A stretch of 64,000 nucleotides of DNA, from positions 35,335 through 99,334 of the forward strand of contig BDTG01000027.1 of assembly GCA_002897695.1 (NCBI GenBank), read 5' to 3'. The translations under genes and the position numbers were made by a program. This document shows positions 1 through 64,000 of the stretch, one piece after another. Positions within the stretch are counted from its first letter, which is position 1. Each line of letters opens with the position of its first letter. Below the pieces are notes generated by a model. The model saw nothing but the letters and a program-made list of their open reading frames with translations. It did no database searches and was not told the DNA's origin. This stretch comes from a bacterium BMS3Abin14. Its GTDB lineage: Bacteria > BMS3Abin14.

Positions 1-1301
1 TGCTGGTAGGCCGAAAGCCTGACGAGGGCCACCTTTTTTTTGCCTTCGGCGATGCGTTCATCCGCTTTTTCTATGCCGTGATCCAGACAGTTTCGAACAA
101 TGTGGAGGAGAGGAGACACCATCTGCTCCATGATCATCTTGTCGAGTTCCGTGTCCCCACCTGCAAACTCGATTTTGACCTCTTTTTTCAACTCCCGCGC
201 TATCTTTTTCGAGACGCGTTGGAGCCTGTTGAAGAGTTGCTCCATCGGCACCATTCTGATGTCCATGACACTGTCGCGCAGATCAATGAGCCTTTTCTCC
301 ATCTGCACATTGCTCTTCTCGATGTCCTTTATCACCCCGGCACCGTCCATCCCGCCCTGCTGACGGATACGGTGGGCGATATTGGAAAAATTGGAACGGA
401 GAATTACCAGTTCTCCAACGAGGTTCATAAGGTGATCGAGTTTGGCAATGTCGACCCGGACGGTATTGCTGACCCCCCTTATCTCATCGACCAGGACATC
501 CTCCACAGGGCTCCCCGTGGATTTTGACGGCGGGACAGCGGACACGAAAGAGGGCAGCCCGTCCTTGAACGGGACAGGGGCCAGAATGGTCCCCTCGCCC
601 TCAAGTTCCGTTGATATATTCTGGATGGGTTCCTTTGTGGTGAAATAAAGAAGGAAACCGATTGTCCCCTCCACACCTCCATTGGTCTGGGGAAGGGTGG
701 TAATCAGCTCACCGATATCCCTGATGGAACTCCCTAATTCTCTGAGCCTGGTGTCGAAGGATGCCAGGGGAAACCGGCACTGGATCCTGAAAAAAGGGTT
801 TCCTTTCAGGATGTTATCCCTGAATCGGTGTTCCTCATATTCGGATAGCATATCGGCCATTCCAGCAGGAACATCGATAAAATCGGACAGGTCTCCTGCC
901 CCGGTGTCCTGGGAAGTCTGACCGATCCCGTTGATATTCTTCATGAACTCCCCGACATCAACAGAATCGTCACCATGCCCTGAGGCGATGGCGTGAACCA
1001 TCCGGATAATAAGCTGAACACCCTGTGAAAGGACGTCTACAACATCATCGGAAAGTGCGATCTTGTCTAGACGCATATCGTCCAGGAGAGATTCTATCCG
1101 GTGAGAAAGAGCGCTCAGATTGTCCAGATTCAGCATGCCGGACAGACCTTTAAGCGAGTGGGCATCTCGAAAAATAGCGTTGATGATATCAGGTTTACGG
1201 TGGTCTTCAGGGGTGATTTCCATCAGTTGGCTGATGAAGCTCTCCAGATCTTCCAGGATATCTTCCGCTTCCGAGACAAAATCTTTCAGCGATTGATCCA
1301 C
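1..1301 (-). CDS. cheA: CheA-type chemotaxis histidine kinase (5' part, runs off the left edge)
   Basis: The open frame starts at a GTG at 1301 and runs off the window, giving about 433 residues. The N-terminus is an Hpt phosphotransfer domain with the phosphoacceptor motif AHSLKG (His48). A later stretch resembles the dimerisation region (SNTVRVDIAKLDHLMNLVGE), and the visible end has the ATPase N-box (HIVRNCLDHGIE). CheA autophosphorylates and passes phosphate to CheY in a receptor array. The gene lies 83 bases downstream of a CheY-like regulator in the same direction, so the two probably work together. Residues about 150-300 are not assigned. The C-terminal CheW-like domain is not in the window. 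The Shine-Dalgarno sequence before the GTG is weak, but no better start precedes the Hpt domain. Confidence 0.9.
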   Translation of the reverse strand, partial: MDQSLKDFVSEAEDILEDLESFISQLMEITPEDHRKPDIINAIFRDAHSLKGLSGMLNLDNLSALSHRIESLLDDMRLDKIALSDDVVDVLSQGVQLIIRMVHAIASGHGDDSVDVGEFMKNINGIGQTSQDTGAGDLSDFIDVPAGMADMLSEYEEHRFRDNILKGNPFFRIQCRFPLASFDTRLRELGSSIRDIGELITTLPQTNGGVEGTIGFLLYFTTKEPIQNISTELEGEGTILAPVPFKDGLPSFVSAVPPSKSTGSPVEDVLVDEIRGVSNTVRVDIAKLDHLMNLVGELVILRSNFSNIAHRIRQQGGMDGAGVIKDIEKSNVQMEKRLIDLRDSVMDIRMVPMEQLFNRLQRVSKKIARELKKEVKIEFAGGDTELDKMIMEQMVSPLLHIVRNCLDHGIEKADERIAEGKKKVALVRLSAYQ

Positions 1302-1384
1302 GATTGATAACCCCGTAAAAAGTCTCTTCGAACATCTTTCCATCCGGCGATCACTCTGCCGACGCGACCCGCCCACCACATTTT

Positions 1385-1756
1385 TTAATCACCCAACAGC
1401 TCCCTCACGTGGCGCTGGAGGTCCTCAGGGTTGAACGGTTTGACAAGATAGCGGTCCGCACCCAGCCGGAGTCCTCGCTCCCTGTCAATCTCGCGGCCCT
1501 CGGTGGTAACAATAATTACCGGAATAGCGCTGAAATTATCACTCTGTTTGACAAAACGGACCACTTCCAGCCCATTGATATCGGGCATATTGATGTCTGT
1601 GATCACCAGATCCGGGAGACACTCGGGAAGTTTCCTGAGCGCCTGGAAACCATCGGCTGCTTCAATGACGGCAAAATCTTCCATGTCTTCCAGAGAAGAG
1701 ACGATCATCAACCTCGTTGTGGGGGAGTCCTCGACTACAAGAATTTTTTTCGTCAT
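1385..1756 (-). CDS. CheY-like single-domain response regulator
   Basis: The 123-residue protein is only a receiver domain. The acidic pocket (E9, D10), phospho-acceptor D54 in ITDINMPDINGLE, T84 and K106 (LVKPF) are all present and correctly spaced, so it should be phosphorylatable. There is no output domain. The gene sits 83 bases upstream of cheA and 24 bases downstream of a DUF4388 protein, all leftward, which suggests one transcription unit. By family it would act as a diffusible phospho-signal to a motor or other partner. No flagellar or pilus gene is visible here, so the target is unknown. Confidence 0.92.
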   Translation of the reverse strand: MTKKILVVEDSPTTRLMIVSSLEDMEDFAVIEAADGFQALRKLPECLPDLVITDINMPDINGLEVVRFVKQSDNFSAIPVIIVTTEGREIDRERGLRLGADRYLVKPFNPEDLQRHVRELLGD

Positions 1757-1780
1757 CGGTTATCTCCTGGCCTCTTTTCA

Positions 1781-3553
1781 TCACCTGCCCTTGTTCGCCT
1801 TCAGCTTCATCTCAAGAAAGGACCTGTCGAGAGCCAATCCGGCATGGCTGAGAAAGATATCCAGGCTGTTGGTGGGGCCGATGCCTCCTTTGTCGAGACA
1901 ATCATCGGCATACAGCACCACAGCAACCTTACCCATGCTCACCACAGGACCTATGTAAACCTCACTGGGCCTTATTCCGCCCAGGGCCTGAAAAAGCGCT
2001 TCCATGTCACCCTCCCGTGGAGCTCCGCGGTAGCTTTGCTGGGTCTGGATAACCTTCGAAAAGAGTGAATTTTCAAAGACAGGGAGAACCAGGGCACGAA
2101 CAACCGAATCGGCCTTGCCCCCTGGCCCAAGATCCACCCCGAATTGACCTAACCCCTTCATGTCGATCTTCCTTACGAGGAAAAGGACCGCTCTTGAAAA
2201 AATCTCGGTGGCAAACCTGAGGGTCAGGAGGGTGATCTCTCCGTGGACGTCACCCCTGTTCAGCTTGGAAACATATGATCTGAGCCTTTCCATGGAGGGG
2301 TCCTGTGGTACCTGAGCCCGTGCCTCCGATTTTTCTGCCAGATCGTCAAATGGCAGGTCCCATCCAGCGAGTTCATCGGAGAGCTCGCCCTGGATGTCGT
2401 AGAACATGCCCTCATCCCTGCCGGCATCCTCCGTAATTCCCATGGCGGAGGCAAGAAATTCGACGGCCTGCTCAAGGCCGGCGGTGTCCAGGGGTAAGAG
2501 GGACAGGTCCCGGATGCCGGCGGTTTTCTCCAGTAGCCCGGGGGGGGGGTCCCCTTCGAAGGTGATGATTGTTGGAAGGTTCAGCCCCAGGTCCCATAGC
2601 GTGGTGATGATATCCAACCCGCCGAGAACGATTCCGTCGGTGATCCCGGCGGTCCTCAGGCCCAGGACAAGGCAGGGATGTATATCATGCGACCGGAGTT
2701 CCTGGATCTTCGTCAGACCCGTGGCGGCATCCTCGATACACAGGATTGCAACTTCATGCTCCTTCAGATGTTTTTCCAGGACATCTGCCGGTTTCCTGTT
2801 GTCCGAAATGACCAGGACAACCTTTGAAATTCTCGAGGGTACCGTCGGAGGGGTAGCCGGCACAATGAACTCCGCAACCTCGGAGAGCTGATGATCCTCT
2901 TCGGACACCTCGGGCGGGTTTCCAGCCTCAAAAGAACCTCCGGCATCAAACGACGGATCCTCCTCCAAACTCCCGGCCCGCGCTGCTTCATCACGGCGCC
3001 TGGCCCCTTCCATGACCATGAACTGTGCGTTTATCCCTTTGTCGAGGAAGAGCGGGACTGCAGGTTCCAGGAGCGGATGATCCTTCTCGGTGTCTATAAG
3101 CTGGAAGCTGAAGGTTCCTTCCTCCCAGTCGAAGAGGGAGAAAACAATCTCCTCAACCCTCTTTTTCAGGACTTTCTGAAATGATTCCCGGGATACGCCG
3201 AGAAGCTCGGATACGAGGTTCTTGAGATCTTTCGGGCGATCACAGAGTTCGAGGCGTCCCTTGATTTTCTCAATATCAGACACCTCAACGACGCCGTGGT
3301 GGACCAGAAGGCTGAGGATGCCCTCCTTCTCCCCTAACCGCCCGGCATAGATAATGACTCCATCCTTGATGTAGATGTTCGCCTCACCACGGGGGCCTTC
3401 CAGATTGAGCAATCCGGAGCGTTTACTGAGGCTGACGATCTGAAGGATCTCCCCCAGGGACAGATCTTCCAGTTTCCCTACCAGGCTCATGGCGGGATCC
3501 ATTCTGCTTCGCGGATCCCTCGCGTCGGCCAATGTGGATCTCTTCTCGTTCAC
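1781..3553 (-). CDS. DUF4388 (PATAN-type) domain protein, possible signalling scaffold
   Basis: The protein has 590 residues. Residues about 22-130 form a DUF4388 domain, recognised by MSLVGKLEDLSLGEILQIVS, then an SGLLNL strand and IYIKDGVIIYA. The middle (about 240-380) looks like a degenerate receiver-like alpha/beta domain (VVLVISDNRKPADVLEKHL) without a clear phospho-acceptor. The C-terminus (about 430-590) is unassigned. A GTG start overlaps the stop of the phosphoesterase by four bases (GTGA), implying translational coupling; an internal ATG at 3490 begins exactly at the DUF4388 domain and is an alternative. Position just upstream of cheY-cheA suggests a role in the same signalling pathway. 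DUF4388 proteins are frequent in deltaproteobacteria and myxobacteria, but biochemical functions are mostly undefined. Confidence 0.75.
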   Translation of the reverse strand: MNEKRSTLADARDPRSRMDPAMSLVGKLEDLSLGEILQIVSLSKRSGLLNLEGPRGEANIYIKDGVIIYAGRLGEKEGILSLLVHHGVVEVSDIEKIKGRLELCDRPKDLKNLVSELLGVSRESFQKVLKKRVEEIVFSLFDWEEGTFSFQLIDTEKDHPLLEPAVPLFLDKGINAQFMVMEGARRRDEAARAGSLEEDPSFDAGGSFEAGNPPEVSEEDHQLSEVAEFIVPATPPTVPSRISKVVLVISDNRKPADVLEKHLKEHEVAILCIEDAATGLTKIQELRSHDIHPCLVLGLRTAGITDGIVLGGLDIITTLWDLGLNLPTIITFEGDPPPGLLEKTAGIRDLSLLPLDTAGLEQAVEFLASAMGITEDAGRDEGMFYDIQGELSDELAGWDLPFDDLAEKSEARAQVPQDPSMERLRSYVSKLNRGDVHGEITLLTLRFATEIFSRAVLFLVRKIDMKGLGQFGVDLGPGGKADSVVRALVLPVFENSLFSKVIQTQQSYRGAPREGDMEALFQALGGIRPSEVYIGPVVSMGKVAVVLYADDCLDKGGIGPTNSLDIFLSHAGLALDRSFLEMKLKANKGR

Positions 3554-4278
3554 CTGCCCTCCGATAGCCGATCTGCCAGGGGCTGCGGCAACCCGGCCTT
3601 GAGCATTTTTTTCTGGGTCGCGGGAACATCATATTCTACCCGCTGGATGGAAAATGCACCGGCATCACGGTCCAGCAACCCGAAACAGGCGGCCGGATTT
3701 CCGTCCCTGGGCTGCCCAACACTTCCCACGTTTATAAGATATCGGAAGCCATCCTCAATTATCAGGGAGTCCCCGGGGACTACCGAGACCGCTCCATTCA
3801 CATCCATGCTCACCATCACAGGCTGATGGGAATGTCCGACAAAGCAAATCGGCCCCTCAAAGTAGGAGAAATTGACCTCAGCATCCCACAGGGTGAAGAT
3901 ATATTCCCACGCATCAGGCAGCCTCGGACTCGCATGGACCAGGGTTATTCCGTCCCGCTCCTCAACCAGGGGGAGGGATGATAAAAAATCGGATGTTTCA
4001 GGTTTCAGCTGCTGCGCATTCCAGAGGATCGCCTCACGGGCGTAGGAGTTGAAAGACTCCGGATCGGTAAGCCCCACCGCCGCAGCATCGTGATTCCCGG
4101 CAACGAAAACCTCGGCATTGTCCATAACCCACCTGGTGCAGGGATTGGGGTCCGGCCCGTATCCGACCGCGTCCCCGACAAAGTAGATGGAGTCGGCGCC
4201 CAACCGGTTAACAGCCTCATGGACCGCATCGAGAGCAACCAGGTTAGAATGGATGTCGGAGACAACGGCGATCTTCAT
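3550..4278 (-). CDS. Calcineurin-like metallophosphoesterase (YfcE/MJ0936-type)
   Basis: The 242-residue protein has the ordered metal-binding motifs of the family: VSDIHSN (D8, H10), VGDAVGYGP (D36), GNHD (N62, H63), then LVHASPR and FVGHSHQP. These coordinate a two-metal centre for phosphodiester or phosphomonoester hydrolysis. There is no signal peptide, so it is cytoplasmic. Its ATG overlaps the upstream gene (4275-4278), and its stop overlaps the DUF4388 gene, so three genes are tightly coupled. The substrate cannot be read from sequence; relatives include cyclic-nucleotide and general phosphodiesterases. Confidence 0.88.
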   Translation of the reverse strand: MKIAVVSDIHSNLVALDAVHEAVNRLGADSIYFVGDAVGYGPDPNPCTRWVMDNAEVFVAGNHDAAAVGLTDPESFNSYAREAILWNAQQLKPETSDFLSSLPLVEERDGITLVHASPRLPDAWEYIFTLWDAEVNFSYFEGPICFVGHSHQPVMVSMDVNGAVSVVPGDSLIIEDGFRYLINVGSVGQPRDGNPAACFGLLDRDAGAFSIQRVEYDVPATQKKMLKAGLPQPLADRLSEGR

Positions 4279-4811
4279 CCGGCTGCCCCTCGCGGCGAAG
4301 ACGGTGCAGCGCCCGTCACGCGCCTGTGAGGAAAGGAAGCTCTGGCCGCGGAGAGGGTTTCCGGAGACCGGATAAAAAGGGCTGCGTCCCTGACGGAAAG
4401 ATCCGACAGCTCCGCGGCGATCCCGAAAAACTCCTCAACCGTCCGCAGGTCAGGTTCATCGAACATGGTGATTTCCTCTGCGGCGACACGCCGGGCGCCC
4501 AACCCTGCCATCGCTCTGATTCCTGTTCTGTAGGCTTCCCTCCAAAGGTCCCTGTTGAAGTCATCCTCCTTTCCCAGCCCCATCAGAATGACGCAGGAAA
4601 CCGGCAGCTTTCCCTGCGTCGGGATAAGAGTCTGGGCGCCAAAATCCAGAAAGGTGGGCCTGTTTTTCCAGAGCCGGCTTACAGAGGCGTTGAAAAGCCA
4701 GTCCATGGCCGCGACGGTCCCCCTCAGAGGCAGCACATTCGAAAAGTGCCCAAGGAGGATGACGTCTCCGCGGTATTTCAGGGGTTCGCCGCCCCGCAGA
4801 TGAACTTCCAT
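4275..4811 (-). CDS. Stand-alone M17 leucyl-aminopeptidase N-terminal-like domain
   Basis: This 178-residue protein resembles only the N-terminal macro-like domain of M17 aminopeptidases. Supporting motifs are LRGTVAAMDWLFNASVSRLW, then VILMGLGKEDDFN and a helix AYRTGIRAMAGLGARRVA, which correspond to the 'G LD..l.G.ls' and 'v.lvGLG' blocks of that domain. The catalytic C-terminal metallopeptidase domain is absent, and the next gene is an unrelated phosphoesterase, so it is not a split gene with the other half adjacent. The start lies one base after the nusB stop, indicating coupling. Function is unknown; ligand binding or regulation is a guess. The C-terminal 25 residues look disordered. Confidence 0.6.
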   Translation of the reverse strand: MEVHLRGGEPLKYRGDVILLGHFSNVLPLRGTVAAMDWLFNASVSRLWKNRPTFLDFGAQTLIPTQGKLPVSCVILMGLGKEDDFNRDLWREAYRTGIRAMAGLGARRVAAEEITMFDEPDLRTVEEFFGIAAELSDLSVRDAALFIRSPETLSAARASFPHRRVTGAAPSSPRGAAG

Positions 4812-5225
4812 TCAGTCCTGTCTACCCATATCGTACCTGACTCGATCGAGTATCCCATTTATGAATCCACCCGATTCCTCTCCACCGAAGCTTTTAGCCA
4901 TCTCAATGGCTTCGTTAAGTACCACGCGGGCGGGGGTCTCCCTTTGAAACATGAGTTCAAAGCTTGCCAGCCTCAATAGGTTCCTGTCGACAGCTGCCAT
5001 CCGTTTCATGTCCCATTTCAATGATGCAGACGAAATAGTCCGGTCGATCTCTTCCAGACTGCCCATGGTCCCAATAACCAGATCTCTGGCAAAGGCCCGT
5101 GCGTCGGGTTCCATGCTACTCAACCCCTCCATCTCCTCACACGCCAGATCCGGATCGCACGGATTCGCGTCCAATCGATAGAGGATTTGAAGGGCAATCT
5201 CCCTTGCCCTGCGACGACTGCCCAT
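4812..5225 (-). CDS. nusB: Transcription antitermination factor NusB
   Basis: The 137-residue length and all-helical pattern match NusB. Diagnostic segments are the arginine-rich N-terminus (GSRRRAREIALQILY), the central DRTISSASLKWDMKRM and the C-terminal FIGILD-like block FINGILDRVR. NusB binds boxA of rRNA leaders with NusE (S10) in antitermination complexes. It follows ribH by 9 bases, and nusB next to the riboflavin genes is a common bacterial arrangement. The downstream M17-like gene begins one base after its stop. Confidence 0.93.
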   Translation of the reverse strand: MGSRRRAREIALQILYRLDANPCDPDLACEEMEGLSSMEPDARAFARDLVIGTMGSLEEIDRTISSASLKWDMKRMAAVDRNLLRLASFELMFQRETPARVVLNEAIEMAKSFGGEESGGFINGILDRVRYDMGRQD

Positions 5226-5234
5226 CAGATACGA

Positions 5235-5723
5235 TCAGAATTGCCGGAGAAGGTTGGCCATCTCTATGGCCCCCGCGGCAGCCTCGTAGCCCTTGTTTCC
5301 GGCTTTGGCGCCTGCACGATCCACGGCCTGTTCAAGGCTGTCGGCGGTAATAACTCCGAACGTTACAGGCACCCCGGATGCCATGGATACCTGGGCTATC
5401 CCTTTGGTCACCTCAGCGGCGATAAAATCAAAATGAGGCGTCTGCCCACGTATGACGGCGCCAACGCAGACTACCGCATCCACATCTGCCGTCTCGACAA
5501 CCCTCCTGGCGATCACGGGTATCTCGAAGGAACCCGGCACCCTGTAGACGGTGATATCGTCCTCCCCGGCGCCATGCCGGAGGAGGCAGTCGATGGCGCC
5601 GTTGATCAATCTGTCCGTAATAAAGTCGTTAAACCTGGAAGCAATGACTGCAACCTTAAGCCCATTAGCATCCAGCTTTCCCTGTATCGTCCTGTATCCG
5701 CCCATAGATATCCTCCCTTTCAA
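5235..5723 (-). CDS. ribH: 6,7-dimethyl-8-ribityllumazine synthase
   Basis: This is the 162-residue lumazine synthase, the penultimate step of riboflavin synthesis. It condenses the ribityl-pyrimidinedione with dihydroxybutanone phosphate. Family motifs are VAVIASRFNDFITD, VYRVPGSFEIP and VCVGAVIRGQTPHFDFIA with the active-site histidine in the last. It forms icosahedral or pentameric shells in other bacteria. It sits 8 bases after ribBA and 9 bases before nusB, in a ribD-ribE-ribBA-ribH order. Length and motifs are complete. Confidence 0.95.
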   Translation of the reverse strand: MKGRISMGGYRTIQGKLDANGLKVAVIASRFNDFITDRLINGAIDCLLRHGAGEDDITVYRVPGSFEIPVIARRVVETADVDAVVCVGAVIRGQTPHFDFIAAEVTKGIAQVSMASGVPVTFGVITADSLEQAVDRAGAKAGNKGYEAAAGAIEMANLLRQF

Positions 5724-5731
5724 GAGGGTGA

Positions 5732-6934
5732 TTAAACCTTTCTCAGAAGATGGCCCATCTTGGTTTTTTTCGTCTGGAGATAGCGAAGGTTTTCATCCCG
5801 GGCCGCCACTTCGAGGGGAATCCGCTCCACGACCTGAAGACCGTAGCCCTCAAGACCCACGATCTTCTTGGGATTGTTGGTCAGGAGCCTGATTTCACCC
5901 ACCCCCACGGCAACGAGGATCTGGGCTCCAATACCGTAATCACGAAGGTCCGGCGCAAATCCCAGTTCAAGATTGGCCTCCACCGTATCTCTACCTTCAT
6001 CCTGGAGCTGATAGGCCTTCAGCTTGTTGGCCAGCCCGATACCACGGCCCTCCTGGCTCATGTAGAGGAACACCCCTTTCCCCTCTTCCCTGATCATTTT
6101 GAGGGCGCTTTCCATCTGTTCGCCGCAATCGCATCGCAGGGAATGAAAAACATCACCGGTAAGGCATTCGGAATGTACCCTCACCAGTGTGGGTGAATCC
6201 GGTGTTATCTCGCCTAGCACAAGAGCCATGTGCTCCTGACCGTCAACCGCGTTTCGAAAGCCGTGGGCGGTAAAGTCACCGAAACGGGTGGGAAGACGTG
6301 TAATCGCGACCCTTTCGACAAGCCGCTCATGCCGCATCCGGTATTTTACCAGGTCCTCGATAGTAACAATCTTGAGCCCGAAACGCTTGGCAACGACCCT
6401 CAATTGGGGCATCCTCGCCATGGTTCCATCCTCATTCATGATCTCGCAAATTACGCCTGCGGGTTTGGACCCGGCGAGGCGTGCAAGATCCACGGAGCCC
6501 TCGGTCTGCCCCGCCCTCACGAGGACCCCTCCCTTTCTGGCCCTTATGGGGAAAACGTGGCCCGGTTTGGCCAGGTCCTCCGGCCTGCAGGCATCATTGA
6601 TGACTGTCCGTACAGTGTGTGCTCTGTCACTCGCGGAGATGCCGGTGGACACACCCTGTCTGGCCTCGATGGAAACAGTAAAGGCCGTCCCATACTTGGC
6701 CGTGTTGTCAGGGACCATTTGAGGAAGGTTCAACTGCTCGCATTTTTCCTCAGTCAGCGTCAGGCAGATAAGCCCACGGCCGTGAAGAGCCATGAAATTG
6801 ATGACCTCAGGCGTGACCATTTCGGCCGCCACCATGAAATCCCCCTCATTTTCCCGCTCCTCATCATCGACCAGTATTATCAGTCTGCCGGCGCTGACAT
6901 CCTCGATGGCATCCTCAACGGTGGAAACAGGCAT
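5732..6934 (-). CDS. ribBA: Bifunctional DHBP synthase / GTP cyclohydrolase II
   Basis: The 400-residue fusion makes both riboflavin precursors. Residues 1-200 are RibB (dihydroxybutanone-phosphate synthase), with DDEERENEGDFMVAAE and SASDRAHTVRT then GHVFPIRA. Residues about 205-400 are RibA (GTP cyclohydrolase II), with the zinc-binding cluster CLTGDVFHSLRCDCGEQ and the catalytic YMSQEGRGIGL. All key residues of both halves look intact, so both activities are expected. It is 9 bases downstream of ribE. Confidence 0.96.
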   Translation of the reverse strand: MPVSTVEDAIEDVSAGRLIILVDDEERENEGDFMVAAEMVTPEVINFMALHGRGLICLTLTEEKCEQLNLPQMVPDNTAKYGTAFTVSIEARQGVSTGISASDRAHTVRTVINDACRPEDLAKPGHVFPIRARKGGVLVRAGQTEGSVDLARLAGSKPAGVICEIMNEDGTMARMPQLRVVAKRFGLKIVTIEDLVKYRMRHERLVERVAITRLPTRFGDFTAHGFRNAVDGQEHMALVLGEITPDSPTLVRVHSECLTGDVFHSLRCDCGEQMESALKMIREEGKGVFLYMSQEGRGIGLANKLKAYQLQDEGRDTVEANLELGFAPDLRDYGIGAQILVAVGVGEIRLLTNNPKKIVGLEGYGLQVVERIPLEVAARDENLRYLQTKKTKMGHLLRKV

Positions 6935-6943
6935 AACATCTCC

Positions 6944-7600
6944 CTACTCTGAAATAAATCCGGAGCTCAACAGCTTCTCCAGGGTGAGCCCCGGAGCGCT
7001 TTCGCTCTTAACCACAGAACTGACCGCAGACCTTACATACTTCAGTATGAGGTCCGGCTCCAAGTTAACAGAGTCACCCTGGCTTTTCAATCCTAAGGTC
7101 GTTTTTTCAACGGTTTCCGGGATGATGGCCGCCGAAAACCGGTCCTTCCATCGGTTAACTATTGTAAGGCTCACACCGTCCACGGCGACGGAGGCTTTGG
7201 GTAGGGCATATGGGGTAAAATCCTGCGGAAAAAGAATCTCAAGATCGAAGGCTGCTCCGGTGCGCTTCAGGACCTGGATGCGTCCTTTGGCCTCAACGTG
7301 ACCTGCCACAAGATGACCGCCGATCCGGCCACCAAAGGAGAGCGCACGCTCCAGGTTGACTGTCTTTCCGATCCGCGCCGAACCGAAGGTGGTCTGCTTG
7401 AGGGTCTCGTTGGAGAGAAAACAGGCGAACCGATCATCGGCCCGGCCCTCGACCGTCAGACACACCCCATCCACCGCAATACTGTCTCCAGGCCCGGTGC
7501 CTCCCAGAACGAGGGAGCAGCGGACTTCCATCCTGGCTCCGCCGTCCACGCGGTCCATGCCCGATATCTTGCCTTTTTCTTCAATAATTCCAGTAAACAT
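6944..7600 (-). CDS. ribE: Riboflavin synthase, alpha subunit type
   Basis: The enzyme dismutates two lumazines to riboflavin. I take the start at MFTGIIEEKG (7600), the near-universal N-terminus of the family; an in-frame start 18 bases upstream exists but adds residues that do not match. Two tandem lumazine-binding barrels are visible: residues about 1-90 (GDSIAVDGVCLTV, GGHLVAGHVE) and about 95-200 (KASVAVDGVSLTIVN). Length of 218 residues is normal. It lies between ribD and ribBA, with a 41-base gap to ribD that contains an octamer array. I see no FMN riboswitch in that short gap. Confidence 0.94.
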   Translation of the reverse strand: MFTGIIEEKGKISGMDRVDGGARMEVRCSLVLGGTGPGDSIAVDGVCLTVEGRADDRFACFLSNETLKQTTFGSARIGKTVNLERALSFGGRIGGHLVAGHVEAKGRIQVLKRTGAAFDLEILFPQDFTPYALPKASVAVDGVSLTIVNRWKDRFSAAIIPETVEKTTLGLKSQGDSVNLEPDLILKYVRSAVSSVVKSESAPGLTLEKLLSSGFISE

Positions 7601-7613
7601 CTCTAAACTCCTG

Positions 7614-7645
7614 TGCACCAGTGCACTTATGCACTAATGCATTAT
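7614..7645. repeat. Short tandem octamer array between ribD and ribE
   Basis: Four imperfect 8-base units (tgcaccag, tgcactta, tgcactaa, tgcattat) lie head to tail. The last overlaps the ribD stop codon. It resembles other period-7 arrays in this window and may be a slippage product. Confidence 0.6.
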
Positions 7646-8745
7646 AAGCACCTGTCGGCAGTGATGCGGACATCTCCCCCGACCCTGCGGCAGCGAACTA
7701 CATCGAACCTCGCGGCATCCCCAAGCGCTTCGAGAGCAAGAGGACCCATAGCGGCGACACCCTCCGAACCGATCATAACGGGTGCAACGAAGGCCTCGAT
7801 CCGACACACTGCACCTTCTCCGACAAACCATGCGGCGGTCTTTCCTCCGCCCTCCACCATCAGATGAATTATCCCCTCTCCAACGAGGCGTTTCCCCAAA
7901 GATGGCCAGGAAAAAAGCCCGCCCTCAGTGGGGAGCATCATCAATCTTGTCCCCACGTCGGTGAATGCCTTCGCCCGCTTTTCCGCGATCCTCTCGTCTA
8001 CAACAATTATGGTTTTCCCATCCTCCCCCCTGACGACCACCCTGGATGTAAGAGGTGTCCTCAGGGAGGGGTCCAGGATGATCCTCCACGGCAAGACCTT
8101 CGACCTGACGGCCCGAACCGTCAACTCCGGGTTATCGACAAGAACGGTCCCTACGCCCACGAGAACAGCATCGGCATTGGAACGTAGACGGTGAGCGGCC
8201 CTTCTCGATCCCTTTCCGGTGATCCACCGCGACTCTCCAGAGGAAGTGGCGATCCTGCCGTCCAGGGACATGGCGGTTTTAAGGGTTACGTAGGGGATGC
8301 CATTTGCCACGTAATGAAAAAAAGCCCTGTTGAGTTCCCGGGCTTCCTCATCGAGAAGGCCCTCAGAAACCTCGATTCCAGCCCTTTCCAGAGTTTCAAA
8401 ACCTTTGCCGTTGACATCGGGGTTCGGATCCCGGCAACCGGCGACCAATCGGCTGATGCCGGCCTGGATTATTCGGTCCGTACACGGCGGTGTCCGGCCA
8501 TAATGGCTGCACGGCTCCAGGTTTACATACATGGTAGCTCCCGCTGCCCGGCGGCCGGCCCGGTCGATGGAAAGGACCTCGGCATGCGGCTTGCCCGGAA
8601 GCTCGTGCCACCCCTCTCCAATGACACTGCCGCCGCTCACCAGCACAGCCCCGACCATGGGGTTGGGGTGCGTTGTTCCAACCCCTTTCGCCGCAAGCCT
8701 CAACGCCCGTTTCATGAAAAATCTGTCAACCGCGGCCTGCGTCAC
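7642..8745 (-). CDS. ribD: Bifunctional riboflavin deaminase/reductase
   Basis: The 367-residue protein performs the deamination and side-chain reduction steps of riboflavin synthesis. The N-terminal deaminase (1-145) has the zinc motifs PHAEVLSI and EPCSHYGRTPPCTDRI. The C-terminal NADPH-dependent reductase (146-367) starts at VTLKTAMSLDGRIATSSGES and carries the VEGGGKTAAWF loop. Both halves are complete. Its start overlaps the prfB stop by four bases (8742-8745), so prfB and the riboflavin genes are probably on one transcript. Confidence 0.95.
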   Translation of the reverse strand: MTQAAVDRFFMKRALRLAAKGVGTTHPNPMVGAVLVSGGSVIGEGWHELPGKPHAEVLSIDRAGRRAAGATMYVNLEPCSHYGRTPPCTDRIIQAGISRLVAGCRDPNPDVNGKGFETLERAGIEVSEGLLDEEARELNRAFFHYVANGIPYVTLKTAMSLDGRIATSSGESRWITGKGSRRAAHRLRSNADAVLVGVGTVLVDNPELTVRAVRSKVLPWRIILDPSLRTPLTSRVVVRGEDGKTIIVVDERIAEKRAKAFTDVGTRLMMLPTEGGLFSWPSLGKRLVGEGIIHLMVEGGGKTAAWFVGEGAVCRIEAFVAPVMIGSEGVAAMGPLALEALGDAARFDVVRCRRVGGDVRITADRCL

Positions 8746-9852
8746 CCGAGTGTCTCCATCAGGTAGGCGTGGATAAATCCATCCAGATCGCCATCCAGGA
8801 CCGCATCGGCGTTACCGGACTCGTAACCTGTCCTGTGATCCTTGACCATCCTGTACGGGTGAAGAACGTAGCTTCGTATCTGGCTGCCCCAGGCGATCTC
8901 TTTTTTCCCTTCCTGAAGCTTTGCAAACTTCTCATCCCTTTCACGCTTGGCCCGCTCAAAGAGCCTTGCACGGAGGATTCGCATGGCGGTGGCCCTGTTT
9001 TTGTGCTGCGACCTCTCGTTCTGGCAGGTAACGACAATCCCTGTCGGAAGATGGGTGATCCTGACGGCCGAGTCCGTCACATTGACATGCTGCCCCCCGG
9101 CTCCACTGGACCTGTAGGTGTCTATCCGAAGATCCTTCTCCTCAATTTCCACTTCCATGTCATCCTCAACCTCAGGGTAAACGAAGACCGAGGCAAAAGA
9201 GGTATGCCGCCGTTTATTGGCATCGAACGGGGAGATGCGAACCAGACGATGAACCCCGATTTCCGCCTTCAGATAACCGAAAGCGTAGTCTCCTTCAACT
9301 GCGATGGTGGCGCTTTTTATCCCTGCCTCCTCAGCAGCCTGAAGGTCGAGTATTTCCGAGACGAACCCCCTGCGCTCAACCCATCGGACGTACATGCGGA
9401 AGAGGGTCTGCGCCCAATCCTGCGACTCGACTCCGCCGGCGCCCGGGTTGATGGTCAACAGCGCATTCCTCGAATCCGCCTCATCACCGAGGAGCGACTC
9501 AAACTCCAGCTCAGAGAGGGCTTTTTCCGCGTCCTCAAGGAGGGGAATGTACTCTTTCAGGAGAGCGGGGCATCCCTCCTTGTCCTCTTCCATAAGTTCG
9601 GCGGCGGCGCCAAGATCATCAAGCATTCCCCTGATGCGTCCGGATCTGTCGATTTCCCTCCTGAGCCGGCTGATCTCTCTGGTCTTTACCTGTGCACTCT
9701 CCTGGTCCTTCCAGAAATCCGGGTCGATGGTATCTTTCTCGAGCTGCTTCAGCCTGGATGCCTTTCCAGCCAGGTCAAAGATGCCTCCCGAAGGAGTCCA
9801 GCTTTTCCGCTGCATTGCCTATGGCGAGTTTGAATCCTTCCAGATTTTCCAT
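8742..9852 (-). CDS. prfB: Peptide chain release factor 2, made by programmed +1 frameshift
   Basis: RF2 releases peptides at UGA and UAA. The main frame carries the family motifs, including GAGGVESQDWAQ, SSGAGGQHVNVTDSAVRITH (GGQ catalytic loop) and the C-terminal region. A conventional call would begin at 9815, but the natural start is an ATG at 9852: a 25-codon zero frame (starting MENLEGFKLAIG) ends at CTT-TGA (9780-9775), and a +1 slip continues with DLAGKASRL. The total is 369 residues, close to the 365 of E. coli. A GGGAGG element lies three bases before CTT, as in known prfB autoregulatory sites. The zero-frame start overlaps the end of lnt by 34 bases. Confidence 0.94.
9774..9789 (-). 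promoter_or_regulatory. prfB programmed +1 frameshift site
   Basis: On the minus strand it reads GGGAGG (9789-9784), three bases, CTT (9780-9778), TGA (9777-9775), C. The internal Shine-Dalgarno-like run, the three-base spacing and CUU-UGA-C match the established RF2 recoding signal, which lets low RF2 levels raise their own synthesis. Confidence 0.93.
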
Positions 9853-11360
9853 GGTCTTCTCCTTGTCACTGATAGTTTTCTTAAAGCAAATAATAATATC
9901 ACAAAGGCGGAAATATAGACAATCAGGTCGCCAGACCGATTATAAAAGGTCCTCTTCCCGCCCGTTTCCAGCGTGGCGGTAATGGTTCCCCTCTGAAAAA
10001 GGCCAATGGACTTGACCATGCGCCCTTTTCTATCAAAAATCGCCGAGATACCCGTATTGGCTGCCCTGATAAGTGGGACGCCATTTTCGGCCGCCCTTAC
10101 GGCAGATGCCGCGAGATGCTGTCGCGGCCCCCATGTTTTTCCAAACCAGGCATCGTTGGTTAAATTCAGAAGAATTCCAGCCCCACGGCGAACCTCCTCA
10201 CGGGCCAGATAGGGAAACGTGGATTCAAAACAGATCAGGGTTCCAGCCGGAACAGGCGTAGTGAAAGGCCCCTTCATGCCACCCGAAGCGAATTCCCCAG
10301 CCCCGGGGACCATCTTCTCCAGAAAGCCCAGGACGCGATGGAATGGAATATATTCCCCGAATGGCACGAGCTTGATCTTGTCGTACCATTCCTCACCACC
10401 GTCAGGCTCGACATGGTATGCGCGGTTTAGATAGATTACTTTCCCATCCCTTATGGCGAAAGCAGGACTGCCGAAAACGAGGTCGACATTTTCCTTCCTG
10501 GTAAAATTACGGATCCTGTCAGCAAGATCCATCTCAGTCTGATAATAAAATGTTACAGCGGCCTCGGGCCATACAATAAGATCGGATCCACTGAGGGCTG
10601 CACCGGCTGAAAGACCAAGGTATGTGTCCAGGATATTCTCCTTCATTGACCCTTCCCATTTTATTTCCTGCGGGAAGTCGCCCTGAACAACACTGACCGT
10701 AATCGGGCGCCAAGCTCCTTCGTCCCCCGAAAAATACCCCGGGAGAAGCGCCGCGATGGCCAACACCAGTAAAACGGCGACTCTTGTCAGCAGCCTTCGC
10801 CGGTTTCCATCCACTACGGATTCAATGGCCTCCAGCAGGACAACGCCCGCAAGAACGCTCAGGAAGGATACCCCGAAGACACCCACCACACCGTAGAGAG
10901 GAAGAATCAGCGATGTCCTCCAGAACCCGGAACCGAGAATAAGCCATGGGAAGGGGGCCGGGAATCGGGAGCGGGCCACCTCCGTAAGCACCCATACCGA
11001 GGGAAGGACGATCGCAGGCCACGGGCCCCCTGCCCTTTTGACAAGAGGAACAACCGCTGTAAACGCTCCGGGGTACAGGGCCAGAATAGCGGCCATAAGA
11101 ACGATGGGCAATTGACTCAGTGGAAAGGAAAATCCACCATAACGGGAAAGAGTCCGGGATATCCAGTTAAGGGAAACGAAAAACCAGATCAACCCCGCCA
11201 GCCACCCGTAAAAAAAAGCGCGACCGGCGCCCTGAAACCGAACGGAGAAAAAAAGGGGAACCAACGCAACCGGAGCCAGCCATCCCATGTCCGGCCCCGG
11301 GAAGGTCAGGACCAACAACGCTGATGATGCAAGAATTCCGGCAAGGGGCCCGACCCTCAT
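9819..11360 (-). CDS. lnt: Apolipoprotein N-acyltransferase
   Basis: The 513-residue inner-membrane enzyme adds the third acyl chain to lipoproteins. An N-terminal part of about 190 residues holds several hydrophobic helices. It is followed by a periplasmic nitrilase-like domain whose catalytic Glu, Lys and Cys lie in IVWPEAAVTF, IKLVPFGEYIP and TLICFESTFP. A final C-terminal helix (LIVYISAFVILLFALRKL) ends the protein. Its presence shows a Gram-negative envelope. It starts where corC stops (shared base 11360), and its end overlaps the prfB start. Confidence 0.94.
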   Translation of the reverse strand: MRVGPLAGILASSALLVLTFPGPDMGWLAPVALVPLFFSVRFQGAGRAFFYGWLAGLIWFFVSLNWISRTLSRYGGFSFPLSQLPIVLMAAILALYPGAFTAVVPLVKRAGGPWPAIVLPSVWVLTEVARSRFPAPFPWLILGSGFWRTSLILPLYGVVGVFGVSFLSVLAGVVLLEAIESVVDGNRRRLLTRVAVLLVLAIAALLPGYFSGDEGAWRPITVSVVQGDFPQEIKWEGSMKENILDTYLGLSAGAALSGSDLIVWPEAAVTFYYQTEMDLADRIRNFTRKENVDLVFGSPAFAIRDGKVIYLNRAYHVEPDGGEEWYDKIKLVPFGEYIPFHRVLGFLEKMVPGAGEFASGGMKGPFTTPVPAGTLICFESTFPYLAREEVRRGAGILLNLTNDAWFGKTWGPRQHLAASAVRAAENGVPLIRAANTGISAIFDRKGRMVKSIGLFQRGTITATLETGGKRTFYNRSGDLIVYISAFVILLFALRKLSVTRRRPWKIWKDSNSP

Positions 11361-12196
11361 TATTTTTCAAAATCTCCGCTTTGCGACTTTGTCACCAGTA
11401 TCCTGGTGACCTTTCTGGCATCGGCCTCCTCAATTGAAAAACGGAGGGAACCCACATCACACTGCTCTCCACGCACGGGCACATGTCCCATAGTATGGCT
11501 TACAAACCCGCCCAAGGTATCGTAATCACCCCTTGTAAGGGACACACCCACTTCGTTCTCGAAATCCTCAATGTGAAACCGCGCGTCGAAAATATACTTT
11601 CCCTCATCCAGTTTGGAAAAAGAGAGCTGTTCCTCTGTGTCGTACTCATCCTGGATATCCCCGACTATCTCTTCAAGGATATCCTCAATGGTAATGAGGC
11701 CGGCAGTCCCGCCGTACTCGTCGACCGCCACGGCCATGTGAACCCTCCTGGACTTGAACTCCTTTAAAAGATCCCCGATCGTCTTTCCCTCCGGGATAAA
11801 ATAGGCCTTATGAAAGATACTCCCAAGGTTGACTTCGTCGGGTGTGCTGCCCCAGTACTTGAGAAGATCCTTCGCGTAGAGGATCCCAAGGATGTGATCG
11901 ATATCTCCATCATAAACCGGGATTCGACTGTGGCCCGCGGTGATAATCGTCTCAAGAACCTGTTTGAGGGGCAAATCCTTCTCAATGGATACGATATCGG
12001 TTCTGGGGACCATAACCTCCCGCACCCGCGTTTCATCGAGATCCAGGACGGCATCAATCATGGCGTGTTCGTCCCTGTTGATCACCCCCTCCTGTTCGCC
12101 TTCCTCGATGAGGTTCTGAATCTCCTCCTCCGTGACGTGCAGGCCGAAAAGCCTTCGCCCGAATGTTTTCAACTGCATGGCAATCCGCCTCAGCAC
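11360..12196 (-). CDS. CorC/HlyC-type CBS-domain protein
   Basis: The 278-residue soluble protein lacks the membrane DUF21 part. The N-terminus (LHVTEEEIQNLIEEGEQEG...) leads into two CBS domains (about 65-185; REVMVPRTDIVSI and VDEYGGTAGLITIEDILEEI) and a C-terminal CorC_HlyC domain (about 195-278; LTRGDYDTLGGFVSHTMGHV). Such proteins are linked to Mg/Co efflux or ribosome-associated roles. It sits between ybeY and lnt, an arrangement widespread in proteobacteria. An internal ATG at residue 7 is an alternative start. Confidence 0.88.
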   Translation of the reverse strand: MLRRIAMQLKTFGRRLFGLHVTEEEIQNLIEEGEQEGVINRDEHAMIDAVLDLDETRVREVMVPRTDIVSIEKDLPLKQVLETIITAGHSRIPVYDGDIDHILGILYAKDLLKYWGSTPDEVNLGSIFHKAYFIPEGKTIGDLLKEFKSRRVHMAVAVDEYGGTAGLITIEDILEEIVGDIQDEYDTEEQLSFSKLDEGKYIFDARFHIEDFENEVGVSLTRGDYDTLGGFVSHTMGHVPVRGEQCDVGSLRFSIEEADARKVTRILVTKSQSGDFEK

Positions 12197-12226
12197 GGTC
12201 GGACCATAATGTCGGTGGGGTACGGT

Positions 12227-12679
12227 TCAGGGGACATATCTGTCTTCCATCTTTCTCATGGCATCCGCCTCTTCCTCGCTGCCCTCATGGTCATATCCGA
12301 GAAGGTGGAGAACGCCATGGGTCAACAGCCTTCGAAGTTCCGCATCCAGTTCCGTTCCGAACTCACGCGCCTGCTTTTTGGCACGATCCATTGAGATCAC
12401 CACGTCCCCGAGAAGGCACGGCGCTCCTTCGAAGGGCAGGGTCTCGCCTTCCTGCTGGGAAAAGGACAGGACATCAGTCGCACTGTCGATACCACGGTAT
12501 TCCCGGTTAAGCTCCCTGATCTGTGCATCATCGGTTAAATAGAGGCTTAGTTCTCCATCAAGTCTGCCCAAGTCTTTTAATATTATGGAGGCCAGGGTCT
12601 TCAGCATCCTCATGTGCGGTTTCGACCCGGTGGTTTTGCTCCCTGTCAGAACCGTTGGTCTTTCTTCTTTTTTTGTCAT
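12227..12679 (-). CDS. ybeY: Endoribonuclease YbeY (rRNA maturation)
   Basis: The zinc-site signature HGVLHLLGYDH and the preceding IRELNREYRGIDSATDVLSF identify YbeY, a metal-dependent RNase in 16S rRNA 3' processing and ribosome quality control. I chose the ATG at 12679 (150 residues, near the 155 of E. coli) because GAGGAAAAGG lies just before it. This start overlaps the end of the 7TM-HD gene by about 120 bases in another frame. A start at 12613 would shorten the N-terminal strand, and a longer open frame to 12766 has no support. The order phoH, HD gene, ybeY, corC, lnt is conserved in many deltaproteobacteria. Confidence 0.9.
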   Translation of the reverse strand: MTKKEERPTVLTGSKTTGSKPHMRMLKTLASIILKDLGRLDGELSLYLTDDAQIRELNREYRGIDSATDVLSFSQQEGETLPFEGAPCLLGDVVISMDRAKKQAREFGTELDAELRRLLTHGVLHLLGYDHEGSEEEADAMRKMEDRYVP

Positions 12680-15053
12680 CCTTTTCCTCAGCGTTGGCCC
12701 GAAGGTCCGGATAGTCAATCCTGTGATGGAAAATTCCGGTAATTGTCCTGGTAAAGCTTTTGGCAATCTGATGAAGGTCCCTGAGGGTCAGGTCTGATTC
12801 ATCCAGTTGCCCATCAATGAAGACATCGTTGATAATCTTCTGGACCAGTCCGCGAATCCTGGCGGGGGTGGGATCAGTCAGGACCTTGGAGGCAGCCTCA
12901 ACGGCGTCGGCCAGCATTATAAGCGCCGCCTCGCGGCTTTGCGGCTTGGGGCCAAAATAGCGAAAATCCCTTTCATCCACGGTCTGGACGGATGGGTCCT
13001 CCTTCTCCTTGGCCTTATTGAAAAAGAAGGTTATCAGGCGGGTGCCGTGATGCTGTTTGATGATATCCACTATCCTCCTGGGGAGGTGTTGTTCCCGCGC
13101 AACCTCCATGCCGTCCTTTACGTGGGCGGTGAGGATCAGGGCGCTCATGCTGGGTGAAAGTTTTTCATGGCGATTGCCCCGGCTTTCCTGATTTTCCACA
13201 AAATATTCGGGTTTATTAATCTTGCCCACATCATGATACAGGGCAGCAACCTTGGTCAGAAGCGGATTGGCCCCGATCTCCTCAGCGGCGGCTTCCGCCA
13301 GCGACCCAACAAGAACGCTGTGATGGTAACTTCCCGGGGCTCTCAGGATCATCTTCTTGAGAATGGGCTGATTGAGGTTTGCGAGTTCCATGAGCTTCAT
13401 GTCGGTAGCCACCCGGAAACCCGATTCCATAACGGGGAGGGCAAGGGAGACAATGAGAGCGGCAACAATTCCGCCTCCCAGAGCGAAGGGCAAATGCCAG
13501 AGGGTTCCGATGTTAAAAAGCCCACCGTCCTTGAGTGCGTTGACGAGAGCAAGAAGAACGCTTGCCCCTCCTACTGCGAGGCCGGCCTTGACGAGTGACG
13601 ACCTTTGACGGCAGTGAATAACACTGAAGGATGCGACCACCCCGCCGATGAATGAATACAGGAAGGTCATCAGGCTCCATTCTGTCAGCAGACCGGAAAA
13701 AATGGATGTGACACCGGCGACTACGAAGCCCACGCTCACAGGAAAAAGCGTTGCGGCAATCATCGCTCCTGCGGAAAACGGCACTACGAGCGTTAAGGTC
13801 GCCAGGGTCAGACCGGTATAAGTGGTGGCAAGCGCCTGGACGAAAGCAAGGGAACCTTTTATCAAAATCATCTGCAGGACAATAATTACCACAAGGATCA
13901 CGAGGCTTTGCATATCCATTGCCACCTTCCGATCGACCCGCGAAAGGATTCGGAAGAAGACAAAAAGGACAATGGCCACCAGGATAAAAAGTCCAAGAAT
14001 AAGTGTCAGCCGCCCCTGGTTGGGGCCGGAGTGACTCAGTGCGTGGATCTTGACAATTTTTTCGTCGGACAGGGGATCACCGGCCCGGACAATGACCTCT
14101 CCACGTTTCACCTGAAGGTAGACCGGTTTCGCCTCTGCGACCGCCTTGGCCTTGCGCGACTCGGTTGCGGAGCGGTTGAAAGTAAAGTTGGGGCGCACCA
14201 GATCCTGTGCCAGAGCCTCAAGAAGCTTCCTGAGCTTAAGTTCCTGTCTGGTCCACTTAACGGAGGAAAACACCTTTTTTACCCGGGCTCTTGCGGCTTT
14301 TTGAGAGAGGATGCTGGCAAAATCGTCCAGAACCATCTCCTGCCTGACCGCATCCAGCGTCCTGACCGTTACCCCTCTGCCCCGCTCTTTGAGAAGAAGC
14401 TCCCTGTTTGAAACGATCCCCATCCCGCGGATAGGCTGCAGGGACTCCAACAGGATTTTCTGGCTTCTCTCGCTGAACCCATCCTTAAGAAGGGGGGCCA
14501 TCTGTTCCAGAGAGACCCCGATTGACATGGATTCAATGAATTTCCCAACAGGTCCTTTCCTGGCCTCCTCAGCCTGTTTCCTGAACAGGTCGAGCTCCTC
14601 TTGAATCTGCGGCCTCGAATCCTTCGGGGCGTTACGGTACCTTCTTATCAGTTCCTCTTCCACGTTCTGCTGATCCGTGATGAGGTTCCGCATCTTCTGG
14701 AAAAAAAGTTTAATTTTATTGGTTGTCTCCAGGTCCTGCTTGCGATCGAAATCGTAGACAGCGAGGACCGATGCCTCAGCCTCCAGTCTTCTTGCCTGAG
14801 TGGAGGCCTCATCCACCACGAGAATCGACTTGGACGCCTTGATGTCGCTTTTCGCTATGTCACCTACCTGGTAATCCGCGTTCCGCGGCTGTCGGAAAGG
14901 TATGAGGATGTAGGTGATAAGCAAAACGGTAACCCAGAACAGGACAGACCACTGGACATCCCGGTCCCATTCCAACAACCACTTTACCCTGAAGAACCCG
15001 AGCCCCGATCCGGACCGTTTTCCCTCTTTTGCAGGCGCCTGCGATTTGGGCAT
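12558..15053 (-). CDS. 7TM-HD membrane phosphohydrolase (PgpH-type HDIG protein)
   Basis: The 831-residue protein has an N-terminal helix (about 34-52), a large extracytoplasmic 7TMR-HDED-like region (about 60-370), a block of about seven hydrophobic helices (about 375-560), and a cytoplasmic HD domain with HHSVLVGSLAEAA and YHDVGKINKPEYF. The HD metal-binding residues are present. The closest characterised relative is PgpH of Listeria, which degrades cyclic di-AMP, but whether this organism makes that nucleotide is not visible. The position between phoH and ybeY is typical. The Lys/Asp/Glu-rich tail overlaps ybeY. Confidence 0.87.
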   Translation of the reverse strand: MPKSQAPAKEGKRSGSGLGFFRVKWLLEWDRDVQWSVLFWVTVLLITYILIPFRQPRNADYQVGDIAKSDIKASKSILVVDEASTQARRLEAEASVLAVYDFDRKQDLETTNKIKLFFQKMRNLITDQQNVEEELIRRYRNAPKDSRPQIQEELDLFRKQAEEARKGPVGKFIESMSIGVSLEQMAPLLKDGFSERSQKILLESLQPIRGMGIVSNRELLLKERGRGVTVRTLDAVRQEMVLDDFASILSQKAARARVKKVFSSVKWTRQELKLRKLLEALAQDLVRPNFTFNRSATESRKAKAVAEAKPVYLQVKRGEVIVRAGDPLSDEKIVKIHALSHSGPNQGRLTLILGLFILVAIVLFVFFRILSRVDRKVAMDMQSLVILVVIIVLQMILIKGSLAFVQALATTYTGLTLATLTLVVPFSAGAMIAATLFPVSVGFVVAGVTSIFSGLLTEWSLMTFLYSFIGGVVASFSVIHCRQRSSLVKAGLAVGGASVLLALVNALKDGGLFNIGTLWHLPFALGGGIVAALIVSLALPVMESGFRVATDMKLMELANLNQPILKKMILRAPGSYHHSVLVGSLAEAAAEEIGANPLLTKVAALYHDVGKINKPEYFVENQESRGNRHEKLSPSMSALILTAHVKDGMEVAREQHLPRRIVDIIKQHHGTRLITFFFNKAKEKEDPSVQTVDERDFRYFGPKPQSREAALIMLADAVEAASKVLTDPTPARIRGLVQKIINDVFIDGQLDESDLTLRDLHQIAKSFTRTITGIFHHRIDYPDLRANAEEKDDKKRRKTNGSDREQNHRVETAHEDAEDPGLHNIKRLGQT

Positions 15054-15054
15054 G

Positions 15055-15999
15055 TCATAGCCCCCTTTTCTCGTATGCTCTTATGACCTGCTGAACAAGC
15101 GGGTGCCGGACTACGTCACCTTCATCGAAGTTCACAAAACTGATCCCTTCGATACCCTGGAGTATTTCCAAAACTTCCACCAGGCCTGAGGAGGATCTAA
15201 CCGGAAGATCGATCTGTGTTATATCCCCCGTTATGACAGCCTTGGAATCAAACCCCAGGCGCGTCAGGAACATCTTCATCTGTTCGGTGGTTGAATTCTG
15301 GGCTTCATCAAGAATTACGAAAGAATCGTTAAGGGTTCGGCCGCGCATGAAAGCCAGAGGGGCTATTTCAATAACCCCCCTGTCGATGAGTTTCAGCGCC
15401 TTCTCGGAGCTGAGCATCTCAAAGAGGGCATCGTATAAAGGTCTGAGGTAGGGGTTGACCTTCTCGTAAATATCTCCAGGAAGAAATCCAAGTTTTTCAC
15501 CGGCCTCAACCGCCGGTCTGGCAAGGATAATTCTGCTTACTTCCTTTCTCACAAGGGCGAGAACCGCCGCAGCCATGGCCAGGTAGGTCTTACCGGTTCC
15601 TGCAGGCCCTACACCAAAAACGATATCGTCTTCCCGTATCTTCTTGAGGTAAAACCTTTGATTGACACTCCTCGGCACGATCGATTTACGGGGAGAAATA
15701 ATGATCGTCTGGGACATTAGCTCCGATAGTTCAGGTTTTTCACCATCCGCAACCTGCCCGAACAATCCCTCAAGCTCCTCGCGTGTAATCCTGGCCCCCC
15801 GATCAACGGTGCTCAGAATATCGCGGATTACCCTTTCCACCTCATCAACTTTTTCAGCCGGCCCTTCCAGAAAGACCTTCTCCCCACGGATGCCGACGCG
15901 AACCCCGGTGAGACTTTCGATGGTTTTCAGGTTGCTGTCCAGGTCCCCGGTCAGCACACGGGCCTGATGTTCATTATCCAGTTTAAGAGCCCTTTTCAC
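15055..15999 (-). CDS. PhoH-like ATPase
   Basis: The 314-residue protein starts with a KH-like region (about 1-75; VRVGIRGEKVFLEGPAEKVD), followed by the PhoH P-loop ATPase with Walker A GPAGTGKTYLAM, FMRGRTLNDSFVILDEAQN (Walker B) and the sensor TGDITQIDLP. Its partners by conserved neighbourhood are the 7TM-HD protein (one-base gap) and YbeY. PhoH proteins are proposed RNA helicase/ATPases working with RNA-processing enzymes; no specific substrate can be read here. Confidence 0.9.
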   Translation of the reverse strand: MKRALKLDNEHQARVLTGDLDSNLKTIESLTGVRVGIRGEKVFLEGPAEKVDEVERVIRDILSTVDRGARITREELEGLFGQVADGEKPELSELMSQTIIISPRKSIVPRSVNQRFYLKKIREDDIVFGVGPAGTGKTYLAMAAAVLALVRKEVSRIILARPAVEAGEKLGFLPGDIYEKVNPYLRPLYDALFEMLSSEKALKLIDRGVIEIAPLAFMRGRTLNDSFVILDEAQNSTTEQMKMFLTRLGFDSKAVITGDITQIDLPVRSSSGLVEVLEILQGIEGISFVNFDEGDVVRHPLVQQVIRAYEKRGL

Positions 16000-16017
16000 C
16001 AGTAAACCTCTAAGTCA

Positions 16018-17220
16018 TCAATCTTCCGGCGACTCGATAACCGGACCGTTTTCAGATGCCCTCACGGTGTAGGGTTGGGCGAAGGGATAGGTAGCGTCCG
16101 ATGGCAAAATGAATTCGCTTTGGACAAGGTCTCCGACAGCCGCGGGATAAACCCCCTTTTCAAGCCGGTAGACATGCATGGCGAGATTCAGGCGTAATGT
16201 CTGTGCCTCGCTGACGGACCTTCTTATCATCACAGCTTTTTCGGATGTCATCCTTGAGAAGAGAAGAAGACGGTAGCCGGAAATGCTCAAGACCGAAAAA
16301 GCGGCAAAGAGCACGCCGGAAAGCACCGCAAATGTCATGAACATGGGAAAAAGCCTTTTTCCCGCCTGCCCCTTTCCCTCTTTTTCGATAGCCCTGGGCG
16401 TTGACGCAGGCGTCTTGACGGGCTTGACAAGACCGAACCCAAGGAGGTCAACAACGCTCCTGGCGGCCTCAAAATCACCTAGAAGTGATCTATATGCAAT
16501 ATCACCAACCGTCCATTGGCCATCGATGAGATCAAAAACCATCTCCTGGTCGGCGGTGAGCAGGGTTTTATCCCCATCGTACGGTTTGGGCTTTTCCTCT
16601 CCGAAAATGTCGATATCGGACATATCCTCTTTTACCTGAGCACTCATCTGAGATCTTCTGAGAATCTTATCCTCTGCCTCCGGAAGCCTGGTGAACACCA
16701 TGTCCAACGAGGGAATCTTCCCCTTGATGCCAGGCCATTCATCGATTATTCGAGCTGCCTCCATGAGCACAAATTCCGCCGCCAGGGGGGTCAACAGTTG
16801 CGTGTCGTAACTGACGTTCCCTCCTTCAAAACGGTAGTTTCCGCTTGTCCACTGGAATATTTTGAATAGGGTTTCCCTGATCTGAAAGGTCAGGACCGCT
16901 TTAAACTGTTCGGGAGTAATGTATCCCTTTTCCTGGATGATATTGCCGAGTTTCTTCATGGTCCGTACCTGTTCCTGGAGGACGTCATCGAGTTGCATTC
17001 GGTCAACCAGGCCGGATTTGAGAAGAATATCTCCAATCCTCTCTTTGGCAAGGGTCTTTGCGGTTCCGGATTCGGCATTCACAACTTTTCCCAGGTCGAA
17101 GGTTACGGCAACCCTCTTCCCTTTGTCCTCCAGGTGGAGGATCCCCGTCTTTCTCTGATGGGAAATAAGCTGAAAAATATCGGAGAGACCGAAATCCTTG
17201 AGAGTGCCCTTGAGCGCCAT
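16018..17220 (-). CDS. DUF4388 domain protein with C-terminal membrane anchor
   Basis: The start is at MALKGTLKDFGLSDIFQLI (17220), because DUF4388 begins there and the base gap to the upstream TPR gene is four; a longer open frame would overlap that gene by over 130 bases. The protein has 400 residues: DUF4388 at 1-100, a middle region (about 100-270) rich in charged residues with EQVRTMKKLGNIIQEKGYIT (resembling a GspE-N/MshEN-like helical repeat), a transmembrane segment near 295-320 (MFMTFAVLSGVLFAAFSVL) and an external tail. It is the second DUF4388 protein in the window. Function is unknown, and pairing with the TPR protein is inferred from adjacency. Confidence 0.75.
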   Translation of the reverse strand: MALKGTLKDFGLSDIFQLISHQRKTGILHLEDKGKRVAVTFDLGKVVNAESGTAKTLAKERIGDILLKSGLVDRMQLDDVLQEQVRTMKKLGNIIQEKGYITPEQFKAVLTFQIRETLFKIFQWTSGNYRFEGGNVSYDTQLLTPLAAEFVLMEAARIIDEWPGIKGKIPSLDMVFTRLPEAEDKILRRSQMSAQVKEDMSDIDIFGEEKPKPYDGDKTLLTADQEMVFDLIDGQWTVGDIAYRSLLGDFEAARSVVDLLGFGLVKPVKTPASTPRAIEKEGKGQAGKRLFPMFMTFAVLSGVLFAAFSVLSISGYRLLLFSRMTSEKAVMIRRSVSEAQTLRLNLAMHVYRLEKGVYPAAVGDLVQSEFILPSDATYPFAQPYTVRASENGPVIESPED

Positions 17221-17224
17221 AACC

Positions 17225-19219
17225 CTAAGCCCTCTCCAGCTTTCGGCCGACACTGTACAGGGCCGCGAGGTAGTAGACGACAAAAAAGGCAACAAACAGG
17301 ATTCTGGCCCCGGATCCCGTCTGGAATGCCAGGTGTGTCGTGTCCCTGTACAACCCATACCAAAGAACCCACTTGGCCCAGAAACAGGTGGTGAGGATAA
17401 TCATGAGCACAGACTGCCAACCGGCGCCAAGCAGGAAGTGGCCCGTCCCCGGGAACAGAACGGTTGAAAACCTCGCAAGGAGCGCCCTTTTCCTCTTGAA
17501 GCGCATTATTTGCATCATTTTTCTGACTCTCCTGGCGGGATCAATACCGGTCCTGATCTTGAAAATCTGCCTGCACTGTGAGCAGAAGGATTCATCGCTC
17601 GACTCGCTGCATTTCGGACAGTGAAGCCTGCCGCACTGTCTGCACCGCCCGGCGGTGGGCAGTCGGCTTGCAAGCGGCCAACCGGCGAGGACAAGAAGGG
17701 CCGCCATGGGAAACACAAACCATGAAAAAGCGAAGGGTAGTCCCGGGATAAGATCCGACCAGAGGTCCTCCCTCCACCTGATCCCGTCGGGAGAAAGCTT
17801 GGCAGCGCCCTTAAGATATTCCATGAGACTGCCGGAAATATCCATGGTGATCCTGTGCCTCTCTCCAGGTTGACCGGTTACAAGGCTGCCGGCGAGTTCA
17901 GGGTCCATTTCCTGGGCTTTTCTAAATTCCTCTTCACCCTCATCCAACTGGAGGCTTTCGCGAAGCGCCTGGCTGAGGTTGTAATGGATGCGGGGGTCAT
18001 CGCTGTATCGGAGCGCCCTTTTGTAAAGATCAATGGAATCGGTAAACCTCCCGGATCCCATCAGCACGTTGGCCAGGTTGTTGAGGACAGAGGGTGACTC
18101 CGGATCTTTTTCCAGCGCCTGCCTCAGGAGGGATTCTGCCTCCCGGACCCTTTCCCCCCGTTTTAGAACAATGGCAAGGGTGGAAAGGACCCGCACATTA
18201 TCAGGATCCTGAACACGCAGTTTGTGGAGTTCATCTATGGTCCTGATTCCTTCCCCGCTCATCTGTGCGGTGTAGACGGTAAGGCCGCTTCCTCCGCCAT
18301 AAAAAGCGTTGTTCAGTGCAAGGACATGCACAAACAACGGCAGGGAGATGAGAAGGAAAATCGTAAGGGCTACGGCCACGCGTTCGCCTGAATTGAGATG
18401 GGCCACCAGAAGGACGCCCACCAGGATTACCCACATGATGAAAACCATGCCGGTAAGCAGCAGAAGCCCGAGAAGAACGGGAATAATGATGTACCAGACC
18501 CACTGGGGAACCCGGACTATGTGGGATAGATCATGGGCAGCCCGCGGGAATACGCGGATCGAAAACAGAAAAATCGTCACGATGGAAGCGATCGACACGC
18601 TGGCGAGAATCCACAGCATCAACCCTGTAACCCATGGAAACAGGGAACGAAAATCCTGGAAGAATGCACCCCATCCTTCCAGAATAGCGTCAAGGGAGGC
18701 GAGGACGCGCAGCCGGCTCTGTCGCCATATGGTATTTGCTCTCAGAAAAAATGACTGGGGGTAATCCGGGGCGAGTTTCCCGGCATAATCAATCAGTTCC
18801 AGTGCATCCTTGTATCGGGATTGCTCCACGGCCTGAGACGCTTCCAAAAGGATGGCCGCGGCAGGAAGGTAGAGATCGGGAATACCGGTTTGAACACGAT
18901 AGCCGACAATTTTGGCAAGGTTTTTCTTCGCCTCCGTCAGGTTTCCCCTGACGGCATTCTGACGGTAGGCAAACCAATCACCCTCCCACGGCGCGCGAAC
19001 ACCCACGGGAGGACCCCCGGAAGACCCGCCGGGGGAAAGCCCTTCACTGATCGCCTGGGACATATCAAGCACATCGGCCAGGGGAAAATCGACCGTCAGC
19101 TCGCTCACCTCGACCGCAACCGCCGTAATGGGGAAAACAGCCACAAGGATGAGAGCCAGAAGAAAACAGACGGCAACCGTTCTCAAAATGGGGATCTCAC
19201 CTTTTCTCCTTGACGGCAT
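17225..19219 (-). CDS. TPR membrane protein with a C-terminal zinc ribbon
   Basis: The 664-residue protein has a signal-anchor (about 10-35), a soluble helical region, several membrane helices at about 195-310, then TPR repeats (about 350-440; the VRVLSTLAIVLKRGERVREA and SPSVLNNLANVLMGSGRFTD units). After another helix there is a treble-Cys motif, CRQCGRLHCPKCSE then FCSQC (about 540-565), that should bind zinc. Two or three final helices follow. I do not recognise a characterised family. It overlaps the DUF1844 gene start region by 23 bases and precedes the DUF4388 protein by four bases, so the three form a unit of undefined function. Confidence 0.7.
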   Translation of the reverse strand: MPSRRKGEIPILRTVAVCFLLALILVAVFPITAVAVEVSELTVDFPLADVLDMSQAISEGLSPGGSSGGPPVGVRAPWEGDWFAYRQNAVRGNLTEAKKNLAKIVGYRVQTGIPDLYLPAAAILLEASQAVEQSRYKDALELIDYAGKLAPDYPQSFFLRANTIWRQSRLRVLASLDAILEGWGAFFQDFRSLFPWVTGLMLWILASVSIASIVTIFLFSIRVFPRAAHDLSHIVRVPQWVWYIIIPVLLGLLLLTGMVFIMWVILVGVLLVAHLNSGERVAVALTIFLLISLPLFVHVLALNNAFYGGGSGLTVYTAQMSGEGIRTIDELHKLRVQDPDNVRVLSTLAIVLKRGERVREAESLLRQALEKDPESPSVLNNLANVLMGSGRFTDSIDLYKRALRYSDDPRIHYNLSQALRESLQLDEGEEEFRKAQEMDPELAGSLVTGQPGERHRITMDISGSLMEYLKGAAKLSPDGIRWREDLWSDLIPGLPFAFSWFVFPMAALLVLAGWPLASRLPTAGRCRQCGRLHCPKCSESSDESFCSQCRQIFKIRTGIDPARRVRKMMQIMRFKRKRALLARFSTVLFPGTGHFLLGAGWQSVLMIILTTCFWAKWVLWYGLYRDTTHLAFQTGSGARILFVAFFVVYYLAALYSVGRKLERA

Positions 19220-19643
19220 TCAAGTATTTCCATTTCAACTCGGCCGAGGCGTTCTCAAAAAATTGCACCTCCTCCTCCTCAAGGTTTCCCTTCGTCTTCT
19301 CCTTCAGAATATCGAGAATGTCAATCGTCTGTTTCGCTGCTTCCAGATTCTGGTCCTGCTTGCCATTGACGGGATCAGGCATCTCCCCCATCTGGATGAG
19401 GGCCGAGCTGAAAAGGGAAAAGATAAAAGTGGAGAAGTCAACCCTGGGCGTTCTGTCACCTGGCGCATCGCTTCCCCCTGCATCGGGTTCCCGTTCTTCA
19501 GGGGCCCCGGGCGTTTCCTTCCCGCTGTCTACCTCTGCGGTTTCCCCACTGGAGCCATCTTTTCCTCCGTGGGAAGTTCTCCGGTCCTCGACCTTGAACT
19601 TTTTGCCGTCGTCGGTTTCCTCGGACATATCCATACCTCCCAT
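19197..19643 (-). CDS. DUF1844 domain protein
   Basis: The 148-residue protein has a disordered, acidic and Gly-rich N-terminus (1-65), then the DUF1844 core: VDFSTFIFSLFSSALIQMGE, PDPVNGKQDQNLEAAKQTID, and a helical tail. DUF1844 proteins are small and of unknown function, with frequent occurrence in deltaproteobacteria and Acidobacteria. It begins a leftward run with the TPR and DUF4388 genes. There is a 90-base gap to the peroxiredoxin remnant upstream. Confidence 0.75.
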   Translation of the reverse strand: MGGMDMSEETDDGKKFKVEDRRTSHGGKDGSSGETAEVDSGKETPGAPEEREPDAGGSDAPGDRTPRVDFSTFIFSLFSSALIQMGEMPDPVNGKQDQNLEAAKQTIDILDILKEKTKGNLEEEEVQFFENASAELKWKYLNAVKEKR

Positions 19644-19733
19644 TCAGAGTGAATCCTGCCGGATGGACTTCAGCGAGTCCATCGGAATACGTCGTGGAAT
19701 ATACCAATTAAATCAGGATGCTTGCAAGTACCA

Positions 19734-20000
19734 CTACTTCCCCTCAATCTCCTCCAAAGTATTAAGAACAGCGTTCATTCCGGGATCTTAATTGATATCG
19801 TGAACCTCCATATATCGAATAATACCATCCTTATCGATAACGAATATGGCCCTCTCCGCTATCCCTTCGGACCGAAGAACATTGTATGACAAAGCTACCC
19901 TTCCGTGAGGCCAGAAGTCACTGAGCGTCACATCCTTGCCCTGTGTGCTCGGCAGGGTAAAACTCGGCGCCGGACACCTGGGACCTGGCGCCTGGATTTT
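19734..20000 (-). pseudogene. Decayed peroxiredoxin (AhpC/TSA family)
   Basis: The reading frame begins like a peroxiredoxin (CPAPSFTLPSTQGKDVTLSDF) and then jumps straight to the C-terminal part (WPHGRVALSYNVLRSEGIAE, RAIFVIDKDGIIRYMEVHD). The middle third with the catalytic cysteine is missing. Intact family members have LSDF both before and after that block, so recombination between the two encoded repeats would explain the deletion. A TAA at 19790-19788 interrupts the end, but the frame continues with DPGMNAVLNTLEEIEGK to a TAG at 19734, as expected of the family's last helix. The 5' end runs into a heptamer array. It cannot code for a working peroxidase. Confidence 0.8.
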
Positions 20001-20021
20001 AACCTCAAACCTCAAACCTCA
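20001..20021. repeat. Perfect triple heptamer (aacctca)
   Basis: Three exact copies of aacctca lie at the broken 5' end of the peroxiredoxin remnant. Any start codon for the remnant would lie inside this array, supporting its status as a relic. Confidence 0.8.
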
Positions 20022-20190
20022 GTGCATTGTCGTAGTATACCAAATTACTCCCCCCGAACACCATCTTCCCCCCCTTTTACGTTTATTTCCATATTCTCCA
20101 TTGTTTTCCTCACCCGCGGTTGGCATACTGGTTAAAATCGGTCCACCAGACGGCGTAGCCCCATGACAACCCTGCATCACAGGACATCCG

Positions 20191-21000
20191 ATGAGCAACG
20201 TGAAGGCAAATAAAAAGCCGGCGATAAACGAGCTACAGGCGATCATTGCACAGCTCCGAGGAGTGGATGGGTGTCCGTGGGACCGGAAACAGACCCCCGC
20301 ATCCCTGACACCCTACATCATTGAGGAAGCCTATGAGCTGGTGGATGCCATCCAGGGAGGCGACCCCGATGAAATTTGTGAGGAACTCGGGGATCTTCTG
20401 CTTCAGGTTGTTCTCCAGGCCCAGATAGCCGGTGAGACAGGGCTCTTTAACTTCAACGATATCGCACAAGGGATTACCGACAAGATCATTCGCCGGCATC
20501 CCCATGTCTTTGGAGAAGAAACCGCGATCGATGAGGAAGAAGCCCTCCAGCATTGGGAACGCATCAAGGCAGACAAAGAGGGCAGGGATATCCGGAAAAG
20601 GCATCGCGCCTCCCCCATTCTGCACCGGGCCATGAGGCTCCAGGAACAGGCTGCAGCATACGGTTTTGATTGGGAGGAGGTTTCCCAACTATTCGAAAAG
20701 CTCGATGAGGAGATCGGGGAGGTTCAAACCGCCCTTGGGGCCGGGGACAAGACGGCAGTGACTGAAGAGGTCGGGGACCTTCTATTCATGGCCGTTAACC
20801 TGGCCCGTTTTCTGGAGATTCACCCCGAGGAGGCCCTTGAGCTATCAATTGAAAAATTTCAACGGAGGTTTCAGGTGATGGAGATGATGGCCCTGGAGAA
20901 AAACCGACCGCTTGACGGCATGGATGTCGAGGAGATGGAAAGGTTCTGGCAGGCGGCCAAAAGCCTTGAGAAAAGGCACAACAGATCCACTGAATCCTGA
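20191..21000 (+). CDS. mazG: Nucleoside triphosphate pyrophosphohydrolase MazG
   Basis: The 269-residue protein has two MazG folds. The N-terminal one begins LRGVDGCPWDRKQTPASLTP and has the metal motif EEAYELVDAI plus EELGDLLLQV; the second has LDEEIGEVQTA and EEVGDLLFMAVNLAR. MazG cleaves NTPs (including damaged or stress nucleotides) to NMP and pyrophosphate. It is the first rightward gene of the 20-26 kb block, with a 190-base leader shared divergently with the decayed peroxiredoxin. The next gene starts 12 bases after its stop. Confidence 0.94.
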   Translation: MSNVKANKKPAINELQAIIAQLRGVDGCPWDRKQTPASLTPYIIEEAYELVDAIQGGDPDEICEELGDLLLQVVLQAQIAGETGLFNFNDIAQGITDKIIRRHPHVFGEETAIDEEEALQHWERIKADKEGRDIRKRHRASPILHRAMRLQEQAAAYGFDWEEVSQLFEKLDEEIGEVQTALGAGDKTAVTEEVGDLLFMAVNLARFLEIHPEEALELSIEKFQRRFQVMEMMALEKNRPLDGMDVEEMERFWQAAKSLEKRHNRSTES

Positions 21001-21011
21001 GGAGGAGCAAT

Positions 21012-21599
21012 ATGCGTTATCGAACCTCTGTTATTGTTTTCGCCATTTTATGTCTCACGGCAGCTACGATTACGGCCACCCCGAAGATAGCAACGGCCGC
21101 CGAGTTGGCGGGCATTTCCATGCCCGATTCCGTGAATATCGCCGGGAAGGATTGCGCCCTTGTCGGTCAGGGTCTGAGGAAAGTGCTGTTCATAAAAATC
21201 TACGTTTCCGGCCTGTATATGGAAACCCCTCTTCAGCAGGCCGATGAAGTGATCGACTCGGATCAGGTCAAACGTCTTGTTGTCCACTGGAAATACAAGA
21301 AGGTCAGCACGAAAAAACTCCAGAAGGAATACAGGGAAAAAATTGATGAAAACACTCCCGAGCGATCAGAGGAACTGAACCGCAAGATCGATCATTTCAT
21401 CTCCCTTTTTACCAAACCGGCGGTAAAGGATGCTCAGTTCATCTACACCTACGAACCCGGCAAGGGCACATCAATATTCCTGTCGGGAGAAGATAAGGGG
21501 TTCATCGAGGGGAGGGACTTCATGAAGGCCCTCTTCAAGGTGTGGTTCGGAGAAAAACCTTTCGACAAGCATCTGAAGAAGGGGCTGCTGGGAGGGTAA
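21012..21599 (+). CDS. Secreted chalcone-isomerase-like protein
   Basis: The 195-residue protein carries a signal peptide (about 1-30, cleavage near TAAA), then a chalcone isomerase-like domain seen by VNIAGKDCALVGQGLRKVLF, IKIYVSGLYME and LSGEDKGFIEGRDFMKALF, with the final WFGEKPFDKHLKKGLLG. Bacterial members (Chalcone_3 type) are periplasmic and usually lack isomerase activity; a lipid or fatty-acid binding role is possible. AGGAGG lies nine bases before the ATG. It ends in a strong hairpin that includes its stop codon. Confidence 0.82.
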   Translation: MRYRTSVIVFAILCLTAATITATPKIATAAELAGISMPDSVNIAGKDCALVGQGLRKVLFIKIYVSGLYMETPLQQADEVIDSDQVKRLVVHWKYKKVSTKKLQKEYREKIDENTPERSEELNRKIDHFISLFTKPAVKDAQFIYTYEPGKGTSIFLSGEDKGFIEGRDFMKALFKVWFGEKPFDKHLKKGLLGG

Positions 21600-21622
21600 A
21601 CGTCCCTTTCGGGACGTTTACC
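21595..21622 (+). terminator. Perfect 12-bp hairpin at the end of the chalcone-isomerase-like gene
   Basis: Arms 21595-21606 and 21611-21622 are exactly complementary with a TTTC loop, and the stop codon lies in the left arm. No U-run follows, so it may be a terminator of unusual type or a 3' mRNA stabiliser. Confidence 0.6.
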
Positions 21623-21802
21623 AGTCCAGAGTCCAGTGTCCAAAGGGGAAGAGTAAACCCGGTGACGCGTGGAACAAAACGAAGAATGTGGATAAGGCTG
21701 GAAGGAAAGTGAAAATGACACTTTCCGCTTGCAATGGAGTAAAAAACCATAAATGGACTTTTTGCGACCATGTCAACATTGGACCTTGAGCCTTTTTCTT
21801 TT

Positions 21803-21835
21803 CTCTGGACTCTGGACTCTAAACTCTGGACTCTG
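21803..21835. repeat. Heptamer array (ctctgga) before the osmoprotectant operon
   Basis: Units ctctgga, ctctgga, ctctaaa, ctctgga and a partial ctctg follow each other. The reverse complement of the same unit appears at 21622-21641, so the two arrays face each other across about 160 bases. The rest of the 257-base gap (21600-21856) contains no gene that I can support. It includes a tggactttttgcga motif at 21754-21767, related to other intergenic copies. Confidence 0.65.
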
Positions 21836-21856
21836 TTTAACCAAAAGGAGGTAACC

Positions 21857-22774
21857 ATGAAAAAGTTTCTAACCGTGCTGTTGATCTTGACCTTGGCGAT
21901 AATGCTGGCCGTTCCGGCCCTCGCCGGTGACAAGGTGGTAGTCGCCTCCAAGATCGATACGGAAGGCGCTCTCTTGGGCAATATGATCCTTCTCATGCTG
22001 GAGGAAAACGGCATCGCTACCGAGAACAGGACCGAATTCGGCCCTACACCCATGGTTCGCAAGGCGATCACATCGGGCCAGATAGACATTTATCCCGAGT
22101 ATACCGGCAACGGCGCCTTCTTTTTCAACCTGGCCGACTCCCCTGTCTGGAAAGATGCCGAGAAAGGCTACTGGAAGGTCAGGGAACTGGACAAGGAGAA
22201 GAACGACATCGTGTGGCTGACCCCTGCCCCTGCCAACAACACCTGGGCCATAGCAGTAAGAAAGGACCTGGCAAAGAAGGAAAAGCTTTTCTCCCTCGAG
22301 GATCTGGCGAGATATGTCAACTCAGGGGGAAGGATCAAGCTTGCCGGTTCCGAGGAGTTCGTTAACAGCGCCGCAGCCCTTCCGGCCTTCCAGAAGGCTT
22401 ACGGATTCAAACTTCGAAAGGACCAACTTCTTACCCTTTCCGGAGGCAATACCGCACAGACCGAAAAAGCTGCGGCAACAGGGGTCGACGGTGTCAACTT
22501 CGCCATGGCATACGGTACGGACGGTCAATTGGCCGCCCTTGGCCTTTTGGTCCTTGAGGATACCAAAGGTGTGCAGCCTGTTTACGAACCGGCCCCTATC
22601 ATACGCATGGAAGTCCTGAATAAATATCCGGAAATCGAAAAAATCCTGAAACCGGTGTTTGAGTCCCTCGATATCATGACGCTGCAGACCCTGAACGCCA
22701 GAATTCAGGTGGAAGGTCTGGACGCCAGGGCGGTCGCCGCAAAATACCTCAAGACCAGGGGATTTTTAAAGTAG
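21857..22774 (+). CDS. Osmoprotectant (glycine betaine/choline) ABC transporter, substrate-binding protein
   Basis: The start is at 21857, where aaaggaggt sits seven bases before MKKFLTVLLILTLAIMLAV; a longer frame from 21770 runs through the repeat array and is rejected. The 305-residue protein has a signal peptide cleaved after VPALA, then an OsmF/YehZ-type binding fold: VVVASKIDTEGALLGNMILL, GPTPMVRKAITSGQIDIYPE and YTGNGAFFF. It should be periplasmic and capture quaternary amines. It is the first of four transporter genes (binding protein, permease, ATPase, permease), the same components as the yehZYXW system. Confidence 0.9.
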   Translation: MKKFLTVLLILTLAIMLAVPALAGDKVVVASKIDTEGALLGNMILLMLEENGIATENRTEFGPTPMVRKAITSGQIDIYPEYTGNGAFFFNLADSPVWKDAEKGYWKVRELDKEKNDIVWLTPAPANNTWAIAVRKDLAKKEKLFSLEDLARYVNSGGRIKLAGSEEFVNSAAALPAFQKAYGFKLRKDQLLTLSGGNTAQTEKAAATGVDGVNFAMAYGTDGQLAALGLLVLEDTKGVQPVYEPAPIIRMEVLNKYPEIEKILKPVFESLDIMTLQTLNARIQVEGLDARAVAAKYLKTRGFLK

Positions 22775-22800
22775 AAAAAGGAATACACTGGAGGCCCAGG

Positions 22801-23979
22801 CTGCAGCCCCAGCTTCTTAGCATCAACAAGGTCACGCTGACTGCGAGCATCATTGGCCTCGCATCACTCCTGCTGACAGGTTTCGTGGCCTCTGCGCCCA
22901 ATCGTCTGGTAAGCGGAAAGCAGGTATCCTTTACCGGCGCCGCAGGAGCGCCTTTGGCTTGGGTTGTGTTCCTGTTCTGGGCACTGCTTCTTTTGGCCTC
23001 TTCACTGAATTTCCCCGAAAGGACATGTGTAGTTCTTTCCGGTGTTCTTTCCGGCTCCCTCCTTCCTGTCCTTTTGTCTGTGGCGGGCCGGTATGCAGCA
23101 GAAGTGGAGGCCCACTCCGGGCCCATCGCAAGAGTTTCCATGAGCGCCGCGTTCTGGACAGCCCTCTTCGCCCTCGCCATGGTCATCGCTGACTCCTACC
23201 AGCGGTCTGAGGCGAGGACCAGGATATTTATCCTGCTCATTATCATGGCCTCGGGAGCGGCTGTCATCGCACTGTTCGCATCCGGCAGCCTTGACCATTT
23301 GTCCATTATGAAAGAGTTCGCCAATCGAAAAGACCGTTTTTTTCTCGAGCTGAAGACCCATCTCGTCATTGCCGGAAGTTCTGTGGGGATCGCCTTGCTC
23401 ATCGGTATTCCCCTGGGAGCCCTTGCCCACAGGGTGGGCAGGTTCCGGGCGCCGACCTTCTTTACCTTAAATACGCTTCAAACTGTTCCCAGCCTGGCGC
23501 TGTTCGGCATCCTGGTCCCGATTCTGGCTGCCTTAACCCACCGGTTCCCGGCGCTTCACGGAATGGGGATAAGGGGAATAGGCGCCACCCCGGCGATTAT
23601 CGCCCTGACGATTTACTCCCTCCTTCCGATTGCAAGGAACACATTTACGGGCTTTTTGGCGGTGGACCCGGCTGTCGTGGACGCAGGCCGGGGAATGGGG
23701 ATGACCCGAATACAGATGCTCCTGCAGGTGGAGGTCCCCATCGCTTCTCCCATTATACTTTCAGGGGTACGGATCGCGTTGGTACAGGCGGTGGGACTCA
23801 CCGCGGTTGCAGCCCTCATCGGGGCCGGGGGATTCGGGGTGTTCATTTTCCAGGGTCTGGGACAGGCGGCCACTGATCTTATCCTTCTCGGCGCCGTTCC
23901 CACCATTCTCATAGCTGTTGCAGCCGATGTCGCCATGAACGGGATCATAGCCATCGCGAGCCCGAAAGGCATGCGATGA
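22801..23979 (+). CDS. Osmoprotectant ABC transporter permease (YehY-like), probable CTG start
   Basis: The permease core has the EAA-type loop VDAGRGMGMTRIQMLLQVEVPIA (within residues about 290-315) and AALIGAGGFGVFIFQGL. The first canonical start in frame is GTG at 22885, but it would fall just after a hydrophobic segment (VTLTASIIGLASLLLTGFVA) that is clearly part of the frame. No ATG, GTG or TTG lies between this segment and the stop of the previous gene. A CTG at 22801 is preceded by GGAGG at a six-base spacing and gives 392 residues, near YehY's 385. I therefore propose CTG; ATA at 22783 is a weaker alternative. The gene overlaps the ATPase gene by four bases. Confidence 0.82.
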   Translation: MQPQLLSINKVTLTASIIGLASLLLTGFVASAPNRLVSGKQVSFTGAAGAPLAWVVFLFWALLLLASSLNFPERTCVVLSGVLSGSLLPVLLSVAGRYAAEVEAHSGPIARVSMSAAFWTALFALAMVIADSYQRSEARTRIFILLIIMASGAAVIALFASGSLDHLSIMKEFANRKDRFFLELKTHLVIAGSSVGIALLIGIPLGALAHRVGRFRAPTFFTLNTLQTVPSLALFGILVPILAALTHRFPALHGMGIRGIGATPAIIALTIYSLLPIARNTFTGFLAVDPAVVDAGRGMGMTRIQMLLQVEVPIASPIILSGVRIALVQAVGLTAVAALIGAGGFGVFIFQGLGQAATDLILLGAVPTILIAVAADVAMNGIIAIASPKGMR

Positions 23980-25055
23980 TCGAGCTTACCAACGTAACGA
24001 AGGACTATTCCGGGACTGTGGCCGTTGACAACCTCTCCTTCGAGGTTAAAGAGGGTGAGTTCTGCGTTCTGATCGGTCCGTCCGGCTGTGGAAAATCCAC
24101 TACTTTGCGTTTGATTAACCGCCTCATCAAGGCCACCATGGGCAAAATTACAATCGAGGGAACCGACATTATCAGCTACAGACCTGAGGAACTCAGACGG
24201 CACATAGGGTACGCCATCCAGAGCATCGGCCTGTTCCCGCACATGACGGTGGCCCAGAACATGGCGGTGGTGCCAAAGCTCCTTAAGTGGGAGCCCGGGA
24301 AGATCGCAAAACGCGTAGATCTGTTGTTTGATCTTTTCAACCTTGACCCCCGGGTTTACGGCCGAAAGTATCCCAGAGAACTGTCCGGGGGGGAGTCACA
24401 GCGGGTGGGGGTGGCGCGAGCCCTTGCTGCGGACCCTGCCATCCTTTTGATGGATGAGCCATTTGGAGCCATCGACCCGTTAACCCGTGAGACGCTCCAG
24501 ACGGAGTTCGCCCGGATACAGAGGGAACTCAAGAAGACCATCCTTTTCGTAACTCACGACATCGACGAGGCGATTCGACTGGCAAGCCGCATCGTTATCC
24601 TCAAGGAAGGCAGGATGGTTCAGCACGACACTCCGGAAAACATCCTCACATCCCCTGCGAACAAATTCGTACTTGAGTTCATCGGCACCGACCGGGCGTT
24701 AAAACGCCTTTCCCGTCTGACGGTGAGGGAATTCATGTCCACTACCCTCCCGGTCAGGGCGGATATTCCCATGGAATCGGCCTCGAAAGCTGTTCATGCC
24801 AGACAGTACGTATGGGTTATCGACGGAGAGGGGATTGTTCTGGGGTGGTTGGACGAAAGCGCCATGGACAGGGGCGGAACCGCCGCGGAGACCATGACGA
24901 AAGTGGGGTGGCGCGAATATGCCCTCATGCCCGATTCTACCCTCAAGGAGGCCGTGTCCCGAATGGTCCAGCAGGGTATCCGGACTGCTCCAGTGGTGGA
25001 TGTCCGAGGCCGGCTTCTGGGAGAAATAAAGTTCACGGACATACTCGACGCCTAA
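23976..25055 (+). CDS. Osmoprotectant ABC transporter ATPase with CBS region
   Basis: The 359-residue protein has Walker A GPSGCGKSTTLRLINRL, signature LSGGESQRVGVARALA, Walker B ILLMDEPFGAID and the H-loop THDIDEA. After residue 240 there are two CBS-like repeats (LTVREFMSTTLPV... and MTKVGWREYALMPDSTLKEA). CBS domains on OpuA/OpuC-type ATPases sense ionic strength, so this transporter is probably gated by osmolarity. The start overlaps the stop of the first permease (ATGA); the second permease follows after 17 bases. Confidence 0.93.
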   Translation: MIELTNVTKDYSGTVAVDNLSFEVKEGEFCVLIGPSGCGKSTTLRLINRLIKATMGKITIEGTDIISYRPEELRRHIGYAIQSIGLFPHMTVAQNMAVVPKLLKWEPGKIAKRVDLLFDLFNLDPRVYGRKYPRELSGGESQRVGVARALAADPAILLMDEPFGAIDPLTRETLQTEFARIQRELKKTILFVTHDIDEAIRLASRIVILKEGRMVQHDTPENILTSPANKFVLEFIGTDRALKRLSRLTVREFMSTTLPVRADIPMESASKAVHARQYVWVIDGEGIVLGWLDESAMDRGGTAAETMTKVGWREYALMPDSTLKEAVSRMVQQGIRTAPVVDVRGRLLGEIKFTDILDA

Positions 25056-25072
25056 TTTTCAGGAAATTTTTT

Positions 25073-25807
25073 ATGTCTGAAGGTAAAAACAGTCAGATCA
25101 TCATCCTCGCGGTAATGATTGCGGTATTCGGCGTGCTGGTCTTTTCCACCGCGCCGTGGTTGTGGGCCTTTTCGAGGCTTTTTCCGGGCCTTGAAAAGGT
25201 TCTCTACAACCTGGCCACCTTTCCGGAGCTCGTGGGAGAACACGTCGTTCTCGTGGCCATCTCAAGCGGCATGGCAACAATCGCCGGGCTTCTGGCGGGG
25301 ATATTCGCCACCCGTCCCACAGGCCGTGATTTCCTGCCCGCGGTTAACGCCCTATCCTCCATCGGGCAGACCTTCCCGCCCGTAGCGGTTCTGGCCATCG
25401 CCGTTCCAGTGGTGGGGTTCGGGTTCAAGCCAACCATAATCGCCCTGTTCATCTACGGCCTGCTCCCCGTGGTCCGGAACACCATTGCCGGGATCGAGTC
25501 TTTGGACCCCGGAGTCCTTGAGGCCGCCCGCGGCATGGGAATGACTCCGGCCCAGGTCCTAACAAGGGTGGAGCTTCCCCTGGCATCCCCTGTTATTATG
25601 GCCGGTGTCCGGCTGAGCGCAGTGATAAACATCGGAACAGCAACGCTGGGAGCAACCATCGGCGCGGGGGGGCTGGGAAAACCGATCATGGCCGGCCTCA
25701 TCGGCGAAAACCCGGCGTTCATCCTGGAGGGGGCCATATTGGTGGGCTTCTTCGCTATTATCGTGGATACCGCCCTGGGACTGTTTACCCGGAATCCAGG
25801 GGCATAG
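25073..25807 (+). CDS. Osmoprotectant ABC transporter permease (YehW-like)
   Basis: I place the start at ATG 25073 with AGGAA upstream; a longer frame from 24812 would overlap the ATPase gene by 240 bases and is implausible. The 244-residue protein has about six membrane helices, and the coupling loop EAARGMGMTPAQVLTRVELPLA (near residue 145), then TIGAGGLGKPIMAGL. It completes the four-gene importer and pairs with the larger permease. A hairpin follows at 25830. Confidence 0.92.
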   Translation: MSEGKNSQIIILAVMIAVFGVLVFSTAPWLWAFSRLFPGLEKVLYNLATFPELVGEHVVLVAISSGMATIAGLLAGIFATRPTGRDFLPAVNALSSIGQTFPPVAVLAIAVPVVGFGFKPTIIALFIYGLLPVVRNTIAGIESLDPGVLEAARGMGMTPAQVLTRVELPLASPVIMAGVRLSAVINIGTATLGATIGAGGLGKPIMAGLIGENPAFILEGAILVGFFAIIVDTALGLFTRNPGA

Positions 25808-25829
25808 CCCGAAACACGGAAAGGCACCG

Positions 25830-25858
25830 TTAGGGGGAGATCAGGACCGGCCCCCTAA
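25830..25858. terminator. Bidirectional hairpin between convergent genes
   Basis: Eight-base arms ttaggggg (25830-25837) and ccccctaa (25851-25858) enclose 13 bases. It lies between the transporter operon and the convergent histidine kinase gene, whose stop codon sits inside the right arm. Confidence 0.5.
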
Positions 25859-27600
25859 TGCAGCTCAGTCCCGGCCTCCCTGTACTCTCCGAAGGTTATC
25901 CGGAACATCGTCCCATTTTCCCGATGGATCTCCAGGCGCCCTCCCAGGAGCTCAACGAGTGTCCGGACCAGATTAAGACCCAGAGAGCTGAAACTGCCCG
26001 GATCCCTGCCGGCCGGCATCCCCACGCCGTTATCGGCCACCGTCAGGACATACCCGCTTCCCTTGGACCCATGGAATGCGATCCTCACCTCCCCGTCCTG
26101 TCTCCCCGAAAAGGCATGTTTATAGGCATTGGTGATAAGTTCGTTGATAATGAGCCCGGCGGGGATAGCAGTATCAATAACGAGGTCGCCTTCTTCAAGA
26201 TCAAAGATGAACCCGATCTCCTTTTCTTCCTGTCTGTAGGATGAGGATATGCTCCCTACGAGACTGCGCACGTAATTGGCAAAATTTATCCGGCCGAGAT
26301 CCCGGTTGTTGTAGAGGTTCTCGTGGATAAGGGCCATGCTCATCACCCGGTTTTCGCTCTCACGGTAAAGATCCCTGACCGTTTCATCACCGGCATGCCG
26401 CCCCTGAAGATTGAGAAGTCCGGAGACCATCTGAAGATTATTTTTTACCCGGTGATGTATTTCCTTAAGCAGAATCTCCTTCTCCTGGAGGGACTCGTGG
26501 AGATTCGCCTCAACTTTCCTGCGTTCCTCCAAAAGACCCTCAATTTTTTGGGCATGACGCATGGTGGTCCACAGGAAAACGCACAGCAGGCCGATGAAAA
26601 TCAGTCCGCCGGTCAGGATCATGGAGCTCTCGCCGAAATTCTGCCCATAATGCCCTGGAGTCGGGTAGAACAGCACGGACCATGCGCGGCCCGGAATACT
26701 CAGATTCGTTCGATAATGAACACCCTGGAGGACGGCATCCGGAACTCCGTAAAACGACTCGGGTTTGTGGACCCCGCCGGTTGCGTTATAATCGTAGAGA
26801 AACCCCCGGCCGGGCGGAGCTGAATCGTCAAACAGGTAGAACCCTATACTTTCCAGATTCCGCCCCTTGATGGCCTCGGCCACCAGGTCGGTAATGCTGA
26901 AAACCCCGAGGGCGAAACCCTGCAGATCCGACATGGGGTCTTCAGGGGCGACCGGGGAAATGCCGCCCTGGTATATGGGCCGAATGATCAGAAACCCGTA
27001 AATATCGCCCGTCTCCTGCACAAGGGTTAACCTGCCTGAGGATGCCATCTTCCCGGTCTCTATGGACCTTTGGAGGGTTTCCAGACGAGCAGGATCCGAT
27101 CTCAGATCGAACCCGAGAGCTGTCCGGTTTTCCTGGAGACTCACCCGATAATACACGGGGAAATACCAGGGTCTCCGTCCGGCTCTCCTCATAACACCCT
27201 GGCTCACCCGTTCAGTGAACTGAAAACCCTTCATCCCATCCGCCCTGGCCAGTTCCTCATATCTGTCTCTATCCCTGTCCCTCACCGCAGGCACCCAGTT
27301 CAGGGCCCGGATCTGTGCATATCGAAGCAGGGGAGCTTCCACAAATTTCGCGAACTCATCTCTTTCTACAAAGACAGAGGCGTTAAAAAAGCTTCCTATC
27401 GACTCGACAACTCCGGTGGATTGATCGATCTGGTTCTGAATATCCTTGGCATAGTCCTTCATCTTCGAATCGAAGATGGTTATCGCCAGGGTTCGCTCAT
27501 TTTCCCTTACGGTTCGCCATACGATCAATAACAGGATGACGCTGAGGAGGATGACGGATACCGCATAGAGATACCGCCGATGGAACAGTCTGACGGGCAT
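25855..27600 (-). CDS. CHASE-domain sensor histidine kinase (HisKA_2 type)
   Basis: The start at 27600 (MPVRLFHRRYLYAVSV) is preceded by a GGGGAAAAGG run; a frame from 27669 is longer but unsupported. The 581-residue protein has a first membrane helix (about 9-27), a periplasmic CHASE domain (about 50-270; FAKFVEAPLLRYAQIRALNW and RRPWYFPVYYRVS), a second helix (about 325-345) and a HisKA_2 module with LKEIHHRVKNNLQMVSGLLN as H-box. The ATPase follows, with N-box NELITNAYKHAF and G-box VADNGVGMP. CHASE domains bind small ligands such as cytokinin-like or fatty-acid signals. No cognate receiver is adjacent; the receiver-PilZ and receiver-HD-GYP genes upstream are candidates. Confidence 0.9.
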   Translation of the reverse strand: MPVRLFHRRYLYAVSVILLSVILLLIVWRTVRENERTLAITIFDSKMKDYAKDIQNQIDQSTGVVESIGSFFNASVFVERDEFAKFVEAPLLRYAQIRALNWVPAVRDRDRDRYEELARADGMKGFQFTERVSQGVMRRAGRRPWYFPVYYRVSLQENRTALGFDLRSDPARLETLQRSIETGKMASSGRLTLVQETGDIYGFLIIRPIYQGGISPVAPEDPMSDLQGFALGVFSITDLVAEAIKGRNLESIGFYLFDDSAPPGRGFLYDYNATGGVHKPESFYGVPDAVLQGVHYRTNLSIPGRAWSVLFYPTPGHYGQNFGESSMILTGGLIFIGLLCVFLWTTMRHAQKIEGLLEERRKVEANLHESLQEKEILLKEIHHRVKNNLQMVSGLLNLQGRHAGDETVRDLYRESENRVMSMALIHENLYNNRDLGRINFANYVRSLVGSISSSYRQEEKEIGFIFDLEEGDLVIDTAIPAGLIINELITNAYKHAFSGRQDGEVRIAFHGSKGSGYVLTVADNGVGMPAGRDPGSFSSLGLNLVRTLVELLGGRLEIHRENGTMFRITFGEYREAGTELH

Positions 27601-27874
27601 GGCCTTTTCCCCATTCACGGTTTTGCAGTGCACGAAGATCAGGAACCGATTCGGATAAATTGGCAACAATCAGTGAAACGGTAACGAGCGGCCCCTGAAC
27701 CCCCGATTGGGATGCGTGGATAATACAACAGTAGGCCCCTGTCCCGCAACTTATTGAAAGGCATGGCTATCCAGAGATCCGGTGCAGGGATTATCCGGCA
27801 GATTCGCTGTCCGTCATGGAGATGTGAATTTCAGACTGTGGCTTCCCTGGAATAATGGAATAGAAGCGGGATGT

Positions 27875-28615
27875 TCACAGGGGAAAAGAATTTTTTAGTC
27901 TTGGCAGACCTTTAACCGGATCCTTCTTCAGCACCATGCGCACATAATCATCAATATGTGCCTTCTCAACGGAGTCAATAATGAGAAATCGCATCCCGGC
28001 CCCCTCGGGTCCGTTTTCTCCGAACCTTCCGGTCCAGACCACCGCCGCCCAACGTACATACACCGCCCTTTCCTGACCTGGGAGGTTAAAACGGATTTCA
28101 AACATTTCACCAGGAACGGGAAGTGTATCCAGATCAACGAAGGCCCCATCCGAGGATAGTGAAAGAACGTTGGCATTCACATTGACGTTCCCCATGGAAA
28201 CTGTGCAGGGCAGGGACAATTCAGCCCTTTCCGTATGCCTTTGGCCCGAGCCAAGCAGCTCCTCGACGATTGCAGTCAGAAGGTCACGTCTGATGGGTTT
28301 CTGGATCAACCCGTCGCACAGCGCTGTATTCGCCACGATCCTGGAGGATTCCAGGGAGCCTGAGCTGACGATTATGATGGGGATGGAACGGGTGAGGGGA
28401 TCGCTTTTCAGGCTGCGGCAAACCTCCGGTCCTGTCAAATCGGGCATGATATGATCAAGGAGGATGAGATCAGGCATCAGGCCCCGTGCCATTTCCAGGG
28501 CATCACGGCCACACCGGGCAGTAAAGAAATCGAATCCGTCCCGTCCCAGGCAGGAAATCTCCTGCTGAATGAAGAACTCATTGTCGTCAACAACGAGAAC
28601 CCGCTTTTTTTCCAT
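27875..28615 (-). CDS. Response regulator with PilZ output domain
   Basis: The ATG at 28615 begins MEKKRVLVVDDNEFF; a longer upstream frame covers non-homologous sequence and is rejected. Residues 1-120 are a receiver with D10, D11 and phospho-acceptor D54 (LLDHIMPDL), plus K in QKPIRRD. Residues about 128-235 form a PilZ-like domain (RAELSLPCTVSMG, SLSSDGAFVDL), which in its family binds cyclic di-GMP. The PilZ RxxxR motif is not clearly canonical here, so binding is uncertain. Together with the adjacent HD-GYP gene this suggests a phosphorelay feeding cyclic di-GMP control. The gene runs leftward, 260 bases from the kinase. Confidence 0.85.
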   Translation of the reverse strand: MEKKRVLVVDDNEFFIQQEISCLGRDGFDFFTARCGRDALEMARGLMPDLILLDHIMPDLTGPEVCRSLKSDPLTRSIPIIIVSSGSLESSRIVANTALCDGLIQKPIRRDLLTAIVEELLGSGQRHTERAELSLPCTVSMGNVNVNANVLSLSSDGAFVDLDTLPVPGEMFEIRFNLPGQERAVYVRWAAVVWTGRFGENGPEGAGMRFLIIDSVEKAHIDDYVRMVLKKDPVKGLPRLKNSFPL

Positions 28616-28966
28616 GACATCCCTTTCCCGGCCTGAACAGTTCCGTCCGAAACCAAGGATGTAGCAAATATCAGGCCAGAATGGTATATCAATGCAACAT
28701 ATTGATATTATAAAGTTTTCATGGAAAAAACCAAAAGGAAACAAAACAAGGATGCACACATCCATGGGCACCTTGCACATGGATGTGTGCATCCTTATGA
28801 AAAGGCTTCCAGGGCTGAGGTTCCGTGAGTATTCAGAGAACGATTCCACACCGTATTGATAAATCACGTCCGATGGATATGGATAATGTAAATCCGGCAT
28901 GGCGTCGCCGTTCTTCACCGGACATTGTATTCTACACCCTTAATCTGCATATTGTCATATATGGGA
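28616..28966. other. 351-base gap between two response regulator genes
   Basis: No coding region is supported here. The notable element is the perfect 19-bp inverted repeat described separately (28748-28796). The rest is AT-rich leader sequence of the receiver-PilZ gene plus the 3' flank of the HD-GYP gene. Confidence 0.7.
28748..28796 (-). terminator. Perfect 19-bp hairpin downstream of the HD-GYP gene
   Basis: Arms 28748-28766 and 28778-28796 are exactly complementary with an 11-base loop. On the minus strand the hairpin is followed by a T-rich run (ttgttttgtttcc), as in an intrinsic terminator for the HD-GYP gene upstream. It could equally be an operator of the PilZ gene. Confidence 0.55.
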
Positions 28967-30046
28967 TCAGGACTGCCGGAGGTTTTCTTTTACCGAAGCA
29001 GTGAAGGTTCCAACCAGCTCCGGGTCAAAATGTGTTCCGGAGCAGGTTTCCACTTCCTCGCATGCATCAGAAATCTTCATGGGGGCCCGGTAGGATCGCC
29101 GGGAGGTCATGGCATCGCAGGAGTCCGCAATTGTTATGATACGAGCCTTCAGAGGGATATCGTTTCCAGATAATCCTGAGGGGTATCCGCTTCCTTCCCA
29201 TTTTTCATGGTGGTGCATCACACAGTTCAGGTTCTGACTCGACAGTATGGGCGCAAGGATCTTGCAACCACGCTCCGGGTGCAGTTTGATAAGAGAAAAC
29301 TCTTCCTCTGTCAGATTTCCAGGCTTGTTCAGTATTGCATCGGGGACGCTCAGTTTCCCAATATCGTGGAGTTGGGCAGCCAGGTGAACATCCTTGGCTT
29401 CCTTGAAGTTAAGTTTCAGTTCCTTAGCAAGCCACATGGCGTACATCGTCACCCTGTGGGAATGACCCTTGGTGTAAAAGTCCTTGGCTTCGATGGTGTT
29501 TATCATGGCTTGTATGGCTTCGTAGAATAAAAGCCTGATCTGATCATCCTTGGCCTCGATCTTGCGTTCCAGGGATAGAGTGTAATCCCGGGTGAAGAAT
29601 TTGAGATCGGCCCTCTGAAAAGCCTTTTCGACACTCACTTGCAACTCCCTGGGAGTAAAAGGCTTCCTGATGTAGTCATTGGCCCCATGACGCATTGCTT
29701 CGATAGCCACCTCCAGGTCCTGGGAAGCGGTCACCATGATCACTTCGACTTCGGAACCTTTGCTCCTAAGTTCCTGTAAGCATTCTATCCCGCTCTTCCC
29801 CGGCATCATGATATCCAGGAGGATGAGATCAAAATATTGATCCATGGCCATCTCCAGTGCCTGCTCTCCGTTTTCGGCTTCCGTAACATCACAGGACAAG
29901 AGCTCCATGGCATCTGTGATAACTTTCCTGACTATGGCATCATCATCTACAATCAGGATTCGGGGAATTTTCTTTGAGCCTGAAAAATGTTGAAAGTCGT
30001 CCAGTTCAATAAAATCTGATTCCTGTTGATGTCCGTTTTTGTCCAT
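28967..30046 (-). CDS. Response regulator with HD-GYP cyclic di-GMP phosphodiesterase domain
   Basis: The 359-residue protein has a 25-residue leader, a receiver (about 28-145; D34-D36, phospho-acceptor D78 in LLDIMMPGKSG, K in IRKPFTPRE), a short helical linker, and a complete HD-GYP domain. The catalytic motifs are GHSHRVTMYA, QLHDIGKLSVPDAILNKPG and HHEKWEGSGYPSGLSG. HD-GYP proteins hydrolyse cyclic di-GMP, so phosphorylation likely changes the level of this second messenger. It is transcribed leftward before the PilZ regulator. Confidence 0.94.
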   Translation of the reverse strand: MDKNGHQQESDFIELDDFQHFSGSKKIPRILIVDDDAIVRKVITDAMELLSCDVTEAENGEQALEMAMDQYFDLILLDIMMPGKSGIECLQELRSKGSEVEVIMVTASQDLEVAIEAMRHGANDYIRKPFTPRELQVSVEKAFQRADLKFFTRDYTLSLERKIEAKDDQIRLLFYEAIQAMINTIEAKDFYTKGHSHRVTMYAMWLAKELKLNFKEAKDVHLAAQLHDIGKLSVPDAILNKPGNLTEEEFSLIKLHPERGCKILAPILSSQNLNCVMHHHEKWEGSGYPSGLSGNDIPLKARIITIADSCDAMTSRRSYRAPMKISDACEEVETCSGTHFDPELVGTFTASVKENLRQS

Positions 30047-30392
30047 TGATACTCCTTTTCCTGGTCTTTACCGGGCCGACATTTCCAACCTGACTTATCC
30101 TCATCCACAGACAGCGTTTAGAAACCGTACCTTATGCAAAAATAGTTCCGTTTCCGGGAGAGATCCGAAGGCTTTGTTTTTGAAGGCTTTTTTCAGCCGT
30201 AGGGATGTGCACTTTCCTTACTTGCACATGAACGTATGCAAAGTTGCCGCATCAGTATTAAATGGAGGGAATATAAAGGATTTAATCAATATAAGGATTG
30301 ATTTGAAGTTGAACTGGCTACGACCCCCTGGTACCCTTGGATTTGGCTCCGCCAGCGATGCAGAAAACTGGCACCTCGCTCCGGGCGTACGG
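30047..30392. other. 346-base gap between fabH and the HD-GYP gene
   Basis: I see no supported gene in either strand. The left part is the leader of the leftward HD-GYP gene, and the right part is the 3' flank of fabH. AT-rich stretches around 30255-30310 could hold a promoter, but no clear -35/-10 pair stands out. Confidence 0.6.
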
Positions 30393-31373
30393 TCACCAGC
30401 GAACGACGGCCCCTGCCCACGTGAGCCCCGCGCCGAAGCCGGCCAGAACCACGATATCGCCCTCCTTGATAATGCCTCGGCTGTCGGCCTCGGCCAGCGC
30501 GATGGGGACACTCCCGGCTGAAGTGTTCCCGAAACGTTCCAGGTTCAGGTAAAACTTCTCAATGGGAACTTTCAGGGCCTTGGCGGCGGAATCGATGATC
30601 CGCAGGTTGGCCTGGTGGGGAAAGAAGTGATCCACATCATCCAGGGTCAGCCCCGCCCTGTCCACCGCATTGCGAACCGCGTCCGGAAGTGCCCTGACAC
30701 CGAATTTAAATACATCCTTCCCCTGCATGCGTATAGCGAAATCCTTCAGACGTGTTTCCCCGAGGGGCGTCATGTCGGCCACGCCCGGGTCAACCGCCAG
30801 CCATGGCTGCGGCGCCGACCCGTCGGCTCTCAGGTATGTAGACAGGATGCCGTTGTCTCCACCTTCATGCCTGATGAGGGCTGCCCCACCCCCGTCGGCA
30901 AACAGGACGCAGGTGTTTCGATCGGTCCAGTCAAGAACCCTTGATAGAGTTTCTGCGCCGATCACAAGGGCGTGTCTGATCCCGGTAGCCGACATCATGC
31001 TATCGGCTACCGCAAGGCCGTAGACGAACCCCGAACAGGCGGCCTCCAGGTCGAAACAGGCTGCGTTTGTAGCGCCGATCTTGTTCTGAACGATGCAGGC
31101 TGTGGACGGAATAAGCCGATCAGGGGAGAGGGTGGCCACGATAATAAGGTCAATATCCTCCGGCTCTACCCCTCCACGGGCAAGCGCCTCCAATGCCGCA
31201 GTCGCGCAAAAATCGGAGGTCGTTTCATGGTCCTCGGCGATACGCCGTTCCTTTATCCCCGTACGGGAAACGATCCATTCGTCCGAGGTATCCACCATTT
31301 TGGCAAGATCATCGTTAGTCACAATTCTGGAAGGAACGCCCATTCCCGTCCCCACTATACGATTTCCCTTCAT
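30393..31373 (-). CDS. fabH: 3-oxoacyl-ACP synthase III, copy outside the fatty-acid operon
   Basis: The 326-residue ketosynthase III has C113 (LEAACSGF), H in HFFPHQANLRI and N in ERFGNTSAG, the complete catalytic triad. It condenses an acyl-CoA primer with malonyl-ACP. GGAGG precedes the ATG. A second fabH of the same length lies at 47798 in the fatty-acid operon. The two share long blocks (MVDTSDEWI and IIVATLSPD) but are not recent duplicates. This copy is solitary, with a dispersed repeat and a palindrome in its leader, so it might supply a different primer. Confidence 0.93.
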   Translation of the reverse strand: MKGNRIVGTGMGVPSRIVTNDDLAKMVDTSDEWIVSRTGIKERRIAEDHETTSDFCATAALEALARGGVEPEDIDLIIVATLSPDRLIPSTACIVQNKIGATNAACFDLEAACSGFVYGLAVADSMMSATGIRHALVIGAETLSRVLDWTDRNTCVLFADGGGAALIRHEGGDNGILSTYLRADGSAPQPWLAVDPGVADMTPLGETRLKDFAIRMQGKDVFKFGVRALPDAVRNAVDRAGLTLDDVDHFFPHQANLRIIDSAAKALKVPIEKFYLNLERFGNTSAGSVPIALAEADSRGIIKEGDIVVLAGFGAGLTWAGAVVRW

Positions 31374-31448
31374 CTGAATCCTCCATTAAAGTTTATAGGG
31401 CCGTAAAGAAACCATTAATGATTAATGGCTTTTTACGAAGTCAGCAAA

Positions 31449-31497
31449 CATAAGGGCCCGGTTTTAAACTTCTCGAAACTTCGTTAACTTCACGGTC
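31449..31497 (-). repeat. Dispersed 49-bp repeat, copy 1
   Basis: The reverse complement matches 39306-39354 at about 44 of 49 bases by eye. It lies upstream of fabH, next to a palindrome (31410-31426) and a ctttttacgaagtc motif. No gene is seen in 31374-31528. Confidence 0.8.
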
Positions 31498-31528
31498 GGC
31501 TTGTCACGTCGACCTGCCACGTCCTGGT

Positions 31529-32314
31529 TCAGGCATCCGGTTTGATGCCCACCGCCACTATTCGCCGATCCATGAACCCGTAGTCACCTTTCGTGTCATG
31601 GGGGGTAAAATTCCTGTAAAGCTGAACCGCGGAAAATCCGGCATCACTCAACAGGCGTACTAACATGTCGCCGTCAAACAGCCGAATGCGGTAGGTCTGA
31701 TCGCGCAGCAGCCCTCTGTCCTTGCAGAGGACCAGTTCCCTCGCGCTAACCGCATTTTCAGCGATTTCCCTGCGGCGGCAGACGACAACCGTTTCATCCA
31801 CCTCGTGCCATGCAACCGGAGACATCTCCTCCCTCACCTGCTCTCCGTCTGCAGTATCTACCAGAACCCTGGAGCCGGGTTTCAGCAACCGCATGGACTC
31901 GGCCAGGATTCCAAGATCGTCCTCCGGCCTGGGCAGATAACCCAATGAGTTTCCCATGATGATAACACAGTCAAAGGATTCCGAGGGAAGACCCGTTTCC
32001 CTGGCATCCCCCTGGAGAAAACGGATCGGCCTTCCCATTTCGGAGGCCATGGCCCGCCCCCGTTCTATGAGGAACCGGGAATAGTCCAGGACCGTACATC
32101 CCGTAAACCCTCTGGAGGCCAGTTCAATGCTGTGCCTGCCCTGTCCCCCGCAAAGATCCAGGAGCGCCATCCGCGTGTCCATGGGAAGAATCCCACAGAT
32201 AACGTCCACCTCCCGTCCGGTAAGATCCTCATCACACACAGAGCGGGAGTCGGTGAGCAGGTAGATTTCATCGAAAAGGGTCTTCCACCAATCCGATCTG
32301 ACCTCTATGCTCAA
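31529..32314 (-). CDS. Class I SAM-dependent methyltransferase
   Basis: The true start is probably a TTG at 32314, with GGAGGA before it, that overlaps the stop of the ATP-grasp gene; a longer frame to 32455 lies inside that gene. The 261-residue protein has the SAM-binding motif LLDLCGGQGRHSIELASRGF, an acidic TVLDYS loop, FLQGDARETGLP and SFDCVIIMGNSLGYL. It has no membrane segment. The substrate is unknown. The overlap with the ATP-grasp gene suggests it modifies the same product or substrate. Confidence 0.82.
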   Translation of the reverse strand: MSIEVRSDWWKTLFDEIYLLTDSRSVCDEDLTGREVDVICGILPMDTRMALLDLCGGQGRHSIELASRGFTGCTVLDYSRFLIERGRAMASEMGRPIRFLQGDARETGLPSESFDCVIIMGNSLGYLPRPEDDLGILAESMRLLKPGSRVLVDTADGEQVREEMSPVAWHEVDETVVVCRRREIAENAVSARELVLCKDRGLLRDQTYRIRLFDGDMLVRLLSDAGFSAVQLYRNFTPHDTKGDYGFMDRRIVAVGIKPDA

Positions 32315-33702
32315 GGCTCCTCCGGATGAGCTCCGAAACTGAACAGCCCGTCGGTGGCGAAAACAGCAGGGCCTCCCAGCCACTTCTGCGATCGGGCGAT
32401 CTGGAGTTCTTCCTCCTCGATGCTGATGTAATCGTCCAGTTCGCCGGAGAGCCACATCCTCTCAAGGGTAAGGCAGTCCTTCCACACGGCCGAACAGTAG
32501 TTTCCAAGAGCTTCCAGGTGACCCGGGCTGATCACGCGCGGCCTCAAGGCCATCCTGATGGGACCGAGAAGGTAGGTAAATCTGTTGTCCATCGCCATCT
32601 CACCCTGCATCTGCACAATATCGGCAACATCCGCAAAATCCATATCGAGTATGGCATCGTTAATGCGGGCAACGGCATCTCGGACGCTCATGGGGGAACG
32701 CAGGATCCCAAGGGGCTGCACGCCTCCGCCGCTTCCAACGTTGGTGGGCACTCCCCCAAACCTTACCAGGAACCCATACATGCCGGTGGGCCCCATCAGA
32801 CAGCGAAAATCGGTCTGGTATCGCTCAAGGGCCATTTTTCCCTCTGCCATGTTCAGCGCCGGATTGTCCTCAGCCCAGAGGTCAAGGGGTATCTTTTCCT
32901 GAACAATGTAGTTCCCCTCCCTCAGGGCCAGTTCGACTGCCTCGTCGCCGTCCCTGTTCACTCCGCCTACCCTGACCCCGAAACCGGAATAGCCTCTCTC
33001 AGGCTTGAGGACCAGATTGTCCCAATTTTTTCGGGTCCATTCGACCAGGTCCCGAACCTCACGCCCGTCCGGATCCTGCGTTTGCCGAGGAAAGAACCTC
33101 CTGGTCCACGGGGTCCGGCGCACAGTTTCAGGTTGAAATTGTCCGTTTTCAGGGCCTCTTATCACCTCGAACATGCTCTTGACGTTTATCGGTTCCGTTC
33201 CCCGGGGGTTGACCACACGACCCTCCGTTACTGCCCTGATCAGGGGGTCCAGCCCATGTTTGCGGTGCAGAGCAAGCAGAACGTCGGTGTTAAAATCCAT
33301 GAATATCACGGAAATTGGATCACCTCGCCAGGCCACCCGGTCTCGGCTGATCTCAAGATCCTGAGGAGCCATGAGGGCGCTGCTGATCCCGTCAATGGTG
33401 TTGAGCCGTTCAACCAGATTGATGTTCTCGGTCACATCCTCCAGGGTTTCCTCCTCGGCCACCACCGCTATAAACCCCGGGTTGGACCCGTCACGGGACC
33501 TATGGGCGTTAACCAGCATCTCGACAAAGCCGAAAACCGGGTAGAGAAGAGGGTGGTCAAGATCAAGATCGACTCCGATGGGCCGAACGCGATTCAACCT
33601 CTCCCAGACCGCCTTGCCGATGATCTGTGTGATGCGTTGATAGTCCCATCCCCCGGGACTACCGAGGTTCCATTCCGAATGATAGCCGAGAAACTGTTCC
33701 AT
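32311..33702 (-). CDS. Circularly permuted ATP-grasp-like ligase of unknown substrate
   Basis: The 463-residue protein resembles circularly permuted ATP-grasp enzymes (glutathionylspermidine-synthetase-like group). Evidence includes PISVIFMDFNTDVLLALH with NPRGTEPINVKSMFEVI (the 'N.....DK' nucleotide region), VLKPERGYSGFGVRVGG (ATP-lysine), YIVQEKIPLDLW, and DFRCLMGPTGMYGFLVR...GGVPTNVGSGGG. ATP-grasp proteins join a carboxylate to an amine through an acyl-phosphate. There is no signal peptide. It is the middle gene of a three-gene cluster: three bases from the DUF885 peptidase and overlapping the methyltransferase. I do not know its substrate. Confidence 0.72.
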   Translation of the reverse strand: MEQFLGYHSEWNLGSPGGWDYQRITQIIGKAVWERLNRVRPIGVDLDLDHPLLYPVFGFVEMLVNAHRSRDGSNPGFIAVVAEEETLEDVTENINLVERLNTIDGISSALMAPQDLEISRDRVAWRGDPISVIFMDFNTDVLLALHRKHGLDPLIRAVTEGRVVNPRGTEPINVKSMFEVIRGPENGQFQPETVRRTPWTRRFFPRQTQDPDGREVRDLVEWTRKNWDNLVLKPERGYSGFGVRVGGVNRDGDEAVELALREGNYIVQEKIPLDLWAEDNPALNMAEGKMALERYQTDFRCLMGPTGMYGFLVRFGGVPTNVGSGGGVQPLGILRSPMSVRDAVARINDAILDMDFADVADIVQMQGEMAMDNRFTYLLGPIRMALRPRVISPGHLEALGNYCSAVWKDCLTLERMWLSGELDDYISIEEEELQIARSQKWLGGPAVFATDGLFSFGAHPEEP

Positions 33703-33705
33703 GAA

Positions 33706-35286
33706 TTACCTCAGCGTACGCCCTAATTCGTCAAACCCGATTTCCCCCTGTCGGAGGATCCTTCCGGCCATGCACACCGTTTCAGTGCGGTTCCGCCCGC
33801 CTAACAGGGAGCGAAAACGGTTGAGGCCAACAGTGTAGCACATCTGATAAGCTGGCCGTAGTGAGTATTTTCGAGCGGTTGCCATGGCACGGGGCGCGGA
33901 AAAACCGGCTTCGGTCAGAATCCCGGCAACTCCTTCAATGTCCATCCTCCCCATGTGGAGATCAAGGTCGGCAATGCCCCTTATTGTATGTCTCAGCCTG
34001 CGAAAGCTCAGGATGAAGCGGTCCCACCTCTGGCCGAAAAAACCGGACTGTTCCATGAGTTCCTCCGCGAAACACGCCCATCCCTCGTAAAATACGGGGC
34101 GTTCGATCGGCCGCCGCACGACATCGGACAGGTTCCATCGGGATATGTCGAGGAAATGGTGTCCAGGGTAGGTTTCGTGGGCGGCCGTCATTCGAAAGAC
34201 AGGGTGTATGCAGCCGGATGCTTTTCCCAGGCTACCCTCCCCATAGACAAAAAAGGTTCCGCCGGCAGGTGGATGTCCCGGCAGCGCACTGTAGGAATCT
34301 GCTGCCCTCACGGGGGTCATGGACTGTGGAACCGCCCTGATCTTTACCGGGCATCCCTCGGCCAGGTCCCGGGGCAGCAATCCAAGCTCCAGGCAGTGGC
34401 CCCTCAAACGTTCGATCTCCTGAAAAAGGAGCTTCGACTTTCCCTCACGCGGAATGGGGACCTGAGGAATCCCGTTGTACGCATCCATCAGAGAAGCGCC
34501 CGGTTTGAGCTCTTCGCCCAGGGTCGAGAGTTCAACAAGGAGGCTTTCCCGCTCTTCCGTCATCTCTGCCAGGATCTCGTCCACCGAGAGTCCAACTGCC
34601 ATGTGATGCGAGGCGATCCTCTCCACGAGATCCCGGGGCAGAAGGAAACTCTCCCGAACCTGGAGGCCGCCCAGACGTTTTCCGAAGTTTTCAATGGCCT
34701 GAAGAGCGGAATCCCGTACACCGTTCTGATCTCCCAGGGAAGCCACCCAGTCCAGCGTGTCCCGAACCATCTCGACTCCCAGTTCCCTGAAAAGGGCAGG
34801 AACATCCACCAGAATATTTCCGGACGTTTCGAGAAATTTATCGAGCCCCCAAAACCGCATCTCCAGGGCTGACGGTTCCCCGGATTCCATGGCCTGAAGG
34901 AGCCCCGCTGTTACAATAGCAAGGTGAAAGGTCGGCTGAGTCCGGTGAAAGCGGACCTCTTCCAGCTGCTCGCGGAGGGTAACGGCAAGGTGTATCAGGA
35001 GCGAAATATCGATGAGGTCCCCGGGACAGGCGTCACCGGAACCCAGGGCATCCAGTTCCAGAACCCACCGGGCAAGTTTTCTGGAAACATCCTCCACCCT
35101 ATCCGGAGAGAAGTCATCCCACAACCGCCAGTCGATCTCGTCCACAACCACCTGGGGGAAAAAGTAGAACTCGTCGCTGTAGCAGCAGACAGGGAATGTG
35201 CGTGCGAGCAAACCGTACATTTCGTCCGCCAGTGTCATGACGGAGGCGGCGATGCTATCGTATTTTTGCGAAGTCCTTGATGGCAT
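33706..35286 (-). CDS. DUF885 family metallopeptidase-like protein
   Basis: I choose the ATG at 35286 (MPSRTSQKYDSIA), with six extra codons upstream lying inside a short dispersed repeat. The protein has 526 residues, mostly helical. The zinc-peptidase signature of DUF885 is TAAHETYPGHHFLDI (HExxPGHH), with a downstream FYEGWACFAEELM that supplies the third ligand. There is no obvious signal peptide, so it is probably cytoplasmic. It is the first gene of the peptidase/ATP-grasp/methyltransferase cluster. Confidence 0.82.
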   Translation of the reverse strand: MPSRTSQKYDSIAASVMTLADEMYGLLARTFPVCCYSDEFYFFPQVVVDEIDWRLWDDFSPDRVEDVSRKLARWVLELDALGSGDACPGDLIDISLLIHLAVTLREQLEEVRFHRTQPTFHLAIVTAGLLQAMESGEPSALEMRFWGLDKFLETSGNILVDVPALFRELGVEMVRDTLDWVASLGDQNGVRDSALQAIENFGKRLGGLQVRESFLLPRDLVERIASHHMAVGLSVDEILAEMTEERESLLVELSTLGEELKPGASLMDAYNGIPQVPIPREGKSKLLFQEIERLRGHCLELGLLPRDLAEGCPVKIRAVPQSMTPVRAADSYSALPGHPPAGGTFFVYGEGSLGKASGCIHPVFRMTAAHETYPGHHFLDISRWNLSDVVRRPIERPVFYEGWACFAEELMEQSGFFGQRWDRFILSFRRLRHTIRGIADLDLHMGRMDIEGVAGILTEAGFSAPRAMATARKYSLRPAYQMCYTVGLNRFRSLLGGRNRTETVCMAGRILRQGEIGFDELGRTLR

Positions 35287-35481
35287 CGTAAAAAGTCCAT
35301 CCATGACTTGTTACTCCACTGAAAACGAAAGTTGAAACCGGCATGGTCGAGAATCCATCCCTATAGCCCCGGAGCAGTTTCTCCGGGGTCGTTTCTCTCC
35401 TTTCACACTTTTGCGATTTCATCCACCCGAGTTGGCTCCATTCTTGCTCCACTTTGCACAACAAGAAAAGGAGGAGCAGAA

Positions 35482-35876
35482 ATGTCCAGACCACTCAGGA
35501 TCAAGTACCCAGGCGCCATGTATCATATCATAAGCCGTGGCAACGGAAGAATGACCATTTACCATACTGAAAAGGGCTGGAAAAAGTTCATCAGTTGTAT
35601 GGAACGAGTTACTGAAAAATACAACTGGATCATCCATGCATACTGCCTTATGGGAAACACTACCATATGCTCCTGGAAACTCCCGATGCCAACATAGTCC
35701 CCGGAATGAAACAGCTCAACTAGTTTTACAGCCAGTTCTACAATTGGAAATACACCCGCGTCGGGTCTGTATTGCAGGAACGCTATAAATCATGGCTGCT
35801 GGAAAAGGAAAGTAAGTTCCTCGATAACTGCCGGTATATCGTCAACAACCCCGTGGAACCGAAGATGCAGGTATAA
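35482..35876 (+). pseudogene. Decayed REP-associated tyrosine transposase (RAYT/Y1 type)
   Basis: The start is canonical for the family: GGAGGA before MSRPLRIKYPGAMYHIISRG. After HAYCLMGN a one-base deletion near 35660 shifts the frame. The other frame then continues HYHMLLETPDANIVPGMKQL, meets a TAG at 35721, and continues to the family's last helix (YKSWLLEKESKFLDNCRYIV) with a TAA at 35874. Two disabling lesions in about 390 bases make it a relic. The HxH of the Y1 transposase (HYH) survives only in the shifted frame. Confidence 0.85.
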
Positions 35877-35961
35877 ATTCTCTGCGGCCGATTTCACCCG
35901 TTGGACATTGGACCCGTCCTTCTCCACCGATGGGGACATTGAAGACGGTTTCCGGGCGCTG

Positions 35962-36183
35962 CTAGGACCGGAAGATATTGAAAAGAATGGTCAGGATCAG
36001 GCTGATCAGCAGGCTCGTGACCAGCGGGAAGTAGATTACGCTATTTTTCTTCCGTATGATAATGTCACCGGGCAGATGCCCGAGCCACGGAATACGCGGC
36101 GCCACCATAAGGAAGACCCCGAGTAGTACCAGGGCAATGCCCATAATTACGAGAAATTTCCCCAGTATACCCATCGGTGTCAC
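35962..36183 (-). CDS. DUF2905 small membrane protein
   Basis: The 73-residue protein has two hydrophobic helices (about 8-28 and 50-70) separated by the DUF2905 core PRIPWLGHLPGDIIIRKKNS. The function of the family is unknown. A GTG start overlaps the stop of the Mut7-C gene (GTGA), with an in-frame ATG nine bases later as the alternative. Confidence 0.85.
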   Translation of the reverse strand: MTPMGILGKFLVIMGIALVLLGVFLMVAPRIPWLGHLPGDIIIRKKNSVIYFPLVTSLLISLILTILFNIFRS

Positions 36184-36674
36184 CCGGTTAATGCCTCCAC
36201 CATCTCCCCTATTTCGGCGAGCATGCGGTCAGTATGGGTACCGTGCCAGTAGCATTTTTTGCAGCGCGGGCACACCATGAAGCGTTCAGCCGTCATCCAT
36301 ACATACCGGGGGACCATGTTCCTGGCCCCTTCCCTGTCGAGTTCACGCAACATTGCGTTGCAGTCGAGGCATCGGGTCAAGGGCTTTACAGGCAATCCAA
36401 GCGGTCTTAAAAAAGGGAGCACCGAGGCGAATTCTTCCCGGGCATCCATCCCTGAGACAAGCCATGAATCCTCCCCCAGCCTTTCGGCCAGTCGGGCATC
36501 CCTGGTCAGCACGATCCTGCCTTCAGAAAGGGAACGGTAGCGTATCAGCGTGTCGTCCTCATCGGCGGAAAACTCCGCGTCAAAGCCAAGCATCCTCATC
36601 TTTTTGGCCAAGGTGCCGAGCATGCCGTCCAGCAAAAACCCGGGGGATGGGGCCTCAGGCTCGCGGCTCTCCAC
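36180..36674 (-). CDS. Mut7-C RNase-like (PIN-fold) protein with zinc ribbon
   Basis: The 164-residue protein starts with FLLDGMLGTLAKKMRMLGFD and DEDDTLIRY, then IVLTRDARLAER, which is the PIN-like Mut7-C domain. The C-terminus has a zinc ribbon, CLDCNAML (about residues 105-112) and CPRCKKCYWHGTHTDRM (about 140-155). By family it may be a ribonuclease or RNA-binding protein. It is tightly coupled to DUF2905 downstream and three bases from the MBL hydrolase upstream. Confidence 0.82.
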   Translation of the reverse strand: MESREPEAPSPGFLLDGMLGTLAKKMRMLGFDAEFSADEDDTLIRYRSLSEGRIVLTRDARLAERLGEDSWLVSGMDAREEFASVLPFLRPLGLPVKPLTRCLDCNAMLRELDREGARNMVPRYVWMTAERFMVCPRCKKCYWHGTHTDRMLAEIGEMVEALTG

Positions 36675-36677
36675 GGA

Positions 36678-37334
36678 CTACGGCAACAACGACGGGTCAA
36701 GCAGGACAATGCCGGAGGGGATATCACCCCTGGAGACGGTGATCTCGGAGGAACCGGCCCTGATGACATTATCCTTTTTCGCCAGGAAGCCGTCCACCGG
36801 ATCGATGGGGAAATCTACCCCGTCGGTCTTGAAGTGCATGGGGATAGTCAGAGTGGGTGAAAGTATCTCCATAACCTCGGACGCCACCTGTGCACCGATG
36901 GTGAATGTTCCTCCAACCGGCATCAGCAGAACGTCCACCGGGAGGAGAGCGGAGGCCGAGGCAGGATCAAGGGCGTGGCCAAGATCACCCAGGTGGCAGA
37001 CGGCCAACCCGTCAAGTTCCACACGGAAGATGATATTATTCCCCCGCTCCGAACCCCGTGACGTGTCGTGGAAGGAGGGAACGCCAAGGACCTTGATCCC
37101 TGAAACAGCCCGTTCACCGTCTTCCTTGATGACCTGGGGGCTGCCCGGAATACCGGCCGACCAGTTGTGATCGGCATGGTCGTGCGACACAAGAACGATG
37201 TCGGCGGTTTCCGCTACCGGCCTGTACTTTACGGCCCCATCGAAGGAGCCCGGCTCGTACGGGTCCGTCAGGATCCTGGTCCCATCATTGGCTTCAAGGA
37301 GAAAACAGGCGTGGCCCAGATATTTTATCCGCAT
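36678..37334 (-). CDS. MBL-fold metal-dependent hydrolase (UPF0173/UlaG-like)
   Basis: The start is at 37334 (MRIKYLGHACFLLEAN) with AGGAG eight bases upstream; a longer frame is rejected. The 218-residue protein has the beta-lactamase-fold HDHADH (VLVSHDHADH), HDTSRGSERG, and the HLGDLGHALDP motif of small cytoplasmic hydrolases. The substrate is unknown. It is one base downstream of a 60-residue gene. Confidence 0.88.
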   Translation of the reverse strand: MRIKYLGHACFLLEANDGTRILTDPYEPGSFDGAVKYRPVAETADIVLVSHDHADHNWSAGIPGSPQVIKEDGERAVSGIKVLGVPSFHDTSRGSERGNNIIFRVELDGLAVCHLGDLGHALDPASASALLPVDVLLMPVGGTFTIGAQVASEVMEILSPTLTIPMHFKTDGVDFPIDPVDGFLAKKDNVIRAGSSEITVSRGDIPSGIVLLDPSLLP

Positions 37335-37335
37335 T

Positions 37336-37518
37336 TTAAATCTCCTTTTCGCCCTCCCCGCCTTCTGCCGGGGCGGCCTCATCCTCGATCTCCTCCTTGT
37401 GCATCAGGATGATGCTTCTGACCTCAATGCCGGCCTCCTGGAGGGCCTTTCTGACCTGTGGCATTTTTGCATCTGTTACCTTGACGAGAAAATTATTATT
37501 GGTTGTCAATCCAGACAC
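37336..37518 (-). CDS. Small hypothetical protein (60 residues)
   Basis: The 60-residue frame begins MSGLTTNNNFLVKVTDAKMP and ends with a charged tail (EEIEDEAAPAEGGEGEKEI). A central alpha/beta-like segment (VRKALQEAGIEVRSIILMHK) is predicted. The reading frame fills the gap between the MBL hydrolase (one-base gap) and the OmpA gene (five-base gap), and a good AGG element precedes it, so it looks real. I do not recognise a family. Confidence 0.6.
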   Translation of the reverse strand: MSGLTTNNNFLVKVTDAKMPQVRKALQEAGIEVRSIILMHKEEIEDEAAPAEGGEGEKEI

Positions 37519-37523
37519 CTCCC

Positions 37524-38567
37524 TTAATTAGTGCGCTCCTGGGCCTCACTCAACTTCTCATAAGGTGGGAGCAGAACGATTTCAATTCTCCGGTTGGCAG
37601 CCTTGCCCTCAGCTGTATCATTGGAGACAACCGGCTGGTACTCACCGTAACCGGCGGCGGACAGCCTCGCCGGGTCGATCCCTACCTTGTCCTGTAGAAA
37701 GTGAACCACAGCCAACGCCCTGCTGGAAGACAGTTCCCAATTGGAGGGGAACCTTTCCTTAAGACGGCCACCAATGGGAACGTCGTCGGTATGTCCCTCG
37801 ATCTGTATCCTCTTCCCTTTTATCCTGTTCAGCTGGGCGCCCACCTTGGACAGGACAGCGATCCCCGACTGTTTGAGGTTGGCCCGGCCCGAGTCGAACA
37901 GGATCTTCTCAACCAGGTTGACGGAAAGCCTGTCCTTCATCCTCTTGATCTGAACCTGGCCGGCCTCGATCTCGGTCTTGAGTCCGCCAACCAACTCATC
38001 GTAGGCGCTCTTGAGTTTCTGAAGATCCTCCTCCTTCTGTACCTTCAGGGCGTGGACTTGATCCTGGAGGGAGCGGTTTTCACTCTTGACCCTTTCCATG
38101 TCCGTCCTCAGAATCCGGAACTCCGCGTCCTTTGCCACAATCTTCTCCCTCAGGTCGCCGTTTGTCCCCTGAAGCCTCTTGTTGATATTCATGGTCTCCT
38201 GGATGATCTGGGACTGAGAGACCTCCTTGCTCTTGAGAAGATCTCCCAACCTGTCGTTCTGAGATTTCAACTCATCATTGACCGCCACGGTTTTATCCAG
38301 TTCGCCCTGAAGGCCATCCCTCTCGCCGGTTACGGCCTCAAGGTTCTTTCCGCAGTCCTCCAGGCTATTGGTCCTCTGCTGCAGATCCTCCTGGTTGGAA
38401 GAAAGCTCCTTCTTAAGCGCCGTGTTCTCATCGACTTTCCGGCTGAGATTGGTCGCGCACTTTTCAGCCTCACCGGATTTCAGGAGATAATCCTTTTTGC
38501 TGACCATGCACCCGGAAACAGCAAAGAGGGAAAGACAGACAATCCCCACCAGACTTTTTCTCAACAT
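37524..38567 (-). CDS. OmpA-family lipoprotein with coiled coil
   Basis: The start at 38567 (MLRKSLVGIVCLSLFAVSGC) has AGGAGG upstream. A lipobox with Cys20 follows. Residues about 25-235 form a long coiled coil rich in Lys/Glu/Asp. The C-terminus is an OmpA/MotB peptidoglycan-binding domain: IQIEGHTDDVPIGGRLKERF, NWELSSSRALAVVHFL and RLSAAGYGEYQPV with the NRRIEI end. The mature protein (about 328 residues) should be lipid-anchored in the outer membrane and contact peptidoglycan. No flagellar stator partner is visible. Confidence 0.88.
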   Translation of the reverse strand: MLRKSLVGIVCLSLFAVSGCMVSKKDYLLKSGEAEKCATNLSRKVDENTALKKELSSNQEDLQQRTNSLEDCGKNLEAVTGERDGLQGELDKTVAVNDELKSQNDRLGDLLKSKEVSQSQIIQETMNINKRLQGTNGDLREKIVAKDAEFRILRTDMERVKSENRSLQDQVHALKVQKEEDLQKLKSAYDELVGGLKTEIEAGQVQIKRMKDRLSVNLVEKILFDSGRANLKQSGIAVLSKVGAQLNRIKGKRIQIEGHTDDVPIGGRLKERFPSNWELSSSRALAVVHFLQDKVGIDPARLSAAGYGEYQPVVSNDTAEGKAANRRIEIVLLPPYEKLSEAQERTN

Positions 38568-38883
38568 AACACACCTCCTCGTCATGGGAAAATATCCCAG
38601 AGAGTCCGGGACTGTCAAGGAAGTAACATCATAATTTTCTCTCGCCCGTTCGTTTCACTCACTCAAGACGCCAAGGTCTCAGATAAAACCCAAGACCGGG
38701 GTTTAAAATTTTGGTTCATCCGGTTAAAGCGTGCCTGGATGACGATGGGAATGAGTGGAAAGCTAACTCAACTTAGATTTACGGCTCATCACAAAAACGA
38801 GTACCTGAACGTGAAACCGTATTTCACTCTTGCTGCCTTTTGTAGCTTCGCATGAATCTGTGGCGGATAATCATCATGGATCT

Positions 38884-39216
38884 TTATCTAACAGGGATGG
38901 AGGGGATAAACTCCCGATCAGTTATCCCTCACCCAACCGCTCCTCGACAGGAGCGGGATTTCCTTGAAATCGGCTGGTTATCCTTGCGCCGGGGATAAAA
39001 GTTCACTTTCATCTCCGGCAACAAGGATTAACAGCAACTTGGGTGCGGGATGCGACTTCCTCCATGCCTCTATGAGTCATGCTATTTGCGTGACGAACGG
39101 GTGGTGAGATAATGCGTCTGGTTGCGGTGAGCCGTTTCTTAACACAAAAATTTCAAGTTCTCTGCGCTTACGATGTTTGCCCTATCCCCTGTATCCCCTC
39201 CATCCCTGTTAGATAA
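38884..39216. mobile_element. MITE-like element with perfect 25-bp terminal inverted repeats
   Basis: Arms 38884-38908 and 39192-39216 are exactly complementary over 25 bases and enclose 283 bases with no coding potential. If the end is placed at TA, both sides carry a TA dinucleotide, as after insertion by IS630/mariner-like transposases. No transposase lies inside, so mobility would require one elsewhere. Autonomous relatives were not searched. Confidence 0.55.
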
Positions 39217-39305
39217 GTCCTTGATTCAGATTTATCAGCGTAAATCAGCGTGAATCAGCGGCCAATTATCTTTTTGTCTGCTTACGCACAGGTCAAGAGT
39301 CTATT

Positions 39306-39354
39306 GACCGTGAACTTAACGAAGTTTCGCTAAGTTTAAAACCAGGGCCTTATG
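39306..39354 (+). repeat. Dispersed 49-bp repeat, copy 2
   Basis: It starts gaccgtgaacttaacgaag and ends ccttatg; about 44 of 49 bases match copy 1 (31449-31497) in inverted orientation. It lies 33 bases from the site-2 protease stop. Confidence 0.8.
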
Positions 39355-39386
39355 GCTTTTGATCTTCTTTGCGAGTCCATCATTCG

Positions 39387-40238
39387 TCACATTACCGTAA
39401 ACGGAGCGGGCACGAACGTCAGGATGAAAATGATGATGGCGGCGTATCCCAACCTGGTCCGCTTTTCATCCAGCTGGATATGCGGAAGGAGAACCGGAGG
39501 ATGCCTCACGCCGAGGAGGATCAGGAGGATAGCCCATACGAACCAGCCTTCCCAGAAGAGAAGGCCCATCAGGAACAGACTCAGATGGACGACCCTGGCG
39601 ATATTGTCGGAGTGGTTCGGGAAGAGAGCCTTGGATATGTGCCCGCCGTCCAGCTGCCCCACGGGCAGGAGGTTCAGGGACGTAACGAACATCCCGATCC
39701 ATCCTGCAAATGCCACCGGATGAAGAGCCACCGTCATGTTTGACGGCAGGTTGCCCTTCACCAGGAAACTCACAACCAGGACGATAAGGCTGTTCCCCAG
39801 GGCCAAACCTCCTACATCACCGCCACCGGCAACCACCGGAGACAGGGCGAAGCCGACGACCAGCGCAGGCAGGGCCAGCACAAAGCCCACGATGGGACCG
39901 GAGGCGCCGATGTCCAGCAAGGTCCTCCTGTCCCAGATGGCGCCCTTCATCCTGATAACGGCACCGAACGTCCCGATAAAGGAAGGAGCAGGGATGAAAT
40001 ACGGCAGGGTGGCAGGCACATGGTGGCGGTGCGAGGTTATGTAATGCCCCATTTCATGCCCAAGCAGGATCGCCATGATTGTCAGGGAGAAGGGAAGGCC
40101 TTTGGAGAGCCCCGATGGGTGCGTGAACGGATTTATCCCCTCCTGCATTGCACCCGCAGCGGTTGTAGTAACGAAGGTCGCCGCGAAAAGAACGTAATGG
40201 ATCCAGCGGCGCTCTGGGCGGGGGCTTACATCTCTCAT
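39387..40238 (-). CDS. Site-2 protease family (M50) membrane metallopeptidase
   Basis: The 283-residue protein has about six hydrophobic helices. The zinc motif is HEMGH (LLGHEMGHYI, near residue 60), and the third ligand Asp is in LPVGQLDGGHISKALF (near residue 200). A LLDIGASGPIVGFVLALPAL segment fits the fold. Intramembrane proteases of this group cut membrane-bound substrates during signalling or quality control. The HAD gene ends one base upstream. Confidence 0.85.
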   Translation of the reverse strand: MRDVSPRPERRWIHYVLFAATFVTTTAAGAMQEGINPFTHPSGLSKGLPFSLTIMAILLGHEMGHYITSHRHHVPATLPYFIPAPSFIGTFGAVIRMKGAIWDRRTLLDIGASGPIVGFVLALPALVVGFALSPVVAGGGDVGGLALGNSLIVLVVSFLVKGNLPSNMTVALHPVAFAGWIGMFVTSLNLLPVGQLDGGHISKALFPNHSDNIARVVHLSLFLMGLLFWEGWFVWAILLILLGVRHPPVLLPHIQLDEKRTRLGYAAIIIFILTFVPAPFTVM

Positions 40239-40239
40239 C

Positions 40240-40953
40240 CTACCACAGCCCCAGAGTCCTCCCCAGGTCCCTCAGAAGTCCTCTTCCATCCGGAACATTA
40301 CCGGAAGCGTCCTCCCTCACCAGATGAGGTTCGGCCAGGTACGTTCTCATGCCGGCCGAAGATGCGGCCAGGTCATGGGCCACATCGTTGCCGACCATGA
40401 GGCATTGTTCGGGGTGAAGGTCAAGGGCATCGGCCACGGCCGTAAAAAACTCGATCTGCGGCTTGCACGCCCTCGTATTCTCCAGCGCGGCGATAAAAGT
40501 GAACGGATCGGGAGACAGGTTCCCCCAACTCATCCGTTCGAGTACCGCGGCCCGCGGAAAAATGGGGTTGGTGGCAAGCGCCAGGGCAAAGCCTCTTTCA
40601 TGGGCCGACTCGATGAGGTCCAGAGCTCCATCCACGTATGAGCCGTATTCGGAAAACCCGGGGAACACGTCCCTGTAATACGCGTCGAAACCTTGCTGCG
40701 CCGCCTCGGGAGAAAGGCCTGTCAGTCGGAAAAAAGCATCGTAGAACCCATCCTGGTTGGTTTCACCGGAAGATCGCGGAGAGGAGATAAGCTCGTCTAT
40801 GCTGCCGATCAATCCTCTCCGGAAGGTTTCAGGATCCAGAAGGGCGATGAAATAATCGACCATGGATTCCATCATCGTATCCAGAAAAAAGGAAACCTTG
40901 ATATCAACCAGTGTCCCGTCGAGGTCGAGCAGAAGGCCCTTGATGCCTTTCAC
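40240..40953 (-). CDS. HAD-superfamily hydrolase
   Basis: The 237-residue protein has motif I LLLDLDGTLVD, motif II in ALATNPIF, and motif III/IV ENTRACKPQIEFF with MVGNDVAHDLAASSAGM, typical of phosphatases with a helical cap (about 20-90). The substrate is unknown. It sits one base from the site-2 protease gene and about 98 bases from the fabF stop; whether it shares the fab transcript is unclear. Confidence 0.88.
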   Translation of the reverse strand: MKGIKGLLLDLDGTLVDIKVSFFLDTMMESMVDYFIALLDPETFRRGLIGSIDELISSPRSSGETNQDGFYDAFFRLTGLSPEAAQQGFDAYYRDVFPGFSEYGSYVDGALDLIESAHERGFALALATNPIFPRAAVLERMSWGNLSPDPFTFIAALENTRACKPQIEFFTAVADALDLHPEQCLMVGNDVAHDLAASSAGMRTYLAEPHLVREDASGNVPDGRGLLRDLGRTLGLW

Positions 40954-41051
40954 GGTTCAAACACCAGTTTGTCTTACGCGGCGCACCAAAGCCCGCAAAG
41001 GAGATCGCATTCAGGTACTCATTTCCAGGATGATCCTTAATTTAGAAGACT

Positions 41052-42293
41052 TTATTGAGTGAACTTGCGAAAAGCGAGGCAGGCATTGGTCCCGCCGAAC
41101 CCGAAGGAGTTGCTGATGGCGACATCCACCCGGGCATCCCTCGCCTCGTTGGGAACATAATCCAGGTCGCACTCCGGGTCGGGTTCCTCGTAGTTGATGG
41201 TGGGTGGGATACGGTCTTCCAGGACTGTCTTGACCGCCACCACAGCTTCAACTCCGCCGGCCGCACCCAGGAGATGTCCGGTCATGGATTTTGTGGAACT
41301 GACCGGAATACTGTAGGCTGCATCACCGAAGACCGACTTGATGGCCTGGGTCTCGTAGAGGTCGTTAAACGATGTGCTGGTGCCGTGGGCGTTGATATAG
41401 TCGACATCCTCCGGGGCAATACCGGCGTCATGAAGGACATTCCGCATGCATTGCGCCGCGCCGGCGCCGCCCTCGGGTGGGGCGGTGATATGATAGGCAT
41501 CCCCGGACATCCCGAACCCCACCACCTCTGCAAAAATATCGGCGCCTCTGGCCAGAGCAGACTCCAACTCCTCCAGGATCAGGATGCCCGCCCCCTCGCC
41601 AATGACGAAGCCGTCTCTGCCTTTATCGAAAGGCCGGCTTGCTCTCTCCGGTTCCTCGTTGCGGGTGGAAAGCGCTCTCATGGAGTTGAACCCGGCGAAA
41701 GTCAGAGGGGTAATAACGGATTCCGCACCCCCGGCGATGGCCGCGTCGGCATCCCCGTACTGGATCATCCGAAAGGCTTCGCCTACGTTGTGAGTCCCGG
41801 TCGCGCAGGCCGTCACCACACAGCTGTTGGGACCCTTGGCCCCTGTTCTGATGGAAATTTGCCCGGCCGCCAGGTTGGCGATCGTCATGGGAATAAAGAA
41901 AGGTGAAACTCTTCTCGGTCCCCTTTCCTTCAGAATCGTGGCATATTTCTCAATATAGGGAAGCCCGCCCAAGCCTGCGCCGACTACCACCGCGATCCGG
42001 TCTGCATTGGACTCGTCAATGATCAGACCGGACTGTTCAATCGCCTCGAAAGCCGCGAAGATGGCGTAGGGGATAAACATGTCCATCTTCTTGAGGTCCT
42101 TGCCGTTTATCCGTTTCTCCGGCTCGAACCCCTTGACCTCAGCAGCGATTCTGGTAGCAAGTCCACCGGCATCAAACCTGGTGACAGGGCCCACCCCTGA
42201 CCGGCCTGCAAGCATGCCCGCCCAACTATCGGGGACATCAAGGCCCACGGGCGTCACGGCTCCCAAACCGGTTACGACAACTCTTCTTCTCAC
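41052..42293 (-). CDS. fabF: 3-oxoacyl-ACP synthase II
   Basis: The 413-residue ketosynthase has the Cys-His-His triad: C in [16 protein letters not shown] in [13 protein letters not shown] and H in [17 protein letters not shown]. It elongates acyl-ACPs with malonyl-ACP. Length is normal. It is the last fab gene of the cluster, 14 bases after acpP. Confidence 0.96.
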
Positions 42294-42307
42294 GAGCGAC
42301 CTTTCCC

Positions 42308-42541
42308 CTAGGACGCCTTCCCCTGTATATAGGTGATGGCATCCTGCACGGTCTGAATCTTCTCGGCCTCCTCGTCGGGGATCTCCAGATCAAAGGCCTC
42401 CTCAAAGGCCATGACCAGTTCAACCACATCGAGGGAATCTGCGCCCAGATCGTTCACAAAGTTGGCCGACGCGTCGATGCTGCCGGCATCCTGGTTAAGT
42501 TGTTCCGCTATAATCTCCTTGACCTTGCCTGTTACGTCCAT
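42308..42541 (-). CDS. acpP: Acyl carrier protein
   Basis: The 77-residue acidic protein has the phosphopantetheine site [10 protein letters not shown] (S36). Helices and the terminal [10 protein letters not shown] match AcpP. It lies between fabG and fabF, the usual place. A 20-bp palindrome in the 109-base leader separates it from fabG. Confidence 0.97.
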
Positions 42542-42600
42542 TCGAACCTCCTTATTATGCCTGTTAAGTTAGCGTGAAAATAATAACAGAAATATAACCG

Positions 42601-42620
42601 ATGGCGCGAGCTCGCGCCAT
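42601..42620. promoter_or_regulatory. Perfect 20-bp palindrome in the fabG-acpP gap
   Basis: The 20 bases read the same on both strands, with centre GAGCTC. The position upstream of acpP suggests an operator or an mRNA processing hairpin. No U-run follows on the minus strand, so it is not a standard terminator. Confidence 0.55.
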
Positions 42621-42650
42621 TGCTGCAAAAAAAACAGTCGGGACAAGACA

Positions 42651-43391
42651 CTACATGTACATTCCACCGTTGACGTGAAACACCTGCCCGGTGATATAGG
42701 ACGCCTGGTCGGAGAGGAGAAACCGCACACAGGCAGCAACATCCTCAGGCGTACCCAGACGCTGTGAAGGAATGAGGGCGACGAGTTCCCGGCGGGCCTT
42801 TTCGGGCAGTTCATCCGTCATGGCCGTCTGGATGAACCCCGGGGCAACGGCATTGACCGTGATATTACGGGAGGCGACCTCCCGGGCGAGGGATTTTGTA
42901 AGCCCCATAACTCCAGCCTTGGACGCCGCGTAGTTAGTCTGGCCTGCGTTTCCCATGGCCCCCACAACGGATGAAATATTCACGATTCTTCCGAACCTCT
43001 GCTTCATCATCAGACGAACGACCATCCTGGAACACAGATAGGTCCCCGTGAGGTTTACGTCCAGAACGGACCTCCACGCTGAATCGTCCATGCGCATGAG
43101 AAGCCCATCCCTGGTGATGCCGGCATTATTCACAAGGTAATCCACCTTCCCGAAGCTGTCGGTGGATAATTTGACCATCTTTTCGACGCTGTCTGAATCG
43201 GACACATCCACCTCGACCGACAGGGACCGCACCCCTCTGCCCTCGACATCCGAGGCCGCATCCCTCGCCGCATCAAGATTGATATCGGCTGCGACAACAT
43301 CCACTCCGGCAGAGGCAAGATCAAGAGCGATGGCCCGTCCGATCCCCTGCCCTGCCCCGGTAACGATGGCGATACGTTTATCGGACATCAT
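42651..43391 (-). CDS. fabG: 3-oxoacyl-ACP reductase
   Basis: The 246-residue short-chain dehydrogenase has GAGQGIGRAIAL (cofactor loop), NNAG, and the catalytic S-Y-K in NISSVVGAMGNAGQTNYAASKAG. It reduces 3-oxoacyl-ACP with NADPH. The start overlaps the fabD stop by four bases. The C-terminus HVNGGMYM is typical. Confidence 0.96.
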   Translation of the reverse strand: MMSDKRIAIVTGAGQGIGRAIALDLASAGVDVVAADINLDAARDAASDVEGRGVRSLSVEVDVSDSDSVEKMVKLSTDSFGKVDYLVNNAGITRDGLLMRMDDSAWRSVLDVNLTGTYLCSRMVVRLMMKQRFGRIVNISSVVGAMGNAGQTNYAASKAGVMGLTKSLAREVASRNITVNAVAPGFIQTAMTDELPEKARRELVALIPSQRLGTPEDVAACVRFLLSDQASYITGQVFHVNGGMYM

Positions 43392-44332
43392 GACACCTCC
43401 TCAACGAGGGCTACGACTGCATCCAGATCCTCGGGAGTCCCGAAGGGTTGAATACGCAGGCCCCTGTCGATCCTCTTCACAATCCCGCAGAGTACCTTCC
43501 CGGGCCCCAGCTCCAGCAGCATGTCGGCGCCCTCCGCGATGATGAACCGTATGGAATCCTCCCACATCACAGGGGACGTTATCTGTCTGATGAGGGAAGG
43601 CGCTACTTGCACGGCCAGATCCAGCGGACGCGCACCTGCGTTGTTTATCAGAACGGGATTTGGGCTGTCAATGGCAATATCGTCCAGGACCCGGACCATT
43701 CGGGCCGCAGCAGGTTCCATGAGGCGGCAATGAAAGGGAGCGCTCACCGGCAGCTCCACTGCCCTCTTGCCTCCCCGCTCCCTGAACCGGGCCATCGCAG
43801 CCTGAACTTTTTCCCTGTGGCCCGCGATGACGATCTGGCCGGGGGAATTAAAGTTGGCCGGTGCGACCAACCCCTTATCGTCGGTCACCTCGGCGCAGAT
43901 CGCCTCGACTTCCTCACGGCCCATCCCCAGAAGCGCGGCCATGGAGCCCACTCCTTCACCAACAGCTTTCTGCATGGCTTTCCCTCTCTCACGGACCGCA
44001 ACGAGGGCGTCGGCGAGGGAAAAGCTGCCGGCCGTCACCAGGGCGGAATACTCTCCAAGGCTGTGCCCCGCCACCCATGATGGAGCGAGGGAGACATGGG
44101 ATTCCAGGGCACGGGCCGCCGCGATACTCGCGGCAAGGATGGCAGGCTGTGTGTTTTCGGTCAGTCTCAGTTTCTCTTCCGGACCCTCGAAACAAAGCCG
44201 GCTCAACGGGTACCGCAGGACATCATCCGCCTCATCAAAGACGTCCCTTGCCTGTGCCGACCACCGGGAAAGGGCCTTTCCCATGCCCACGAACTGGGAT
44301 CCCTGGCCGGGGAACAAAAGGGCGAGCTTCAT
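43388..44332 (-). CDS. fabD: Malonyl-CoA:ACP transacylase
   Basis: The 314-residue protein has the nucleophile elbow GHSLGEY and catalytic His in VSAPFHCRLM, plus LFPGQGSQ at the N-terminus. It loads malonyl onto ACP. It overlaps the EtfA stop by four bases (44329-44332), showing that the electron-transfer genes are on the same message. Confidence 0.95.
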   Translation of the reverse strand: MKLALLFPGQGSQFVGMGKALSRWSAQARDVFDEADDVLRYPLSRLCFEGPEEKLRLTENTQPAILAASIAAARALESHVSLAPSWVAGHSLGEYSALVTAGSFSLADALVAVRERGKAMQKAVGEGVGSMAALLGMGREEVEAICAEVTDDKGLVAPANFNSPGQIVIAGHREKVQAAMARFRERGGKRAVELPVSAPFHCRLMEPAAARMVRVLDDIAIDSPNPVLINNAGARPLDLAVQVAPSLIRQITSPVMWEDSIRFIIAEGADMLLELGPGKVLCGIVKRIDRGLRIQPFGTPEDLDAVVALVEEVS

Positions 44333-45528
44333 GCTTCCCCTCTTGTCGCCTTGACCGCCCGGATGATCTCCGGAATGATCTCGAACAGATCGCCGACAAG
44401 GCCGTAGGTGGCAACGTCAAAAATCGGGGCATCGGGATCCTTGTTGATGGCGATGATGATGTCCGACGACTGCATCCCGGCAAGGTGCTGCACGGCCCCG
44501 GATATCCCGCAGGCGAAGTATATGGTCGGCTGAACGGTCTTGCCGGTCTGGCCTACCTGGTGGGAATAGGGCATCCATTCGGCATCCACCACCGCTCGTG
44601 ACGCTCCCACGGCGCCGCCGAGAACGAGAGCAAGTTCCTCTATGATCCCGAATGCCTCCCCCACTCCCCGCCCGCCGGAAACGATGATGTCAGCTTCGGC
44701 CAGATTCACTGTGTCCATGACCTCAGGGACCACCTCAATCACCTCAGCACCCTGATGCGCCTTGCCCCCGTCCATCCCCCTTATAACATGCAGTTTCCCC
44801 TGGTGCTCGGGGTTCCTGGCGGCGGGGACAAGGACCTTGTGCCTCACGGTGGCCATCTGCGGCCTGTGGTTTGGGCAGACGATCGTCGCCATGATGTTGC
44901 CGCCGAAGGCGGGTCTGGTCTGGAGGAGGTCTCCGGTCTGAGGGTCAATGGAAAGGGCGGTGCAATCGGCGGTCAGACCGGTTTTCACCCTGGAGGCGAC
45001 AGTGGGGATGAAGGAACGCCCCATGAAGGTAGCGCCGGCGAGGACCATGGCGGGTTTTCTCTCCAGTATCAGGTCTGAGAGAACGGCAGCATACGGGCCG
45101 TCGTTGAAGGCGGCGAGGAGTGGATCGTCAAAATATATGACCTCATCAGCGCCGTAAAGGATCAGCTCCCCGGCCGCATCCTCCATATCGTACCCCAGGA
45201 CCACTGCCGAAAGGCTCTGGCCGGTTTCGTCGGCCAGCTTCCTTCCGGCGCCAAGCAGTTCCAGCACCACGGACGACAATTTTCCCTGGCGGTGCTCCGC
45301 GAACACCCAGACACCGCTGTATTCATCCTTCCGGATCTCCGGAGCGGCATTTTCGCTCTCCTCCTGAAAGATGGCCTCAACAGGGCATTCCTCGATGCAG
45401 ACCAGGCAAATTGTGCACTTTTCATTGATCCATGCCTTGCCGTCCACCATATCGATGGCGGCATAAAGGCACGAATCGACACAGATCTCACAACCATTAC
45501 ACTTATCTTTGTTGACAATGACTGCCAT
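44329..45528 (-). CDS. etfA: Electron transfer flavoprotein alpha subunit with N-terminal 2[4Fe-4S] ferredoxin
   Basis: Residues 1-55 form a two-cluster ferredoxin: C10, C13, C16, C20 and C38, C41, C44, C48. From residue 70 on it is EtfA, with the C-terminal FAD domain (VVSGGRGVGEAF and VGQTGKTVQPTIYFACGISG). The total is 399 residues. Fused ferredoxin domains are known in anaerobe EtfAs and could let the flavoprotein exchange electrons with iron-sulfur carriers. EtfB is the upstream gene after 179 bases, and the acyl-CoA dehydrogenase precedes that. Confidence 0.94.
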   Translation of the reverse strand: MAVIVNKDKCNGCEICVDSCLYAAIDMVDGKAWINEKCTICLVCIEECPVEAIFQEESENAAPEIRKDEYSGVWVFAEHRQGKLSSVVLELLGAGRKLADETGQSLSAVVLGYDMEDAAGELILYGADEVIYFDDPLLAAFNDGPYAAVLSDLILERKPAMVLAGATFMGRSFIPTVASRVKTGLTADCTALSIDPQTGDLLQTRPAFGGNIMATIVCPNHRPQMATVRHKVLVPAARNPEHQGKLHVIRGMDGGKAHQGAEVIEVVPEVMDTVNLAEADIIVSGGRGVGEAFGIIEELALVLGGAVGASRAVVDAEWMPYSHQVGQTGKTVQPTIYFACGISGAVQHLAGMQSSDIIIAINKDPDAPIFDVATYGLVGDLFEIIPEIIRAVKATRGEA

Positions 45529-45707
45529 TTATTTTTCCTTCGACGATTTTTTACTTGTGAACTACAGGTTTAAATGCCAGGCCTTATCGCAGAGGACCGC
45601 AAAAAGCGTCAATTGCCGACGCTGCCGCAGAGAACCGCAAAGCGAAACACCAAAACAGATTTTTACATAGATCCCGGATCTTCCCCTGCGGTACTCTGCG
45701 TTAAAAA
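45529..45707. repeat. Intergenic stretch with tandem cgcaaag/gcagagga-like units
   Basis: Between etfB and etfA, 45581-45645 contains repeated gcagagg-accgcaaaaagcg and gcagagaaccgcaaagcg units, and 45686-45706 has a ctgcggtactctgcg echo. It also includes gtttaaatgccaggccttat, a possible degenerate third copy of the 49-bp repeat. No gene is seen. Confidence 0.55.
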
Positions 45708-46493
45708 TCAGATGATCTTCTGTTCCCTGAGCCTGGCAACCAGCCTGACGGCCAGGTCTTCCGGCTCGCCTTCCCACTTCTCCCCTGCACGCTTGAGATC
45801 GGGGGCAAAGATCTTGACTACCCGGGTGGGCGAACCATCAAGCCCCAGAAGGGCGTCATCCACATCAAGATCGGGTCTCGCAAGGGTTGTGATCTCGCTT
45901 TTCCGCGCCCTCATCTTTCCCTTGAGCGAAGGGAGCCTCGGCTCGTTGATCTCCTTGACAACGGTTATCAGGGCCGGAAGCCCCATGCGAACGACCTCAT
46001 ACCCCTCTTCGAACATGCGCTCCACCACTATCTCCTCGTTTTCCAGGGACCTGATCTTCCTCACGAAAGCCACAAACGGTATCTCGAGCTGGTCGGCCAG
46101 GGATGGGCCCACCTGGGCAGTGTCCCCATCAATGGCCTGCTTCCCGCAGATAATCAGGTCCGGCCGGCCAACCTTGCGGATGGCCGCGGCCAGGGTATAG
46201 GCCGTAACCCATGTATCTGAGCCGGCGAAAGACCTGTCGCTGACCAGATATACCTCGTCGGCACCAAGGGAAATGGCCTCGCGAAGAGCGGAGTCAGCCT
46301 GCGGAGGACCCATGGTCATGACCTTCACCGTCCCCCCGTGGGCCTCCTTCAAACGGACCGCCTCCTCGACGGCGTAGAGATCGAAGGGGTTGATAATGCT
46401 CTCAACACCCTCCCTGACAAGGGTGTTGGTCTCGGGGTTGATTCGGACCTTCGTTGTGTCGGGAACCTGTTTGATGCAGACTAATATTTCCAT
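45708..46493 (-). CDS. etfB: Electron transfer flavoprotein beta subunit
   Basis: The 261-residue protein begins MEILVCIKQVPDTTKV, the family hallmark, and has the AMP/FAD region GKQAIDGDTAQVGPSLADQL. With EtfA it carries electrons from acyl-CoA dehydrogenase. It sits 43 bases downstream of the dehydrogenase gene and carries a degenerate gatgacttcgcaagaa motif in its leader. Confidence 0.95.
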   Translation of the reverse strand: MEILVCIKQVPDTTKVRINPETNTLVREGVESIINPFDLYAVEEAVRLKEAHGGTVKVMTMGPPQADSALREAISLGADEVYLVSDRSFAGSDTWVTAYTLAAAIRKVGRPDLIICGKQAIDGDTAQVGPSLADQLEIPFVAFVRKIRSLENEEIVVERMFEEGYEVVRMGLPALITVVKEINEPRLPSLKGKMRARKSEITTLARPDLDVDDALLGLDGSPTRVVKIFAPDLKRAGEKWEGEPEDLAVRLVARLREQKII

Positions 46494-46536
46494 TCATTCC
46501 TCAGTTGATGACTTCGCAAGAAATCCATTCGCGGCT

Positions 46537-47697
46537 TCAGATCGTTTTCTGCGCATATTCCTTTATCAACGCGGCCCCGATTACATTTCGCTGGATCTGG
46601 TTGGTACCCTCGTAGATCTGCAGGATCTTCGCGTCCCTCATCATCTTTTCAACCGGATATTCCTTCATGTAGCCATATCCCCCGAGGACCTGCACGGCAT
46701 CGGTGGTGACCTGCATGGCAACGTCGGCGCCGAACACTTTCGTCATGGCGGAAACCTTGGAGATATCCTTTGCCCCGCTCCCGATGTACCGTGCCACGGC
46801 GTAGGTCAGCGCCCTTGCCGCCTCAGTCATGGTGGCCATATCCGCCAGCATGTGCTGAATCGCCTGAAACGAGATGATCGGCCTGTCGAACTGATATCTT
46901 TCCCTGGCATAGCTAACTGCGACGTCCAGGGCGCCCTGGGCAACCCCCACCCCCTGGGCCGCGATGCCCGGTCTGGACATGTCAAGGGTCTTCATTGCCA
47001 CCATGAAGCCCATCCCTTCCCTGGAAACCAGGTTCTCAACGGGAATCCGGCAGTTCTCAAAGACAAGCTCCCTTGTGGCTGAGGCCCTGATCCCCATCTT
47101 GTTTTCCTTCTTGCCGAAGGAAAACCCTTCCATGCCTTTTTCCACGATGAAGGCGGATGCTCCCCGGGCGCCCTTTTTCCTGTTTGTGATGGCGATTACC
47201 GTGTAGATCTCGGCCTCCCCGCCGTTGGTGATCCACTGTTTGGTACCGTTGAGGATATACGAATCGCCATCCTTTACCGCGGTGGTCCGTATTCCACCGG
47301 CGTCACTTCCGGCGTTGGCCTCCGTCAGTCCGAAGGCGGCGAGTTTCTCGCCTGAGGCAATTTTGGGAAGATACTTCTGTTTCTGCTCTTCACTCCCGAA
47401 AAGAAGGATTGGGAAGGCCCCCAGGCTGGAAGCGGCGTAACTCACTGCAACCCCGAGACAGGCTTTGCTGAGCTCCTCCACAGCCAGGGAGGTCTCAAAA
47501 ACACCGCCCCCAAATCCTCCGTACTCCTCCGGGATTGAAATCCCGAACAGGTCGGATTGGGCGCATGCCTTCATGATACCCCAGGGAAATTCTCCCTTCT
47601 CATCTAATTCAGCGCGAACCGGCACTATCTTCTCCTGGGCAATCTGTCGTGCGATATCCTGAATAGCCTGCTGATCCTCCGACAAGAAATAGTCCAT
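46537..47697 (-). CDS. Acyl-CoA dehydrogenase
   Basis: The start is at MDYFLSEDQQAIQDIAR (47697), 12 bases inside a longer frame. The 386-residue protein has FAD-binding FGLTEANAGSDAGGI and KQWITNGGEAEIYTV, catalytic Glu in LQIYEGTNQIQRNVIG near the C-terminus, and the family C-terminal helices. It oxidises a short- or medium-chain acyl-CoA, passing electrons to EtfAB. Its position between fabH and fabD is unusual; see findings. Confidence 0.93.
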   Translation of the reverse strand: MDYFLSEDQQAIQDIARQIAQEKIVPVRAELDEKGEFPWGIMKACAQSDLFGISIPEEYGGFGGGVFETSLAVEELSKACLGVAVSYAASSLGAFPILLFGSEEQKQKYLPKIASGEKLAAFGLTEANAGSDAGGIRTTAVKDGDSYILNGTKQWITNGGEAEIYTVIAITNRKKGARGASAFIVEKGMEGFSFGKKENKMGIRASATRELVFENCRIPVENLVSREGMGFMVAMKTLDMSRPGIAAQGVGVAQGALDVAVSYARERYQFDRPIISFQAIQHMLADMATMTEAARALTYAVARYIGSGAKDISKVSAMTKVFGADVAMQVTTDAVQVLGGYGYMKEYPVEKMMRDAKILQIYEGTNQIQRNVIGAALIKEYAQKTI

Positions 47698-47797
47698 CGA
47701 TTCCTCCATCCCAAGGCCCTTAAGCTAAAGAGCAGCAAATCATTGATCTGCGCGCCCTGCATGGGCGCGTGGATGACTTTTTACTAAATCATCAATA

Positions 47798-48778
47798 TTA
47801 CCATCTCACCAGGGCAGCGCCCCAGGTGAGCCCTCCCCCGAAAGCCTCCAGAAGCACCAGATCGCCCGGATTGATCCTCCCGCTGCGCACCGCCTCATCC
47901 AGCGCAAGGGGAACCGAGGCGGCTGAGGTGTTTCCATGCCGATCCACGGTGATGACCACCTTTTCCAAGGGGAGCTTCAGTTTTTTCGCCGTGGCCATAA
48001 TGATCCGGAGATTGGCCTGATGGGGCACGAGGAAATCGATATCCTCCTCCTTCAGACCGTTAACCTCAAGAACCTCGTCAACCACTTCACTGAGTTTTCT
48101 TACAGCGATCCGGAAGACCTCATTTCCGTTCATCTTTACGGTATTAAGCCTTTTGGCTATGGCCTCCTCGTCAACCGGCATCCTGGATCCGCCTGCCGGC
48201 GCGATGAGCAGGTCGGCCATGGATCCGTCGTTGTAAAGATGGGTAGAGATGATTCCTCTTTTACCATCCTCTGAGGGCACAAGCACCACAGCCCCGGCCC
48301 CATCCCCGAAGAGAACACAGGTATTTCTGTCCTCATAATTGATGAAGCGTGAGAGCACCTCGGCAGCGATGACGAGAATCCTGCTGTACTTTCCTGTTTT
48401 AATGAACTGATCGCCGACCGTCAGTGCGTAAATGAACCCGGTGCAGGCAGCCTCAAGGTCGAAAGCCGCTGCCTTAACAGCTTTGAGATTCCGCTGGACC
48501 AGACCGGCGGTGGATGGGAACATGTGATCCGGCGAGAGCGTGGCGACTATGATGAGGTCCAGATCTCCTGCCTCGATTCCGGCCGCTTCCAGAGCGTTCT
48601 TTGCGGCCGCAGTAGCCAGATCGGAGCTGGCCTGGTCGGGGGCTGCAATCCTTCGTTCCCGGATTCCCGTGCGGGAGATGATCCATTCGTCACTGGTATC
48701 CACCATCCGGGTCAGTTCGGCATTGGTCAGTTTCCGCTCAGGGAGGTAGGATCCTGTTCCCGCCATGAAAGATCTCAT
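47798..48778 (-). CDS. fabH: 3-oxoacyl-ACP synthase III, operon copy
   Basis: The 326-residue protein has C112 (LEAACTGF), H in FLVPHQANLRI and N in RHGNTSAAS. It starts fatty-acid chains and lies after plsX, the usual gene order rpmF-plsX-fabH. It is distinct from the fabH at 30393. The gap of 63 bases to plsX contains no gene. Confidence 0.94.
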   Translation of the reverse strand: MRSFMAGTGSYLPERKLTNAELTRMVDTSDEWIISRTGIRERRIAAPDQASSDLATAAAKNALEAAGIEAGDLDLIIVATLSPDHMFPSTAGLVQRNLKAVKAAAFDLEAACTGFIYALTVGDQFIKTGKYSRILVIAAEVLSRFINYEDRNTCVLFGDGAGAVVLVPSEDGKRGIISTHLYNDGSMADLLIAPAGGSRMPVDEEAIAKRLNTVKMNGNEVFRIAVRKLSEVVDEVLEVNGLKEEDIDFLVPHQANLRIIMATAKKLKLPLEKVVITVDRHGNTSAASVPLALDEAVRSGRINPGDLVLLEAFGGGLTWGAALVRW

Positions 48779-48841
48779 TGCAAACGCCCCTGTTGGAAGT
48801 TATAGCCCATAGCCGGCCTATCTAATGCGAGTCCGTTCCGT

Positions 48842-49966
48842 CTACCTTTTTGGCCGCTTCCGGTCGCTCTTTTCCTTAACCTCTTTCAGACTGCTATCTA
48901 TCTTTTTATCCTTAAGATTTTCGATGACCTGATGGACCTTGGCGCCCATGGTCTGTCTGAGATCGGTAAGATCCACGCTTGTTTCGACCTCTTCCTTCAC
49001 CAGACGATCAATCCTCGTTCGAGCAAATTTGTCAGCCAGCAGAATGGCATTCTTTATTGCTGTGGGGCTCGATCGCCCGTGTGAAATAACGCCGATACCG
49101 TTAATGCCCAGGAGAAGCGCTCCGCCGATCTCCGCATAATGGAAACGGCGCTTGAACCTTTTCAGAGCCGGACGCATGAAAATATACCCGACACGCCCAA
49201 GCACAGAGGATTTGATCTCATCCTTGAGCGCCTCGGCAAGAACTTTAGCAACCCCCTCGCCGGTCTTCAGGGCAACGTTCCCTACAAAACCATCACACAC
49301 GATGACGTCCGCCGCATCCCCCGAGAAGACGTCCCCTCCCTCGATATTTCCGACAAAGTTAAGGGAGCTTTTCTTCAGAATATGGTATGCGCCCCGGACG
49401 GTCTCGTTCCCCTTGCCGGCTTCTTCGCCTATGCTGAGCAGTCCTACCCTCGGAGAGGGCAGGTCCAGGGCAGTCCTGGCAAGGGCGTTGCCCATAAAAG
49501 CGAACTGGACAAGGTTGTGGGGTTTGCTGTCAACGTTGGCCCCGGAATCCACCATTACCGCCCTGCTGTCGCGAGTGGGGATGATAGACCCGATGCATGG
49601 CCGGTCTACATTCGGCAGCAGCCCGATGGTATACAACCCTGAGAGCATGGCCGCCCCCGAGTTGCCGGCGGACAGCGCGACGACGGCCTCTCCCGTCTTG
49701 ACCAGGTCAAAAGTCCGCTGGATGGAAGAGTCCCGTTTCTTCACCAGGGCTTTCCGGGGAGCCTCATCCATCCCGACGACCTCGGAGGCGTGCTTGACCA
49801 CGACACTCCCGTCCGGAAGATCCATGCGGTCCAGCTGGGGCTCAATAATCTCCCTGTCGCCGACGAGGATAATACGGCAATCGAACTCGCGAACCGCTAA
49901 CGCGGCGCCCTCTATGATGGCCTGGGGAGCATTGTCCCCACCCATGGCATCGACAGCGATCTTCAC
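48842..49966 (-). CDS. plsX: Phosphate acyltransferase
   Basis: The 374-residue protein begins MKIAVDAMGGDNAPQAIIEG and has the family's VDSGANVDSKPHNLVQFAFM (PlsX motif) and ALKTGEGVAKVL. It converts acyl-ACP to acyl-phosphate for phospholipid synthesis. It lies 27 bases after rpmF. The highly charged C-terminal tail of about 30 residues is slightly long for the family. Confidence 0.95.
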   Translation of the reverse strand: MKIAVDAMGGDNAPQAIIEGAALAVREFDCRIILVGDREIIEPQLDRMDLPDGSVVVKHASEVVGMDEAPRKALVKKRDSSIQRTFDLVKTGEAVVALSAGNSGAAMLSGLYTIGLLPNVDRPCIGSIIPTRDSRAVMVDSGANVDSKPHNLVQFAFMGNALARTALDLPSPRVGLLSIGEEAGKGNETVRGAYHILKKSSLNFVGNIEGGDVFSGDAADVIVCDGFVGNVALKTGEGVAKVLAEALKDEIKSSVLGRVGYIFMRPALKRFKRRFHYAEIGGALLLGINGIGVISHGRSSPTAIKNAILLADKFARTRIDRLVKEEVETSVDLTDLRQTMGAKVHQVIENLKDKKIDSSLKEVKEKSDRKRPKR

Positions 49967-49993
49967 GGCAGTTCTTTCAGCTCAAGGTTGCCC

Positions 49994-50176
49994 TTAAACC
50001 TCTTGAACCTCAAGCACTTTGTGCCCTCGATAGTACCCGCAATGGGGACAGACCCTGTGGGGCATCTTGGCTTCGCCGCACTTGCTGCATTTGCTGGTCA
50101 TGGGTTGTCTCAGGGCATCATGGGACCTTCGCCCCCGTGTCTTCGCCTTTGCGGTCTTTTGCTTCGGAACCGGCAT
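49994..50176 (-). CDS. rpmF: Ribosomal protein bL32
   Basis: The 60-residue protein begins MPVPKQKTAKAKTRGRRSHD, and its zinc ribbon CSKCGEAKMPHRVCPHCGYY is complete, so it is the zinc-bound form. It follows the DUF177 gene after 11 bases, the conserved DUF177-rpmF-plsX order. Confidence 0.97.
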   Translation of the reverse strand: MPVPKQKTAKAKTRGRRSHDALRQPMTSKCSKCGEAKMPHRVCPHCGYYRGHKVLEVQEV

Positions 50177-50187
50177 GATATTCTCCT

Positions 50188-50709
50188 TTAATCTTTATCG
50201 TTCTGTTTCAAGGCCCGGAGGGATTCCCATCTCGGGTCAAGTCTCTCCTCCCGGCAGAGGCACTTCCCCTCAGTCCTGTCCTGTCCGCAAAGGGGACATA
50301 GCCCCCCGCATCCCTCGGAACAGAGGGGCTTCATCGGCAGGGCAAGGCTCAGCTGCTCGGAAAGAAGATGATCCAGGTCGAGGGTATCGCCCTGGAAAAA
50401 TTCCACATCCAGATCGCAGACGCCCAATTCCAGTTCCCCTCCTTCAGGAACATGGGACAAGGACCGCAGATCGAGAGAAAACTTCTCCCGGACATCGTGA
50501 AGATACTTTTTCAAACAACGCGAGCAATTCTGAAAAATGTGCCCGCGAACATCTCCCTTGACCAGGACCTGTGATCCGAACCGGTCAACCCTGCAAGAAC
50601 CGGCAACCGGCCCTTCTACATCGCAATGCATGATCTCCGGCGAGTCCGGGCACAACTCCACGTCAATGCTTATCCCCTCAGGGGGTATCTCATCCAGTTT
50701 CAAAAGCAC
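50188..50709 (-). CDS. DUF177 (YceD) family protein
   Basis: The 173-residue protein is the conserved partner upstream of rpmF, needed for 23S rRNA accumulation in plants and bacteria. The CSRCLKKYLH motif (about residues 65-75) and a C-terminal Cys-rich CSEGCGGLCPLCGQDRTEGK are the family features. It starts with GTG at 50709, preceded by a GGGGGTG element, and is the first gene of the fatty-acid operon. Confidence 0.9.
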   Translation of the reverse strand: MLLKLDEIPPEGISIDVELCPDSPEIMHCDVEGPVAGSCRVDRFGSQVLVKGDVRGHIFQNCSRCLKKYLHDVREKFSLDLRSLSHVPEGGELELGVCDLDVEFFQGDTLDLDHLLSEQLSLALPMKPLCSEGCGGLCPLCGQDRTEGKCLCREERLDPRWESLRALKQNDKD

Positions 50710-51060
50710 AAAACACCCCCATCGAGTTGAATTGATAAATACAGGATGATACCCCCTTTGTCAATCCATCCCAAGTGTTTTAAAAGACGCCGGAGACCAA
50801 TATAACTATTTGAAATACCGGCTCTTTTATACGGAAAAGGGATTATGGTCCGGGGTAAAGGAAGGTGGTGGGCATGAAGTGCTTCATGTACCCGAAATCG
50901 GCCGGATAATCCTTTTGAGCCGGGGTTTTGGGGCCGGCCCAAACCAATCGCGGATTTCGGAATTCACATGGGCATTGCTTCTGGCAGTAATATCCGGTAA
51001 ATTCAATGCCAACTTGCGGCAAGGGGAGAGGGCAAACTTGACCCAAGGGAGGTTAAAGAG
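50710..51060. other. 351-base divergent gap between DUF177 and the selenoprotein gene
   Basis: It holds the operon promoter described separately, and on the other side a weak candidate for the rightward genes (TTGCTT at about 50977 and TAAATT after 17 bases). A short open frame at 50810-51064 overlaps these and is not convincing. No further elements were seen. Confidence 0.6.
50736..50764 (-). promoter_or_regulatory. Sigma-70-type promoter of the DUF177-rpmF-fab operon
   Basis: TTGACA (50764-50759), a 17-base spacer and TATTTA (50741-50736) lie just upstream of the DUF177 GTG. The -35 is perfect and the -10 matches three of six. Initiation would be near 50729. Confidence 0.6.
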
Positions 51061-51906
51061 GTGAAAAAGACCATTATGATACTTACCTTTGCATTGGCTG
51101 CTTGCGGATTTCAGGTGGCCCCTGCCCTGGCGGGCTTCGAGATTCAGGGCAGGATAACAGTTCCCCTCAAAGGGACTCCTGCCGATATTGCCGTTTCCCA
51201 GGACGGCAAATGGACCTTTGTCCTCACCACGGATGGGAAGATCCAGGTATTAAACTGGAAGGGTGAGTTGACACAGACCATCAAGAGTGAGGGGAGCTAC
51301 GACCGTGTGGAGTTCGCGCCCGGCAACAGGCTGATTCTGAGCAGCAGCAAAGGAAAGGTAATCAAGGTCGTTTTTCTCGATATTATCCACAACTTTGACA
51401 CCGCCGGGTCTCCCATCAAGGGCGCTGAAAACGCGACGGTGGCAATCACGGTCTTCAATGATTTTCAGTGACCATACTGTGCGAGGCTTGCGCCTCTACT
51501 CGAGCAGGTGCTCGACAGGTATCCAACTCAGGTTAAAGTGGTATTCAAAAACTTCCCGATCCGGAGCCACAGATATGCCGTGAAAGCCGCTGCTGCAGCC
51601 CTCGCAGCCGGCAAGCAGGACCGCTTCTGGGAGTTTCATGACCTTCTGTTCGAAAGCTACAATAAGCTTAATGATAAAATGATCACAGGTTTTGCCCGTA
51701 GTCTGAATCTGGACATGAAGCGATTTGAAAAAGACCGGGCGAGCGCAGAGGTGGCCAAGTTAATCAAAAGGGACCTTCAGGAGGCCCGCGATGCCGATGT
51801 CCGTGGAACACCCACCATCTTCGTCAACGGCAAGCTGTTGCAGGTCCGTTCCATGGACGGTTTTTCCAGGGCCATCGACCTGGAGCTTAAAAAGAGTTCT
51901 CCCTAA
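51061..51906 (+). CDS. DsbA-like thiol-disulfide oxidoreductase, probable selenoprotein (UPYC)
   Basis: Reading through one in-frame TGA gives 281 residues from the GTG at 51061 to the TAA at 51904-51906. The N-terminal part has a signal peptide (about 1-24, cleaved at ALAG), then a beta-rich segment (about 25-120). From residue 125 a thioredoxin/DsbA fold begins: VAITVFNDFQ, then U137-P-Y-C140 in place of CPYC, then VVFKNFPIRSHRYAVKAAA, and the cis-proline loop GTPTIFVNGK. The TGA sits exactly at the first redox cysteine, and the frame is open on both sides with normal codon use. A hairpin of bacterial SECIS shape follows. It is co-directional with a DsbC-like gene and mla genes. A pseudogene or sequencing error is the alternative. 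Confidence 0.9.
51469..51516 (+). promoter_or_regulatory. UGA selenocysteine codon and candidate bacterial SECIS hairpin
   Basis: The UGA is at 51469-51471. Downstream, 51500-51505 and 51510-51515 form a six-base stem with apical loop AGGU. The loop G bases lie about 35 bases after the UGA, within the range known for bacterial SECIS elements, and the GC-AGGU-GC top resembles that of E. coli fdhF. A smaller stem (gaggc/gcctc) lies at 51483-51496. SelB binding is inferred. Confidence 0.7.
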
Positions 51907-51918
51907 CAGAAAGGCGCC

Positions 51919-52728
51919 ATGAGAGAGTATCTGTTTGTCTTTATGTCCGCAATCATAGCTCTTTTCACCCTTGCCGGGAGCAATCCCCGGCCGGCCTCGG
52001 CCTTTGGCGGCGGCGGATGCGGGGAGGGGGCGTGCAGCAGCTGCCATGAACTGAAGGTGGAGGATGCCTCGAAAATTCTGGGAGGATTGGTAGGCAAGGT
52101 GGATCGGGTCGATTTCTCGAAGGTGCCCGGCCTTTATTCCGTTGAGGTGGAAAGCAAGGGGAAGAAATACCTTGTTTACGTGGATTTTTCAGAAAAATTC
52201 ATCATCTCGGGGAACGTCATCCGCATCGCCGATCGAACCAACATAACCCGGGAAAAGTTAATCAACATGCGCCGGGTCGATCCGGCGATTATACCGATTG
52301 GGGACGCTCTGGTTATTGGAAACCCCAAGGCTCCGAAAAAAATCATCGTTTTTACGGACCCTCAATGTCCCTACTGCAAGGAACTCCATCCTGAGCTCAA
52401 GAAGGTGGTCAAGGCCGATCCGGATATCGTATTCTTCATCAAACTCTACCCCTTAAGGAAGATACATCCGGACTCCTACCGCATAGCACAGGCCATTGTA
52501 TGCGAGGACTCCATCGACCTGCTGGAAGCGAGCTTTGCCGGAAAGAAGATCCCGGACCCTGAATGTGAGAGCAGCGTCGTTGACAACACCATTGCGCTTG
52601 CGCGAAAGCTCGGAATCTCCTCGACCCCGACCATGGTCCTGCCTGACGGGCGTCTGGCGCCGGGATTCATGCCGGCCAAGGACATATTGAGGCTTATCGA
52701 CGGCGGTGATGCAGGAAAAAACCAATAG
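51919..52728 (+). CDS. DsbC-like periplasmic thiol-disulfide protein with a CXXCH motif
   Basis: The 269-residue protein has a signal peptide (1-28), an N-terminal Cys-rich segment C34-GEGA-C39-SSCH (C39-C42-H43), a DsbC-like N-terminal domain (about 45-125) and a thioredoxin fold with DPQCPYCKELHP (C150, C153) and the cis-Pro loop SSTPTMVLPDGR. CXXCH can attach heme c, but a disulfide or metal site is also possible. It starts 12 bases after the selenoprotein gene and probably shares its message. By family it isomerises or reduces protein disulfides. Confidence 0.87.
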   Translation: MREYLFVFMSAIIALFTLAGSNPRPASAFGGGGCGEGACSSCHELKVEDASKILGGLVGKVDRVDFSKVPGLYSVEVESKGKKYLVYVDFSEKFIISGNVIRIADRTNITREKLINMRRVDPAIIPIGDALVIGNPKAPKKIIVFTDPQCPYCKELHPELKKVVKADPDIVFFIKLYPLRKIHPDSYRIAQAIVCEDSIDLLEASFAGKKIPDPECESSVVDNTIALARKLGISSTPTMVLPDGRLAPGFMPAKDILRLIDGGDAGKNQ

Positions 52729-52805
52729 CCGGCCATTCTTAACCCCCTTATTTACAGCCCGTACCTCCAGGGTGTCCATTGGACCTTGACAAGGCTTAGG
52801 AGGGA

Positions 52806-53594
52806 TTGTTGGGACTTTTCCAAAGAATCGGCACCGAGTGTATCTACTTTCTGGAAAATACCGGCAGAATGGGCATGTTTTTGTTCACCTGCCTTCTCGG
52901 CGCCTTCACACCGCCGTACAGGGTCAAGGCAACCATACGCCAGATCTACTTCATCGGGGCCAGATCCGTATTCGTCATCATCTTTACCGGCCTCTTTACC
53001 GGAATGGTCCTCGGTCTGCAGGGGTACTACACCCTGAGCAATTTCGGGTCGGAAGGGCTCCTCGGCTCAGGCGTCGCCGTCAGCCTTCTGCGTGAACTTG
53101 GGCCGGTGCTCACAGCCTTGATGGTCATCGGGAGGGCCGGCTCGGCGATGTGCGCCGAGATCGGCATTATGAGAAATTCCGAGCAGATCGACGCGCTTGA
53201 GTGCATGGCCATCGACCCATACAAATTTGTCATGGCCCCGAAATACGTTGCCACTATCATCTCCATGCCCATCCTGACCTTCATCTTCGACATGATGGGC
53301 ATCATCGGCGGGTACCTGGTGGGCGTCTCCCTCCTGGGGCTGACCAGCGGGGCCTACTTTCAGGGCATGTACAGCGGCACGGTGTGGGCCGATATCCAGA
53401 TGGGCATGATCAAGGCTTTCCTCTTCGGGCTCGTGGTGGTGTGGATCTGTACCTCCAAGGGGTTCCACATCCACATGGAACGTTCCGGCGGCTTCGGGGC
53501 CGAGGGGGTCAGCAGAGCCACCACCAGCGCGGTAGTGCTTGCATCGGTAGTGGTCCTGGTCTGGGACTACATTATCAGCGCCATCATGTTATAA
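52806..53594 (+). CDS. mlaE: Mla-type ABC transporter permease (MlaE)
   Basis: The 262-residue membrane protein has the MlaE family sequence GLQGYYTLSNFGSEGLLGSG, RELGPVLTALMVIGRAGSAM and IGIMRNSEQIDALECMAIDP. A TTG start with AGGAGG upstream is used. It forms the inner-membrane core of a phospholipid transport complex. A hairpin lies in the 93-base gap before mlaF. Confidence 0.94.
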   Translation: MLGLFQRIGTECIYFLENTGRMGMFLFTCLLGAFTPPYRVKATIRQIYFIGARSVFVIIFTGLFTGMVLGLQGYYTLSNFGSEGLLGSGVAVSLLRELGPVLTALMVIGRAGSAMCAEIGIMRNSEQIDALECMAIDPYKFVMAPKYVATIISMPILTFIFDMMGIIGGYLVGVSLLGLTSGAYFQGMYSGTVWADIQMGMIKAFLFGLVVVWICTSKGFHIHMERSGGFGAEGVSRATTSAVVLASVVVLVWDYIISAIML

Positions 53595-53632
53595 TGAAAC
53601 ACCACGTTAAATACCCCTTGGTGCTTCATTAT
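53591..53632 (+). terminator. Hairpin between mlaE and mlaF
   Basis: Arms 53591-53604 and 53619-53632 pair over 14 bases with one mismatch; the mlaE stop lies in the left arm. A short ATTATTTTCC tail follows. The gap then holds a widespread cctctccccccgg/ggggagagg-type intergenic hairpin (about 53653-53673). It may partly attenuate mlaF. Confidence 0.5.
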
Positions 53633-53687
53633 TTTCCCCCTCACCTCAATCCTCTCCCCCCGGGGGAGAGGAAGTAAACGGGAACGG

Positions 53688-54485
53688 ATGACCGAAAAAA
53701 ATAGCACTGTTATCCAACTTGTAAACATCCATAAATCCTTCGGCGCCCAGCAGGTGCTGAGGGACGTCAATCTGACCATACGGAAAGGAACCACCACCGT
53801 TATTACAGGGCCAAGCGGGGTGGGCAAAAGTGTGATCCTCAAGATCATGATGGGTCTGATTAAACCGGACAGCGGCCTGGTCATGGTTCTCGGGGAAGAC
53901 ATAACCGGCTTGAAAAAAAAAGAGCTGCGCCACATAAGGATGAACTTCGGGGTCCTGTTTCAGAACGTAGCGCTTTTCGATTCCATGAACGTGTACGACA
54001 ATGTGGCCCTTCCACTGCGGGAACGCACCGCATTATCCGAAAAGGAGATCAGGAAGAACGTCGAAGAGAAACTGGAACTCATGGACCTGAAGGGAGTCAA
54101 CGGAAAATTCCCGGCTCAACTCAGCGGAGGAATGCTCAAGAGGGTCGGACTGGCCAGGGCGCTGATGCTGAACCCTGAAATCATCTTTTTCGACGAACCC
54201 ACCACCGGACTGGACGCACAGAAAAGCAACGAGATTTACCGTCTTTTCTTCAATGCTCAAAAGAAGTTCAACTACACGGCCATTATTGTAAGTCACGATT
54301 TTCCCAGGATATTGAAGTTGTGCGATTATATCGCCATCCTGTCGGACAGGACTATAATCAGCGCCGTAACTCCCGAGGAATTTCAGCTTTCGAAACACCC
54401 GGCGATCAGAAGCTTTGTTGAAACAACGATGGGACACATCTATCTGAGCGAAGAGGAGGAGACCGAATACTATGAAAAAATTTAA
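53688..54485 (+). CDS. mlaF: Mla-type ABC transporter ATPase (MlaF)
   Basis: The 265-residue ATPase has Walker A GPSGVGKSVILKIMMGL, signature LSGGMLKRVGLARALM, Walker B IIFFDEPTTGLD and H-loop IIVSHDFP. It powers lipid movement by MlaE. It overlaps mlaD by 14 bases. Confidence 0.95.
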   Translation: MTEKNSTVIQLVNIHKSFGAQQVLRDVNLTIRKGTTTVITGPSGVGKSVILKIMMGLIKPDSGLVMVLGEDITGLKKKELRHIRMNFGVLFQNVALFDSMNVYDNVALPLRERTALSEKEIRKNVEEKLELMDLKGVNGKFPAQLSGGMLKRVGLARALMLNPEIIFFDEPTTGLDAQKSNEIYRLFFNAQKKFNYTAIIVSHDFPRILKLCDYIAILSDRTIISAVTPEEFQLSKHPAIRSFVETTMGHIYLSEEEETEYYEKI

Positions 54486-54915
54486 CATGGAAATTGCGGT
54501 CGGTTTATTCATGGTTGCGGGCTTTCTCTGCTTCACGTACCTCTCCGTCAGGCTGGGGGATGTTCATCCCTTCGGTGAGAACAAGTATACCGTTATCGCG
54601 CGATTCAACTCCATATCAGGTCTCAAGAAAGGGGCCTCCATCGAGATGGCAGGGGTTCCCATCGGCAAGGTCAAGAGAATTCGGTTGGATCCGAAAGAGT
54701 ACGAGGCGGTGGTTCAATTCTCCATCGACAGGAATATCAAGCTGCAGGAGGACAGCATCGCCTCCATCAGAACCGAGGGGATCATTGGGAATCGGTACAT
54801 AAATATCACACCCGGAGGACTGGACAAAATCATCCAGCCTGGAGGAGAGATTACGGAAACCGAATCCGCCATCAGTATTGAAGAACTCATCAGCAAATAC
54901 ATTTTTGGAAAATGA
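54472..54915 (+). CDS. mlaD: MlaD-type lipid-binding protein
   Basis: The 147-residue protein has an N-terminal anchor (about 7-27) and an MCE domain: KYTVIARFNSISGLKKGASI, EMAGVPIGKVKRI and RTEGIIGNRYINITPGG. It forms the periplasmic hexameric ring of the transporter. Length is slightly short of the E. coli protein (183). Confidence 0.93.
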   Translation: MKKFNMEIAVGLFMVAGFLCFTYLSVRLGDVHPFGENKYTVIARFNSISGLKKGASIEMAGVPIGKVKRIRLDPKEYEAVVQFSIDRNIKLQEDSIASIRTEGIIGNRYINITPGGLDKIIQPGGEITETESAISIEELISKYIFGK

Positions 54916-55739
54916 GCGGAAGCAGCGGCATAGCTTCGCAGGCCGGTATCTGCGGCTTCATCCTCCTGGCCCTCCTGGCCCTGTCCCCCGCCCTGGCCCA
55001 TGCCCGGAACGTGGCAGGGACCACGGTGAGCACGGAAAATGGTTCCCTGAATTCCGCAGACGACACGGCCTTTGACGAAGACTTCGGGGACATTCAGGAC
55101 GATGGGGGGGGAGATTCGGCCGCCATCTCGGACCCCTTTGAGCCGGTCAACCGCGGTATCTTCTGGTTCAACGACAAGCTGTATTTCTATCTGATCAAGC
55201 CTGCCGCAAGGGTGTTGCGGATCGTTCCGGAACCGGCACGCCATTCTCTCGGCAACTTCTTTTCCAACCTCATGACGCCCATCCGGTTCGGCAGCGCCCT
55301 TCTTCAGTTCAAATTCGCGGGTGCAGAGACGGAACTTGGCCGATTTATAGTCAACACCACCGTTGGGGTGGCGGGGCTCTTCGATCCCGCGGAAAAGTGG
55401 GGCATGAGAAAGACGGATGAGGACTTCGGGCAGGTTCTGGGCTTCTACGGTCTCGGCCCGGGATTCTACATCGTCTGGCCCGTTCTGGGGCCGTCAAGCC
55501 TGAGGGGTACAGCCGGGCTGCTGGGTGACACCTACATGGACCCTCTCTACTATTATTATATAGAAACGGACAATGAGATAACGTCCACCGAGAGACTTGC
55601 GATTCTCGGTCTGGACAAGCTCAACACCCTTTCACTGGACAAGGACACCTACGAGGCGATCAAGAGGGATTCCATCGATCCGTACCTCTTCATCAGGAAT
55701 GCCTACTCCCAGAACCGCGAGGGAAGGATAAAAAAATAG
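54912..55739 (+). CDS. mlaA: MlaA (VacJ)-type protein
   Basis: The 275-residue protein has a signal-like N-terminus (about 12-32) without a clear lipobox, an acidic linker, and the MlaA core: DPFEPVNRGIFWFNDKLYFY, ADFGQVLGFYG-like EDFGQVLGFYGLGPGFYIVW and DRFSLVVD-like terminal region. It extracts lipids from the outer membrane. The start overlaps mlaD (ATGA). Confidence 0.92.
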   Translation: MSGSSGIASQAGICGFILLALLALSPALAHARNVAGTTVSTENGSLNSADDTAFDEDFGDIQDDGGGDSAAISDPFEPVNRGIFWFNDKLYFYLIKPAARVLRIVPEPARHSLGNFFSNLMTPIRFGSALLQFKFAGAETELGRFIVNTTVGVAGLFDPAEKWGMRKTDEDFGQVLGFYGLGPGFYIVWPVLGPSSLRGTAGLLGDTYMDPLYYYYIETDNEITSTERLAILGLDKLNTLSLDKDTYEAIKRDSIDPYLFIRNAYSQNREGRIKK

Positions 55740-55747
55740 GAATATCC

Positions 55748-56377
55748 ATGGAGAAACGCATGCCAAAAAGACGAGGACTCCTGGAAATGGCCGTCGTTGT
55801 GATGTGCCTTTTTCTGCTTCCGGCCATCGCCCTGGCCGGTCCGCAGGACCAGATCAGGCAGATGGTGGATTCTGTTATCGGAATCGTTCAGGACAAGGCA
55901 ATAGGTGACAAGGCCAAGGAGGACCGGATCGCCTCCCTGGTGAAGGAACGTTTCGACTTCGATGGCATGGCCAGAAGGGCGCTGGGAAAGAACTGGAGAA
56001 AGGCCGATTCCGGACAGAGAGAAAAATTCACCGGGCTATTTACCGATCTCCTGGAGACCACCTACTCGGGAAGGATCATCAACTATTCCGGGGAAAGGGT
56101 AAAATACACGAGGGAAAGGATCAGGGGCAACCGCGCCATCATCGACACGTTTATTGTTTCCGGCAACAAGGACATACCGGTCATTTACAGGATGGTAAAA
56201 AGCTCAGGCGGATGGTTCGTCGTTGATGTGGTGATCGAGGAAGTGAGCCTGATACGCAACTTCCGTGACACCTACTCCGAGATCATCGCAAACGAAGGGT
56301 TTACCGGCCTCTTCGATCGGATGGCAAGGAAGATCAAGGAACTGAAAAATTCTTCTGACGGAGGAGTCGCACAGTGA
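55748..56377 (+). CDS. mlaC: MlaC-type periplasmic lipid carrier
   Basis: The 209-residue protein has a signal peptide (about 10-30, ALAG cleavage) and the MlaC/Ttg2D fold: RFDFDGMARRALGKNWRKA, FTDLLETTYSGRI and SGGWFVVDVVIEEVSLIRNF, YSEIIANEGFTGLFDRM. It shuttles phospholipids between MlaA and MlaFEDB. It is followed by the cyclic-nucleotide-binding gene with a four-base overlap. Confidence 0.93.
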   Translation: MEKRMPKRRGLLEMAVVVMCLFLLPAIALAGPQDQIRQMVDSVIGIVQDKAIGDKAKEDRIASLVKERFDFDGMARRALGKNWRKADSGQREKFTGLFTDLLETTYSGRIINYSGERVKYTRERIRGNRAIIDTFIVSGNKDIPVIYRMVKSSGGWFVVDVVIEEVSLIRNFRDTYSEIIANEGFTGLFDRMARKIKELKNSSDGGVAQ

Positions 56378-56892
56378 GTGAACTACCCAGGTCCGGGTGC
56401 TCCCCCGACACGATATGCAAGGATGAGCAGTGCGTCGAGAAACTTTGCCGGGCCATGAAGGCTGAACACGGGAGGTGCTTCAGCTACCTTTCCCTGGGCG
56501 ACGTTGAACACCTCTCAGATTATTTCGGTACCTGCCATCTCTTAAAAGACGGTTACCTTTGCAGGGAGGGCGAGATCTGCACATTTGTCGCATTCATCGT
56601 AAACGGGCGCCTCGAGATCAAGAAGAACACCGAATTCGAGGGCAAACAGGTGGTGGTGGGAATTTACACACGGGGGGCCATGGTTGGTGAACTGTGCATC
56701 CTGGACAACAGCCCCAGAGCGGTCACTGCCGTCGCCATGGAGGACACGGACCTTCTTATCCTTTCCGGCGAAAACTTCTCTAAGCTCACCGCCGAGAATC
56801 CGGAACTGGGTGTAAAACTGCTGCAGGGGATGCTATTTGCCGTCTCCACAAGGCTGAAACGATCCCTCGCCCGTTTGGCTTCTATCTTTTAA
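56374..56892 (+). CDS. Cyclic nucleotide-binding domain protein without DNA-binding domain
   Basis: The 172-residue protein has a Cys-rich start (C9, C15, C20, C25) and a Crp-like cNMP-binding beta-roll (about 45-155; CREGEICTFVAFIVNGRLEI and GELCILDNSPRAVTAVAME), but no helix-turn-helix. The GTG start overlaps the mlaC stop. The ligand-contact residues of cAMP-binding proteins are not obviously conserved, so the effector is unknown. It could regulate the preceding mla or Dsb proteins by interaction. Confidence 0.75.
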   Translation: MSELPRSGCSPDTICKDEQCVEKLCRAMKAEHGRCFSYLSLGDVEHLSDYFGTCHLLKDGYLCREGEICTFVAFIVNGRLEIKKNTEFEGKQVVVGIYTRGAMVGELCILDNSPRAVTAVAMEDTDLLILSGENFSKLTAENPELGVKLLQGMLFAVSTRLKRSLARLASIF

Positions 56893-56918
56893 AGCAAAGG
56901 ACAGGGAATACTTCCTTT

Positions 56919-57719
56919 TCATATCACGTAATCTTCGCTGACCTGTGTTATGAGGCGAAACTCCTTCAGGATATCACCGCGCAGGCGGTTAAAACCGGCG
57001 CCGGCGCGATTGCGGGGACGGGGCAGTTTATTATCCAGTATCTGGAAACCCTTGCCCTCCAGGTGCATGATGGCGATCCTGTCGAACAGGTAGACCGCTT
57101 CATCAATGTCGTGAGTTACGAAAAGGACGGTCATTTTCTTTTTCTCCCAGATCCCGTAAAGCTCATCCTGCATCCTGTAGCGGGTGAAGGTGTCCAGTGC
57201 GCTGAAAGGCTCGTCCATGAGAATGATCTCAGGTTCCACCGCGAGTGCGCGGGCGAGGGTGACTCTCTGTTTCATCCCGCCGGAAAGCTCATGTGGATGG
57301 TGGTTCGAAAACGATTCCATCCCCACAAGCGCCAGGTAGTCCATGCTGATCATGCGCCTTTCCTTTTTGCTTAATCTCCTACCCTCCAGTCCGAACTCGA
57401 TATTGCCGAGAACGGTACGCCACGGCAGGAGACCGGATTCCTGAAAGATCATAATGGCGTTAGGTCCGGGGGACTCGACAGGGATACCCTTGGTGGCGAC
57501 GCTCCCCGAGGTAGGCTTTTCAAAACCCGCGATAATGTTCAACAGCGTTGTTTTTCCACAGCCGCTGGGCCCCAGAAGGCAGAACAGTTCACCCTTATGG
57601 ATCGTAAGATTCAGGTACTCGAGGACTGTTTGAGCATGACCATCCTTCTGCGTGAACCCTTTCGTCAAGTTCTTTACCACGATGATCGGTTCGCCTGAAC
57701 CTCTGTCACGCAGTTCCAT
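56919..57719 (-). CDS. NitT/TauT-type ABC transporter ATPase
   Basis: The 266-residue protein has Walker A GPSGCGKTTLLNIIAGF, signature LSGGMKQRVTLARALA, Walker B IILMDEPFSALD and TVLFVTHDIDEA, the SsuB/TauB subfamily pattern. It is the last gene of a leftward cooS-binding protein-permease-ATPase unit, with a 14-base overlap with the permease. Substrate unknown. Confidence 0.92.
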   Translation of the reverse strand: MELRDRGSGEPIIVVKNLTKGFTQKDGHAQTVLEYLNLTIHKGELFCLLGPSGCGKTTLLNIIAGFEKPTSGSVATKGIPVESPGPNAIMIFQESGLLPWRTVLGNIEFGLEGRRLSKKERRMISMDYLALVGMESFSNHHPHELSGGMKQRVTLARALAVEPEIILMDEPFSALDTFTRYRMQDELYGIWEKKKMTVLFVTHDIDEAVYLFDRIAIMHLEGKGFQILDNKLPRPRNRAGAGFNRLRGDILKEFRLITQVSEDYVI

Positions 57720-58485
57720 TATGTACCCCCCATCTTATCTGGACCTTTTTCTCGATCAACTCCAGGGATTTGCTCAAGATCAGCCCCAGACCGCCGATGA
57801 GAAGGATCGCTGCTATCACCACCTCGTAGCGCAGGCTGTTTCTCCCGTCTATGATCATGTAGCCGAGGCCGGAGTTCACCCCCAACATCTCGCCGACCAC
57901 CAGAAAAACCCAGCCTGAACCCAGGGCTATCTGCATCCCGGTGATCATGTATGGAAAGGATGCGGGGATGACTATTTTGGAGAGGATGGCCCGTTCGGTT
58001 AATCCGAAATTACGTGCGACATCTATGTACAACCGATCCACATGGTGAACCGCCGCCACGGTTGAGAGCAGAATAGGAAAGAAAGCGGCTATAAAAACAA
58101 TGACCATGGTCGGCAGGTTTCCTATACCAAACCACAACACTATGAGGGGCAGCCATGCAATGGGCGAGATAGGCCTGAGAAGCTGGACGATGGGATCGAA
58201 TGCGAACCAGATACGGGAGTAGCGGCCGAACAGGAGGCCCAGCGGAAGGGCTGTGGCCGCGGCAGCCAGGTAGCCCGCGAAAAACCTGTACAGACTGATG
58301 CCGATATTTTCGGGAAGGGTTCCCTTCCCCAGAAGATCCTTCAAGGTCAGAACAACACTCATCGGCGAGGGCAGCAGATCGGCGGGGTAGTGACCACTGG
58401 CGATGTCCCAGATGATTATTATTATCACGGATGTGACCAGCGGGTACGCGTATCTTTCGAACCTCTGCAAGCTTTTCATTTCCAC
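57706..58485 (-). CDS. NitT/TauT-type ABC transporter permease
   Basis: The 259-residue membrane protein has about six helices and the coupling loop YIDVARNFGLTERAILSKIVIP (within residues about 155-180). The pattern LLRPISPIAWLPLIVLWFG is typical of the SsuC/TauC family. It lies 15 bases after the binding protein gene. Confidence 0.92.
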   Translation of the reverse strand: MEMKSLQRFERYAYPLVTSVIIIIIWDIASGHYPADLLPSPMSVVLTLKDLLGKGTLPENIGISLYRFFAGYLAAAATALPLGLLFGRYSRIWFAFDPIVQLLRPISPIAWLPLIVLWFGIGNLPTMVIVFIAAFFPILLSTVAAVHHVDRLYIDVARNFGLTERAILSKIVIPASFPYMITGMQIALGSGWVFLVVGEMLGVNSGLGYMIIDGRNSLRYEVVIAAILLIGGLGLILSKSLELIEKKVQIRWGVHNGTA

Positions 58486-58500
58486 TGCCGCCCCCCGCTT

Positions 58501-59487
58501 TTACCCTTCGAATTCCTCTGCGAACCGGCCCCTGATAATCTCGTTGACGTTCACCTTCTGGTGAAGAACTCCCATCTCCACGAGGTAATCATTTATCATG
58601 GCCAACTCGCCCGCATCGGGCTTCAGGTCGCTGTAGTTGGTCCACGTCAGGGCCTGTTTCCAGTATTTCTTTTTGACGCCGGTATATTTTTGAGCGGCGG
58701 CGGTCGCCATTCCGGGATCGGTCTGGATGTCCTTACCGGCGCGGACGAAGTACCGTATGAACTCTCTCATGGGCTCTTCGTTCGCTGTTATCATGTCCGT
58801 AGTGGCTGCCACCCCGCAGCAGGTCCAATTCGGCCAGATGCTGTCGGCGGAAATGAGGATTTTGCCCTTTCCATTGAGCACCGACTGGCTGCCGAAGGGT
58901 TCGGCGACCACATAGGCGGCGATCTCCCCGGACGCGAGGGCTGCCGGCATGTCAGGAGGAGGCATCTCCCGGACACGGACCTCTGAGTATGGAATACCTT
59001 TATCCTTCAATGCCTTGTAAAGGAGGATGTTGTGTCCGGAAAGACGGTGCGGGATCGCCACCGTGCGGCCCCTCAGATCCTCGAGCCCGTTGATTTCAAG
59101 GGATGAGGTTATGAAATCCCCGTTCCTGTGGCTCAACGCGAGGATCTCGATCGGCAGACCTTTGATCCTGCTTGCCAGCACGATCTCGAACATGGTGATG
59201 GCTGCCTGGAGCTTCCCGGCATTGAGCGCCTCGGTGAGGTCGGGCCATGATGTGAACTTGACCGGTTCGATCCTGGCCTTTTTCATTTCACTGCCGTACT
59301 TCTCCATCAGAACGAAAAGCGGCCATGAATGGGTTATAGGCAGGTAGCCCACCTTTATAATGGTCCTGCCGCTGTCGGTGGATTGGCTTTTCGTGTCCGA
59401 GCACCCGGAGAAAAACAAGGGCGTTCCCGCGGCTGCCAGGATGGTTATGCCGCCTGTTTTTAAAAAACGCCTGCGTGTAATATTCAT
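58501..59487 (-). CDS. NitT/TauT (NMT1/THI5-like) substrate-binding lipoprotein
   Basis: The start is MNITRRRFLKTGGITILAAA (59487). It has a twin-arginine signal (RRRFLK) followed by a lipobox FFSGC, so it is probably folded before export and lipid-anchored. The 328-residue mature-like region shows the family pattern KVGYLPITHSWPLFVLMEKY, LALSHRNGDFITSSLEING and AIPHRLSGHNILLYKALKDK. Ligand unknown. It follows cooS by 45 bases. Confidence 0.9.
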   Translation of the reverse strand: MNITRRRFLKTGGITILAAAGTPLFFSGCSDTKSQSTDSGRTIIKVGYLPITHSWPLFVLMEKYGSEMKKARIEPVKFTSWPDLTEALNAGKLQAAITMFEIVLASRIKGLPIEILALSHRNGDFITSSLEINGLEDLRGRTVAIPHRLSGHNILLYKALKDKGIPYSEVRVREMPPPDMPAALASGEIAAYVVAEPFGSQSVLNGKGKILISADSIWPNWTCCGVAATTDMITANEEPMREFIRYFVRAGKDIQTDPGMATAAAQKYTGVKKKYWKQALTWTNYSDLKPDAGELAMINDYLVEMGVLHQKVNVNEIIRGRFAEEFEG

Positions 59488-59532
59488 GATAACCCCTTTG
59501 AATATTATTTCGTGCGGGAGGCGGATCTTCAA

Positions 59533-61506
59533 CTAACTCCATCCCTGGTTTCGAAGCTCCAGCCTCTTTCGATGCAGGTGCATTTTAACGATCTGCGCTG
59601 CAAGTACCGGCTCTGGTTCCGTAAACACCTTTGCACCGAACCTGTTGATAAGGCCGTCCTGGCTGAAGAAGTCCGCGACATCATTGCTGCACCGTTCAAG
59701 TTCCTCCGGATTGTCACTGGAAGGTTTAACGGTGGGCTGAGGGATGTGGCCCGGAAACCCTATGGTGTTGCTGATACCGTGAACAAGGAAAGTCACCCCC
59801 TGGCCCAGGGTTTTCTCGTTCCCCGGTTCCGGACCGATGAACATGAAAGGCATGTCATGTGTCTTCAATCCCGCTGCTTCAGCCAGGGTCAGGAACAATC
59901 TTAAAGAGCGTGCATTGTCGACACAGCCGCCCACAGCGAGAACGGGCGGGATTCCCAGATTTTCCAGAAGGACGCGCGTATCATGCGGAGTCATTTCGGC
60001 GGCGTCAGGAGCGCAAAGCCCTGCATTCAGAAGCGCGTGGGAACAGCACCCGGTGGTGGTAAGGAGGATACCATCAGCGATCAGTTCCCTGGCGATGGTC
60101 ACGTGGCCGCTCTCGTAGGCCACCTTGGGTGTGTTGCATCCCACGATTGTGCATATCCCCCTGAACTTTCCGGTTTTGAGCAGCTCCACCAGACGGTCCG
60201 CGCCGTCGAACGCTTCTAAAATGGCCTCGTAACTCCACCCTGTGAGAGCCTCGGTCCTGTAGTCGGGGATGTGGATATTGCGCCTTTTCCTGCGGCCGAA
60301 GGACTCCACAGCGCTGCGGGCGACATATAATGCGTTGTCGTCCAGCGATCCGGGGTCTTCCGGGTCGAAGGGCACATGAACGGCTCCGGGAATCCGGTTG
60401 GATCTGCACGTCGTGATTATCTCCGTCCCGAAGCAGTCCGCTGTGATTTTCATGCCCGGTATGATGCACTGCATATCAACGATCACGGTATCCACGGCGC
60501 CGGTACCGATAGCGAGTTCCTGCCCCAGGATATTGGTCACAGTCGGTATGCCGTAACGCGCAAGGAGTTCGTTTCCCGTGCAGCACATCCCACCCAGAAC
60601 GATGCCTTCGGCCCCCAACTGCCTGGCCAGCGACTGGATCTCGGGTGTGTGGATCTTCTCCAGGATCTTTTCCACCATAACAGGGGAATGGCCGTGAAGG
60701 AGGATGTTGACGTGATCCTCCTTGAGGACTCCGAAGTTCACCACTGTTTTTTGCGGCCGGGGTATTCCGTAGAGAATCTCCGTCGCGAGGGACGTCCCGA
60801 AGAGAGTGGAATAACAATAGGCCAGTGTGGAGCGAAGTTCCTGATCCACAAGGGCCATCCAGTCCGAGCAGGCGCCGAGAGTAGTCATGTGCAGGGCTTC
60901 CATTATCTCGTAGGCCGACGATCGGGGCAGGATATCGAGTCTTCGCCAGAGGTCCTTGTTTTCCTGTCCGGCGTACGCTTCCAGCAGCCGGAGTTCACCT
61001 TTCTTCATTTTTCCCAGGTCCTCGAGAAGGATTTCGGCGATCTCGCCCGCAATCGCCTCGATCTTGCGGTTTTCGACCTCGATCCCAAGGCGGCCGGCCA
61101 TCTCGAAAACCCGATCCTCACCTTTGATCTTTATATTTACGGTCCCGTCCCTGACCGCCATGATGGTGAGATATATTTCATGTGCATGACGGGCGTGTGC
61201 GGCAAGGCCGGAAACAAGCGCGCGCAGCAGGTTACCCATAACGATCAGGTTCATGTCTTTTCCGCAGACCCCGTGTGTGGATTTACGGCTGATCGTGCAT
61301 GGACCCCACTGACACATCCGGCAGCATATTCCCTGCAGGCCGAACCTGCACTGGGGCTGCTGAGCCGCGAAACGATCCAGAAAAATCGGAACCCCTTCCT
61401 TTTTCAGCTTCGTTATCAGTTCCTTTGCCGCGGGGTTGGGGGTGCGTTTCAGCACCTCATCCTTTTCCGGCATATTCGTGTTTAAATACAAATACTTGTA
61501 ACTCAA
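59533..61506 (-). CDS. cooS: Ni-dependent anaerobic carbon monoxide dehydrogenase
   Basis: The 657-residue protein has the B and D cluster cysteines in the exact spacing of CODH-II (C53, C61, C62, C65, C70, C81), so the intersubunit D cluster is probably kept. C-cluster ligands are visible: His in LLHGHSPVMV, Cys in GGMCCTGNELLARYG, VDMQCIIPGM, TIVGCNTPKVAY, TTGCCSHALLNAGLC and VGGCVDNARSLRLF. It oxidises CO to CO2. A TTG start at 61506 (GGAGGA upstream) fits better than the ATG at 61473. No cooC, cooF or acs gene is visible next to it. The transporter genes follow on the same strand. Confidence 0.95.
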   Translation of the reverse strand: MSYKYLYLNTNMPEKDEVLKRTPNPAAKELITKLKKEGVPIFLDRFAAQQPQCRFGLQGICCRMCQWGPCTISRKSTHGVCGKDMNLIVMGNLLRALVSGLAAHARHAHEIYLTIMAVRDGTVNIKIKGEDRVFEMAGRLGIEVENRKIEAIAGEIAEILLEDLGKMKKGELRLLEAYAGQENKDLWRRLDILPRSSAYEIMEALHMTTLGACSDWMALVDQELRSTLAYCYSTLFGTSLATEILYGIPRPQKTVVNFGVLKEDHVNILLHGHSPVMVEKILEKIHTPEIQSLARQLGAEGIVLGGMCCTGNELLARYGIPTVTNILGQELAIGTGAVDTVIVDMQCIIPGMKITADCFGTEIITTCRSNRIPGAVHVPFDPEDPGSLDDNALYVARSAVESFGRRKRRNIHIPDYRTEALTGWSYEAILEAFDGADRLVELLKTGKFRGICTIVGCNTPKVAYESGHVTIARELIADGILLTTTGCCSHALLNAGLCAPDAAEMTPHDTRVLLENLGIPPVLAVGGCVDNARSLRLFLTLAEAAGLKTHDMPFMFIGPEPGNEKTLGQGVTFLVHGISNTIGFPGHIPQPTVKPSSDNPEELERCSNDVADFFSQDGLINRFGAKVFTEPEPVLAAQIVKMHLHRKRLELRNQGWS

Positions 61507-61860
61507 CGAAGTATCCTCCCGAACAGCTCTTCACGGCGACTCTATCCAACACGGAAAACCACATAAATAACGATGGATTAACCGCATGAAGGAGATTAAT
61601 GCACAAATATGGTGTGGTAAGAATGTTATTCTTATCTATATTTGTCAAGTAAATTGTTAAAGTATACCTTAGCTATATCCCATATTTTTCCGTGATATTC
61701 GCACAGGAACTCTGGTGAAATGGATGCTGGATCTCTGACAAGGAATACGGCGCCGACGGCTGGTCAACGACACGATCTGCTCGAACTCATGTAGGATCGA
61801 TACGGACAGCGGTTGACTGCGTCATTGGAATAAAAAGCCGCGAATGAACTTTTTGGTAAT
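61507..61860. other. 354-base leader of cooS
   Basis: It contains a region homologous to the ccdA leader (61629-61754), a TTGACA at 61648-61643 without a good -10 partner, and a hairpin-poor remainder. No gene is supported here. Confidence 0.65.
61629..61754 (-). repeat. Shared upstream region, cooS copy
   Basis: By eye, about 86 of 125 positions match 62747-62871. In minus orientation it precedes cooS by about 120 bases. The most conserved parts are the tttcacc...gttcct block and the aatatc stretch. Confidence 0.75.
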
Positions 61861-62589
61861 CTATAATGGTTGGATTCCCAGGTCCGGGACCAAGGACAGA
61901 AACCACTGGATATAGCCGGTCAAGAGCATTATTCCGAAAAAAATCATGACAAGAGCGTTCAAATAAATGAAGACCAGTTGGTACTTCTTAAGAAATTTCA
62001 TGGAGCTCAGGAACAGATTGATAAAAAGACCGAAGACCAGGAAAGGTACTGCCAAGCCCATTGAGTACACACCCAGAAGCTTTATTCCATATATCGCCGA
62101 GGCCTCTCCAGTGGCAAAAAGGAGGATCGAACTGAGCGTAGGGCCGGAGCAAGGCACCCAGCCGGCGGCAAAACCGAGCCCGACGAGAAAACTCCCAAGA
62201 TATCCCACGGGTTTTTCGCGAAAATGATAACGTATTTCCCTGGAAAGCGATTTCAGATGGAAGACACCCACGGTGGTCAGGGCGAAAATGATGATAATCA
62301 CTCCGCCTGTGATCCTTATCCATTCTTTATATTGGAAAAACAGATTGCCCACGTAAGACATGGCTGATCCCATGATCATGAACAGCACGGAAAAACCCAG
62401 GATGAAAGCTAAGGAGTGCGACAGTGTTCTCGTGATCACCTGTTTCTTTTTTGCGTCGGAAACGAGGGTGTCAAAGGAATTGCCACTGATGAAAGAGACG
62501 TAAGATGGAAAGAGGCCGAGTGAGCAGGGAGAGAGAAAAGATAACAATCCCGCAGCGAAGGCTAGATAATACGGAATGTGCTCAGTCAC
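61861..62589 (-). CDS. ccdA: CcdA-type thiol-disulfide transmembrane protein
   Basis: The 242-residue protein has six membrane helices and the CcdA cysteines: LSFLSPCSLGLFPSYVSF (first Cys) and GWVPCSGPTLSSILLFAT (second). It passes electrons across the membrane to periplasmic thioredoxins for cytochrome c assembly or oxidoreductases. The start is GTG at 62589. It is followed leftward by cooS, with a shared homologous leader upstream of each gene. Confidence 0.93.
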   Translation of the reverse strand: MTEHIPYYLAFAAGLLSFLSPCSLGLFPSYVSFISGNSFDTLVSDAKKKQVITRTLSHSLAFILGFSVLFMIMGSAMSYVGNLFFQYKEWIRITGGVIIIIFALTTVGVFHLKSLSREIRYHFREKPVGYLGSFLVGLGFAAGWVPCSGPTLSSILLFATGEASAIYGIKLLGVYSMGLAVPFLVFGLFINLFLSSMKFLKKYQLVFIYLNALVMIFFGIMLLTGYIQWFLSLVPDLGIQPL

Positions 62590-62985
62590 CTACCCATCCC
62601 TTTCATTTAACTCTCCTGACTTACCGAAGTATCCACACAAACATGCCTTGGCAACGACACTGGCTGGGCTGGAAAACCACAGGGATCGCGAAAAAATAAT
62701 CTCACAAGGGACAATACCACACAATATTACTGCGTCAAAATTTAATTTCTTTTCTGTGTTTACCAAGCAAAAATTGAAGTACATCTTGAGTATATGTCAC
62801 AATTTACCACGATATTCCTGGAGGAACCCGGGTGAAATTGGAGCGGGACCTCTGGTGAAGAATACACCGCCAGTCCAGTTCATCAGCCCCTCTCCCCGGA
62901 ATTTTTTCGGGTCCATTTTTCTCATACCGTTTCTTGTTTTCATCGCCGTGGCCATCGTACTCACAGCGGTGGGTATGCGCTTCGT
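62590..62985. other. 396-base gap between ackA and ccdA
   Basis: It contains copy B of the shared upstream region (62747-62871) plus the ackA 3' flank. A rightward open frame at 62576-62989 has no support from composition or similarity. No gene is called. Confidence 0.65.
62747..62871 (-). repeat. Shared upstream region, ccdA copy
   Basis: This is the partner of 61629-61754. In minus orientation it ends about 157 bases before the ccdA start. Confidence 0.75.
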
Positions 62986-64000
62986 CTAGCCCACCAGGGA
63001 CATGGTCTCCTCGAAGATCAGCCTGTCCTCGTCGGTGGGGATCACGAAGATCCTCACACGGCTGTTCCCGGCGCTGATCTCACCCTCCTTTCCCCCCACC
63101 ATCAATTCATTGGCCTCCGGGTCGAGGATGAATCCCAGCCCCTCCAACCCTTCCAGGGCTTCAGATCTGATCCTCGGGGAGTTTTCCCCGATCCCTGCCG
63201 TAAATACCAGGGATGTCGCTTCACCCAGGACAGCGTGGTAGGCGCCGATATATTTTTGCAGCCGGTAGGTAAAAACCCGCAGGGCCAGAAACGCCCGATC
63301 ATTCCCCTTTTCCCGCAGGGCCAGCAGGTCCCTGACGTCCGGTGAAAGTCCGGAGATTCCAAGCAGTCCGCTCTTCCGGTTTAGCAGGTCATTTACCTGA
63401 TCATCCGTCATCCCCCCGCTTTCCACAGACATGAGTTCGGTGATTATCGCGGGATCCAGATCCCCACACCGCGTTCCCATGACCAGCCCCTCCAGCGGTG
63501 TAAACCCCATTGACGTGTCAATGCACTTTCCACCTTTTACGGCTGCCACGGAACAGCCATTGCCAAGGTGGCAGGTAATGATCGAGAGCCCCGCCGGAGA
63601 GTTCTTTCCCATTATCTTCAAGGTGCGAGCTGCAACGTATTGGTGGCTTATCCCGTGAAAACCGTACCGGCGAATCCGGTATTTTTCCGCAAGCTCCCAC
63701 GGGATGGCGTAGGTGAAGGCATGGGGGGGCATAGATGAATGAAATGCCGTGTCAAAGACAGCGACCTGCGGCACTCCCTGGAGCTTTAATGCAGAGAACT
63801 CGATGCCGCGTATGTTGTGGGGATTGTGCAGGGGAGCCATCCACGAGTTCGCCTTAAGCGCCTCTATCACCTTCCCGTCCAGGATACGGGGCCGGGAAAA
63901 CCGGTTCCCGCCGTGGACAACCCGGTGCCCCACCCCCCCAATGGCGTCGAGACCCCGGGGAAGGACGTCACGGACCGCGGAAAAAACCCTTTCGAGGGAT
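62986..64000 (-). CDS. ackA: Acetate kinase (C-terminal 338 residues; runs off the right edge)
   Basis: The frame is open through the window end. Motifs GHRVVHGG, FDTAFHSSMPPHAFTYAIP, RRYGFHGISHQYVAAR, CHLGNGCSVAAVKGGKCIDT and the final VFTAGIGENSPRIR identify AckA. It makes ATP from acetyl phosphate or the reverse. The N-terminal about 60 residues lie outside. A pta gene, if present, would be upstream of the window edge. Confidence 0.96.
   Translation of the reverse strand, partial: SLERVFSAVRDVLPRGLDAIGGVGHRVVHGGNRFSRPRILDGKVIEALKANSWMAPLHNPHNIRGIEFSALKLQGVPQVAVFDTAFHSSMPPHAFTYAIPWELAEKYRIRRYGFHGISHQYVAARTLKIMGKNSPAGLSIITCHLGNGCSVAAVKGGKCIDTSMGFTPLEGLVMGTRCGDLDPAIITELMSVESGGMTDDQVNDLLNRKSGLLGISGLSPDVRDLLALREKGNDRAFLALRVFTYRLQKYIGAYHAVLGEATSLVFTAGIGENSPRIRSEALEGLEGLGFILDPEANELMVGGKEGEISAGNSRVRIFVIPTDEDRLIFEETMSLVG

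Follow-up and report, generated by a model that had tools for sequence, protein, structure and literature searches.

A single in-frame TGA interrupts a reading frame on the forward strand of a 64,000-nucleotide stretch of DNA (the window) from the bacterium BMS3Abin14. The question raised by this locus is whether the codon ends a broken gene or is read as selenocysteine (Sec) in an exported enzyme and, if so, what that enzyme does. The first-pass annotation, made from the letters alone, had favoured a DsbA-like UPYC selenoprotein, with the TGA exactly at the first Cys of CPYC. This assignment is borne out by five independent lines, namely orthologs, covariation in the SECIS hairpin, the sel genes of the host, selection and an unchanged genetic code, and the gene at 51061-51906 almost certainly encodes an exported selenoprotein with Sec at the UGA, as judged from comparison of sequences. 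Its layout is a signal peptide followed by a two-blade domain and a DsbA-fold domain (Table 1).

Table 1. Features of the selenoprotein gene and its surroundings (window coordinates)
Feature	Position	Strand	Basis or remark
Ribosome-binding site GGGAGG	51047..51052	+	8 nt upstream of GTG start; sequence
Selenoprotein gene (almost certain)	51061..51906	+	281 codons from GTG to TAA, the Sec being codon 137
Signal peptide, residues 1-24 (...APALA/GF)	51061..51132	+	Seen by eye and in an alignment of orthologs
N-terminal domain, residues 25-105, a WD40/YVTN-type beta-propeller piece predicted to have two blades	51133..51375	+	
DsbA/ScsC-type thioredoxin-fold catalytic domain, residues 112-279	51394..51897	+	Pfam and structure match
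UGA codon, selenocysteine 137 (UPYC)	51469..51471	+	Ortholog comparison
Resolving Cys140 of UPYC	51478..51480	+	Invariant in alignments
Accessory hairpin GAGGC-UUGC-GCCUC, between UGA and SECIS	51483..51496	+	Conserved only near the host's family
SECIS hairpin UCGAGC-AGGU-GCUCGA, loop 51506-51509	51500..51515	+	Covariation with control
Thr250-Pro251, cis-Pro loop VRGTP	51808..51813	+	Pro251 invariant in alignments; position by homology
DsbC-like gene, CPYC with Cys	51919..52728	+	12 nt downstream of selenoprotein gene

The frame was described at the outset as open on either side of one TGA, and this codon is indeed the sole interruption between the GTG and the TAA. The signal peptide noted in the same annotation is visible by eye (MKKTIMILTFALAACGFQVAPALA/GF), and the junction A-x-A/[GA]F at its end recurs in the alignment of close orthologs. 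A lipoprotein reading, based on LAAC at residues 12-15, was rejected because orthologs do not have that Cys.

As had been anticipated, the gene is easily split in annotation, since the standard table gives two ORFs, 51061-51471 and 51508-51906. These are the basis for regarding the UGA as a real stop, in which case the locus would be a pseudogene or a pair of genes, the second starting from GTG 51508. Such a reading is strongly disfavoured and very improbable. The second ORF would begin inside the hairpin, with no obvious ribosome site, and would be without the active site. Of 42 named homologs, 26 keep TGA at this codon and the rest have Cys; within the host family, at least nine further genomes have an ortholog with TGA. 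Constraint is also equal on both sides of the codon; against the congener, dN/dS is 0.22 before the TGA (dN 0.105, dS 0.474) and 0.19 after it (dN 0.116, dS 0.598), with no indel. In-frame TGA events with at least 20 open codons before and at least 80 after number 62 in the window, 16 of which lie outside any larger ORF. Two other events also have a hairpin passing a simple scan; only at this site does a G-loop hairpin go together with a protein family demonstrated to run across the TGA.

The SECIS hairpin, placed by the first-pass annotation at about 28 bases past the TGA with an AGGU loop, is found there. Its 6-bp stem begins 28 nt and its loop 34 nt downstream of the UGA, with an energy of -8.1 kcal/mol when folded alone. 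Published constraints on bSECIS elements comprise a loop of 3-9 nt with G in the first two positions, a stem of 4-16 bp, a spacing of 16-37 nt after the UGA and an MFE <= -7.5 (PMC13188914), and the hairpin falls within all four. The energy of the 62-nt stretch folded alone is ordinary (z -1.26), so the weight of the SECIS case lies on comparative evidence. Of the 26 TGA genes, 25 have a loop of AGGU or AGUU whose start lies exactly 34 nt past the UGA, and the 26th has one mismatch. Across 35 TGA sequences, 95.5% of the stem cells are paired and two-sided changes are seen in five of the seven pairs. The cells with such changes number 19, versus 3.3 in shuffles, and none of 500 shuffles was as high. 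In a control set of 18 Cys homologs, these columns are 45% paired with no clear pairing signal.

Two further arguments from the RNA were abandoned. A stem mismatch in the Cys congener was dropped as decisive proof of SECIS decay; a TGA homolog (L086) has the identical mismatch, which alone is therefore no marker of lost function. The accessory hairpin is convincing in 11 close sequences. Over the 35 sequences it is 69% paired, with covariation no better than a slid control, and for this reason it is not counted among the general elements of the SECIS.

Reading of the UGA as an ordinary Cys or Trp, through suppression or a changed code, would agree with the Cys present at the site in 16 of the 42 homologs, and is nevertheless very unlikely. 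Other genes in the window terminate at TGA, which indicates a standard genetic code, and the covarying SECIS-type hairpin is restricted to the TGA genes. The host genome also holds a full Sec pathway. The four genes which the first-pass annotation had proposed to look for were all recovered: selA (575 bits), selB (361 bits), tRNA-Sec (selC; 72.7 bits, anticodon TCA), on a contig other than that of the window, and selD (L065), which itself contains one in-frame TGA, as do its relatives. Within the 64-kb window, an Rfam scan gave no match and ARAGORN found no tRNA.

The wider family was surveyed in 84,980 species genomes, and the best 80 loci were inspected. The whole architecture is present in 42 of these 80 (the named homologs), 26 with TGA and 16 with Cys, so that Cys or Sec occupies exactly the position at which the first-pass annotation had suggested looking for Cys. 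Most of the 42 come from MAGs that bear the labels Desulfobacterota/Deltaproteobacteria and Nitrospirota, and the relatives are mostly anaerobic bacteria. Among the isolates, Desulforhopalus (sp. IMCC35007) has the TGA for Sec, and Geothermobacter hydrogeniphilus (HR-1), Desulfogranum japonicum and Desulfobulbus elongatus have Cys. One other genome of the genus was searched, that of the congener, and it carries TGC at the site in a gene for an 80% identical protein; a genome of another family likewise has TGC. At least 12 Sec/Cys exchanges are required on the tree, gain and loss not being told apart. Two family members with TGA have altered dipeptides, URYC and ULYC in place of UPYC (L086 5310-5387 and L103 5415-5492).

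The TGA differs from the TGC of the congener by one base, as a sequencing or assembly error of a TGC or TGT codon would. Such an error is hardly conceivable here, as assemblies made independently, from several phyla, share this codon and differ in the synonymous bases around it.

The catalytic domain is recognised by PF13462 (Thioredoxin_4; E 1.7e-25), which runs across the UGA site, and by PF01323 (DsbA; E 4.5e-21, 75.9 bits against a cut-off of 25.6), which covers residues 129-272 and spans U137-C140. The AlphaFold2 model of the whole chain has a pLDDT of 94.9. The best structural matches of its catalytic domain (Z 20-24) are 3gyk (thioredoxin-like), Caulobacter and Proteus ScsC, alpha-DsbA2 and BdbD. 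The resemblance to the ScsC fold is seen with 7rgv (Z 22.6, rmsd 2.0, 173 aligned) and 5idr (Z 21.9, rmsd 1.9, 164 aligned), and the Thr-Pro of the VRGTP loop corresponds to the Thr-cis-Pro reported for ScsC. The modelled domain thus comes nearest to the ScsC-type enzymes, a group that includes several trimeric disulfide isomerases.

Matches to the full model were filled by the DsbA domain, and the N-terminal domain was therefore predicted and searched alone. The resulting model (pLDDT 91.8) contains seven strands in two blades, in keeping with the beta-rich domain first proposed. Profile matches are to WD40/YVTN propellers (2ymu, E 3e-31; 1l0q, E 2e-27), and the structure matches propellers with Z of about 10. 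The top Foldseek match, also covering most of the target, is the designed two-bladed v13Bagel2 (8pr9; TM 0.67/0.73), and Pizza2-SR matches with TM 0.68/0.73. No Pfam model reaches its gathering score on this domain in the selenoprotein. It is confidently predicted to be a two-bladed beta-propeller piece, with only two blades per chain in the predicted monomer. The 15 residues that open the mature protein (25-39) precede the first blade; they are conserved and placed with pLDDT >80, and form no strand in the monomer model. Such confidently placed yet unpaired residues would be expected if they complete a blade of a neighbouring chain, and are taken as a hint in this direction.

The gene product would be a periplasmic thiol-disulfide exchange enzyme, most likely acting as an isomerase or reductase beside the co-encoded DsbC-like protein. 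In the proposed mechanism, SelB with Sec-tRNA(Sec) would bind the hairpin 28 nt past the UGA, and Sec would be inserted as the attacking residue of the UPYC active site. Export would probably follow the general secretion path, and thiol-disulfide exchange would take place at UPYC, as judged from the family. The Sec would lower the pKa of the nucleophile and speed exchange under anaerobic conditions. The blade module may self-associate, which would hold several active sites together.

The DsbC-like gene adjoins the selenoprotein gene throughout the host family, directly following it, an arrangement in keeping with a common role in disulfide repair. A conserved genomic partner for the whole family was sought and rejected, as this adjacency is limited to the host family; elsewhere the gene has varied neighbours, among them the PhoH/YbeY-like genes that adjoin it in Desulfobulbales-type loci. 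The DsbC-like protein has an N-terminal CGEGACSSCH stretch with a CxxCH motif, possibly for haem or metal binding. Downstream of the two Dsb genes lies an Mla-type lipid transport operon (mlaE, mlaF, mlaD, mlaA, mlaC; 52806-56377). The gene at 59533-61506, judged by eye to be CooS-like, encodes the catalytic subunit of a carbon monoxide dehydrogenase, which is consistent with an anaerobic host. At 61861-62589 is a CcdA/DsbD-type membrane protein, the sole PF02683 match found in the host genome, which may carry reductant to thiol enzymes of the periplasm.

The choice between isomerase and oxidase is informed by PmScsC, which loses its isomerase activity and turns into an oxidase when the N-terminal part responsible for trimerisation is taken away (PMC5524982). 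The oligomeric state would thus decide between the two activities. Constructs of two WD40 blades assemble as tetramers (PMC6805158), and Pizza2 assembles as trimers (PMC7337062). Taken with the behaviour of PmScsC, the oligomerisation of two-bladed pieces suggests an oligomeric seleno-isomerase or reductase, and it is proposed that the blades oligomerise to give a multivalent seleno-isomerase.

A monomeric dithiol oxidase resembling classical DsbA, with the two-blade module as a mere substrate- or membrane-docking piece, is a real possibility, if short of probable. DsbA and BdbD are close fold matches, and PmScsC becomes an oxidase once its trimerisation part is lost. Against it are the trimeric isomerases ScsC and alpha-DsbA2 among the nearest catalytic folds, the oligomerisation of two-bladed pieces in the literature and the fact that DsbB was not found in four genomes of the host family. 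The only VKOR-type match in the host genome lies inside an SPW-like membrane protein (L150 985-2520, reverse strand) and is of doubtful relevance, and neither VKOR nor DsbB was retained as an oxidant partner.

For the proposed multivalent enzyme, a specific arrangement is put forward tentatively. The two-bladed fragment may close only by oligomerising, with three or four chains forming one propeller ring that would bear three or four Sec sites, as a multivalent disulfide isomerase. It belongs to this same tentative picture that multivalency would come from an intermolecular propeller and not from a helical stalk or a DsbC_N dimer. If the two-blade domain does oligomerise, it would represent a natural cross-chain propeller and a new design for a disulfide isomerase.

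Other DsbA-like selenoprotein candidates were noted in the genomes searched. At L055 863-2401 (G002), a second DsbA-like selenoprotein (UPFC) has a frame that continues into a region resembling peroxiredoxin, where the U of a PTUSGQ motif is a second TGA; this may be one fusion protein with two Sec or a pair of adjacent genes. Relatives of this UPFC protein with TGA occur in other genomes of the family, and a search at E 1e-20 found none in the genome of the window. UPAC is present in short exported proteins of DsbA-like type that lack the propeller domain, encoded at L109, L110, L121 and L127, with SECIS sequence and spacing nearly the same as in the propeller family (CTCGAGCAG[GT]TGCTCGAG). 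UPFC DsbA-like selenoprotein candidates, likewise without the propeller domain, were seen in genomes of other families at L058 (about 1043) and L059 (about 1030, reverse strand).

The family is a well-supported case, on sequence grounds, of selenium in the periplasmic disulfide chemistry of anaerobes. As the standard code shows it as two broken ORFs, at least 26 named genome records in the sample may hold mis-annotated copies. The occurrence of Sec and Cys versions in one genus, 80% identical and one base apart, together with the repeated exchanges on the tree, makes it a good system in which to study the benefit of Sec.

The first-pass annotation had called periplasmic selenoproteins of this kind uncommon. 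This is too strong, since the DsbA-like selenoproteins with UxxC, known from 2005 onwards, form a catalogued family (PMC1088965, PMC1794560, PMC13188914); its remark on an unusual architecture stands, in that the N-terminal domain is two-bladed and conserved. The catalogued proteins (form 1, PF01323, UxxC; the Sargasso Sea set and later catalogues) share the DsbA fold, Sec as the first residue of UxxC and a bacterial SECIS directly downstream (PMC1088965, PMC13188914). No N-terminal propeller-type domain is mentioned for them in the available portions of these sources, and the distinction is one of description rather than of comparison with the reference sequence NIP15863.1. The kind of protein is thus not new, and the propeller-bearing subfamily appears to be undescribed; no description of a propeller-DsbA selenoprotein was found in a partial coverage of the literature, and no NCBIfam model covers the subfamily. 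The best of these models, NF041057 (Rcas_1661 family thioredoxin-like (seleno)lipoprotein, 'DsbG-like'), has a related catalytic domain (E 5.9e-21) and may carry Sec. The gene scores 75.1 bits against its curated cut-off of 190, over residues 108-273 only, and NF041057 is a lipoprotein by name.

DsbC and DsbG are likewise exported thioredoxin-fold proteins with an additional N-terminal domain. In their case this is the DsbC_N dimerisation domain, to which the selenoprotein has no Pfam match. The oligomeric DsbA-like group of ScsC, alpha-DsbA2 and BcfH provides the closest catalytic folds, and ScsC similarly has a Thr-cis-Pro facing the active site. The ScsC members covered here trimerise through N-terminal helices and use Cys, whereas the selenoprotein has a two-bladed beta module and a Sec nucleophile; the helical trimerisation region is absent from the model, in which the region is predicted to be beta. 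The known counterparts of the N-terminal domain itself are the two-bladed blocks WRAP (6R5X), v13Bagel2 (8PR9) and Pizza2, and its matches to blocks of this kind extend over most of the target. Those blocks are engineered and form trimers or tetramers, whereas the domain described here is natural, is fused to a redox domain and is predicted.
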